Below are positions 1-64,000 of a stretch of DNA of 64,000 nucleotides, in pieces. Within the stretch, counting starts at the first letter, position 1; every line of letters starts with the position of its first letter. This stretch comes from Liolophura sinensis (lineage: Eukaryota; Mollusca; Polyplacophora; Chitonida; Chitonidae). The notes under the pieces were generated by a model. The model made no database searches and was not told where the DNA came from. It saw only the letters and a program-made list of their open reading frames with translations. Location: NCBI RefSeq assembly GCF_032854445.1, contig NC_088297.1, positions 23,137,127 through 23,201,126 of the forward strand, in the 5' to 3' direction. The position numbers were made by a program, and so were the translations under genes.

Positions 1-501
1 GAAGAAGAGATCCTGGCACTCAACGGGGTTCAATTCCAACTAGGCCTCAGGGTTCAGTTGCGAAAGAGCAACGCCGATGGCAGTGAAGAGTATACCAGCC
101 CAGTACTACACAACAAACAGGAGGCCCTCTTAGAGGCCGGTGACATTGACGGGGCTCTAGAAAAGGCCTTCCCCACCATCCAGGAGGTGCTAGAAAAATG
201 GACACAGCGAGGGTCAGGGTGGGTTGTCAATAGCGTGCAAACACTCTGGCTTGACATTGCAAGGTATCAGCCACTGAGAGGCGGGTCCTACATCCCCCTA
301 CCCGCAGCTGTGAGTAACAAGAAAGCAGTCATCGGTGTGAAGAACAAAGACGACGACTGCCTCCGATGGGCACTCCGGTCTACCTTATTTCCAGCCGCCG
401 GGCACCCTCAGAGACCAACAAAGTACCCCACCAATGATGGTCTTGACTTTTGGGGGATCGACACCCCCACGCCCATCTCTCAGATCCCTAAAGTGGAGTA
501 A
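1..501 (+). pseudogene. Polinton DNA polymerase B, N-terminal part (copy 1)
   Basis: The reading frame carries the conserved block found upstream of the exonuclease domain in Polinton polymerases (ARYQPLRGGSYIPLP, then the KNKDDDCLRWALR segment). It is continuous with the window's left edge and nearly identical to the same part of copy 2. It is a fragment of a fossil element. Confidence 0.85.
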
Positions 502-607
502 AAGAACGACCTCGCCATCAACGTGTTCGGGTGGGACAAGGGCGTGATCGTGCACCGCCTCAGCAAGAAGCCCGGCGACATGCCGCGAATCAATCTGCTG
601 CTGATTG

Positions 608-1492
608 ATCATGCAGAAATGTGTCAACCAGTCAATGCCGTTTTAACTCTGTTGAGGTTGACGGCCGCTGCCAAACTCCTCACCTCGTTTTTTGACAGCA
701 TGATATCGGCTAAGCATCCGCGGGAGAATATTGACTATAAGTATTTTGTTCAGTCTTAACATTGAAGGCAGTTATACTGAATTTAGTGTCTTTAAAGATA
801 TAACTTTGAAGAAACTACTGGTTAACAAAACTTCGCCCTGTTTGTGCAGAAAAAATGTATCTTTGTATGGCAGAGGAATAGTTTGTTTTCTGTCGGACAC
901 TCACACGAGGGCCGAATGACTGTTTACAAAAATGGCGTCCCGTGGGAAATGCATATCGAAAAGGTCCATTGCTCTTTGGGAGGACGATTTAAAATCAAGT
1001 TTTGAATTTACGTTGGATGATGGAGGAGAGAAAGTAGTGGCTGTAACATGCAGTCTGCTTACATTTATGTTGTTATTTGAGTGCCTCTGTTCCTAATGAA
1101 TAAATCTGTTGAAATTTTCAACACTGGTTTTAACATCAAACTAAAAAACGCAACTTTGTATCATCAGTTAATAAGGTTTTCTCATATGTTTATCATATGC
1201 TGAATTATGGTATTCATTTATTGTGTCCTGTTGCCTGATTGTTAGATGGCACTTGTGACAAGGGCTCGCCATCAATAAAAGTCGATTTAGGTTAATTTGT
1301 CACCAAACCGTTTGTGTTTAAAGTTTTGATAAATCTAAATATTAAAAGAGTTAAACTGAATTTTAGTTGTTTCTTACATGTATATACATTTATTTTGAGA
1401 ATTTTCGTTTTGACTCTTTGGGCTCTCGCAAATGGCAGTAGTGGGAGTCCACCTGGACTCTCGCGTCTCCGCACGAAATTCTGACCCTGGAA
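608..1492. other. Unrecognised sequence lying inside Polinton copy 1
   Basis: Homology between the two Polinton copies stops near 607 and resumes near 1493. The stretch between is unrelated to copy 2 and is AT-rich after 760. I see no terminal repeats, no recognisable protein and no SINE tail in it. It may be an unrelated insertion or a piece of host DNA. Confidence 0.5.
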
Positions 1493-3655
1493 CGCCCCGT
1501 GGAATACAGAGGCCCTAACGCGACAGAACACTTCCTCAGAGCTCTCCAACAGGAGGAGCGGGAAATCAAAAATGTTCTAGCCAACCTTATACCCATGAAT
1601 ATGACTCCCCAGGACTGGCAGGCCCACAACAATGTGTGTGAGAAGCCTCTAGGCGCCGATTCTGTGCGCGATCACTGCCATATCACCGGCAAGTACAGAG
1701 GCGCGGCCCATAACGCATGCAACCTAAAGTTGCGGCTGGGTCCCAAGACAGCCATACCAGTAGTCTTCCACAACCTACGGGGCTACGACGGGCACCTCCT
1801 GATGCAGGCCATAAAGTAAGGCGGAGGGCCGCATCTCCTGCATCCCCAACAGCACGGAAAAGTACATCTCCTTCTCACTGGGGCAGCTCCGCTTCATCGA
1901 CAGCATTCAATTCTTACCGACTTCCCTTGACAATCTGGTAGAGACCGGAGGCTTTCCACATCACAGCCCTGTATGAGCCCGCCGAAGAAAAATGAAAGCT
2001 ACTCATGCGTAAGGGTGTCTACCCCTGTGAGTATATGGACTCCTGGGAGCGCTTCGACGAGTCAAGCCTCCCACCCAAAGAGGCTTTCTACAGTAATCTC
2101 AAAGTCAGAGGCATTAGCGATGAAGACTACATCCACGCTCAACAGGTATGGAAGGTATTTGACTGCACCAATCTGGGAGACTACACAGGCCTTTACTGCT
2201 GCACAGACGTGCTCCTGTAGGCCGATGTGTTTGAGGCCTTCCGGAAGACGGCAGTATGGATTGGACCCTGCACACTACTTTACGAGCCCAGGTCTCTCGT
2301 GGGATGTGCTGTTCAAGAAGACCGGGGTAGAGCTGGAGCTGTTGACAGACTACAACCAACATCTCTTCATTGAGAAGGGGTTGCGCGGAGGTATCTTCAT
2401 GGTAAGTAAGCGATACGCCAAAGCCAATAATCCGCAGGTGGAGGGATACAACCCAGAAAGTCCAAACAGCTACATCCAATACCTAGACGCCAATACCTTC
2501 CAATGGGCGGCTTCCAGTGGGTAGATGACGCACGGCGTCTCGGCGAAACGATTGCTACCCACCCCCACGACAGTCCTTCAGGTTACATCCTCGAGGTCGA
2601 CCTAGAGTATCCGGCCGGCCTACATAACGCACATAACTGGTGGTCCAGAAGGAGTGGATGTCAGGCTATCAGCACGGCCTTCTCGGTAGGTCTACCGAGG
2701 TCGAAAAGCTGGTCCCCAACCTCCGCAACAAGGAACGGTACGTCCTGCACTACCGGAACCTACAGCTGTATCTATCTCTGGGAATGTTCACCGGGCCCTG
2801 AGATTCGCCCAGAGCCCTTGGATGGAACCCTATATCAGGATGAACACCAAGCTCCGAAAAACGGCAACGAGTAAATTCGAGAAGGACCTGTACAAGGTAA
2901 TGAACAACTCGGTCTTCGGAAAAATCATGGAGAACCTTCGGAAGCGTGTGGACGTCAAGCTGGTATGCTCTGGAGAAGACGATAAGATCCGGCGCTTGAT
3001 AGCCAGCCCGAGCTTCGCACGGGCGAACATATTTGATGATGACCTCGCAGCGTTTCAGATGCACAAGACCCGTCTAGTCCTAAACCGACCTATCTACGTG
3101 GGCATGAGCATTCTAGATCTCTCCAAGCACCTGATGTACGACTTCTACTACAACCACATGAAGGCCCAGTACGGAGAGCGCTGCCAGCTCCTCTACGCTG
3201 ACACGAATAGTTTGCTACTCGAGATTCAGACTGAGGATGTTTATAGGGATATGGCTGAGAATGCAAACCTGTACGACACCTCAGATTACCCACAAGACCA
3301 CCCCCTGCACAGCGTAGCAAATATGAAGGACAAGTGCGCGGGGCGGCAGATCGCCGAATGCATGAATCGTCTGCGCCCCAAGATGTACTCCATTCTGGAG
3401 GCAGGTGGAGCCAACATTAAGAAGGCCAAGGGCGTGAAAAAGGGAGTTGTGGAAAAGCGCACCCGCCATAAGCAGTACAAAGAGGCCCTCTTCGAGAAAA
3501 AGATCTTCCAACGCAGTATGGACGTGCTGCGATCAGAGCGCCACCATATCTATGGGCAGCACCTGAATAAGGTCTCACTGTCCCCCTTCGATAGTAAGCG
3601 CTGGATAGCCGAAGATTGTGTCCACACTTTGGCTCACGGCCATGCGCCTCCTTGA
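1493..3655 (+). pseudogene. Polinton DNA polymerase B, exonuclease to palm parts (copy 1)
   Basis: Separate reading-frame pieces show the zinc-motif/exonuclease segment (RDHCHITGKYRGAAHNACN, about 1660-1720) followed by a long palm/thumb segment from 2822 (MNNSVFGKIMEN near 2900, a YAD-type palm motif near 3200, KKAKGVKKGVV near 3420). The order is that of a protein-primed Polinton polymerase. It is broken into several pieces; the catalytic function is known for the family and not implied here. Confidence 0.85.
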
Positions 3656-3664
3656 CGGCAGGAT

Positions 3665-3940
3665 GGGACTTCGAGGAACTACCGTAGAAGCCCATCCGGG
3701 GAAAGTTGAGTATCAGGAGGCACTATAAGCAACTCCTCACGAACGAATCCCCGTCGCGAACCATCTGACGTATCGTCTAGATAGTACAGCACGGGTTCAT
3801 TAGGCTTTGTGACAGAGCGCCCAAGCCGATATATCTCTAGAGACCAGACATGGTCAGTCGCGCGACGGCGGTCGCCCTCCAACTCTCCAGGCTGATAGAG
3901 ATAACGAGCGCCAACACCCTCAGGGATCTTCCGCTCATTA
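3665..3940 (-). pseudogene. Polinton integrase, C-terminal part (copy 1)
   Basis: The minus strand matches the C-terminal half of the integrase of copy 2 (20044-20622), including the SLEIYRLGRSVT segment. It lies tail to tail with the polymerase, as in copy 2. Fossil fragment. Confidence 0.7.
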
Positions 3941-3944
3941 AGTA

Positions 3945-4410
3945 CCAGCGCAGTGTCTTAGCCGCCGAGGCCCTTGATTCGGCCATGCTTACGGCCGGTT
4001 TGGGACTAGGGGTTGCAGGTGTGGGACTACTCACAACAATAATTGCAGCCCCTGCTGTCTTGGCTATGGAAGCTGCGGCCATAGCTTGCGGTGTCTTAAA
4101 TACCGCCGTAAAATTCGTTAGCCGCCGACTTCACGCAAAGGCCAAGAAACATAACGATATACGGCTGAGGCTAAACTTAACAGCATCTGTGCGCAGGTAT
4201 CTACGGCATTATCTGATGGTGTTATTTCGGACGTAGAGTACACGCAAGTCGTTCAGGAACACCAGAACTACTCTGATCCAAAGCAGGAGACAGTGGTAAG
4301 TCTCGTAAGACATTCACCGCCGTAGAGATCGATGAAAGCTCGAAAAACAGCTTATAGATCTTGGCCGAAAACTAGCTCGGCAAGAGCTGAAAAACGCTCT
4401 TTCCGAATGA
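3945..4410 (+). pseudogene. Polinton coiled-coil/hydrophobic protein, part (copy 1)
   Basis: This matches 26610-27057 of copy 2: an Ala/Gly-rich hydrophobic stretch (GLGLGVAGVGLLTTIIAAP) followed by a charged helical tail. The same protein type recurs in Polintons of corals and molluscs, from memory of such sequences; its role in the particle is unknown to me. Fossil fragment. Confidence 0.6.
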
Positions 4411-4421
4411 TGTTCTAAGGG

Positions 4422-4670
4422 TTAGGGTTGTTGCCTCATTAGCTCGGGCAACAGCCCGTTTTCATAATACTGCCGGATTGGCTCGGGGTGATCCACCGAA
4501 GCGCACACGTCGTTGGTGAAGAGCTTCAGCACGAGCAGCCGGCCCGCATTGACGCGTCTGTCTTCAAACATGCTGTGGGTGACTTTTTTGTAGCCTCGCA
4601 AGTCTTGCACTGTGCCGACTAACTTCGCCCAAATAGGCTGGCTGGTCGTTTCCATCGCGGGAGATCCCAT
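4422..4670 (-). CDS. Small ORF of the Polinton copy, unknown function
   Basis: An 82-codon minus-strand frame just inside the terminal repeat is preserved almost unchanged at 27069-27302 in copy 2. Preservation in both copies suggests it belongs to the element. I do not recognise the product. Confidence 0.4.
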   Translation of the reverse strand: MGSPAMETTSQPIWAKLVGTVQDLRGYKKVTHSMFEDRRVNAGRLLVLKLFTNDVCASVDHPEPIRQYYENGLLPELMRQQP

Positions 4671-4696
4671 GATTATTCATTGTATTCGCTGTATAC

Positions 4697-4813
4697 CTAA
4701 TAAGAAATTTCTATAGCGGCCAGACCCTCCGCTGGGGGGGCTGGGGGCCTCTATTTTGTTCTGGGGAGGGCCCAGGGGGAGGGTGTGCCAGAACTCCTAT
4801 TCTGTATACTACT
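4697..4813. repeat. Right terminal inverted repeat of Polinton copy 1
   Basis: This sequence matches the right terminal repeat of copy 2 (27344-27459) and, inverted, its left one (17548-17662). It ends in GTATACTACT at 4813, which I take as the element's end. Confidence 0.85.
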
Positions 4814-5279
4814 CGTTCAGCGAATTTCAGGGGGAATAACTCTGGGCCGCTTGTTGACACGACTATAGACGGGGAACAGCCTTTGGCACTGCATGGCTAA
4901 ACGAAGCCAACCTGTTTAAGTTGGTATAACCGAACACTCACTGAAGTATAAACACATGCCATATTTCGTACTATGAATGGTTCAATTTTCGATACATGAG
5001 ACCCCTAGGTGAACTGCTTTCGCAGTGGCACAGCGAGTGCTACATAACCGTATGCCTCCAAGTTATCAGCTTATTTTTTGACCTATATGTTGCCTTACAC
5101 GATTCTGCGGTCATATTCTCTGGATTTGGTGCCTTTTCTATGTAAATTGGAATAAAACAATAATTATTGGACATCATAGATGGCACTGTATTGCTCTTCT
5201 AAGCCCACTCACGTGTGTGGTAAAGTCCAGTTTTCCTACTTTTATTTTGCAGCAGTGAGACCAGCAACAAGGCGTAAGT
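4814..5279. other. Upstream region of the RBM46-like gene
   Basis: No gene is visible here. A pyrimidine-rich stretch ending in TTTGCAG at 5251 precedes the coding exon, so the coding exon probably begins at about 5252 and a non-coding first exon may lie further upstream. I see no convincing TATA box. The Polinton terminus is only about 470 bp from the start codon. Confidence 0.4.
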
Positions 5280-8200
5280 ATGGCATCCGCGGAGAAGGCT
5301 TTGCCGTATCATGTGACCTGGGCGCCAAACGAAGCCTTGCTGAAACTTATGGAAAGAACAGGATACACCATATGGCATAAAAAAGGGCAAAGAAAGTACG
5401 GCGGTCCACCTCCCGACTGGGAAAGCCCGCCTCCTTTAAAGGGTTGCGAACTTTACATCGGAGGTATTCCAAGAGACTGTTATGAAGACGAGCTTGTTCC
5501 AGTATTTGAGAAGATAGGGAAGATTTACGAACTGAAACTCATAATGAGCTACCTCTCTGGATCCCATAGAGGATATGGATTTGTTATATACACTAATGAA
5601 GAACACGCGAATCAAGCGGTAAAGGAGCTTAACAACTACGAAATTCGTAAAGGCCAGCTCTTGGGTGTTTGCAAATCTGCCGTAAGTCATGTAATTTCCA
5701 CTATAGAAGCTTTATTGGTTGTCTCTTCGTTGCAAATTAAAACACATTTAATTGCCAATGTAGACAGCACCAGACGTCGGAAATATTGGTTGGTTAGTTG
5801 TAAAATTCACGAGTAGGTATCACAGTCCAAACAAATTTGACCAAATTTGAATTTATGTAAGCCGTTATTTGAAAAGTTATAATTGAACTAAAGTTTTTTG
5901 TATCAAAGGGGTATTTTGTGAGGGTGGATATGTGTAAAATGTTGCGTAACTTCTTGAAATTTCTTATCGTCTGCTCTTTCATTTTCTGTCACGAGAAGGT
6001 GGTGTGTGCGCGCGCGCGCGCAACATTTCTTACAACAAGTGATTTCTTTTGTGTGGGATGCTGCGGTAATAATTAATATGGTCACTTATGGCTTAAAAGC
6101 ACTGATGCATCGTCATCTTGTCCATTAATATTGTGCATATTTGTATGACTGGAATAATATTTATGTTGTGCATATTTGTATTACAGAGGAGAGTTTTGTA
6201 CGTGGGGAACCTTACGTCGAGAATTACAGAAGACAAAATTAGAGAGCTGTGCAGTCAAGTTGTGGGAAGAGACAATGTTGTGGAAAGAGTAAAGAAGATA
6301 AGAGGTTTTGCATTCATTCATTTTAGAGACAGAGATGATGCTATTATGGCCATGACTAAACTTAATGGTGAGAAAAATTATTTATTTTGGAGTTGTGTTG
6401 ATTGGTTTTGGATAAATACAAAATGCATTAATGGAAGTATATTTCTTCTATCGGTAGGCGAATGTAGTTTTTGTGTGCATTTATAGAGTGTGATATATTT
6501 CCATTCTGATAGTTCTGTTTCTGATAAGTAAAAGTTCATTTTCGTTTGTCAGTCGCATGTGGCACATTATTATTTTTTAACTAGTTTTTCACTTGATTGA
6601 TGTTTACAGAAAATTACATGATAGAATATCCACCAACATCTAAGGGAGAGTATTTGGAAAACATGCTAACTCGAGTAATTAAGATGAAACAGTGAATAAC
6701 TGACACATCGCTTGCCTATAGGATGTTTAATACTCCAACTACGTACAGGAAGTGGCTCACAATTATGGGACAGACTTGCATATATTTACAGAAGAGCACA
6801 TACAGTATAAATTCACACTTCAAAGCATAAGGTGTGGGCATTCTCTAGAATATTTGTTTGGATAAATTTCTGTATAAATTGGATTTTATGTTAGCATATT
6901 ATTAACTTAATATCATCCCTCATTCAACATGGATGGGAAGGTCTGCCAGCAACCTGTGAATGGTTGTGGGTTTCCACCAGGCTCTGCCTGGTTTCCTCAT
7001 GCTATAATGCTGTGATATATAAGTGATATATTCTTGAGTACAGCGTAAAAACGGGCCAATCAATAAATCATTCAGCATGAAAAGAAGCTGTTGAACATTA
7101 AATGATCAAATGTTTAAAAGAGGGGAGTTGTTTCAACAGTTACATGTAATAGGCTGAATATTGAACCCGAGCTCCCAGGACCATTTTGCCAGGAATTTTT
7201 TGAGAAAATAAGAAGTTTTCTTGGGAAAAACTCTAGGTAGACTGTATCTGGAACACTTTTTAACTGATGTGTAGCATTTGTACTACGTCCTCATTCTTTC
7301 AAGAAATAAAACTAAAGGAAGATCAAGGTGAGAAGGCATTATATAATAAGTCATATATATTTCTCTCTAGGAATGAATGTTGAAGGCACTTGCATTGAGG
7401 TTGTATGGGCAAAAGGAAGAAATCAGGTAAGAAATGATTTGGTCAATGTTACTGCCACATCGTGAAAGTCATCTCAAATGTGTAATTCAGGACAGCCCAG
7501 CGATCATCCTCTCCCATAGGTTAAGTTTGTCTGTAACATAGTATGTGAAGTAAACTGTGTTAAGTTGGAAGGGTTCAAATGTTTTCATATTGAGAGTTTG
7601 TGGAAGGTATTTGGTCGGGAACCGGGACCTGTCCACATTTTTCCCCCATCAGCTTTCTTTCACCATTGTAAACTCATCTGTCGTGTATGTGTGAAGTAAG
7701 CTTTGCATATAAACACCAAATTATTTATATATATTTATATCTGGTAAATAATTGAATTTTACTACTGATGAAAATTCTTTATTGCAGGCTAATCAGGACT
7801 GTCACTTGGATGAGGTTGATAGAGCATACAACAGAGGCCAGGAAGCATTGGAATCTTGGAAGCAGAAAGAAGTATCATATGTCAGGGTAAGAGTTCCTCA
7901 TATGGTAGGACAGGGGGCTCTGTTATGTCAGGGTAAGAGTTCCTCGTATGTTAAGGTAGGGGGTTCTCATATATCTGTAGGGGGTTCTCATATATGTGGG
8001 TAGGAGGTTCTCATATGTCAGGGTAAGAGTTCCTCATATGTCAGGGTAGTGGGCTCTGTTATATCAGGGTAAGAGTTCCTCGTATGTCAGGGTAGTTGGC
8101 TCTTTTATGTCAGGGTAAGAGTTCCTCATATGTTAAGGTAGGGGGTTCTCATATATCTGGGTAGGAGGTTCTCATATGTCAGGGTAAGAGTTCCTCATAT

Positions 8201-11200
8201 GTCAGGGTAGTGGGCTCTGTTATGTCAGGGTAAGAGTTCCTCATATGTTAAGGTAGGGGGTTCTCATATATCTGGGTAGGAGGTTCTCATATGTCAGGGT
8301 AAGAGTTCCTCATATGTCAGGGTAGTGGGCTCTGTTATATCAGGGTAAGAGTTCCTCGTATGTCAGGGTAGTGGGCTCTGTTATGTCAGGGTAAGAGTTC
8401 CTCGTATGTTAAGGTAGGGGGTTCTCGTATACCTGGGTAGGGGGTTCCCATATGTCAGGGTAAGAGTTCCTCATATGTTAGGGTAAGGGGTTCTCATATG
8501 TCAGCATAAGAGTTTCTGGTATGTAAGCATAGGGGTTTCAGATCCGGTATGCAAGGGTAGGGAATGCCACTGATGGCTTATGATGTTGAAATTTTCCAGT
8601 GTGTAGTAATATTGAAGGCTCATATGTGTAGTATAGTGCCTTAGCCTTTCGGGCAGTTGATTCAAAAATGATTAGAACTACATGCTAAAAATCTTTAATA
8701 ATAACTTTTTTAATCGGTGTATAATACTATATTCAAGAATTGTCACATTATTCCACCACAATCAGGTTTATGGATGGAGGAAATTGGAGTAAGACCTGGA
8801 TTTGTACATGAATTTATAGGTCAAGTGGAAGCAAGTCAGCTGTTCAACCGTTTGAGCGAATCTGCTTTTATGCATGCTTTGGTTGTATGACAAGTGTACT
8901 TGATACTGTGACAAATTTTTCAGGGCTATGGCTATGATTTTGATCCTAGTTACTCTCCACCATCGTTTTACAACCCGATGTCTCCACCACCCGCAAGGTA
9001 AGAACTATTTTGGCCTGAAATCCACAACTCTGTTCACCCAATATAAGAATACAGATGAGAATCCAGCACAGCAGATGATCTTGCAGTCAGAAAAGAGTTG
9101 TATTCTTGGAATTTTTATAAAAAATCGGTTAGCTTAGAACAATTTTTGAAGAATTAGGAGCATAGGTTGTCATATTCCACCGTGTGTGTCCAGTTTGTCT
9201 TTTTAATATCAGGGTTCTCAGAACTGTCAGATGCTCCGTCATTTGTGTGCTTCAGACCAGGGACAGGATATTTGTCTTTGGTTTTAAATCATTTCAGTTA
9301 TGATCATCTAAGATGAAATCTTAGATAACCTAAGATTATATTTTACCTTATGATTTGTCTGTAATAACTGTAACTGTAAATAAGCATATGTAAGTGGGTT
9401 TTACAAAGTACAGTATTGTAGCTCTCCTGCTGATATGTTAATGGATACAGAGTACAGAGTGAGAACTAGAAAAATGACATGGGCAAGTCTACTTTGGAAA
9501 CTGAAATCCAAAATGAGGTAATGACGGATTTCAGTTGGAAGGTGCTTCACATGGAGCAGAAATATTTGCAAGACTGTGCAAGGCATAGCTTTATTGAAAA
9601 CAGGCGATTTTATTGAATGGTAGGGGCTTGCTTTTTGCCAAGAATTAATGTGAACTTCGTACCACCTGTGACCTGTATTCTTTAATTGTCACTCTGTAGC
9701 TTTCCATTCATCAGCATACATGTAGGAAAGGTACACTACCATATTTAGTGGTTTTGCCATTGTGGCTGATAGAGTCATTTGACGTGAAAGAAGTTGCATT
9801 TATGTGTTATCCATGCAATGTCCTAAAAAAAAAAAAACGTTCTATGAACTTCTTACATGTAAGTATACAAAGAAGCATTAAGTTTCATCAACCGAACCTT
9901 AATAGCTCAATATATTTGATTTTATGTGAACATCTCAGGAGGAAAAGCAGGAAGAAGAAACTTTAAGAAGGCTCAGTCACATAATTTTTACCATGAAATA
10001 GCTTGAATATTTGTGCTTTTTGTACTGTTAGCAGGGGGTTGGCAGAGCAAGGTCCCATGGGCATCAGAAGCCCTGTGGGAGGCCAAGGGATGATGAGTGG
10101 GTGGGGCTTTAGGAAACATCCAGCAGAGGTGTGTATCGTTGTCAATGCAGAAGGTTTCTGGTCCCATATCCCATTAAAAAGTTGCGCATTGCAACATATT
10201 CTGAAGCATGCTTAAAGGACTATGCAGTCATAAAATCTACAATCTGCCTACGCCGTACTAAAACACATGAACCGATTGTGCAATTAACCAGAAGGTGAGT
10301 TAGTTCAGTTTTGTTGAAGATGGGTGTTTGTTTAAACTTTGAAGTAACAGGTAACATACTTAGAAACTAATTCTTATCTAATATTTCCTATACATGTAAT
10401 GAGTTTTGAATTAAATTTCGTTAATCAGGTGTGTTAATAGCCAAAAAAAAATTGGCTGTCTTGTTATCAATGAAAGTTGTCATAATGCAAGGCTCTGTGG
10501 TTAACCTTTGACCATGATTTTGTTTTGTGGAAGAATTTTTGTTTTACTAATTACCTTTAATTTATAGCCTGATTGCCCGAGTGAGGCTTCAGTAAATCAA
10601 GAGTGTCAAAAAGTGTATGCATGTAACGATGTTCACTATAGGTGCTCGATGACCTTTGCCAGAAGAATGGATGGGGAAGTCCTGTATACGAGCTTCAGTC
10701 TCCCATGGTAAGGGATGGAAGTGGTGCCCAACAGCTCTTTTTGTACAAGGTACTACCATAGGTTTCAACAAAATGTTGATAAGAAACTTGTTTGAAGAGA
10801 TAAGAATCAAGTTTTTTTGCTGGAATGTAACTTTTTTTATACACTTAATCATGTCCATGTGTACCAGAAAGAATAAGAAGTAAATTATCTTATAAAAATA
10901 AATAAAAATAATTGATCTGAAGTAAATCGAAAAAAAAGAATTTCGTGGTTGTGATTTATACATGTATGAGTGTCATGTAGAAGTTGATGTTAGACATTTA
11001 CATTGGTAATCTATGGTAAAGTACATTTGTCTTTCAGATCACCATACCAGCTCTCGGTACTCGGTTTCCAAATCCTAACCCATTTACCCCAATTAAACTG
11101 TGTTCTACTGTTGAGGAGGCAAAGGTTTTTGCAGCAGAGTACACTTTGATGCAGTTAGGTGTGCCTCTTGAAGGTAAAGTTAGTGTCCAGAGAAAAAAGG

Positions 11201-12862
11201 AAAGACAAACAAATGCTTCACAGCCCAAGCTCTACCCTTTTTCACTTATGATACATCATTTTATAAGTGGCCATTGTATGCTTTGATTTCTTCTTTCTTT
11301 CCTGAACCAGCTTTGCTTCTTGAAAGTTAATTTAAGAAAGTAAGAGCTATCTCATTTTACATGTTTGTAACAGTATATGAAAAGTATAAAAAAACTTCTT
11401 TACTGGATAATATGTAATAAGACATGCTGCAAAAACTTAATTGCTGAAAATTGCTATTCATAGCTGAGCTGTTTGCCGTTATGTAAGCACTTGTGACATG
11501 CATCAGGTATTCTGTGTCTTAGCAACTCGTTTGAAGAATGAATGGTTAAATACTCACATACATACATGCATGTGGTTACCCAAGTATATTTTGAATGAAT
11601 ATTAGCCAGGAAAGTAACTATTTGCATAACTAGAATTGTCAGAGTTTATTGTTTTGTGCTGCAGCCCTAGAGTACATTGGCCCACCATATCCTTACACCC
11701 AGCCCAGCTATGTCACCCACCCCGACCCACCTTCCAACAGATCATGTGAAAAGCCATGGATGGACCTAAGGTACATGTATATTGATCCGGCACTTCAATC
11801 TCTAAGACAATGGATATACATGTATAACTTGTACTTGATTAGGGCCTGGACACTAAACACCTGCCTAAACACGGCTCGCGTGAGAAAGGTTTGTATTATA
11901 ATGTGCCATAATAAAGACCGCATATTGACCGGTCATGTTTTGTGCTATTAATTGAATGGCTGAAGTATTTGCGTCTTATAATATTGTTATTGATCGCCAA
12001 AAGTTTTCAAAACCAAGGTGCGTAAAAGCGGCCTTGCAGGAAAGTCAAAGCGCCGGAGCGACATCAGTGAGTCGCCAAACTTGGGGTTTAAGAAGCAAAT
12101 TCGGAGCGAAGCTGTTGTTTCTTCACACACAGAAAAGTTATCATTTTGTCCAAGTATGTACCGAATAGTTTTGTTTGGTCGATTACATCTTGTGATCCCT
12201 GATCATCTGAACTACTGTGTGTAACTGACAGCCGTGTACATGGGCTTGACAGGCAAACATGACTTTTCACAAGGGTTTAATTCACCCGGCACAGAGAGTC
12301 ATGTTTCACCAGATTGCTTCTATCTCCTGAAGTCTCAAAATGGCCGCCGTCGTATAAGTGAAATATTCTTGAGTACAGCGTAAAACACCAATCAAATAAA
12401 TAAATAAATAAATAAATAAATCTCAGAATGGTTTGGATATAATGTTCTAGCCATTCTCTTGGTCCGCAGTTGTTTTGCTATGTGGTTTGAATCTTAAAGC
12501 ATTGATGATAAGGCTCAAACATGTTTAGTATGGAGCGAAACATTTAGGACAGTTTTAACAAGGGGAATAAATCTGGGGGTGTAGTATCATGGTATAATGA
12601 GTTACTTCCCTTTGAATCTTATGGAGCAAAACATAGGAATGTCAGAGCTTTAATTCAATCAGGCGTTACTATATCACTGTAAAATGTTGAACATCTGGAC
12701 ATTGCTTTGGTTACTTAACCAGCTTCAATTTATGTTCTTTCTTATTTCAGTTTAAACATGGCAACTTCAAGATATCACTTGTTCGATCAGCCAGAAGAAA
12801 TTGACTTCCTAGCCGTGTTCCTTGGAGCAGGAGGCGGAACCTGTGAGGACAATGGAAAATAA
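5280..12862 (+). CDS. RBM46/A1CF/RBM47/DND1-family RNA-binding protein, 10 coding exons
   Basis: Exons read: 5280-5681, 6187-6367, 7371-7426, 7788-7886, 8924-8997, 10035-10128, 10642-10749, 11038-11173, 11665-11770, 12751-12862. All junctions have GT-AG and matching phases, giving 1368 nt or 455 residues. Residues 1-134 hold the family leader ([13 protein letters not shown]) and RRM1 (RNP2 LYIGGI, RNP1 RGYGFVIY). Residues 135-213 hold a second RRM ([14 protein letters not shown]) that matches RRM3 of RBM46, including VERVKK. Residues 214-300 are Tyr/Pro/Gly-rich. Residues about 301-383 match the family's dsRNA-binding domain ([17 protein letters not shown], then [18 protein letters not shown]). 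RRM2 is absent. The length equals vertebrate RBM46 minus one RRM, and the layout resembles DND1. Family members bind mRNA and control stability, splicing or editing. The donor of exon 6 (GTGTGT) is the weakest call. Confidence 0.88.
6931..7070 (+). repeat. tRNA-derived SINE, 3' part
   Basis: The central and tail domains of the window's common SINE lie in intron 2 (AAGGTCTGCCAGCAACCTG ... TTCTTGAGTACAGCGTAAA), diverged from the other copies. Confidence 0.7.
7874..8575 (+). repeat. Minisatellite carrying repeated splice donors, intron 4
   Basis: About 23-bp monomers (TATGTCAGGGTAAGAGTTCC type) are arranged in a higher-order unit near 116 bp. The first monomer overlaps the end of exon 4 and its donor site (AGG|GTAAGA at 7884-7892). 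The motif CAGGGTAAGAG recurs 11 times, near 7884, 7929, 8022, 8068, 8111, 8180, 8226, 8296, 8340, 8386 and 8457. Other monomers carry GGTAGTGGG or GGTAGGGGG in place of the donor. Confidence 0.85.
11956..12168 (+). other. Open stretch within intron 9, possible alternative exon
   Basis: An ATG at 11956 opens a frame of 70 codons. A neighbouring frame over 12018-12150 reads a basic, Ser-rich segment ([12 protein letters not shown]) and runs into a good donor-like AAGTATGT near 12153. I could not join either in frame to the Nanos-Myc ORF with visible acceptors, so this is only a candidate. Confidence 0.2.
12341..12420 (+). repeat. SINE tail fragment
   Basis: The 3' end of the common SINE (TATAAGTGAAATATTCTTGA, then an AAAT repeat tail) lies in intron 9. 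Confidence 0.75.
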
Positions 12863-13343
12863 AAGAATCAAGAGAAAGGTCAATCCTACAAAACACACCT
12901 TTTGTGTGTTATGCAAGAATAATGGCGAGATGCTGTCGGTGTATGGTATGCACGTTTTGCAGGATGACTCCGGTCGTGTGACATGTCCAATCCTTTGGCG
13001 TTACACCTGTCCTATATGTGGGGCAGTCGGGGATAACGCACACACCGTCAAATACTGTCCCAACAACGTGAACCGAGAAAGGCAACTAAGGAATTACTTG
13101 AAACAAAGCTTCTTGGAATTAAAAGACGCAGTTCCAGCGCTCATACAACAGGAAAGGGTACCAAGAGTGGTTATATTGAAAAAAGCCACAGACCACATTC
13201 ATGATTTAACTACGAAGCAAAATGTTATGTTGACAGAACTGCAAATACAGAGAGAGCGAATTAGCAGCTTATTGGAAAGCTGCGGTTACTACAGTGTTGA
13301 AAGCTTGTACATTACCTGTCGTCGTGCCCTTGTGTTCATGTGA
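12852..13343 (+). CDS. Nanos zinc finger fused to a Myc-type bHLH-leucine zipper
   Basis: The ORF has 163 residues from the first ATG; the frame stays open a little upstream without an ATG. Residues 18-45 form C-X2-C-X12-H-X10-C (C18, C21, H34, C45). Residues 53-69 form C-X2-C-X7-H-X4-C (C53, C56, H64, C69; GDNAHTVKYCP). That is the full Nanos-type double finger with all eight ligands, which in Nanos binds RNA and works with Pumilio. Directly after it, residues 75-142 match Myc rather than Max: a basic segment RERQLRN, helix 1 LKQSFLELKDAVPAL, then VPRVVILKKATDHI, close to the Myc signature PKVVILKKAT. A short zipper follows, with a/d residues I116, L119, Q123, M126, L130, Q133, I137 and L140. 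The Myc basic-region His appears replaced by Asn, while Glu and the nearby Arg remain. There is no Myc transactivation domain. The start overlaps the stop of the upstream gene by 11 nt. Confidence 0.85.
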   Translation: MENKRIKRKVNPTKHTFCVLCKNNGEMLSVYGMHVLQDDSGRVTCPILWRYTCPICGAVGDNAHTVKYCPNNVNRERQLRNYLKQSFLELKDAVPALIQQERVPRVVILKKATDHIHDLTTKQNVMLTELQIQRERISSLLESCGYYSVESLYITCRRALVFM

Positions 13344-13975
13344 TTGTCATTGCAAGACGGAGAGGCGTGAAGCGATCACAGTTTGATACTTGGTTACCAT
13401 TATTACCATGCCTTGCTGCCCAGCTTACCACAAGTGGTAGGGGTTTTACCACTAACAGGACTGACTGATTGTTTCATTATGTTGTGAACTCGTTTTGATT
13501 TTCATTTTGCAGAGGTATATATTTCCATTATTGAAGAGAAGTTGTTCTTTATGGTGCAATTTCATACATGCCCTACTTGGGTATTAGTGCTAACATTAAC
13601 TGTATGGGACTTCGCTGCTCGCATTGATTTAACTGGAACTCTTTATCATCAAGCATTTGAAAGTTGTTGTTTTTGTTTGTTTCCATTTTCTTGCTGTTAA
13701 AAGATTCATCTTTTTTTTTACTATTTTTAATCCATTTAAGAAAACAGCTTGCATGACGTTTTCATTTTGCAAGAAGACTAGTTTTTGTGTAGCATTTTAT
13801 TTTTTTTTCTTACGACAAACAGTGGCTGTGACTTTTTTTGAGTGCGAGACCCATGTACTGTGTACAGTTGACGTTTGTGTTGGAAAACCATTGTTGTATT
13901 TTAAATGGCTTGCTGTGAGCATTTCATTCCATTTTTGTCTCATGTTGAGGGTCTGTCCCTGTGAGTGTACATATC

Positions 13976-14497
13976 CAGGCAGCGAAATTTGGCGCGAACG
14001 AAACCGTCGGTCGCGCAACGGTTACGTGCGGTTCAATTTGGCTAACCGGAAAATCGGTTAGGCCAACTGTCCAACGAGAACGTCCTTAGAGTCAGTGTGC
14101 ATTAGGTAACTACAGATAAACTGGACTGAACAGCTTTCATAATCACAACGCGGCCAGTATGGCAACGCGTCTAAAAATAGAAACATCGATTTCAGCCACA
14201 GCCAGCTGCCTGTGCTGGTCACATGGAAATGTAATCATTCATATATGCTTTACAGGCTTTGAGATAATACTCAAATTATTTATTTTGACTTATCTTTTCA
14301 CGATCACGCAAGTAAATAAAACAAGGTTACCTTTTCATGTACATGTAGTTTAACTGCTACTCCAGCCCAAATTAGTCGAGTCTACCGTACAGATTGATGG
14401 AACCCTTACGGGACCTCACCGGCTGCGTTCTGATTTAGAGCACAGGCCTGTGACGCATAGGCCTGTGACGTCAAGGTCTCTCTTGGCCCTGTAGCGA

Positions 14498-14555
<58 letters not shown>

Positions 14556-15038
14556 CTGTGGTAAGACTCACACCACGTGCGTTGGAAACTGCGTTAATTA
14601 TCAGTAATCAGGGATACCAAACTCACTCCCCAATACCGTAATGACACTTACTGGAAGTACTTAATGTTGGACTGGGCATATTGCAAACATATAAGCCTGT
14701 ATAACGGAATTTCACGTAAAAATGTGCCACAGGAGTCAAGTACCAACCAGGCAACACACAACGTTGAAACACCGTGTGAGTGTAAAATTTCTCTTTCTTT
14801 TGTTCACCAACCTTACGGTATGAGCTGCTAGATATAGAAAAGAAAAACAAATATAACATTGAGCTGAATACTTCTATTAATGATCCAGAATGATGCCTGA
14901 AACATAAACCACGTAAACAATTAGCGTAACTGATCGGGTTGATAAACATACGTGGCGTAACCGAATGATCGGTTAGGCGAGGCGGAAAAGACGTAACCGA
15001 TTTCTGGGTTTCGCCGGCAGGCGAAATTTCGCTGCCTG
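13976..15038. mobile_element. Non-autonomous DNA transposon with 6-bp target-site duplication
   Basis: The ends are inverted copies: CAGGCAGCGAAATTT at 13976-13990 and its complement ending at 15038. Direct repeats CATATC flank both ends (13970-13975 and 15039-15044). Inside are a TA microsatellite (14501-14553) and partly inverted sub-terminal segments around GGTTACG and CGGTTAGGC. It holds no transposase gene. I do not assign the superfamily. Confidence 0.8.
14501..14553. repeat. TA microsatellite
   Basis: An uninterrupted run of about 26 TA units lies within the small transposon. Confidence 0.95.
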
Positions 15039-15323
15039 CATATCTGTGCATTTATCACCATTACTGGCCTCTGATTACAGATGTTTAGGAAACCACATCT
15101 GTACTAATAGAGCCAGACATTTTGACACCTGCTTTGACCTGTCTTTTCAAAGTCTAATTAGCTGTTCAGTGCAACCATTTATCATTTATTTTCAATATCA
15201 TGTATTTATCATTTACACGTATGGGTTCTGTTAGGTTCCCCATAGCAAGTACTGCAAGTTTCTGTTGAAGATATTAGTATGTTTCGGTATATCCTTTCGT
15301 ATTTCAGATTTTTGATAGAAAAG

Positions 15324-15352
15324 AATAAAACATTGAAAAAAAAAAAAAAAAA
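15324..15352 (+). promoter_or_regulatory. Polyadenylation signal followed by genomic A17
   Basis: AATAAA at 15324-15329 is followed six bases later by 17 uninterrupted A residues. It is the only strong signal I see in the stretch between the small transposon and the next SINE. The genomic A run could mark the end of a retroposed sequence instead. Confidence 0.45.
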
Positions 15353-15438
15353 GAAATCTTTAATATAACCTGGTAGTTGTTTTCTCCTTCATGGTCATTT
15401 GGTTGTCTTGTATATATGTGTTAAGATTAGTTGATAAA

Positions 15439-15782
15439 GAGTGAGTGAGTGAGTGCTTGGGGTTTAACGTCGTACTCAACAATTTTTCAGTCATATGACG
15501 ACGAAGGAATCATTAGGGTGCATGCACGTGTAATGTGCCTCCTTGTTGCAGGACGGATTTCCACCGCTCTTTTATTTAGTGCTGCATCACTGAGACGACG
15601 TACCGAAGGCAAGTAAGCCGCCCCGCCCGAGCCATTATACTGATACGGGTCAACCAGTCGTTGCACTATCCCCTTCATGCTGAACGCCAAGCGAGGAAGT
15701 TACAACTTCCTCTTTTAAAGTCTTAGGTGTGACTCGACCAAGGATTGATCCTGGATCTACCGGTCCCGAAGCGGACGCTCTA
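15439..15782 (-). repeat. tRNA-derived SINE, second family
   Basis: Read on the minus strand, it starts with a tRNA-like head and ends in TTGTTGAGTACGACGTTAAA and a CTCA/CACT repeat tail. This differs from the more common SINE of the window. Confidence 0.7.
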
Positions 15783-15799
15783 AGTTGATAAAGAATAAT

Positions 15800-16385
15800 T
15801 GGATTTAACCGTTTAAGAAATGGCTGTTACATATCTTGCTTAAATATGTGGATGTTGGTGAAAATACAGATGCTGAAAATATGTGCGAAATACCATCACA
15901 TTGATCTCCTCCAAGTTTCTTATAAGCTTCGAGATTTTCTGATCCAAGAGTAGACAACTGGGTCGTCAGTGGACCCTTGAGTTCATTCCAGCCTATTATC
16001 CAACCTTTTGACGTAGCCGGTCAGCCAGCCTGACAAACCACATACTACAGTACACAAGGCAATGCCCTACTCTGCTCTGTTCTGCTCAGTGTTGGCGCGA
16101 ACGGAGACAGAGCGCGGACTCAACGACACCCCAGACTCTGCTCCTCAAAACGACAAGTTCGCAACGCTCTATATTACTGGGGTTTTTGATCGAGAGTGCA
16201 CTTTTGGCGGGGTGTTACTAAAAACCATTTCTTTTATGGCCATATAAGTTCTATTTGTGCTTCGACCGAGATTTATACTTCTGATCTGGAAATTCACAGA
16301 ATTGTGCTGGGCTGAAATTTGCACTTTCTTATCGTACCTTTCTGGGACCGATTCTCCGCCTTACTGTACCGGGTGCTTTATCTGC
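15800..16385. other. Stretch without recognised gene
   Basis: I see no convincing coding region, RNA gene or repeat between the SINE and the outer integrase. The left end of the outer Polinton-like remnant may lie here but no terminal repeat is visible. Confidence 0.4.
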
Positions 16386-17446
16386 TTAACAATTCGGGGA
16401 ATCAGCTTCCGGCCAGCTTTCGATTTTCTGACAAAGTAAAATAAACAAATTTCGGTCTAGCAATTGTTCCCCGTTCAAATCCTCCAGTGTGTACACAGCA
16501 GGCTGTCGAGGGTGGGAACGAACAATGCGGAACATTTCCGTGCTCCAATTCGGGAGGTATGATTTTTCGAATTTCCCTTTCACTTTACTGATACGCACTA
16601 GATCACCGGCCCGATAACGGTGGACCGAGCGTTTGGTTGTGGGTGAACCGTACAAGACTTGCCGGACTTCCTTCTGGTTCTGGGAGGTGACGTCGATAGG
16701 GGCTCGTCGTATGCTTCGGTGGTAGGCTTGATTGTAACCGCGGACCAGCGCCGGTAAGGCGTCCAGGTATCGCCGAGTGTTGTGAGCGGTGAAATATTTG
16801 TACATGCGACCTTTCAAAGTGCGGTTGAACCGTTCTACCACGCAGGCTTTGGTTTCGTTAAACGTGTGAAAGAAAAACACCCCGTTGTCCTTTAAAAAGG
16901 CTTGAAACGGTCTGTTCAGAAACTCTTCCCCCTCGTCCGTTTGCAGGTACAACGGTCGGCGACCCGTCTTGAAAATCTGTTGAAACGCCTCGATCAAACG
17001 AGCCCCGGTTTTGGCCCGGAGTGGCATCACCCAGGCGTACTTGGAGAGGACATCGATGCAGGTCAGTAGGTAACGGCTGTTGTCATTCTCTTTGGCGAAC
17101 GCTGCCATGTCGACCGGGTCCGCCTGCCACTGACTGTCAATATCCCCAACCACCACTTGCTACGCGGGTAATGGCGGCGTGCAGGTCGGTGGAGTGTGTA
17201 CGTGCCCTGCTGAGCCAGCCAAGCCGACACACGGGTTCGACTCACTTTGAGTCCCCGTTGTCGAGCTGCCTTGAGCAAGGGTTGAACCCCGCTGTAAACC
17301 GCTGGACTGTCCGGGTTATAATACAAAGCATGGAGAGCAGTATCGATCGGGTTTAAACCACAACCCGGCGTCACTGATTTTTTTTTCGCCGTCCGTTGAT
17401 GCGATTGACGCGAGTGGTGCGAGTGAGGCGAGGCATAGTCCGACAC
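16386..17446 (-). pseudogene. Integrase of the outer Polinton-like remnant
   Basis: Minus-strand frames give an N-terminal segment (LYYNPDSPAVYSGVQPLLK, about 17240-17340) and a retroviral-type integrase core with a C-terminal chromo-like region (CIDVLSKYAWVMPLR, TDEGEEFLN, KACVVERFNRTLKGRM, then YRAGDLVRISKVKGKFEKSY). This matches integrases of Polintons and adintoviruses rather than LTR elements. It differs clearly from the inner element's integrase, so two lineages are present. Fossil; a small number of breaks. Confidence 0.75.
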
Positions 17447-17547
17447 GTCGTCCTTGCTGCTTGGTGTCTGTGAGTAATGAGTGAACCCGCCCCAGACCGC
17501 CTACATATAGTATAGTAGAGTATAGTATAGTATCCATGTTTGGGTGT

Positions 17548-17662
17548 AGTAGTATACAGAATAGGAGTTCTGGACCACCCTCCCCCTGGGGCCCTCCCCA
17601 GAACAAAATAGAGGCCCCAGCCCCCAGCGGAGGGTCTGATGGCTATCGAAATTTCTTATTAG
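17548..17662. repeat. Left terminal inverted repeat of Polinton copy 2
   Basis: This is the inverted counterpart of 27344-27459. Part of its inner edge (GGCTATCGAAATTTC) recurs near 18117 and 18191, so the subterminal region has been partly duplicated. Confidence 0.9.
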
Positions 17663-17692
17663 AGAGACACCGCCACTAGGCATACGGTAATA

Positions 17693-18432
17693 TTGCACAA
17701 CGGCGCGTACAATGAGGAATCACCAAAAAAAGCACGAGCACTACGGGAGGAGTATGAGGCGCTCTTAGGCGTGCGGCCTAGGTACCCACGGTCACGCATT
17801 GTCTTGGAAGAATTGCAGGGGTTCCTCGACAGGTATAAAACGACAGGGAAGGAAGACAACATGCCAAAGAGTCTCAATAATTGCCGGTGGCTTCTCATCG
17901 GCTCTACAGAGCTCTGTGGTAAGAGTTGTCTGGGGGAGTACTGCGGCTTCCACCTATACCGTCTGCGGAAGGGTCCTAGCACCCAGCCATGTATTGGCTG
18001 TGGTCGGGGAGTTAAAACCTGATTTCAGCTTTGCGGGGCCTGCGGATATAATAATGTCCAGACGCGTGAAAGGCAGCAGAGGTACAAGGCTTTCTTGGAC
18101 AAGTTCAAACAGCTGGTGGCTATCGAAATTTCATATTAGAGAGACACCACCACAAGGCATGTGATGATATTGCACAACGACGAATACAAACGGCTATCGA
18201 AATTTCATATTGGATAGGCACCGCCACTAGGCATACAATGAAACATCATCAAAAAGCACAAGCACTACGGGAGGAGTTTGAGACGCTCCTAGGTGTGCGG
18301 CCCAAGTACCCACGGTCCCGCATTGCCTTGAAAGAACTGCAGGGGATCCTCTACAGGTATAAAACGGCTGTGGCTGAGTTGAAGCGGCTGCAAGACAGCA
18401 AGAACTCCCGAAGTAACGAGGAGTTGAAGTAA
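17693..18432 (+). pseudogene. Polinton Cys-rich N-terminal region (copy 2)
   Basis: The frame at 17693-18022 contains a coiled segment (ALREEYEALLGVRPRYP) and a Cys-rich segment (CRWLLIGSTELCGKSC, then CIGCGRG) that looks zinc-binding. The coiled segment occurs again at 18238-18420. I place it as the leader of the polymerase block by position only. Fossil. Confidence 0.45.
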
Positions 18433-18462
18433 GACGTCAAGAACCCCCTCAGTAACGAGGAG

Positions 18463-20020
18463 TTGAAGCAAGACGTCAAGAACCTCCTCAGTAACGAGGA
18501 GTTGGATGAATTGCTAGGCGAAAAGAAACTAGAATTCATTAACACCGGCAGGGCTATAAGGAATCTCCTCCGGGCCTGGCATATGGGCGTACCCGAAGGC
18601 ATTTGGACGGACCCAGTAGCCTTCTTAGAAGAAATTCGACCTATTATTCGCCAGAAGCTAGAAGAAGAGATCCTAGCACTCAACGGGGTTCAATTCCAAC
18701 TAGGCCTCAGGGTTCAGTTGCGAAAGAGCAACGCCGATGGCAGTGAAGAGTTTACCAGCCCAGTACTTCACAACTAACAGGAGGCCCTCTTAGAGGCCGG
18801 TGACATTGACGGGGCTCTAGAAAATGCGTTCCCCACCATCCAGGAGGTGCTAGAAAAATGGACACAGCGAGGGTCAGGGTGGGTTGTCAATAACGTGCAA
18901 ACACTCTGGCTTGACATTGCAAGGTATCAGCCACTGAGAGGCGGGTCCTACATCCCCCTACCCGCAGCTGTGAGTAACAAGAAAGCAGTCATCGGTGTGA
19001 AGAACAAAGACGACGACTGCCTCCGATGGGCACTCCGGTCTGCCTTATTTCCAGCCGCCGGGCACCCTCATAGACCAACAAAGTACCCCACCAATGATGG
19101 TCTTGACTTTGGGGGAATCGACACCCCCACGCCCATCTCCTAAAGTGGAGGAAAAGAACGACCTCGCCATCAACGTGTTCGGGTGGGACAAGGGCGTGAT
19201 CGTGCACCGCCTCAGCAAGAAGCTCGGCGACATGCCGCGAATCAATCTGCTGCTGATTGGGAAGGCAGGCAATTTCCATTATACGTGGATAAAAGACCTC
19301 AACCGTCTCCTGTTCCAAGAAAGTAAGGCACACCATTGCAAACACCTCTGCGAGCGCTGCCTACACGGTTACACAAGGGAGGATCTTCTCAAGGCGCATA
19401 AGCCGGAAGGTGGAAATCCCCCAGGAGGGGAAAAACAAGTTCACCTTTCAGAACCACCACAAACAGCTACCGGCTCCGTTCATCATATATGCCGACTTCG
19501 AGGCTCTGACCAGAAAGGTTGAAGGCCCGCCGCCGTCACCTACAGAGAGCAGCACTCAAAAGACTCAGCACCACGAGCCCTGCAGTTACTGCTATGTTGT
19601 GGTGCGTTGCGACGGCCGCACAAAACGCCCCGTGGAATACAGAGGCCCTAACGCGACGGAACACTTCCTCAGAGCTCTCCAACAGGAGGAGCGGGAAATC
19701 AAAAATGTCCTAGCCAACCCTATAGCCATGAATGCGCGGGGCGGCAGATCGCCGAATGCATGAATCGTCTGCGCCCCAAGATGTACTCCATTCTGGAGGC
19801 AGGTGGAGCCAACATTAAGAAGGCCAAGGGCGTGAAAAAGGGAGTTGTGGCCCTCTTCGAGAAAAAGATCTTCCGACACGGTATGGACGTGCTGCGATCA
19901 GAGCGCCACCATATCTATGGGCAGCACTTGAATAAGTTCTCACTGTCCCCCTTCGATAGTAAGCGCTGGATCGCCGAATATGGTTTCCACACCTTGGCTT
20001 ATGGCTATGCGCCTCCTTGA
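18463..20020 (+). pseudogene. Polinton DNA polymerase B region (copy 2)
   Basis: Pieces carry the same conserved blocks as copy 1: SGWVVNNVQTLWLDIARYQP, PLPAAVSNKKAVIGVKN, a QNHHKQLPAPFIIYADFEA exonuclease segment near 19450-19510, and the C-terminal GANIKKAKGVKKGVV segment near 19810. A 39-bp unit is repeated about three times near 18418-18500. The family copies the element by protein-primed replication. Broken fossil with less of the palm region than copy 1. Confidence 0.8.
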
Positions 20021-20043
20021 CGGCAGGATGGGACTTCGAGGAA

Positions 20044-20622
20044 CTACCGTGGAACGCCATCCGGGGGAAGTTGAGTATCAGGGGGCACTATAAGCAACTC
20101 CTCACGAACGAATCCCCATCGTGGACCATCCGACGTATCGTCCAGATAGAACAGCAGTCCAATAGGCCTTGTGACAGAGCGCCCAAGCCGATATATCTCT
20201 AGAGACCAGACAGGATCGGTCGCGCGACGGCGGTCGCCCTCCAACTCTCCAGGCTGATAGAGATAACGAACGCCAACACCCTCAGGGATCTTCCGCTCAT
20301 TAAGTCCAACAGAACGACCTGGAACCGTCGAGAAAGGCCTATGGGGCACCCCTTTTGCCTTGATGGCGTCTTTTTGCTTTTTACCGATCAGTCTCGTTGT
20401 CTCGTTATTCAGAGCGGCCACAACAGATGGCAGCCGAGCCACCCATTCAATAGACCGGTGTTTGGGAGGAAGGCGCATCTCCTTGGCGTACTGATGTCCA
20501 AAGAGCCGCTCAGCCAGAGTACGGTTGAAACGCTCCACTATGCCTTGGTCTCGGTAGATATCCACGCGGCCTCGGCGGACTGTGACATCGTGTTTGGCCA
20601 GCAGTTGGCTCACCGCACCCAT
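20044..20622 (-). pseudogene. Polinton integrase, C-terminal half (copy 2)
   Basis: The minus-strand frame reads DQGIVERFNRTLAERLFGHQ, WVARLPSVVAALNN and a C-terminal SLEIYRLGRSVT segment, as in Polinton integrases. It is convergent with the polymerase. Only the C-terminal half of the core is recognisable. Confidence 0.75.
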
Positions 20623-20643
20623 AAACTCGCGCCCAGGGTCAAC

Positions 20644-20961
20644 TTATAGAAGCTTCGGCCATCGAAGGGGAGCCCTCTTGTAAATGCAAGAGAGAGCATC
20701 AGCGACTTCTTTGGAATCTTTAGTAGCCAGAGGTTCCGCCTCCTTGTAGCAAGAAGCGACCTCAGGGTTAGACAGTATCCATCGCCGTCGGTACGCCTCG
20801 TTATGCTTAAGAGTGGGGCACAGGATCACAATGTGATGAAAGAAACCGCGGAAAGGACCCTCAAGCAGGTCCAGCACGAAGACTGTTTTGCCGCAGTTCG
20901 TCTGCCCACAGATAATTGCGCAGTGGGCGTCATCAATAAAGCGCGTTAACGAATCTACCAT
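20644..20961 (-). pseudogene. Polinton packaging ATPase, N-terminal part (copy 2)
   Basis: The frame carries a Walker A-type loop (GQTNCGKT) followed by VFVLDLLEGPFRGFFHHIV and ILCPTLKHNEAY, typical of the FtsK/HerA-type genome-packaging ATPase of Polintons. It is shorter than the family norm. Fossil. Confidence 0.7.
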
Positions 20962-21036
20962 TCTGGATGTGCAGCATTGCGTCCATAATCACATAGAGAT
21001 ATAGTCTACCCACAGATAATCGCGCAGTGGGCGTCA

Positions 21037-22392
21037 TCAATAAAGCGCGTTAACGAATCTACCATTCTGGATGTGCAGCATTGCGTCCATAATAACATAG
21101 AGATATACGTTCAACACGCCGGGATCTTCTCTCTCTTTTGTCACCTGTATCGTAATCCCCTCGCTGGCGTTCTGAACGCGCCTCCCACTGCCATGCAGCT
21201 CGTCATCGTCGCTTGGCCGAAGGTCAAGACAGAAGGCGTGCTTGTGGGTCAAGAACTCTTCATGGGAGACGTCTGCCAGGCCTAAGTCTTTTACGACCCG
21301 GCCACCTCAGGGTCCCGCTTCTTAAGGGGTGAGCTGGCGAAGAACCTCTGGACCTCGCCCCATTGCTGGTACGCCCGCATGCCCTGGCTGTACAGCTGAT
21401 TGTGGATCCCTTCTATTGTGAATTCTACTTTGGTGATCTTCGGGTTGTAGAAGGATTCCGACCTCCTCCCCCACGGGGTTCTTTTAGCCTCGAACAGCAT
21501 GAGGATGCCCTTCATTGCTCTCGCTGGAGTGTTCAGGTTTATGTTCCAGAGAGTATCAGACTTGTCCTTAACAAACTTTCGGTGGCGGAGGACGCGATCA
21601 TACAGAATAGAGACGCCCCCTGAAAACTGGGTGCGGATCTGTCTAGCGAGCTCCTCATCGTTGACCATATCGAACTCCAGGCTGATGTTGTCGATGGTGT
21701 AAGTCGTGGTAGAATGGCATGTGGCCATCTAGAAGCTCAAAGTCTAGCGGGATGTGGAACCGGCTGGCAAAGGCGCGAGCGATGGCTTTTTCTCCAGCAT
21801 TGTCGTCACTTGCGTCCTCCGCTCCGACTCGAAGTTTAGGCATGTTTTCGCTGCCGATGCCTTGGTAGGCCGCATTCCTCCGTTCGTTTTTGGTCAGCCA
21901 GAAGTCGCCGTAGCAATGAAACACATCATAGTCGTCGATAGACATTACCTCATTCCCGCTTATTCTGATCGTGGTTTTCTTGACTACTGGGCGTCCGAGA
22001 TTCCCGACCACTGTGGCGTTCGGGTGGGATGAATTGATCGTGATCGAGAAGGCCAAGCGCACGGTGCTGGGCACAATGACGTCATTTGGGCCGAGGTTGG
22101 GGAAGCGGACCAAGAGTTGTTGATTCTGGTCGATCGTACTCGGGTTGTTGGCGACGACTAAGGACTGCCGTACACTTGTGTCCGTATGCATCCATTGTGT
22201 GTATTGAAGGTATACCTTGCAATGCTCAATACGAGGATTATGGTATACTTTGACGTTGATGATCCGTTCGAAGCCCAAGAGGACAATGCCCAAGAGGACT
22301 ACGCCAAAGACGACGTCGTCGAACAGACCCCTCTCTTTACAGGTGATGTTGTTCCCAAGGCAGCAATATTGGGTACGATCTACGAAGCCCAA
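21037..22392 (-). pseudogene. Polinton major capsid protein region (copy 2)
   Basis: Three minus-strand pieces match the double jelly-roll major capsid protein of Polintons: an N-terminal part (NPSTIDQNQQLLVRFPNLGP, then ISGNEVMSIDDYDVF), a middle part (FYNPKITKVEFTIEGIHNQL, then YSQGMRAYQQW) and a C-terminal part (HAFCLDLRPSDDDELHGSGR, then LYVIMDAMLHIQNGRF). The product would be the main shell protein. Fossil; a few breaks. Confidence 0.75.
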
Positions 22393-23695
22393 AAACCAAG
22401 GTTGGTCCAGAACGCCGTGATGTCTTATTACAAAATCATGGCGAAGGATGCTTGGTATCCCGACTCCCCCCCCCCCCCCCCCTCACTCCGTTTTAGCGAA
22501 GAAAATAAGTTTATACTTGTCAATGGGCGTCTGCGACTCGTGAATTACCCAGAACTGGAACTCACCAACGAAAAGAATGGCGAACCGCTAGCCCTCACAA
22601 CAATCGCCCGGAGAGGAGGAGGGAGAAGGACTGTTACGAGTGTGGATGGGCTGGGTTTTGTAGACTGGAATGGAAAAAGCAGAGTAAAAAACAGAAAACA
22701 GCTATCGTTGCATCCGCAGCAGTTGCAGCCCTGGAGACAGCGAGTTCAGAACTCTGTGCCGCGGCCGCCGAGGCAGATACCTTGGAGCTGAAGGATTTAA
22801 ACCAAGCAGCAAAAAAGGTCGCTGATGCAGTCCACACACTGGAAACAAGCTTGACGGATAGTGAGGTCGGGCGGGTTATTGAAACGATGAACAACACTCC
22901 TCTTCCCATACAAGAGATGAACGACCCTCCTCTTCCCATGGGAGAACTTCTGGGGCTTAACAAGGCACTGCAGACCTTGGAAGGCGAACACGCGTATAAC
23001 AACGCCAGGCTGTCAAAATTAGATATGGAAATCGCAGAAGAAAAACAGAAGTTGGGAGAGGCCCCTAATGATGATAATAATAAAGACTTGCGGAGGCGGA
23101 TCGAAGCCCGGATAAAACATCTCGAGGACGATAGGGTGAACCGCCTCGAAGCAACCTCTTTAACGGCTGAAGCCCTGCGTACGCAAATACACGCATCAAG
23201 CAGACGATCGATCGCATCCTACACAAGGATACCACTCTGGCCGAGCGCGTCCGCACCCTCTTCCGGGAGCAGGGAATAACAGTGGTCTCCATTCTCACGG
23301 CATTTGGGATGGCGATCTCGACACTGGGGCTAGCGATAAAGTTGGCGCTGACTGGCGGGTCCGGCGGGGGCATCCAGCCAACACCACCTCCACCCGACGG
23401 GCGTGGTCTCAAAGAATGGGTGAAAAACCATCTCCAGTCCCTGGCGCGCGGCCTTGGCAAGCTGGCTGGGAAGGCTGCCGCTGCGATTCCGGGTATTATT
23501 GGCAGTATCGTGTCCTGGCTACTGAACCTTCTCGGGAAAGCAGCTGGGTGGCTGGCCGATAATGTCTGGGCTCTAGTCATCGCAGTAGGTAGCCTAATGC
23601 TCGTGGCTGTTCGCAATTATTTAACGCATAGTCGCAGAAGCAGTAAGCCGATACCAACCCCAGCGACGACGATGGCTGTCTTCTCCGCATCGTGA
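22186..23695 (+). pseudogene. Polinton coiled-coil protein with C-terminal hydrophobic region (copy 2)
   Basis: Frames read SLRFSEENKFILVNGRLRLV and ALTTIARRGGGRRT, then a long coiled coil (22782-23200), a hydrophobic stretch (VVSILTAFGMAISTLGLAI), a PPPP-rich linker and an Ala/Gly/Leu-rich C-terminus (LLNLLGKAAGWLADNVWALV). Similar proteins occur with coral and mollusc Polintons, from memory. The role is unknown to me; it may be membrane-active or structural. Fossil. Confidence 0.55.
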
Positions 23696-24966
23696 TTCTT
23701 TAGGGGTTCGGCGGCGGTGGGTGGTGGGACGCTTTCTTGTGGCTCAACGAGGGAAGGTGGTGGGACGCGTTCTTGCAGCTTAACGTGGGAAGGTGGTGGG
23801 ATGCTTTCTTGTGGCTTAACGATTCCGTGGAAAGGTGCGCGCTTGTGCAAAGTGGGCGGTACTTTAGCGTTCACACCCTCATTGGCGCCTAGCTTCTGGT
23901 CCTCTGTGGCCACGACGATTTTGTTGTTGTAGTTCGCCACATGGCCGATCTGCAGAAGCATGTCGCTGGGGGCCATACATAGGCCTATGCCATACAGAAA
24001 GTCTACAGCGCTCCCGGCATACTGTAGCACGTTCTGGTAGCGTTTGATAGCAGACGGAAGGTCGATCGAAGAGGAAATAGCGTCTTCAACGTTCGCGGCA
24101 AACTGTTTTTGCGCGTCGAAGGCTGTGCCCGTGCCTAGAATACGCGCCCTTGTTTGCGCTTGGGCGCCTAGAAAAGCCCACACGTATGTCCGGATGGAAT
24201 CGTTTAGGCGCTCTACGCCCGGCTGCGTGAATCCTTGGGATTTGTCGGCAATGAGCGACGCCCAAGCCTCCTCGGCGTCCTGCTAGATGTAGTCGACGTG
24301 GAGCGCTGTAGGCTTTCTAGAGAACGACATCCTGCTCTGATCGAAGGTCCCATCGCCAACGGGGCTGTAACCCGTTCTCGTGATATAGCAATATGCCACT
24401 CCGAGGCCGTGATTCACCCCCCTGCGCCTCCAGTCTGTGTGCTTATCTACGCGGAATTCCCTACAAATCCTCTCATAGGCCCTCTCGTCGTGGGGGTTTT
24501 TGAATGCCGCCCACGCTCTGTCTTGCGGCAGTTGGGCCTGGATCTCTTCCAAGATCCGCCTAACTTGGTAATACACATGGAACGTGTACAGAGCCCTTAT
24601 TTGTTTGTCGGGGGCGAGAAGATGGTCTTTTACAGAGACGCCGCAGCCCGTGGTTGCGCACCAGACCGCGAAGTTCACTTGGTTCTGCCAGAATTGCATA
24701 GGATTGGTGTTCCAGGCCCGAACAATGTCATTGCTGGTTATCTGTGGCAGCCGGTACTTGGCCAACATATCTGTGAACTGGACTGGAAAGGCCTTCTTTT
24801 CATCGATGTAGATGTCAACTCGCGTGAGCTGCTCTGCGTGGGTTTGGACACTATGAAATGCCCCGGCCTTGTAAGTGGCCTCTCCATTGAACCTGTAAGC
24901 CTCGCTGTTCATCGTGGCTAAAATGTTCATCACATTGTCTGACATTCTAAACGGGGCACAGCACAC
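23617..24966 (-). pseudogene. Polinton protein with Pro-rich repeats and C-terminal membrane segment (copy 2)
   Basis: The first part (24966 to 24283) is a globular region (NVMNILATMNSEAYRFNGEA, DKQIRALYTFHVYYQVRRIL). The second (24183 to 23617) has an Ala-rich helix, three near-repeats of the type PQESVPPP and a C-terminal hydrophobic helix (VVAGVGIGLLLLRL). I read it as one gene region by position and orientation only. Unknown role. Fossil. Confidence 0.45.
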
Positions 24967-25582
24967 GCTGCCTCATGCCCTTAACAACCTCGACGGCCGT
25001 CTTAAAACCGCCCTTCGCGCGATAACCTTCTACCAGGCCTGGGTGAATAGCCCCACCGGAGTGGGCTTCTTGCTTGAGGGCAAACGTGTGGAAGTGCCGA
25101 CGGACTACTACAATGTCTGTACGCTGGACAAGGACATATTCCGCCCGCATGGGGTTTCTTTGGGATTGAATGAAGCCACGGGCCGCTTAGTCCTTACCCT
25201 CCCTAAAAATTCCATCATAACGCTCCAAGAGCTTGCCCCCATCTTAGGGTTCTCCGACGGGATTGCGCCCATAGGGGGGGCGATGGAGGGTGAAAATCTA
25301 CCTAGCTTGGTTACATACAAAGAAGTCTTCGTGCATTTAGATGAACTGAGCACCTCAGAAAACGTGAGAATAACCTCAGATTTCGGTGGCGGTTCAACAC
25401 TACATCAGGCTAACGCCGTGACTGGTGAAGGGATAAACTGCGGGAAGACGGTTTCATTTCCCAACTCACCTTACAAAGCCTTGCGCGCCGAAACTATAAA
25501 GCACTTGACCTTATCACTTAGAGATAAAAGCGGCAAGCTTATGCATATAGAGAAGCTTAGTGCTGTCCTAGAAATACAATAA
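24914..25582 (+). CDS. Putative Polinton minor structural protein (copy 2)
   Basis: This open frame has 222 residues and contains repeated beta-rich segments (GRLVLTLPKNSIITLQELAP, SFPNSPYKALRAETIKHLTL). Length and position next to the capsid block suggest a minor capsid or penton-like protein; that is inference from context, not from a recognised motif. It overlaps the start of the divergent gene at 24966. Confidence 0.4.
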   Translation: MAKMFITLSDILNGAQHTLPHALNNLDGRLKTALRAITFYQAWVNSPTGVGFLLEGKRVEVPTDYYNVCTLDKDIFRPHGVSLGLNEATGRLVLTLPKNSIITLQELAPILGFSDGIAPIGGAMEGENLPSLVTYKEVFVHLDELSTSENVRITSDFGGGSTLHQANAVTGEGINCGKTVSFPNSPYKALRAETIKHLTLSLRDKSGKLMHIEKLSAVLEIQ

Positions 25583-25584
25583 GT

Positions 25585-26409
25585 ATGGAGGACGCAGCCG
25601 GTCCCAGGTCTGTGTGCCTGTCTTTAAGCGACTAGGCTGATGTGTCGAAGTTCGAACTTCAAGGTCACGAAGGTAAAATCTAGGCCTTCGAGTTTAAAAG
25701 TGGCAATTACATCCGCAAAAAGATTCCGGGGCAGGCAGAACCTGCCACGTTTGCTTCCCTTCAAGATGTTTCATCCTCTGTAGAGCAAGATCGCAGGTCG
25801 CCGTCTGAGGTAATTGAAGAACAAAAACTCTCTTTAATTCGCTTTCAAGACCGCTTTGTTCTTGCCAGAGCTCACGACCCCGATTGGTTGATAGATGTAA
25901 AGGTGACCCCGATGACGGTCCAGGCCGCTAGTTGCGTGGTGAAAAAAGTTTTCAACTCCGGAGCCTCTTTCATATCGTGGGTACCAGCCAGTGCCTGTCA
26001 TATATCTTTGGGTGTAAGAGGTTACTTCACACTAGCTGCGGCGCCTGGTGTAGATCCCTTGCGTCTTGCCGCGCAAACCGATTTTAAACCCTCACTACTA
26101 CTATCCCCTGGATATATACTTATCTTCAACCTCATACTTGGCGCGGCCGAACAACGCCGTTGCACTTTAATTATCGGGGTTAAAAAAAGGTGGCCTGCGA
26201 AGCACGATACAAAGGATCTCAGACTCATGATCAAATTACAGGCCCAGGGCGAACCAATCATCCGGAGCTCTCTCGAGGATATACGAGTCGTCATAGGGGG
26301 CGTTTTAAATCTCGATGCAATCAATTTAGAGTGCGGTATACGCCTTTGCCGCTTTCGTGTTAGTATTCCCGATGACGATTTAGAGCTTACCGACGTTGTT
26401 GATTCATAG
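25585..26409 (+). pseudogene. Unknown Polinton gene region (copy 2)
   Basis: A frame at 25888-26409 (173 codons) reads a beta-rich protein (FISWVPASACHISLGVRGYF, LLLSPGYILIFNLIL). The sequence upstream to 25585 looks like the same kind of coding. I do not recognise the family. Fossil. Confidence 0.35.
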
Positions 26410-26419
26410 GACGGACAAT

Positions 26420-27057
26420 ATGGGACGACTGTACCCGGCGATCTCGGATGAAGACCCGGCAATTACTGATGACCACCCCTTGACCCCGACCGCGCCGATG
26501 GTTGAAAACCTCCCGGAGGGCGTGGCGCACGCCCATCGCCTGCAGTATATCAGCGAAATACAGAGGCAGCTTGAATCTGAGCGAGATCTCCGCCGGGCCT
26601 TGTACAAAAAGTACCGGCGCGGTGTCTTAGCCGCCGAGGCCCTTGATTCGGCCATGCTCACATCTGGTTTGGGACTAGGGGTTGCAGGTGTGGGACTACT
26701 CACAACAATAATTGCAGCCCCTGCTGTCTTGGCTATAATACCGCCGTAAAATTCGTTAGCCGCCGACTTCACGCAAAGGCCAAGAAACATAACGATATAC
26801 GGCTGTTGGCTGAGGCCAAACTTAACAGCATCCATGCGCAGGTATCTACGGCATTATCTGATGGTGTTATTTCGGACGTAGAGCACAGGCAAGTCGTTCA
26901 GGAGCTCCAGAACTACTCTGATCTGAAGCAGGAGATACGCGCTAAGTCTCGTAAGACATTCACCGCCGTAGAGATCGATGAAAGCTCGAAAAAACAGCTT
27001 ATAGATCGCGGCCGAAAACTAGCTCGGCAAGAGCTGAAAAACGCTCTTTCCGAATGA
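26420..27057 (+). pseudogene. Polinton coiled-coil/hydrophobic protein (copy 2)
   Basis: The N-terminus (MVENLPEGVAHAHRLQYISE) leads into a coiled coil, a hydrophobic segment (GLGLGVAGVGLLTTIIAAP) and a charged helical tail. The same protein type recurs in coral Polintons from memory. Part of it is repeated in copy 1. Fossil. Confidence 0.5.
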
Positions 27058-27068
27058 TGTTCTGAGGG

Positions 27069-27302
27069 TTAGGGTTGTTGCCTCATTAGCTCGGGCAACA
27101 GCCCGTTTTCATAATACTGCCGGATTGGCTTGGGGTGATCCACCGAAGCGCACACGTCGTTGGTGAAGAGCTTCAGCACGAGCAGCCGGCCCGCGTTGAC
27201 GCGTCCGTCTTCAAACGTGCTGTGGGTGACTTCTTTGGAGCCTCGCAAGTCTTGCACTGTGCCGACTAACTTCGCCCAAATAGGCTGGCTGGTCGTTTCC
27301 AT
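27069..27302 (-). CDS. Small ORF inside the right end of Polinton copy 2
   Basis: The frame has 77 codons and is conserved with 4422-4670. Unknown function. It ends next to the coiled-coil gene and points toward it. Confidence 0.4.
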   Translation of the reverse strand: METTSQPIWAKLVGTVQDLRGSKEVTHSTFEDGRVNAGRLLVLKLFTNDVCASVDHPKPIRQYYENGLLPELMRQQP

Positions 27303-27343
27303 CGTGGGAGATCCATTGATTATTCATTGTATTCGCTGTATAC

Positions 27344-27459
27344 CTAATAAGAAATTTCCATAGCCATCAGACCCTCCGCTGGGGGCTGGGGGCCTCTATT
27401 TTGTTCTGGGGAGGGCCCCAGGGGGAGGGTGGTCCAGAACTCCTATTCTGTATACTACT
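27344..27459. repeat. Right terminal inverted repeat of Polinton copy 2
   Basis: This is the inverted counterpart of 17548-17662, ending in GTATACTACT and followed by the direct repeat GGTGT. Confidence 0.9.
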
Positions 27460-27709
27460 GGTGTGGTGTACAGCTTAGTCGATCCATCCATCGCTACCAC
27501 AACCAGCAGGTGGACAGACAGGCAGGTCACCCAAAAAATTCCACCGACAGTCTCTACGGTTCATAACACCGACCCTGTGCCTGCAGCAGTGAGCCTTCCT
27601 GAGCGAACAGTGTTGCAAAGACACGCTGAGCGATCCTACCCACCAGCCGGCCCGCAGTCAGGCCAACAATGTTGTCAGCTGTACTTTGTTTTGACACGTG
27701 GTTTTTGTT

Positions 27710-28080
27710 TTCATCGGCTGCGCCTTGTATACATTGTTGCCAGCCAGCCAGCCGGTGCACCAGCCAGCCAGCTGGGAAATAGACCCTTATACAGGTCACC
27801 TACATGGAGTGGAAACCATATCTACACACCATCTACATGTGATAGAAAACACATCTACATACCACCTACATGGAGTAGACCCTATCCCCTGCGCCTTGTA
27901 TACATTGTTGCCAGCCAGCCAGCCAGCCAGCCGGTGCACCAGCCAGCCAGCCAGCCAGCTGGGAAGTAGACCCTTATACATGTCACCTACATGGAGTGGA
28001 AACCATATCTACACACCATCTACATGTGATAGAAAACACATCTACATACCACCTACATGGAGTAGACCCTATCCCCTCAA
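27710..28080. repeat. Two-copy tandem repeat of about 180 bp with CCAG runs
   Basis: A block from GCGCCTTGTATACATTGTTG through a CCAG-rich run to a segment with TCACCTACATGGAGTGGAAA occurs twice, at about 27718-27890 and 27891-28070. It belongs to the flank that I assign to the outer remnant. Confidence 0.75.
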
Positions 28081-29066
28081 TGAGGAGCCGATGGGCGAAC
28101 CTAAATTTTTTTAATACATAATACATATGAGCTATCTGGATAGATATCAGCGCTAGCATGACACACCGACACACTGACCCAGTCCATAAAAAAAAGAAAC
28201 ACAAAAACCGGGGTTGACTCCATAGTAAAAAAAAACGGTATTATTATTTTACAGCAATGTACAGGTATGTAACACGGAGCGTTGATATACCTCTGTGTGG
28301 TTGGGAGGGAGTCGGACTTCGTACATTAAACGTGGGACGAACAATCTCTACCTAATACGCTCGAATGGGTCGGGAATCCTTGACATGTTGACAGACGTCT
28401 TCAGTGTACGCTCGCAGCACCTGCAGTCGCCCCTCAATTGACCCTACCATCCGCAAACATACTACGAAGTACACCCGTGTAGCTTTGTAGGTCGGTGACG
28501 ACAGCTACCCAGTCTTTCCATTGAGGCGTTGTACGGAGCTTCGCCAGGCTAGAAAAGACATAAAGAAGACACCGTCGTCATTCTAATGCCGTCACCGACC
28601 TAACCCTATCCACATCAATCAAACTATAGATAGATAGATATCACTTAACAACAGGTAAGACATAACCAACACAAAAGACCAGAGTGAAATTTCAACCTGA
28701 AAACTTTTTTTCGAACTCGAACAGTGAAGGCGATGAACGAATCAACGAATGAATTAAATGCATGCTGTATGTGTCCATTATTTTTTTCACGGTGAGATAT
28801 GTCTCGTCATGACGGTTGAATCACCAAAAATGATGGTGCCGACACTGGTCAATGTTATAACGCACACCACCCTAGTCACCTCCCTGTGAAAACACATAGG
28901 TAAAAAAAAACGAGAATGAATGAAGGGAGAGGGGAAAAAAAGAAACAAAAACAAAAGTGGGTAAGGGTGGTGCGGTTAAAAAAAAAACACCCACTCAGTC
29001 ATCGTCTGGGTGGCCTGGGTGGCCTGGGCGGCCTGCGTGGCTTGGTTGTTAGGTAGGATTGTAGGC
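28081..29066. other. Stretch without recognised gene in the outer remnant
   Basis: The sequence is A-rich with several A runs and a short GATA run near 28626. I see no coding or structured feature. Confidence 0.4.
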
Positions 29067-29384
29067 TTATCGTCCAGGTACAGGGAGGTTGTTGGCTGTC
29101 ATCAATACTCCACGCACATCTGGGCGAATGCCGGGTTCCAATCTGTTGATCGACGTCTCATTTAAAAACTGCCGCAGTTGGTCTTTCACACTCTTCTCCA
29201 CAGCCCACGGGAGGGAGGCTGCCTTACGGGCCTGGCGCATGAACTTGACCAACACAGCTCCCTCTTTCAGGTAACGCATACGAGCCTCGTCCACGATACT
29301 CAGGGCCAGCTCTCGGTTCTCCAGCAAGGGAGGTCGGGGAGGAGATGGATCATTCGTGGTGTTGGTGGGTTGTTGACCGTACAC
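29067..29384 (-). CDS. Unknown ORF of the outer Polinton-like remnant
   Basis: A 105-codon frame with a Pro-rich N-terminus and a helical, charged middle (RMRYLKEGAVLVKFMRQARK). I do not recognise it. It has the same strand and neighbourhood as the PC4-like frame. Confidence 0.35.
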   Translation of the reverse strand: MYGQQPTNTTNDPSPPRPPLLENRELALSIVDEARMRYLKEGAVLVKFMRQARKAASLPWAVEKSVKDQLRQFLNETSINRLEPGIRPDVRGVLMTANNLPVPGR

Positions 29385-29684
29385 ATCGCGCTGTAACTTG
29401 AGGAATTGGGGTTGGAGAGCCGCATCGTAAGCTTACCATAGCAAGGCTGTTAGCGCCGTCTCAAGGTCTGGCTTTAACGGCTCCGCCTTTTCCACCTTTT
29501 CCACTGGGACGTCGGGGATGATGGGGGCAGTAGTAGCAGCAGCAGTCTCATCATCAGCAGTCACAGCAGCAGTCACAGCAGCAGTCAAAGCGGCACTCAC
29601 CGCAACACTCACCTCTCCATTGTTCCCTCCTCCTCTCCTCCATCTCCATCCCCGGCTCTTGGATGTCGTCGTTATCTCCAGCCT

Positions 29685-30068
29685 CTACGCACCACCCAGC
29701 AACAAGGCGTCGATGTCGGGGATGGCCTGGACCAGTTTTTGCCAGTAAGTCCGGTACTTGAGCGTGATACCCTCACTCGTCGGGTAGAGTGGACCGTTCG
29801 GACGGTAGGCTCGCCATTTCTTCACATGAACATACAGGACACCCTCCGAGGTCGTCAGCGTGGACCAGAAGTACCCGTTGAATAACGGCTCCCGCACTGG
29901 TAAACCCGCCTCAGGTAGATCACCAGCCAGGGTCTTGAGCCGGATCCACCCCTCCCCGTCAAGCCTGACGCGTTTTGGGTGGAGCGTTCGGGTTTGTAGT
30001 GATACAGAAGCTGAGCGTTTCATCCTGATGGCAGCATGCAGGGGGTTCACGGTCGTAGAGCGTTTCAT
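29685..30068 (-). CDS. PC4/p15-like ssDNA-binding domain protein
   Basis: The 127-codon frame has a basic Ser/Arg-rich N-terminus. Its C-terminal 60 residues fit the PC4 (transcriptional coactivator p15) fold pattern: VLYVHVKKW, a short loop, then SEGITLKYRTYWQKLVQAIP and DIDALL. In PC4 this region binds single-stranded DNA and melted promoters. PC4-like genes are known in some large DNA viruses and related elements. Assignment is by pattern recognition and moderate. Confidence 0.45.
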   Translation of the reverse strand: MKRSTTVNPLHAAIRMKRSASVSLQTRTLHPKRVRLDGEGWIRLKTLAGDLPEAGLPVREPLFNGYFWSTLTTSEGVLYVHVKKWRAYRPNGPLYPTSEGITLKYRTYWQKLVQAIPDIDALLLGGA

Positions 30069-30440
30069 CTCGGCAGGCAGGTAGGTAGTGTAGCAGTCTC
30101 TCTCTTCTCTCTCCTCTCTCTCGGTAGGTCGGTAGGTCGGGTCGTCAGCAGGCTGGCAGGCAGGTAGGGCGTCAGGTAAATCTGAGGCTGCTGGTCGTCG
30201 TCTTCTCCGGCTTTTATCCTATCCACGCGGAACTCTACCACACGCTGATTGGCCCTTTTTTTCTTACATAACCCCTTCTCGGGGGCTATCCATTGGTCCG
30301 TGTTGGGGCAAATCCCGCTCACCCATTGGTCCGTTTTTGGCGACAAGAGCTGTCCCACTCAACTTTACAAGCCGACGTTTTGCCTCTTTTTTTCACTCCC
30401 ACTACCACCACTACTATACTGTACTCTATTATACTACACT

Positions 30441-30985
30441 CCACTCTAGTATACACACCCCGTCGTGGAAAAAACCACCATCACCACTACCTGACACATA
30501 CTTGACACACCTCCGGGCTGGGTGTGACCCACGCAAAAAAACACCCTCCTCAAAACCACAAAAACCCACTCCTCAATGCGACACCAATCGCGCATACTCT
30601 ACTACTTACCTCAAATTCAGCAATAGTTCGTATTTATTTATTTTGATTGGTGTTTTTATGCCATACTTAAGATATTTCGCTCATATCTCGGCGGCTGGCA
30701 TTAAGAGGAAGAGGAGAGGAAAGAGAAAGACCGTATACCTCGACTGATAAATATTAAACAAACAAAAAAACTCACACATAACCACCATAAACATTTGGTT
30801 ATTGAAGTTTTATGAGCTGAAGTGAAACTTTTCCAGTTATTGATGGAAATTAAGGCATATCTCTCATCACCATCGACGTTAACAACTGATATACAAATCC
30901 ACTCGCCAACGTTTCGCTTTTGACGAATGCGCCTTTAGCACTTGTCGATCAAAAGTAGTTCGGTATTCCCGCGCAGCGTAGCTGT
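30441..30985. other. Stretch without recognised gene; SINE fragment at 30631-30695
   Basis: A minus-strand SINE tail fragment (TTTGATTGGTGTTTTTATGC) lies at 30631-30695. Nothing else is recognisable up to the last exon of the decaying fibrinogen-domain gene. Confidence 0.45.
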
Positions 30986-33900
30986 TTACTGAGTGCGGAT
31001 CCTCATGAGAGACCAGTTAGAGGCCTGGGACCAAGATGGCGTCCTGGCGTTCACGTTGGTGGTAGAACAGCTGTACTGATAGCGACTACAGGATCCCCAC
31101 CAGCCAGATTTGGCGCAGTATCTCGTGGTCTTAACCAAAAGCCGCCATTTTGTGTACTACTACATCTGTTGTTGTTGTTTTCTCTGTCCTTTGTGCCGAA
31201 GCTGTAGTTTCGCAGGTAGTCAATTGATCGCCTGCAAATAAAATAAACCTTCATAAAGAACAGTTGTACTAAAAACAATTAGCACGTGAAGTTTTACATA
31301 GGTTTAGCATAGGTTAACAAACCTACAGACATAGATCTATATAGGAAGTCAAAAATATAACGTCCCCGTTTATGGAATATTTAGGGCAAAACTTACTCCC
31401 TTAGCTAATAGCGAATGTACCATATTTCAGCTTGACGTTTGTGACTTTTCAAAGAAACATAAATAGTTTTTAACACTGAACCTTTTCCTCAAACAGAGCT
31501 TTGTTTTTTATAGTTTTTGTTATGTGGTTGTTTTCTGTGAAAAGAATTTGCCACTATAGTGGCACACACTGTGTTTGTTTATATCGCACCTGCATTTCCT
31601 GCGGTGTAGCGAACTGACTTCAGCTTAAAGTTGCGGCTGCTGGAATCCATCTGGAAATCCCTGTAATGCGAGTATCGTGAGCTGACCAACACTCGTCCTT
31701 GATGTACACCTTCAGTTCGGAGTGACGCGTCGTCAGGAGGAAATGGCGTCATTACCTGAAAAGAGAAGAGAGGGATAAATCACCGATGTTAATACTTTAG
31801 CCGAGTCAAGCCAAGGACATATGTGTAATCACTGACGTCATGACTGGAGAGAAAGAGAGAGACCAAAAATTACTCAGCGGAGTGGTTTAAAACTTCTTCT
31901 CTGTTTTTCCTATTGGCAACTGTCTGCATGATAGAAACCAGTTATCACCTTATTTCTTAGTTCATGAGTCAAGTCACGCCTAGGACAAACATTGAACATT
32001 TTAGAATACTTAGCGGCATGCCTTACCAGTGAGGCGGCACCATGACTTCTAGTCTAGAATCATGGTCTGCTCTTGTGAAATGGCCGAAATAATAGTTGGT
32101 AACCTCGCATACAGAACAAGAAGACCGGCGACCAGAACAACTTACCCAGCCAATAATCGCTGCCGGCGTCTCCAATCCGTTTTTGTATTCATTCCAAGAT
32201 TTGTCGAATTTCTGGGCACATCCACTTGCTATGTCTCTGCGTTGAATAACCTGTGTGGAAAAACAATATGGAATCGAGGCATCCTTATTTGATTCATCAT
32301 ATGAAGCAGTTAGAGATCAACAAATATATCTTTGACTAAATTGATTATAATTACCACAGGCAATATTTAACATGGAAATGTACAATGTATATTTATACTC
32401 TATTTGCTAAATCCTTTCATATGTTTTCCTGGTATGGTTGTTAAAAGAAATTCTGAGGGCATTTCTTTCCCGAAGTGGTAAACGTTATATTTTGTTGTTA
32501 AGCCCAGCAAAGTTATTGCCATCATTACAAAAATAAAGTTTGATAAATTGCCATTTAACAGGTTCAGTTGACACGACGCAGTTTACCGTAAAAGACTGAT
32601 TAGTGTTTGAAATCGAAAAATATTTGGATGGTAAGTATAACTGACGGTCTTACCGTCCATCCACCGCCGTCACCCATGTAACAGAAAGCCTTCACAGACT
32701 TGCCGGTGAGGCCGAATGGATAGATGTCATAAACACCATCCTCCCTGACGCCATGAAGCTTGTACAACTCGTAACAGTCACGTGCAGTGTACACTTCCGG
32801 GTCGTCTGCGGCGTCTAGCTCAGTCTCGAGACGTTGTATTTGCTGGTTCAAGCTCGTGACACGTGACTGCAGGATGCTGACCTCGCCATTGACCTCTGCA
32901 AGCTCGGCCTCAGTATCGGCCTTGGCTGCGTAGATCTTCCTCAGGGTATCGTCCTTGAACCCGACCGATTCGGTCAAGGACGAGGCAGAGGATTCCAAGT
33001 CGGTGATCTGACAACATAAAGTGTATATGTATGCTACTACTCGTAAAGTTTCATTTTATAAAATTTGTCAGAATATTATCAACTGGAACAGCGCTGAATT
33101 TAGCCAGTCCACTCATTTACACTCAAACATATATGGATCTTTACTGAAGATGAAATGTAGCCCAGTTTTTAATCTTTCACCGGTGAATACTTCTTTTTTT
33201 TAAATACAGATGGTTTAAAAAATACAATTTCGCTCTCTCAGTATTTGCTGAGATGAAAAATAGCTGTCGCCGGTTTAACTGGCCGACCATTCACCGGGAG
33301 ATTCTGATGAAAGGCTCAACGTGATAGGTGAGGCAAGTCAGATGAAACACGGGGGATTTCACATCATGCCCAATCACTGAGGCACTGACTTGCAAGTCGG
33401 ACGACACCTCGTACTGACCAATCCCCGAGACAGCGTGATGGGAGATACTGATGAGAAGTTTGGCATGCCACACGAAACCACGTAGTGTCCAATCAGCGAC
33501 ACGAATGAGTATTACCTGAGCCTCCTGTTGGCTGAGGGTCTCCTCCAAATCGTCACGTGCCTGGGTCAGTTCCTCGTAGGATGCCATCACCTCGGCAAGA
33601 GTGTCGTTAGAGGACTGGAGCAGAGCCACGAGGGTGTCCATATCCTGAGCCAACCCGTCCCGCTCGTCCATCATGGTGTCAACCTGAAAAACAGAGACGC
33701 CAGGGCCATTATTCATCCAGGATTGGACTCGCCCTGCCACGTGTACAGTATATTTACACACACCTAATCACTCCCCGTCGCTAGATGACTGAAAAATTGT
33801 TAAGTGCCACGCAAAACCCTGAGCATGCATACATAAATGGTTCGCCCTATGCTGTGGACATTTTATAAACTCTGAACTTGTCTTCAGCTACTATATGGCG

Positions 33901-35476
33901 TCTATGTAAGCACGTCAGACGCTGAAATGTCTGTCAGTACGTTGCCAAAAGTATTTGGTTCACTTTACAGGCAGTCAGGTTTCCTCTAATCATTAAACTG
34001 ACTGCCGCGAGGTGTGTTAAAAATCCTTGAGTATGGCGTTAAACAAAATCGAATAAATAAATAAATAAAGCAATAAAGAAATAAATAAATAAATAAAATA
34101 TGATAGAAAATATGTCGTCACATAAACCCACGATACAGAGTTCACCTTTTCGTGCGTTTTTATAAGCAATCCGATTTTAACACAGTCAAGCCTAGTGAAA
34201 AATATCATGAAACTGCGCAAATGTTTCATCGCCGCACAATAGCAGTGCAATATCTTACTTAACCCTTTAACGTCATAAGCGGAAATAATTATATGACTTC
34301 CTGACCTGCGCAGTTGCGTTTTGAAGGAGGCGTTCCGTTTTCTTGATATCAGCTTGGACGCTTTCCAGGGCTGCCTGAAGTTCGGCAGTTTCACTGACGT
34401 GAGACTCGATGGTCTTTGTGAGTTTGGCGACTTGAGCTCTGTCTAGGAATTTGAGAAACATGTCAGCTTTATACCTAGAATATAGTGTCAAAAATCTGCA
34501 ATGTATTGTGAGACTGAAGTAAGGAAAGTGGCAAACTGTAAAGAAATATGGCGTATTCCAAACAATCCACAAAAACAACAGCAGATGGTTGGTAGTTTAG
34601 ATCTGACCAACAAGATAAACTGCAACGTCCCAGATTGTCCCACAAATTGTACAATAGACTTTCAACGACAAAAACACAAGGGAAGAGGTTGGTGACAAAC
34701 GGAAACTCGAACATGCGCTATCAGCACATGATGAACCAAACATCATACCAACCTCCCAAACAACGCTGAAACCCCTGTGAGATGTTCAAGTTCTCATGAA
34801 GAATAATGACAATTGTGTCTAAAGCACCCCTATGTTACAATCAACTTTTACTTCACTTTTAATCCCAAAATACACAGCGTGCTGAGAAATAATGACGTCA
34901 TTTTGCAATCGATCTGGGAGCAGAAGTCTTATAGGGCCTACAAGTTGTACATGATTTCATAAACTTTCGAAGCTGAAAACATGCATGCCCAGTCGTTCAA
35001 CAAAGTCTTCAGGACAGCTTTAGTTTCGCATTAAGGTGTCACTAGCATTAAGATTTAAATACGCTTTTGATTTGTTTATGACAAAACTTGATTTCTCATT
35101 GAAATCTGCATGTGATGCGACTAATCAAATTTTGCTGTCATGGATGAAAAGGTGTTATTAGCATCATTTATACCTGCATTTTATTTATTGTTTTTTTATT
35201 AGAGATTCTTTTGTTATTATTTTATTTAACTTAATGGTTTACTTGGAAACATGGCGTAAATCTCCCAGCCGTGGACGCTGCGGATCAGCTCATTGTCCTC
35301 GATGCGAGCAGACGACAGGTCGCACTTCCGGTGTTCCGCCTTGTACTCAAATGATTGACAGGTGTCAAGTTCCAGACACCTAGCGGCGCAGTCTTCTGGC
35401 TCAGCGTTATTCACACGCCCAAGGTCGTTCTGGGCGTCAATCACCGAGTTCCGCACGACAAAGAACTTCTCCACGG
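30986..35476 (-). pseudogene. Decaying PAN/coiled-coil/fibrinogen-domain gene
   Basis: Exons read on the minus strand: PAN/apple 35476-35243, coiled coils 34442-34306 and 33683-33516, coil plus start of the fibrinogen domain 33007-32654 (CYELYKLHG ... GDGGGWT), then fibrinogen-domain exons 32250-32146, 31755-31590 and 31231-30986. Splice phases match the intact gene at 48686-56625. The last three exons carry about five apparent frameshifts: one in 32250-32146 (105 nt against 106 in the intact copy), two in 31755-31590 and two in 31231-30986. I found no signal-peptide exon upstream. It is most likely a pseudogene made by tandem duplication; assembly indels are an alternative, although the sister gene read by the same assembly has none. 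Confidence 0.8.
34012..34100 (+). repeat. SINE tail fragment
   Basis: The sequence CCTTGAGTATGGCGTTAAAC followed by AAAT repeats lies in an intron of the decaying gene. Confidence 0.6.
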
Positions 35477-36778
35477 CTACACAAAAAATGCATAAGGGAA
35501 TGGTCACGCAGTCATAATACCAACGGACATACCTTACTCATTCTACAATGGGCAAAGTATGAAGTATGATGAGATAGGCTTATACCCATATGAGTATACA
35601 TGGAGTGGTTATAGCTTAACGCCACTGCGGCAATAGATCTACATGTCGTTCAACTTGTAACTTAAAATTATAGAACAGGTAAGCTAGTTCTAGTTGGAAA
35701 TTAGAAGTTACAAGTTGGAGTTCTAAATAAATTATTTCTCTATTATTTCAGCCATATCGTGGCGAGAACAAGTTAAAACCAGGAGATTGTAAACGATTTG
35801 ATTTTTTTAGAACAAACAAAATCAAACAAAATCATGGCTGTTATGTTCCATAAAGCGATACCAGTGGCCAAGCATCAAGGCCCAGCTGACTGTCAAAAAA
35901 GAAAACCAACAGATGCTAACACACATAAAGACGAATAGCTTTGTTCAACTGCCGAAGTACATAGACAATGAAAAATTCAACACAGTCAACCTGCATGTAC
36001 AAATTGTAACAGTATTTACAAAAACAGGCAACATGGAGAAAAAGCATGACAAAAATGAAAAGTGAATTTGAACCCCACCAGATATCATATAAAATACGTC
36101 TAATGATGAAAATCACCACAGCGTGTTTATTGAGTTAGGTCTTGTCGATCACCGCACCTGGTTCTGTGCGGCATTCTAAAGCCCGACTCTTCCTTACGAA
36201 CGTGTAAGGTCTAGACCTGAATAGAAACTGGAATCCGCGATATTTCTTTAACAGTTGATTTTGGTCAAATAAGAGAACCATGTTTTCGGCTTGTCATGAC
36301 GCAAGGTATTGTGTGGATAGACATTTTTCCTATATTTCGCCTTGGCTTTGGAGTTATATTGGTGATAGCACGGGGTATGGGGGAATGCCGTCGGGATTGT
36401 TGCGGATTACCCATGATGCATTGCGAACTGGGCTGACTTTACGTGCAAACATTGAAATTTGTTCATTGATAACTGTGGAGACTGAAGGGAGAGTTGTTCA
36501 ATTCTCGCTTTGAGTGACAGCCGGTCGATCTATGGTGCAGATTACCTACAGCATGTGTTAAATGCACAGGCTTACATGTCTATGTCTGAAGTAGGGTGGT
36601 GTCATTTAAATATTTCTAGCGAGAAAACTATAGATCGTAGCTCAGATCTGTTGACATGCATCAGAAACTACATGTCTTGGGCTACAATTTGGTGCAAGTC
36701 TCAGATTTTCGTAGCTTTCCTAGTTCTCGAGTTAGAGGCCATTTAAATTAAGTGAATGAAACAAGTTAGACCAAATTT
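35477..36778. other. Upstream flank of the decaying gene, no gene seen
   Basis: I find no signal-peptide exon, promoter or repeat that I can support on either strand. The DNA transposon begins at its right end. Confidence 0.4.
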
Positions 36779-36789
36779 CGCGACCTGAG

Positions 36790-37320
36790 AATAACAGGGT
36801 TCTAACTGACATTTTTGTGAAAAATGAGTTTGATGGTGGGTATTGTTTGTGTAACAAAGTTCTATCTACTGAAAGAACTTGATGACCTGAAACCTAATAG
36901 TAATGCTGTCTACAACACAATTACAGAGTTCTAATTCACGATTGGACACACTGGTCAGAATAACATGGTTCTATCTGTCGCCTTTGTCCAGTAAGAGTGG
37001 GTGTCTTATCTTCCTGAATCGACAACCAACCAGATTCCAGGTTACATTCACAGTAGGTGAACCTCCATCTAGCAGAATAGCTGAAAGCATGGATTTGGCT
37101 CGTCTTTTAGCCCAACTTGATCGTCCCAGTGACGAAGAACATGGTGACACCGACACAAGTAGTATGCAGGACAGGTAAGGAAGTGTTTTGGGGTGGATTT
37201 GCACATGTAAAGTAACTTAATCTCTCGTGATATATTACTTAATGTAAGTTTCAATGTAGTGTGGACATCATACCATCACCAGATCAACCACATAGAGTCA
37301 AATAGAACCTTGTAACTCTA
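36790..37320. repeat. Subterminal motif array, left end of the transposon
   Basis: Copies of the motif AACANGGTTCTA(A/T)CT occur at about 36790-36810, 36851-36870, 36920-36939 and 36960-36979 in plus orientation and at 37301-37320 inverted. Right-end copies lie at about 39759-39778 (inverted), 39801-39820 (plus) and 39993-40012 (inverted). These look like transposase binding sites. Confidence 0.7.
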
Positions 37321-39557
37321 AACTGAACAAAAAGACAAGTCCGTTTTCAGGGTGTCTCCAAACAGAGCTTCCAGCTTAGTTGATGTGTATATAATGCATG
37401 AAAGTCATGTAAATAAAAAATACCAATTTTACGATGCAAAAATTATAAAAAAATAAAAATAAAAATAAACATGAACTGTGTTAAAAATGTAAATATATAT
37501 TGAAATATGTATATAATTATTTCCAAGCTGAAGCAATCGATTTCCGTAAAAAATGTTTTTTTTGTTTTTTTTTTTGTTACAGTGATTCTGCTGAATACGT
37601 GACGGTTGACCCTGTTATAACCTTTGATGGAGACCCTTCCTCTGCAACAACAGAATCTCTTGGGGAAGGATGTTCCAGTAACAATACCACAGATGAAGAT
37701 ATTGCTCGTCCATATCCGATGGAGGCCTCTACGATTGCTGACGACTCTCAGAAAGATCCAGATGTTGCTGACTCCTGCGTGGACGATGACTCCTCCACTG
37801 ATGAATCTGCGTCCCTGGGTGAACATCTTAAAAAGGGACGGTCTCGTAAACGAGCACGAGATCCAAGTCAATGGAAAGCTAATGTACGGAAGAGGCTATG
37901 CCAGGAAGGGAAACCCTACCTTTCTGTTAGGAAAAAGATGGTAACAGGGAGAGAAATAAAGAATTTGAAAAACTGTCATACGTCTTGCAGGTTTAAATGC
38001 ATGGAAAACATTAGCCAGGAAGATAGGGTTCAGATTCATGATGCTTATTACCAGTTGAATCAAAACCGTAAATATGATTTCATTGCTACAACTACAAGTT
38101 ACGGTAAGACAGACAGGCCCACTGGAAAGGGCCCCTCCCGGAGGAAGAAATCAATTAGATATTTCTTCTTCCTTTCCGAGAAGAAAATGCGTGTTTGCAA
38201 GCCATACTATCTGGGCACATTATGTATTAGTCAAAAGGTCATATACAATGTCCATGAGAAAAAAGACAAAACTGGTACACCAAAAGCAGACGGAAGAGGC
38301 AAGCATGCCAAGAAAGTCACACATGAAGAGGTTGTTCAGGGAGTAAAAAATCATATCCTGTCTTTTCCGGCTGTTGAGTCGCACTATTGTCGTGCAAAAA
38401 CAGAAAAACGCTACTTGGAATCGAACTTGAATGTAACAAAAATGTACGACCTCTATGTGGAAAAGTGTAATGTAGACAAAACGGCTGCTGTAAAGCTCTC
38501 TTTCTATCGTCATACTTTCAATTCAATGATTCCAGCTCTTGATTTCCATAAGCCTAAGTCTGACAGATGCGACAAATGTGAGATATATGACACTGCCAAA
38601 AACAACAACCTCTTAACTGACACGCTACAGCAATCTCACCAAGCCCATGTGAACGAAAAGGAAGCCATGCGTGAAGAAAGGCGAACTGATCGCAACAACA
38701 AAGATAAGCTCGTTGTTTCCTTTGACCTGCAAAATGTGATCACATGCCCAAAGGCTGAAATAAGCTCGTTCTTCTACAGGAGAAAGTTAAACATGTACAA
38801 CTTAACAGGATATGATTCCATTTCTAAAACTGGTTACTGTGCTGTTTGGTGTGAGACAGTAAGTGGGCGTTCTGCCAATGACATAGCGAGTGCGCTGATT
38901 CAAATACTTGAAAGAGTCGTTGTTAATCACAAAGGGATGGTCAAACACATCACCACATGGAGTGATAGCTGTGTGCCGCAGAACAGAAACAGTGTGATTG
39001 CGTTTGCTGTCGCAGAGTTTCTCAACAGACATCCAGATATTGAAACAGTGACCATGAAATATTGCACACCCAGTCATTCTGCAGTGCAAGAGATTGACAA
39101 CATCCATAGTGTCTTGGAAAAGGTGATGTCTGTAGCTGAATTTTACTCACCAGTGTCAGCTATTCGAATCATGCTAAAGGCTAGGAGAAAATGTCCATAC
39201 ACTGTCATTCAGATGAGGGGTGACCACTTTAAGGACTACCAAACTTGTGCCAAATCTCTTTCCTACACTAAGATCCCTTTCTCGAAAGTAACCTCATTGA
39301 AGCTGTCGTTTGAAACACCATTTCAGGTCCAGTACAAAACCTCCCAGCAATCTGAGAGATTTGAAGTTGGGGATCTAAATCATTTAAGGAGGGGAAGGCA
39401 AAACCGGGTAATGAGTTTTGATAATCTGCGGCCAAAAGCTCTGGATAGTGGGCAGTTTCATAAAATCCCCCAAGCCAAAGTAGCTGATCTCAAGGAAATG
39501 ATGAAATTCATGCCCCTGGTAGACAGAGAATATTACAAAGCAACATTCCGTATCTGA
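37089..39557 (+). CDS. Putative DDE/RNase H-like transposase, 2 exons
   Basis: Exon 1 is 37089-37174 and exon 2 is 37583-39557; donor AG|GTAAGG and acceptor TTACAG|T give matching phases and 686 residues. The N-terminal region is acidic, then basic (KKGRSRKRARD). A Cys-containing segment (KSDRCDKCEIYD) precedes the catalytic-type blocks: VVSFDLQNV, then TTWSDSCVPQNRN, then PSHSAVQEIDNIHSVLEK. The two Asp and a following acidic residue are candidates for the catalytic triad. I recall similar proteins in cnidarians and arthropods as uncharacterised (DUF7869-like), but I am not sure of the superfamily. The frame is uninterrupted, so the element may have moved recently. Confidence 0.75.
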
Positions 39558-40023
39558 TATGTAATATGGAACTTTAATACTGAACTGGTGAACTTGCGTG
39601 GTTACGCAATTGCCATTTGCATGTATTTTGTTTGTTCTGGGAGTCTGTTTCTTAATGACACTATCACACAGTGAATGTTCTCAGTAATTACAAGTAAAGC
39701 CGATTTGTTTCATAAAATGTTGTTCAGTTACTGCTTTTTTAAAAATTTCTTGACATCAGATAGAACCTTGTAACTTTTAGTGGTACTTTGGCTTTTAAAG
39801 TAACAAGGTTCTATTTGTAGCATTTGAATTGCTAACTTCCTAAGTTTTACAGAAAACCCGGAGATCATCGGGCGTGAAAAAGTACACACTACAATGAAAC
39901 AATATAGGCTCATACTTAAATCGTTCATTTATGACTCAGTGGACGGTGAGCACTTGTACTTTACAAGTCATTTCATCGAAATGACCTTCATGTTAGTTAG
40001 AACCCTGTTATTCTCAGGTCGCG

Positions 40024-41470
40024 CAATGGCGAGCTTCAAAACTTATCAATGCATGTACAAGATATTTTAAAACTTGTTCTAACTGGGATCACTCTGCAAA
40101 GTACATCAAATTTCAAAAGAATCCGTTCGTTCCTTCTTGAGAAGACCATTTTTAAAGGTTTTGATCCTTGTTTCTAAAATCACAAAATTTCAACAACACC
40201 CAATAAAAACTTTTCTTTTTACAGCTCATAAAGCTCCCCCACCCCCACCCAACAAATAATAAAAATCCGAACCATTTCAATAGGTGTTCCAGCACGGAGT
40301 GCTAGGCCAACTAATTAGACGCACATTTCAGAAACCTATATTTCTGCACATGCAGATGTAGCGACATCGTGAAAGCCTGGCTATGACAAGAGTTATTTGT
40401 ATTATCAAGAAATGAATATGTTCCGTTTGAACCCCAATTTCTACAGTAATAGATGTAGTGAACAGGCTCAGTGTGAAGTCATGCTTCTACAATAACAGCA
40501 ATAACGACACCAGCGATACCAGTCTATCAAGTACGGAATTGTATGTGTAAACAGTAGAGATCAACAGGTTCATGGTGAACTCATACGGTTGCAGTAACAG
40601 CAGTATATACTATACTATATGCTATACTGGTATATCAGAAGAATTGTATATAGAAAACGGAGATGACTAGATTTAATGTAAACCTGTTTAATTCTGTAGT
40701 TTCGAGTACACGTGAATGGACTATAGATAAACACAGATGCCATGTCCTAGTCAGGGGAAGAAACCAGTGGTAATAAAAGCAAAAACTCACCCGCCTGGCT
40801 AGAAATGACAAAGAGACCTGCAAAATAATTAATGGTAGGGCTTGAGTTTTGAAATGAAACCGCGCCATGAGAAAATCTGGCTAATTTTAATTTTTCCTTG
40901 CCTGATCAGTGAGATCGTTTTTTTCAATGTTTTATCATGAACAAGAAATATAGCTGCTTTGCCGTGGATGTTCGATAAATGCGACCAGACTACATGTAGA
41001 GGTAAGAGAAGGTGGAGGACCTACAGACTTCAGAACAAGCATCGTCTTCATGTTCATTTTTAATTGAATGATATTTTATGTTGAGGTGAAGAATATTTTT
41101 ACTTAAACAATGGTTATAAACATTTGTCATATTTCAATCGGAACATCAGATGGAAACTTCTTGCGTACTCGTTACAGCACGTCCGCCGCTTTCTGTTCGT
41201 TCGATTTTCATCGCCAGGAGCACATTTTGCATAAAATTCCTGAACCACTCTAAGGTCACTGGGGTCACGGTGATGAGACAGGAAGTGATACCAGAAAGCA
41301 CAAAACCGTCACTTTAACCTTTGTTTCTTATAATACTTCATATATATGTATTCCCTTTATCTAAAGTATGCACAACGTGATTCTTACCAGCACGTGTAAT
41401 AATTTCATTACTGAATACTGATTAAATAGTTCCGCGCGAGGACACCGGTAGTGAAGCTTAGCATAAACAT
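40024..41470. other. Stretch without recognised gene
   Basis: No coding exon, RNA gene or clear repeat is visible between the transposon and the 150-bp tandem repeat. Confidence 0.45.
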
Positions 41471-42070
41471 GCCTACTTGCGTCGTACAGGTTCCAAAGAT
41501 CAAGCTTGTCTGGTGGTGACATCGATGTAAAGCGTGCATAGAGAGCGGCATATGCGCTGAAAGAAGTATGAACTTTTTGACGTAAGACGAAAAATACCCG
41601 CGTTAACTAGATTCAAACATGCCTACGTGCGTCGTACAGGCTCCAAAGATCAAGCTTGTCTGGTGGTGACATCGATGTAAAGCGTGCATAGAGAGCGGCA
41701 TATGCGCTGAAAGAAGTATGAACTTTTTGACGTAAGACGAAAAATACCCGCGTTAACTAGATTCGAACATGCCTACGTGCGTCGTACAGGCTCCAAAGAT
41801 CAAGCTTGTCTGGTGGTGACATCGATGTAAAGCGTGCATAGAGAGCGGCACATGCGCTGAAAGAAGTATGAACTTTTTGACGTAAGACGAAAAATACCCG
41901 CGTTAACTAGATTCAAACATGCCTACGTGCGTCGTACAGGCTCCAAAGATCAAGCTTGTCTGGTGGTGACATCGATGTAAAGCGTGCATAGAGAGCGGCG
42001 CGTGCGCTGTAAGAAGTATGAACTTCTTGACGTAAGGCGAAAAATACCCGCGTTAACTAGATTCGAACGG
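41471..42070. repeat. Tandem repeat, four copies of 150 bp
   Basis: Units start with GCCTACNTGCGTCGTACAGG at 41471, 41621, 41771 and 41921 and differ at only a few positions each. Read in reverse, each unit junction contains GTTCGAATCTAG or a variant, which resembles a tRNA B-box. Confidence 0.92.
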
Positions 42071-43488
42071 GCGACCCAACACAGTGACTATGACTGAGTA
42101 TGTTATATGCATACATGTACAGAGAACACGGTTCGTTTAGCGACAGATACAACCGGCACACTGAAGAATTAAAAGTTTTAGTCGCATACTCACAGAGGCA
42201 GATGAACGTCTTCATCGTGACTGTAGTGGGTCGTCTTATGCTCAAACACACACATCTCAGCCTTATTTATACCTCGATGAGGAGCCGTCCGAAACAAGCA
42301 GCTGTAAACTTCTGCCAATTCATAGTCTTTATTGCAATAATCTCTGATTACGGGCTGAAACCTGATCTCTGATGACATGTGCTTTTGACGGTTGTCTGAT
42401 AATTGCTTTATCTCTGTTGTCGAAGCAGGGTAATTGGTCATTGAAGGCTTTTAACTTCAGAAGCAGCTGCCCAGGTATATCATGTCTAGAGGATATTTAA
42501 GATCGAAGACATATTTTAGACGAGCAATAATCTAATCAATAACAGTAAATTCATTTGGCAAAGTTTTCGGTAAGGTTTTTCACAGAGCGGCACACACTCA
42601 CACACACCCAATATGACGGCCATGTGCATCACTTCTTAATTTACTTAGTGGCTTATTTACAACAGTTTACTTGTTCTGGTTTACAATATTTGTGGGCACG
42701 TTTTATTACACCTGTTTTTCCTTAAACAGACTAATTTTTTGATGATTATGAATAAACCACTGGATAACGGACGCATGCTGGTGTGTTTATATTGATGGTT
42801 ACCCAATTAAAATTTCTCTCAAAAGAAAAATCAGCAAAAGATCATAACAAATTTCATTTGTCCATGTCGAGGAAACCAGTCATTTATACGTTTCAGGTCT
42901 GGCCATTGACAAAATGTTAATGTTAAGCCACTGTATATTTTACTCTGGTTAAGAGCCAACTTATATGTTCAATATCTTCAAATTTGACTCGCACTGTCCT
43001 AAAACAGCTTATATTCTGAAGGAATCGTTTGTCTAGTATTTTTATACCCTATCTTTTAACATTCTCCATACATTTTAGTTACGAATGCCCTTGTCGAGTA
43101 TTAGACATGACCTTTTTTGCAGGGTATTACAGCTATCATAGAATTTGTTCATTCTATCACCATAGATTTTTCTCCATCTAATCTTCAACATGCTAAAGCA
43201 AAAGCCCGGTGACTATGAATGTATCACAAGATATTGTTGCTATGTGTAGGCGCTGCGATAACAATTCACTAAGCACATCGCTTCTACAAACTGACAAGAG
43301 TCAAAAAGTTTGATTTGTCTGAGTACATTTCCGATATATGTAGAGCTGTGATTGGGAAAGGACAGATTTTATTCACCACCCATAAAGGCCAAGTTATATT
43401 TGGACGCATAACATTAGCGTTAAACAAGGAGAAATGATGAACTTTGGTATCAGGTTGTGAGAGGTAGGCCTACGATGTACACAGAGCT
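42071..43488. other. Stretch without recognised gene
   Basis: AT-rich sequence; I see no exon or repeat that I can support. Confidence 0.4.
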
Positions 43489-44114
43489 GGGCCCAGTTTC
43501 AGACAGATGTCGCACAGGTACTATAATCCAACATACGACATTAGTGCGAGATGTCGTACAGCTACTATAATCGCATATAGGACAGGGGTGCGAGATGTCG
43601 TACAGCTACTATAATCGCACATATAGGACAGTGGTGCGAGATGTCGTACAGGTACTATAATCGCACATATAGGACAGTGGTGCGAGATGTCGTACAGGTA
43701 CTGTAATCGCACATATAGGACAGTGGTGCGAGATGTCGTACAGGTACTGTAATCGCACATATAGGACAGTGGTGCGAGATGTCGTACAGGTACTGTAATC
43801 GCACATATAGGGCAGTGGTGCGAGATGTCGTACAGCTACTGTAATCGCACATATAGGACAGTGGTGCGACATGTCGTACAGGTACTGTAATCGCACATAT
43901 AGGACAGTGGTGCGAAATGTCGTACAGGTACTGTAATCGCACATATAGGACAGTGGTGCGAGATGTCGTACAGGTACTGTAATCGCACATATAGGACAGT
44001 GGTGCCAGATGTCGTACAGGTACTATAATCGCACATATAGGACAGTGGTGCGAGATGTCGTACAGGTACTATAATCGCATATATAGGACAGTGGTGCATT
44101 GTGAAACTGGGCCC
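43489..44114. mobile_element. Inverted-repeat-bounded element filled with a 46-bp minisatellite
   Basis: GGGCCCAGTTTCA at 43489-43501 is repeated inverted at 44102-44114. Between them are about 13 tandem copies of a 46-bp unit (GTCGTACAGGTACTATAATC, then GCACATATAGGACAGTGGTG). Similar GGGCCC-GTTTCA ends occur in small foldback transposons of marine invertebrates, from memory. No clear target-site duplication is visible. Confidence 0.75.
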
Positions 44115-44402
44115 TGATGAACAGAAAATGGTAAGCTAATTCCAGCACAGGAAGGTTATGCAAGAAAATGGTCAAAACGGGTAAAGGTACACGTTGATCG
44201 TTCAGTACTTTACGGTTAGGTGGTTTGTGCAATGAACGATGTACTATAGACCTATTTACTGACCTTCAACTGGCCTTTAGACAAAATGCATCATTGTTTC
44301 AGCGGGTAGAGCTCCTATAACAATATCATCTTTATATGTGAGATTTTCTTGATTTTTCTGTGTTTTGTTTATTACTATACTCAATTTTTCACTTATAATT
44401 TA

Positions 44403-44673
44403 TTTGATTTATTTGATTTATTTGATTGGTATTTTACGACGTACTCAAGAATATTTCACTTATACGACAGACACCAGCATTATGGTGGGTGGAATCCGGG
44501 CAGAGCCTAAGGCAAACCTACGACCATCCGCAGGTTGCTTAAACACCTCCCCACGTACGGCCGGAGAGGAAGCCAGCATGAGCTGGACCTGAACTCACAG
44601 CGACCGCAATGGTGAGACACTCCTGGGTCATTACGCTGCGCTAGCGCGCTAACCAACTGAGCCACGGGGGCCC
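44403..44673 (-). repeat. tRNA-derived SINE, nearly full length
   Basis: On the minus strand it begins with a tRNA-like head (CGTGGCTCAGTTGGTTAGCG as A box region; GTGAGTTCAGGTCC as B box region), followed by the central domain and a TTGAGTACGTCGTAAAA tail with ATCAAAT repeats. Confidence 0.85.
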
Positions 44674-44679
44674 TTTCTT

Positions 44680-45670
44680 CACTTATAAGATGGTGGTCAT
44701 TTTTTACAGGTGTAGAAAACCGGAGTGTCCTGTGTGAACCAAGACCATTTGCAAGTTGGTGACGGAATGCCCCACACGTACAGGCATGCATCGCGTCGAA
44801 CGTAAATGGTCGCGGGATCGATCGCTTATTGTCACCAAGACACTATCAACAGCGAGATTGGAGGGTTCTACAAATTCCCTTAACAACTGCGTAGGTTCGA
44901 ATCCGCACCCCGTCTGTCCTCGCTATTGAAAGGCAAACCAGGGCCGGCTTACCATGCCTATACAATCTGACGGGATGTACTTAAAAAAAAAAGCGATGGG
45001 ATGTACTTAAAAAAAAAATAGCAATCGTTACAAAAAAGAGAACACCAAAGCAAGTGTACACATGCACGGAGAAAATATACAGCATAAAAAAACAAGGCTT
45101 TTGAAAGGCTTACCAAGCCTATACAATGTGAAGGGATGTACTTAAAAAAAACAAAAAAAAAAACAGCAAAACACAAGAGCAAGCGTATACATACACCGAT
45201 GAAATATAATGTCTATTATATAATAGTTTCTAACAAAAATCGCAACGTGTGACGGCGGTATAAAGAAATGCAGCAGTTCTATTTCATTCGGCTGGTACAA
45301 ATCGATAGGCAGCCCCATGTGAACGAGCCTTGAACTGTTTATTATTGTATTTTAATTGAGACGACTAAATTCAAACATGTCCTTCGATCACAGTATTTTT
45401 TGGATCTTAATTTACATTCAGGGTAATCACGTGAATTATCATGGTAAACGATTTGAATAATGATTTCATTCATTCGCCTAGAACAGTTGTTGCGTCTTTC
45501 CAACATCATTGAAAACTGCTGATTGCTTTTTTTGCATGATTCCATACTTTATTTGCGTACTTTATGTACTTTCTTAGTTTTGGATGGTTCGTGTTAAACG
45601 TCGTTTGGAAATTGGCCTCCCCATTCTTGATCCGAAATGCATTTTCGGCTATATATGAATATCTACATTG
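44680..45670. other. Stretch without recognised gene
   Basis: It contains A runs near 44990, 45010 and 45150 within a loosely repeated segment around GGGATGTACTTAAAAA. No gene is visible. Confidence 0.4.
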
Positions 45671-45685
45671 ACATAAAGATAATCA

Positions 45686-45752
45686 CAGCCATGTGACGAA
45701 ATAGTTACAGCCATGTGACGAGATAGTTACAGCCATGTGACGAAATAGTTCG
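45686..45752. repeat. Short tandem repeat, three copies of 22 bp
   Basis: The unit ACAGCCATGTGACGAAATAG plus TT occurs three times with a single-base variant. Confidence 0.85.
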
Positions 45753-45899
45753 GCCAATACGTTGGTTGTCAGAACTTGGGCAGGTGTAGAATATAAAATA
45801 GCCGATGTGACTGGTACAAAATCAACGAACAGACCTGGGTTCACGTCTTTTCACTATGTCGAGCGCCGAACGAGGGAATGTGAAAAAGACTCAAGTTTG

Positions 45900-47740
45900 A
45901 GGTCGCAGAATGATGAAGATGTGAAATTAAGAGATGCCACAGTTGATGAACCTTACGAGGCGGACACCACAACAACTCGGTCATGGCACCAAGGTCGCAG
46001 AGTGATGTAGGTGTGGAATTAAGAGATGCCACAGTTGATGAACCTTACGAGGGGGACGCCACAACAACTCGGTCATGGCACCAAGGTCACAGAGTGATGT
46101 AGGAGTGGAATTAAGAGATGCCACAGTTGATGAACCTTACGAGGGGAACACCACAACAACTCGGTCATGGCACCAAGGTCACAGAGTGATGTAGGAGTGG
46201 GATTAAGAGATGCCACAGTTGATGAACCTTACGAGGGGGACGCCACAACAACTCGGTCATGGCACCAAGGTCGCAGAGTGATGTAGGCGTGGAATTAAGA
46301 GATGCCACAGTTGATGAACATTACGAGGGGGACGCCACAACAACTCGGTCATGACACCAAGGTCACAGAGTGATGTAGGAGTGGAATTAAGAGATGCCAT
46401 AGTTGATGAACATTACGAGGGGGACGCCACAACAACTCGGTCATGGCATTAAGGTCACAGTGTGATGTAGGTGTGGAAGTAAGAGATGCCACAGTTGATG
46501 AACCTTACGAGGGGGACGTCACAACAACTCGGTCATGGCACCAAGGTCGCAGAGTGATGTAGGTGTGGAATTAAGAGATGCCACAGTTGATGAACCTTAC
46601 GAGGGGGGCGCCACAACAACTCGGTCATGGCACCAAGGTCACAGAGTGATGTAGGTGTGGAATTAAGAGATGCCACAGTTGATGAACCTTACGAGGGGGA
46701 CGCCACAACAACTCGGTCATAGCACCAAGGTCACAGAGTGATGTAGGAGTGGAATTAAGAGATGCCATAGTTGATGAACATTACGAGGGGGACGCCACAA
46801 CAACTCGGTCATGGCACCAAGGTCACAGAGTGATGTAGGTGTGGAATTAAGAGATGCCATAGTTGATGAACATTACGAGGGGGACGCCACAACAACTCGG
46901 TCATGGCACCAAGGTCACAGAGTGATGTAGGTGTGGAATTAAGAGATGCCATAGTTGATGAACCTTACGAGGGGGACGCCACAACAACTCGGTCATGGCA
47001 CCAAGGTCGCAGAGTGATGTAGGTGTGGAATTAAGAGATGCCACAGTTGATGAACCTTACGAGGGGGACGCCACAACAACTCGGTCATGGCACCAAGGTC
47101 ACAGAGTGATGTAGGAGTGGAATTAAGAGATGCCATAGTTGATGAACCTTACGAGGGGGGCGCCACAACAACTCGGTCATGGCACCAAGGTCACAGAGTG
47201 ATGTAGGTGTGGAATTAAGAGATGCCATAGTTGATGAACCTTACGAGGGGGACGCCACAACAACTCGGTCATGGTACCAAGGTCACAGAGTGATGTAGGT
47301 GTGGAATTAAGAGATGCCACAGTTGATGAACCTTACGAGGGGGGACGCCACAACAACTCGGTCATAGCACCAAGGTCACAGAGTGATGTAGGAGTGGAAT
47401 TAAGAGATGCCATAGTTGATGAACATTACGAGGGGGACGCCACAACAACTCGGTCATGGCACCAAGGTCACAGAGTGATGTAGGTGTGGAATTAAGAGAT
47501 GCCATAGTTGATGAACCTTACGAGGGGGACTCCAAAACAACTCGGTCATGGCACCAAGGTCGCAGAGTGATGTAGGAGTGGAATTAAGAGATGCCATAGT
47601 TGATGAACCTTACGAGGGGGGCGCCACAACAACTCGGTCATGGCACCAAGGTCGCAGAGTGATGTAGGTGTGGAATTAAGAGATGCCATAGTTGATGAAC
47701 CTTACGAGGGGGGCGCCACAACAACTCGGTCATAGCACCA
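45900..47740. repeat. Satellite of about 20 copies of a 92-bp unit
   Basis: Units contain GAATTAAGAGATGCCA, GTTGATGAACCTTACGAGGG and CAACAACTCGGTCATGGCAC. The 92-bp period is set by GGAATT at 46015 and 46107. Variants at fixed positions (cacagttg/catagttg, accttacg/acattacg) alternate along the array. The unit is not a multiple of three, so the open frames inside are not genes. Confidence 0.93.
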
Positions 47741-48685
47741 AGGTCTTAGAATCACTGGGCCATAGCAGCGAGTGTGCGAAATTGTGCGTGTGAGGGCAAA
47801 TAATTTCCTGTATGAATTTTTGCCATGCAGATTGTCCCAAATCTGCCATGTTTTGTCGACGGGATGAGTTTTGATCTGGATTTCACAAAACAAACTGCAG
47901 TTTAACCAAGAGATGAAAACTCAGTTTCCTCCATACAGAGTCAGAACAGTATCTCAGAACGGAGTTGCTTGACCATATTTGGAAGAAGTTAACTTTTGTC
48001 GGTCTTTCAAAGTTATGTCAACTTCGAGACATCGGGCTGAAGCCGCACACGGTTAATATTTTTGATGAGGTTTTAATAAGATTTGGTCAGCATTTTAATT
48101 CTTCGAAATACCGTATTAACATTTTGATCAAATAGTCAATTGAATCTAGCTTCCCTAGAAATGGCCATGAAGCAAAATTCTTGTCTGAATGTCGCATGAT
48201 TTTTTATGAACTCAACTCAACTCAAACATGATTCTATTATCCTACGTAGGAAAAGAATTTCTGTTCTCTCACACTCAAAAATGTTTCATATCTATGATGA
48301 CTATCAGAGAACTGGCATTGAAAGCAAACCAGCCTAAGACATCACGAACGGTTTGACTTATATATAGGTAGTCAGAAGTAGGCAACAAGCACGTCAGGGT
48401 AAAACCACGGAACCTAGGCAACTACAATGTATATACAGACATCCGTACAAAAAGTCGTGGTCGAACCAGGGAGGACTTGGTTCGAACGTAAAACTTTATT
48501 GAACCGTATTAAAAGGTTACACTGAACCCCTTTTTTTCAACTGGTCCAAAAGAGTCCATGTAACACAATATAAAAACAAGAACGTAAAATGAGCATATAT
48601 TTCAACAGTCCTGTATTTATTCCTTCATTTACATTATTTGCACGATGTATTGTTTCACAACTCTTTCCCTCGCACGAGATCTCGC
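47741..48685. other. Downstream flank of the intact fibrinogen-domain gene
   Basis: No gene is visible; part of it is probably the 3' untranslated region of the minus-strand gene ending at 48686. Confidence 0.4.
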
Positions 48686-56625
<7,940 letters not shown>

Positions 56626-56687
56626 CACAGACGGTACCTCGAAGACCAAGAAAACAGAGGAGTTTACTTCAGTCTCTATTCATCGGC

Positions 56688-56694
56688 TTTTATA
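56688..56694 (-). promoter_or_regulatory. TATA box of the fibrinogen-domain gene
   Basis: On the minus strand, TATAAAA stands about 63 bp upstream of the ATG at 56625, the distance expected for a start site near 56660 and a short leader. Confidence 0.6.
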
Positions 56695-57184
56695 CCCATC
56701 TAATCGATGGCTTTGCACTTTTATTAATACGCCATATGGTTAGCGGATTGAATTACATGTACATCAATTTCGTCTAATTGTCCCTAGTTTGAATTTTTTA
56801 TAGCCCCACGCAAAATTAAATTCTCACTATTTACGCGTGTCAAACAGCTCTGGATCGCTATCAAATAAAAATTCATTGTTTGCTGACCTGGGTTTGTCTT
56901 TGATATCGGTTCAGTATTAGATTACGTCGTTTATCTACTCTTATATGATAAGTAATATATATAGCGAGTAAATTCAGGTAAATGTCAGAGAAAATAACAT
57001 CTGACATTTGTTGACACATCTGCACGATCTTTGATTTTGCTGTATGGTATCGTAGTAAAGGTGGTACCGATTTTTATGTAGTTGCACGTCACAGCAGAAT
57101 TTTAGACAAAAAATCCTGTACCGTAGCGATTAATCACAGAAGCATTGCGCGTGCGTAGGTGTGGTACCGGACGACAGAAACTAA

Positions 57185-58035
57185 TCACAGCTGCCTGAAT
57201 CGTCCGAATGATGTTCATACCTAATATATAACAAGCGCCAACTTTATATAACTGGACACAAAAGATGAAAAAAAAGTCCAATCTCAACCAAACGACATTC
57301 ATTCGAAAGCTGACACACCAAGCTTTACGTTGGTGTGTGACTCGGCAAACAAACATGTTTTCACTTGGCTACACGAAGCCGGAAACCCGCAAGTTGGTAG
57401 GTGTTCTTTTGTTTAGTCGAACAAATCGGGTGACGGGGGGAAAAGGCCGTCAAGCGACGAGTCTGGTTTGCTTTCCCGCTGGAGCCACCATATTTCTACC
57501 ATCAACCAATAGAAATGTTCTTTCATAAAGCAAAACAGCGACCAATGAGAGCGACAAATCGCCCCGAGGGGTTACAGTGATGGCTACAGTTAAGCTGACA
57601 GCATACATTCACAGAGTAAGACAGAGGAAGCCGCATCATTTCTGCAGAGCGTAACCATCAATGATATTTCAAAGTGTTTTATTTAAAGAACATTCCAGTT
57701 GGTCGATAGTAGAACTATAGTGGCTCCAGCGGTTTTCATCGCTTAGAAATCAAGCTGGAATAGTCGTTAGACGGCCTTTTCCATGTTACCGAATTGTCCT
57801 ACTAAACAAAAAACCTACAAACTTACGGGTTTCCAGCTACGTGTAGCCAAGTGTGTTTGCGATTCATACACCAATGTAAAATTTAATGCGTCAGCGTTGG
57901 AACGATTGTCACTTGTTGAGACTGGACTATTTTTCAAGTGTTTTGTCCAGTTAGGTAAAGTTAGGGCTGCCCTAGGAATTGAAGTTAAGTACTTTGTTAT
58001 ACAGACCTATATTAGCATTCTGACGATTCAGCCAT
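57185..58035. repeat. Diverged inverted duplication (arms about 250 bp)
   Basis: The left arm (about 57185-57440) and right arm (about 57770-58035) match in inverted orientation over long stretches, for example ACTTGGCTACACG and GGAAACCCGCAAGTTGGTAG on the left against their complements near 57820-57855. I judge them about three quarters identical. The 330-bp centre holds two CCAAT-type motifs (AACCAATAG at 57503-57511 and GACCAATGA at 57540-57548). Confidence 0.7.
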
Positions 58036-58087
58036 CTATGCTAGGCCCTATATATATATATATATATATATACAAACCAAAGCTGTG

Positions 58088-58232
58088 GAAGGTCTGCCAG
58101 CAACCTGCGGATGGTCGTATGTTTCTCCCGGTTTCCTCCCACCATAATGCTGACCGGCGTCGTATAAGTGAAATATTCTTGAGTACGGCGTAAAACACCA
58201 ATCAAATAAATAAATAAATAAACAAATCAAAG
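58088..58232 (+). repeat. SINE, 3' half
   Basis: GAAGGTCTGCCAGCAACCTG, then TTCTTGAGTACGGCGTAAAA and AAAT repeats. It is close to the family consensus, so fairly young. Confidence 0.85.
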
Positions 58233-61200
58233 CCGAATGCTCTAATGATCTGTTTTACATATTTACCCCAAAACGAGAACAGCGATATTCAGATGACCCT
58301 GCGACATGCAGTTTAGATTAGAGCAACAAAGTGACATTGTGACGTTAGTGAAGAAATTAAGCGACATTCAGCCGAGAACCTAGTGTTAATCTCGCGCTGT
58401 GGTCTGGTGTCGCCTTGTTGACTGAATCTCGTGCTGTTGACTGAATCTCGCGCATGTCTTCTTTGAAACCTGTCTTCCTCGTTCAATTCTCGCCCAATTC
58501 TCGCTTATTATGCACTGATTCTACACGTAATCTGCCAGAACGATACCTTCTCCACAAAATAAGTAATTTGGCATATATAAATCAAAGACTATGTTCTGTA
58601 TTGCACATGGAGACATTCGAACGCCAACGCGATATCGACCAGATGCAAGAATAGCACAACTTTTTGCCTATACATGAGCACAAGGAATGATGGGGTTTTT
58701 GAAGCATATAATATCACGTGGTATATTAAATTTCCACCGAATCTCTGACAAGACTTTGAAGACAGTGCGAAATTAGAAAACACCAACTTAAATCTAGCAT
58801 TGTAAGCTAAATGGTGCCCTAATGTAGGCAGAATGCGGCGCTTGTACGCTTGTTAAATCTCCTACTCTTCTCACGTTGTCGTGCAAGTGTCGCTCTGTCT
58901 GACCCGAGTTGCCGATAAGGCTTGGAGAGGGCCCTACGGGTATTAGATCAATCATATCAGACGGGTATTAGATCAATCATATCAGAGTTCAGAAAAACAA
59001 AAGAATATTTTGACAAGATTAAGCTGAAAATGAATCCACTCTGCACGAGATTTTTACAAGAATTGAATAACGTTCCAAGACACAACGCGAGAATCAGTCC
59101 GCAACGCGAGATTCACATGACAGCGCGTGGTTCAGAAAGAGTACGAGATTGAGTACGCGCCCGCACGTCGTTGATCTTGTCAGGATGTCGCGTTGATGTT
59201 CTGATCTCGCCGAAATGTCGCTCACATATCGCTGGTGAGTCTCCTGGGTCATTGCACCGCGCTGGCACGCTGATCACCTCGGTCACATTAACCAAGCCCA
59301 CCCACCCCACCCCCACCCCCTTCGCTGTACTAACAGAGTTTCAGCCAAGGACGACGATTGATCATCCAGCTGCAGATATTTTTATTTCGTAATGAAGATT
59401 GAAGTTTTGCGTTTTAGCCTAAAATGGCTTCGTGAAACAGGCCCAATCTTCCAGTAATCAACCCAATGGTGCGAACAGCCAGGGAATCCTATTGAACTCA
59501 GGCATTTTCATGTCCGATGTTAATTAAATCTATTCGCTTTTATAGTGGTCATTAAAGAGTTCACGGTTGCATTCATCGCCGATTTCAACATTAATTACGA
59601 ATTCTTCCTGTACCAATGTTATACGTACACTGACATGATTGCATTGCTGATACCTTGAAACACTGACGCTTTCTTTATTGTAGTAACGTTTACGGCTGAA
59701 GGCGACTTCGCACAGAATGAATTAAACCACCGGCCTGATATACGTACATGACAAACCTCCAGACTTCAAAGTGCACACTGAGAGTAGAGCCAGATGTGTG
59801 TTGGGAGGAAAAAAAATGAGGGGAAATTGAAACAAAACCCAATATCATATTTACAATTAATTCCTTTATTGCATTGATAATACACAATTTCCATACATTA
59901 ATATACAAGTGCATACAATGTACAAGCAATGTAAAAATAACAATTGAACATGTTTGTCAACATAGTTGAACTTCCTCGACAAGTGCACATTAACCAGTCT
60001 GTACTGTACCTTCTCAATAATTACAGGACACTCGCCTAAGCGAGACACACTGAAAGTAAGTCCGAAAGTAGATCACAGAAGTCTCCCGCGAAGCGCTCGC
60101 AGGGGATGAAATCGGCATGCAGTTGGAGCATAGGTCTACACTGATATGAAAAAAAAGCCTACCTTTCTTGACAGTCTTCACTTCAGATGTATAGATCTGA
60201 GGGCTCCTACGGTCCCATTCCTTTAAGTTGACAATCGTCATTTCATTTGTTTTTGTTTTGTTGTTGTTGACTTTCATTTTTTTTTAACAGATCCGTGATC
60301 AGGGTGGAAAGTAATGCCACTGTCAAGCCAGCAGAAACTTTAAAGCTTTGGCAGCTGCAAGAGTGAGGTCACCAAATGCTGATATAAATGCATTTTAAGA
60401 TACACACTCCAGAATCACTGGTCCTCTTTCTGTCACTCCAGGCAAGTGCAAGTAGAAAATCTTTGCGAATGAACGGAATCTTTGACAGTTGTCTTTAAAA
60501 TCTAGTCTGCAAGTAAGCGGATAATTGCTTATCTGAAACACAACAGTGTTTTTCTCTTCACACTTACTGACCAACAGACCTTACATGGACAGCAAGATGT
60601 CCCCTGCCATCAACTTTAGGTGGTGGAGTACAATAGCACCTTCCCCTGGGAGGGAAGCAAAGCCTGACCCGACACACTTTGGTATCTCCTCACTGCTCCT
60701 CCCCAACCACAGACTTCTCTCTCTCTGACACAAATGGCACCGCACCCGGCTTACTGTGAGCCCTTCTGTTGGCCTCCTGTAACGGAATGGTTCGTTCATG
60801 TCAGTTTGTGAAATAGTCACCCCTGTCTTTTGTCGACACTGGACATCAAAAATATTTCACACTATGTGACCAGGCTCCGGGTTTACACATGGAGGAAACC
60901 CGAGTGTCAAAACCGAACTACTCTCAACCGGTAGGAGACAACCTCCTGACTTTGTCACGCTTGAATAAATCTGCATCTTCTTAAAATTCTTATTTGCCTA
61001 AGCATAGCCTATCTCTCATTCCAGCCAATCAGCTACGATTTCTGTAGTCCATTAAAAAGGTTGCAGCCAGACTAACGAATAATTGATTGTTTTTTGTTGA
61101 ATTGACTTCAATAAATTCACGAAAACGATACAAATATATATATAACTGATGCATACAAAACGTTATTTTGACATAAAATGTTGGGAAAGTCTGATGTATC

Positions 61201-61739
61201 AAAAGACAAACATATTTTACAGCATTTAAGTCAGACAAAAAGAAAAAGATACTTGTAGAAAATATTTAAAACGGTATTTTTAGACAATATTTTTCAGAGA
61301 TAGTTTATCAGAGTTAACTATTTTCAGAATTTGATGAACTGGGATAAATAACAAAAGTACAGTTACATGTACATGGGGGAGTTTATTGAAGGAGATAACA
61401 ATTTATGTATTTATATATATATATGCTAACAGAATGATGAAAAATGGCAGCACTACTTGTTATCTACTTTATTTCCTCATCTTTTTAGCGTATGAAGGAG
61501 CAAATTCAGTGCAATTTATGCACATTTTTAAATTGATTTTGAAGACAAATGTACATTGGTTGGGTTGGCGATTTCAGGGCTTCACAAAAGTATAATTTTA
61601 TCGGCCTACAATAGAATAATGCCTTTAGAATATGCTTATATATACACCTTTGCAATCACACGAACAAGTTGAAATATCACAGTAGTCACAGAAAAAGTGG
61701 TATTTATCCATGAAGTATAATAATCCAGCCCTAAATACA
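58233..61739. other. Long intergenic stretch
   Basis: I find no supported gene. A 25-bp direct repeat (ACGGGTATTAGATCAATCAT...) lies at about 58936-58985. The right part may include the 3' untranslated region of DCAF13. Confidence 0.45.
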
Positions 61740-64000
61740 TTACTTTCTCTTCTGAGACTGCCGTATGGTCTGAAGCTCTTTCTTTGCGTTGTAGATCAAC
61801 TTCGGCACGTGTCTGTGTCGTGCTATTCGTCGGAACTTCGGGTGATGCTGGAACTTTTCCTTTAGTTTCTCATTGTAGTTGAAAGCGGATTTCTCTCGTG
61901 GTCGAAGCTGTGGCAGAAATCATCAGTGACTCTTTGTATTAATATATGTATTTCCATCAAAATGCACACATGACAATACTAATGTAAACTCTTCTGAAAA
62001 ATTCAAATAACTTCATTTTCCTCCCAGTAATCTAAAAACATCCAAGGTGAATATCTTGAAGAAGCTAACACAAAATTTCCAAATGCACTAAATGCAAAAC
62101 AACAATTCCATCAGAAATAGCTTCAGACAGTTGTAACTTGATGCACCATTAAATTATCTTTGGTTTCCATATGTGGTGTCAATTTCCACTTAACAGTACC
62201 CAAGCCATTATGACGTCTTGACTTTCCATATATGTCAGAGCATGTGGAATATTTTGTCAAAATTCATGCCATTTCATCCACTTGGTTTACACACGTGATG
62301 ACGCTTTCATACTTTACAGCTTAATGGATTATCACATTAATTCCTCTTATCTTTCCAACCATGACAAGTTTTATATTTACAAATCTTCATGCCATGAAAT
62401 ACTCATGGCTTTTAATACATGATGAGATTCACATTTACAAATCTTCATGGCATGAAATACTCATGGCTTTCAATACGTGATGAGATTCACATTTACAAAT
62501 TTTCATGCCATGAAATACTCATGGCTTTCAATACATGGTGAGATTCACATTTACAAATCTTCATGCCATTAAATACTCATGGCTTTCAATACATGATGAG
62601 ATTCACATTTACAAATATTCATGCCATGAAATACTCATGGCTTTCAATACATGGTGAGATTCACATTTACAAATCTTCATGCCATGAAATACTCATGGCT
62701 TTCAATACGTGATGAGATTCACATTTACAAATCTTCATGGGATTAAATCCTCTTTGGTTTCCAAGAATGGCGAGTTTTACATTTACAATTTTTATGCCAT
62801 TAAATTCACTTAGCTGTCCATTCACAATGAGTTTTACATTTACAATCTTTATGCCATTAAATTCACTTAGCTTTCCATTCACAATGAGTTTTACATTTAC
62901 AATCTTCATGGGATTAAATCGGCTTAACTTATACGGCGTCTGTTTTTCACATAATCTTTAGGCCTATATTAAAATCATCTACAACCGACTCACCACGCCA
63001 AGTTTGTCCGAGGCCTTAGCTTTCCACACCCTGATGTTCATCTCTGCTGAGCCAGACAGAATATATTTGTTGTCTAGAGACCACTTGACCACCTGCACTC
63101 TCTGCATCCTCTTAGTTTGATAAACCTCCCTATCAAACACAAACAGCTTGTCAGTACTCACAATTTTCTCTGCATACTTATATGTTATCACTTATGCCCA
63201 TGAGTTCAGCACCTGCAGAAGTAGGGGTGATATTTTAGTGAAGTAGATGAGGGTCCAGAGTGGGGGGGGGAGGGGGGTATGCGAGGGGCACCTATATGTA
63301 GGTTCAATCCCACTCTGACCCTCTGGGCAATGTGGTAAGCTGCACTATCAAAACAGTTTGGACCAGAATATTATTTAACAGCTAAGGCTCAAAAATTCCT
63401 TTTTCAATGTCGAAGAAGTGTATGAAACTAAAAACAGAACTTGAAAATCATCCAATTTGTGAAAAATGTAGAGTGTCCCTGCAAATGTTCCTGCTGAAGA
63501 CATATTTACATAACTGGAAAGAAAAAACAGAAATTAAAATCATAAAAACATCAAGCCTGAACAAAATGAATAGGTGAATTTTCAGTTTTATATTTATTCC
63601 ACATCAGGATTTTTTGCGTCGCCTCACTTGTAAAACACAAAATAAAATGGGTATTGTCTTACAGTGACAATAGTAGACTGCAACGGCAACAACAGTACTG
63701 TATTACTTTTGATGTTCTGGTCAATTTGAACCCGCTGTGGTTTTGCCACTGACAGCTGCCGAAAATTGCTGCCTGCCAGCTACCAATTAACACCTTGTAT
63801 GTATTACGAGTTTGATTTATTTATTTGATTGGTTTTTTACGCCGCATGAGAGTTTGTGAATACAGAATTCACATAGTATTCACAGAGAGCAGTTCTGACA
63901 TAAACAGTTTGTAGGTAAACGTAAGCTCTACTTCTGCGTGCACTACATCTAACAAATATATCACGTAACCTACATACCGGCTTCGGCCTTTTTCAATTGG
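61740..64000 (-). CDS. DCAF13: DCAF13 (WDSOF1/Sof1), 3' exons only
   Basis: Three minus-strand exons are visible: 64000-63978 (partial, beyond the window edge), 63129-62994 and 61907-61740, with matching phases. They encode the last WD repeat (REVYQTKRMQRVQVVKWSLD, ILSGSAEMNIRVWKAKASDK) and the C-terminal tail (NYNEKLKEKFQHHPKF, RRIARHRHVPKLIYNAKKEL). Both blocks match human DCAF13 closely; the C-terminus is shorter than in human. DCAF13 is the metazoan Sof1, a nucleolar U3 snoRNP/18S rRNA processing factor that also serves as a CUL4-DDB1 adaptor. This is an ordinary housekeeping gene. Confidence 0.92.
62340..62935. repeat. 58-bp minisatellite in the last intron of DCAF13
   Basis: Six close copies (ATTCACATTTACAAATCTTC start, period 58, at 62426, 62484 and onward) are followed by about four diverged copies to 62935. 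Confidence 0.9.
63811..63852 (-). repeat. SINE tail fragment
   Basis: TTTATTTATTTGATTGGTTT and ACGCCGC, the minus-strand tail of the common SINE, in a DCAF13 intron. Confidence 0.55.

Follow-up and report, generated by a model that had tools for sequence, protein, structure and literature searches.

A 163-codon open reading frame (ORF) of the chiton Liolophura sinensis, in which a complete Nanos double zinc finger runs into a Myc-type helix-loop-helix (HLH), is a real chimera of traceable origin. Most probably (at about 90% in our estimate) it is one member of a small group of defunct chimeric pseudogenes. The window, i.e. the whole stretch of DNA that was analyzed (64,000 nucleotides), lies at G000:C3:23137127-23201126 in an assembly analyzed here as 609,464,459 bases in 632 contigs; the publication on this assembly gives 632 scaffolds and 609,495,693 bases, obtained with 14x HiFi and Omni-C data (PMC11068029). 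It also names public RNA-seq data of the species from digestive gland, foot, gill, gonad and heart (BioProject PRJNA973839). The species was first named L. japonica, and the name was corrected to L. sinensis (PMC12441733).

Domain composition of the open reading frame

The residual ORF at window 12852-13343 (plus strand), delimited by translation, Pfam and reading-frame comparison, was confirmed to be open over 163 codons. The original prediction had assigned each half to its family, and both halves pass the Pfam cut-offs: zf-nanos is complete over residues 18-71 (83 bits, E = 1.8e-23; cut-off 27) and HLH covers residues 74-120 (38.6 bits, E = 9.5e-10; cut-off 20.7). The prediction thereby survives the HMM search that had been named as one way to refute it. 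In sequence searches, the best solved relative of the finger half was Nanos (5kl1, 1.4e-17), and that of the HLH half was Myc (1nkp, 7e-11, aligned over residues 67-140); Max scored less well (best 1e-5). The Pfam, solved-relative and blastn matches together rule out chance domain matches. All eight predicted zinc ligands were read from the translation (C18, C21, H34, C45, C53, C56, H64 and C69), and their spacing, C-2-C-12-H-10-C-7-C-2-C-7-H-4-C, is that of the Nanos family.

The remaining regions of both parent proteins are largely missing. In agreement with the predicted lack of the Myc activation domain, PF01056 (the N-terminal Myc region) was absent among the six Pfam matches of the ORF, and all that remains of the N-terminal Myc boxes is approximately the first 27 codons of exon 2, which are out of frame. 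The Nanos N-terminal region was likewise not found upstream of the fingers; dispersed repeats elsewhere in the window aside, nanos homology is confined to 12839-13077. Aligned by eye, the basic region (NNVNRERQLRN, against HNVLERKRRN in Myc) carries the predicted Asn in place of His and a Leu in place of one Arg, while the Glu and the other Arg are retained; we take the His, Glu and Arg of the Myc basic region to be its E-box contacts. The HLH is followed by what remains of a Myc zipper, shorter than had been claimed: its end is lost after residue 136 through a frame slip at 13258/13259, of which residues 137-163 are the product, and Myc's own end (QLIGKLRLLQC, with the stop at 13298-13300) is still there in another frame. 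Similarly, the frame is open as described, but its ATG at 12852 (A at -3, G at +4) is not the original start, which is the Myc ATG at 12758.

Parent genes and breakpoints

Separate nanos and myc genes, whose existence the original prediction had left to be checked, are present elsewhere in the genome. The canonical myc on C7 is intact (exon starts near 26247199 and 26248477), and its frame is open through exon 2 (MATSRNHLFHRPEECDSFQPCFFEHETDEEFY...EDIWDKFELLPTPP...), a GT donor, an AG acceptor and an exon 3 ending in QLKRKLQLLQC. A genome search with the HLH part retrieved seven places, six window-like and one the canonical myc exon on C7. The nanos donor at C1:24540161 (L001) is a gene with a single open frame, and it shares with the chimera the motif MENKRIKRK just ahead of the fingers.

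Alignment with these parents resolved the window copy into successive segments, all on the plus strand. Positions 11925-12757 comprise the last part of Myc intron 1, its splice acceptor (AG at 12749-12750) and the leader of exon 2; this segment is homologous to the C7 myc locus, to which blastn matched 11925-12334 (80.9%), 12421-12543 (82.1%) and 12620-12838 (89.7%); that the intron is intron 1 would follow from the acceptor. The start of Myc exon 2 (MATSR...) extends, by alignment and frames, over 12758-12838, up to what we take to be the first Myc homology box, and is broken by a 2-base deletion at 12804/12805, which puts the ATG at 12758 out of frame with the fingers, and, in the frame of the fingers, by a TAG at 12810-12812. 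The 239-bp Nanos double zinc finger segment follows at 12839-13077, with 92.5% identity to the C1 gene. At 13077-13300 (blastn and alignment) lies the part of Myc exon 3 that begins midway through the basic region and runs to the former stop, with a 1-base deletion at 13258/13259 and, in the former frame, a nonsense TAG at 13262-13264; it is continued by the Myc 3'UTR at 13301-13836, assigned by homology to myc. In blastn, 13077-13836 is 83.7% identical to myc, with 42 differences in 528 compared columns over 13300-13836. Further downstream, over 13851-16015, blastn detected pieces of the myc locus at 13851-13981, 15039-15448, 15783-15917 and 15921-16015, with other sequence between them.

With the canonical Myc of the same genome, the chimera has in common, by homology, the splice acceptor, the beginning of exon 2, the HLH-zipper and the 3'UTR. 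It lacks the bulk of exon 2, including the box EDIWDKFELLPTPP, together with the next intron, the acidic stretch and the first part of the basic region. Compared with the C1 nanos gene, the chimera holds the finger region but neither the N-terminal part nor the tail past the last cysteine. In total, approximately 1.72 kb of a duplicated myc, from about codon 27 of exon 2 to the exon-3 basic region, is replaced by nanos sequence; both nanos/myc joints are in frame and, by eye, show 0-1 base of microhomology or overlap. The 163-codon ORF is evidently what remains of the ancestral frame between its first and second frame breaks.

We propose that the finger patch entered the myc copy during double-strand break repair, with DNA copied or captured from nanos. 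Copies of the chimera subsequently spread along C3 by duplication. Chimeric pseudogenes that arise by partial gene duplication together with a patch from another gene form a general class, which the present family resembles in its intact parents, common joints and neutral decay of duplicates, and from which it differs in pairing a Nanos finger with a Myc HLH-zipper.

Seven damaged copies on C3

Seven copies of the chimera were found, all on C3 and each with disabling changes relative to the intact parents. The 5' joint is common to all six copies in the alignment and the 3' joint to the five that keep the region; the seventh, a partial copy found by DNA search (C3:2921379-2921792), has the 5' joint in common with the others. 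A single origin for all copies would be the simplest account. The joints common to the copies also refute an assembly artefact that joined nanos and myc reads, the probability of which is negligible given seven copies, several of them well diverged, with a common 5' joint (and 3' joint where it survives) in a HiFi assembly.

The window copy and those at C3:27.34 Mb and C3:27.44 Mb have stretches of more than 12 kb in common at 98% and carry the same lesions, namely a 2-base loss before the fingers, the nonsense change at 12810, a 1-base loss within the zipper and, beyond the zipper, a further nonsense change. The window ORF remains open over 163 codons and retains the eight ligands, and the other two ORFs do likewise, which speaks against the pseudogene reading; the 27.34-Mb copy carries a Gly-to-Arg change in a finger and the 27.44-Mb copy an Arg-to-Cys change, and in the alignment the three ORFs differ by five replacement changes and one silent change. 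The C3:4.540-Mb copy is open throughout, with ATG changed to ATT and the ligand losses C21Y and C69Y. The C3:4.546-Mb copy combines the same ATT with an acceptor changed from AG to AA, the losses C56Y and C69Y, one frameshift and one nonsense change. The C3:2.958-Mb copy keeps ATG and frame, and deletions of 33 and 42 bases have left it without most of the basic region and, with C56 changed to Arg, without four of the eight ligands (C45, C53 and C69 being deleted). The partial C3:2.921-Mb copy retains ATG, frame and seven of the eight ligands, with other sequence before the last cysteine and no HLH-zipper; because it lacks the 2-base deletion, this deletion is specific to the window lineage. 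In a maximum-likelihood tree of six copies and myc, rooted on myc, the two 4.54-Mb copies group together, as do the 2.958-Mb copy and the window group. Read against the alignment, with the window group counted once and the seventh copy left out, four of seven coding indels are multiples of three, a point against the pseudogene reading.

Selection on the sequence

We estimated dN/dS (NG86) over the ancestral frame, leaving out codons that were gapped or held a stop in either sequence, and the seventh copy (2.921 Mb) stood outside these counts. Against a composite parent of myc exon 2, nanos and myc exon 3, which also carries the parents' own-branch changes, the window gave 1.09 (bootstrap 0.59-2.38; 11.5 silent and 46.5 replacement changes over 176 codons), or 0.90 (0.48-2.09) from MENK on, i.e. 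in the ORF region; the 4.540-Mb copy gave 0.74 (0.38-1.93), or 0.69 (0.34-1.72) from MENK on, the 4.546-Mb copy 1.23 (0.61-3.18) and the 2.958-Mb copy 1.20 (0.62-3.5). For comparison, five paralogous pairs of intact nanos genes from the same genome, the first three drawn among the same three genes, gave 0.19, 0.22, 0.20, 0.32 and 0.25. The two 4.54-Mb copies compared with each other gave 0.57 (13.2 silent, 29.8 replacement). We see in these values no sign of purifying selection on the protein, and weak constraint would be compatible with the wide bootstrap ranges and the pair at 0.57. In the ancestral frame, nonsense changes numbered two in the window, none in the 4.540-Mb copy, one in the 4.546-Mb copy and none in the 2.958-Mb copy, i.e. 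three over four lineages against approximately 4-5 expected neutrally (interpolated; the neutral simulation yielded means of 0.78 for 20 substitutions and 1.87 for 50), which fits neutrality and falls short of proof.

The same data bear on the notion that the ancestral fusion, a 181-codon protein running from the first Myc box through the Nanos fingers to the Myc HLH-zipper, worked for a while and was later lost. Each joint preserves the frame, and a majority sequence taken over copies and parents reads through without interruption between the Myc ATG and the Myc stop; however, two in-frame joints would arise by chance in about 1 of 9 cases, and the codons changed alike in the four lineages and not in the parents comprise 10 replacement and 2 silent changes, so the stem shows no sign of constraint either. 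We regard such a past function as quite unlikely.

In pairs with the window, the pooled coding parts are not better conserved than intron and UTR, and the nanos segment is intermediate. Between the window and the 2.958-Mb copy, differences amount to 12.3% in the exon-2 part, 5.7% in the nanos part and 15.3% in the HLH part, against 4.3-4.6% in intron and upstream sequence and 7.1% in the UTR. The HLH-zipper part (31 of 202) thereby exceeds both upstream plus intron sequence (33 of 738; Fisher 7e-7) and the UTR (38 of 535; Fisher 0.001), and the excess is located at window 13078-13290 compared with C3:2957925. The first 27 codons are well preserved in the two 4.54-Mb copies, with 2 differences from myc in 80-83 compared positions, which also sits uneasily with plain decay. 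Plain drift does not explain the excess of the HLH part over its flanks, which could reflect conversion between the flanks, mutation bias or fast selected change. That the fast HLH change reflects selection rather than decay, and that the fusion of a Nanos RNA-binding finger with a Max-binding HLH-zipper once served as a functional regulator, or still does so in one lineage, seems very unlikely to us.

Prospects for a protein product

It had been suggested that the chimera brings Max or DNA to Nanos-bound RNA or acts as a dominant partner. A related possibility is a short working protein started at 12852, in which the Nanos fingers, the HLH and a shortened zipper would bind Max without DNA contact, as a dominant-negative partner or a tether of Max to RNA. 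Such a product would be compatible with the open frame, the eight ligands, the HLH score above the Pfam cut-off and the A at -3 and G at +4 of its ATG, but dN/dS in the ORF region is near 1, the end of the zipper is replaced after residue 136, an out-of-frame start lies upstream, the sister copy at 2.921 Mb has no HLH, and the 27.34- and 27.44-Mb copies carry the substitutions described above. We consider this product very unlikely. The suggested working protein finds no support, because the seven copies found all carry disabling changes, the ORF lies between two frameshifts and two nonsense changes, and the protein shows no sign of selection.

Translation of the ORF would also face an obstacle within any transcript. 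An upstream ORF of 34 codons (12758-12862, plus strand; read from the frames) begins at the original Myc ATG, which likewise has A at -3 and G at +4, and overlaps the ATG at 12852 in a different frame, so a scanning ribosome would meet it first. If the window copy is transcribed, ribosomes would be expected to start mostly at 12758 and make a 34-residue peptide, and the 163-codon ORF would be translated poorly because that ATG comes first in another frame. We also considered whether an upstream exon might be spliced to the ORF by way of the acceptor at 12750, and rejected this, since stops at 12753 and 12810 close the finger frame.

Max is known to be sequestered by Omomyc and by truncated forms of Myc. 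If the chimeric protein were made, its fingers could fold and bind RNA, its HLH with the shortened zipper could pair with Max, and E-box contact would be impaired by the two basic-region substitutions (Asn for His, Leu for one Arg). With its DNA contact so weakened, the HLH-zipper would then act like these Max-sequestering forms. Unlike them, the chimera has lost its zipper end by frameshift, and its sequence gives no indication of selection. Under the pseudogene reading, a protein function was most likely never fixed, since the sequence drifts at dN/dS of about 1 and different essential parts are missing from different lineages.

No protein with both domains was seen among 29 matches, nor among the best 120 of 1233 listed (8000 candidates scored), a weak negative given that these 120 included no Liolophura, the best identity to its canonical Myc being 89% and the species poorly covered. 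No report of a Nanos-Myc fusion was found in a partial coverage of the literature judged by titles. The domain combination may be new, while the chimeric duplicated pseudogene as a kind is already known. The family offers a clean case in which the middle part of a regulator gene was replaced by a patch from another gene, giving a new in-frame domain combination that was then duplicated and decayed independently in its copies. It is also a warning that two well-conserved domains in one open frame do not prove the existence of a protein. To our knowledge, a germline RNA-binding finger has not been linked to the Myc-Max network before; a working relative in another chiton, if one existed, would make that link.

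Other features of the genome and the window

The genome contains further nanos-like genes. A tandem array at G000:C11:17950687-18196922 comprises at least 141 copies, all on the minus strand and often 1,672-1,673 bases apart (141 of the 150 zf-nanos matches listed, with 150 of 204 candidates scored). An open frame of at least 200 codons is present in 127 of the 141 listed copies, and the proteins of five neighboring copies (L004-L008) differ at one residue. The copy number depends on the HiFi assembly, at 14x according to its publication (PMC11068029). No report of this array was found in literature judged by titles, with partial coverage, and it may merit more attention. A second nanos-like cluster, at G000:C1:59615001-59655000, holds at least six genes with open frames on both strands, and four pairs tested gave dN/dS of 0.19-0.32; two further short nanos-like genes, at C3:3981198 and C6:24224829, each stand singly and gave 0.25 when compared.

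Within the window, two RRM exons (Pfam RRM_1) lie at 5280-6486, in a gene that presumably resembles the A1CF/RBM46 group. Its first RRM exon has 36 genome matches on many contigs, 19 of which (the window's included) are near full length without stops; to judge by these matches, it is a dispersed multi-copy gene. A 685-codon open frame at 37500-39557 (plus strand) had no Pfam match at 0.001. Window 1973-3655 (plus strand) and 16386-24966 (minus strand) may represent what is left of a large element, a DNA transposon or something virus-like, that surrounds the chimera. The neighboring ORFs give the impression of being polymerase-like and capsid-like, and those scanned against Pfam gave no match at 0.001. 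An rve integrase was matched at 16386-17156 (Pfam, 2e-10), and parts of the putative element recur, in another order, near the 27.34- and 27.44-Mb copies.
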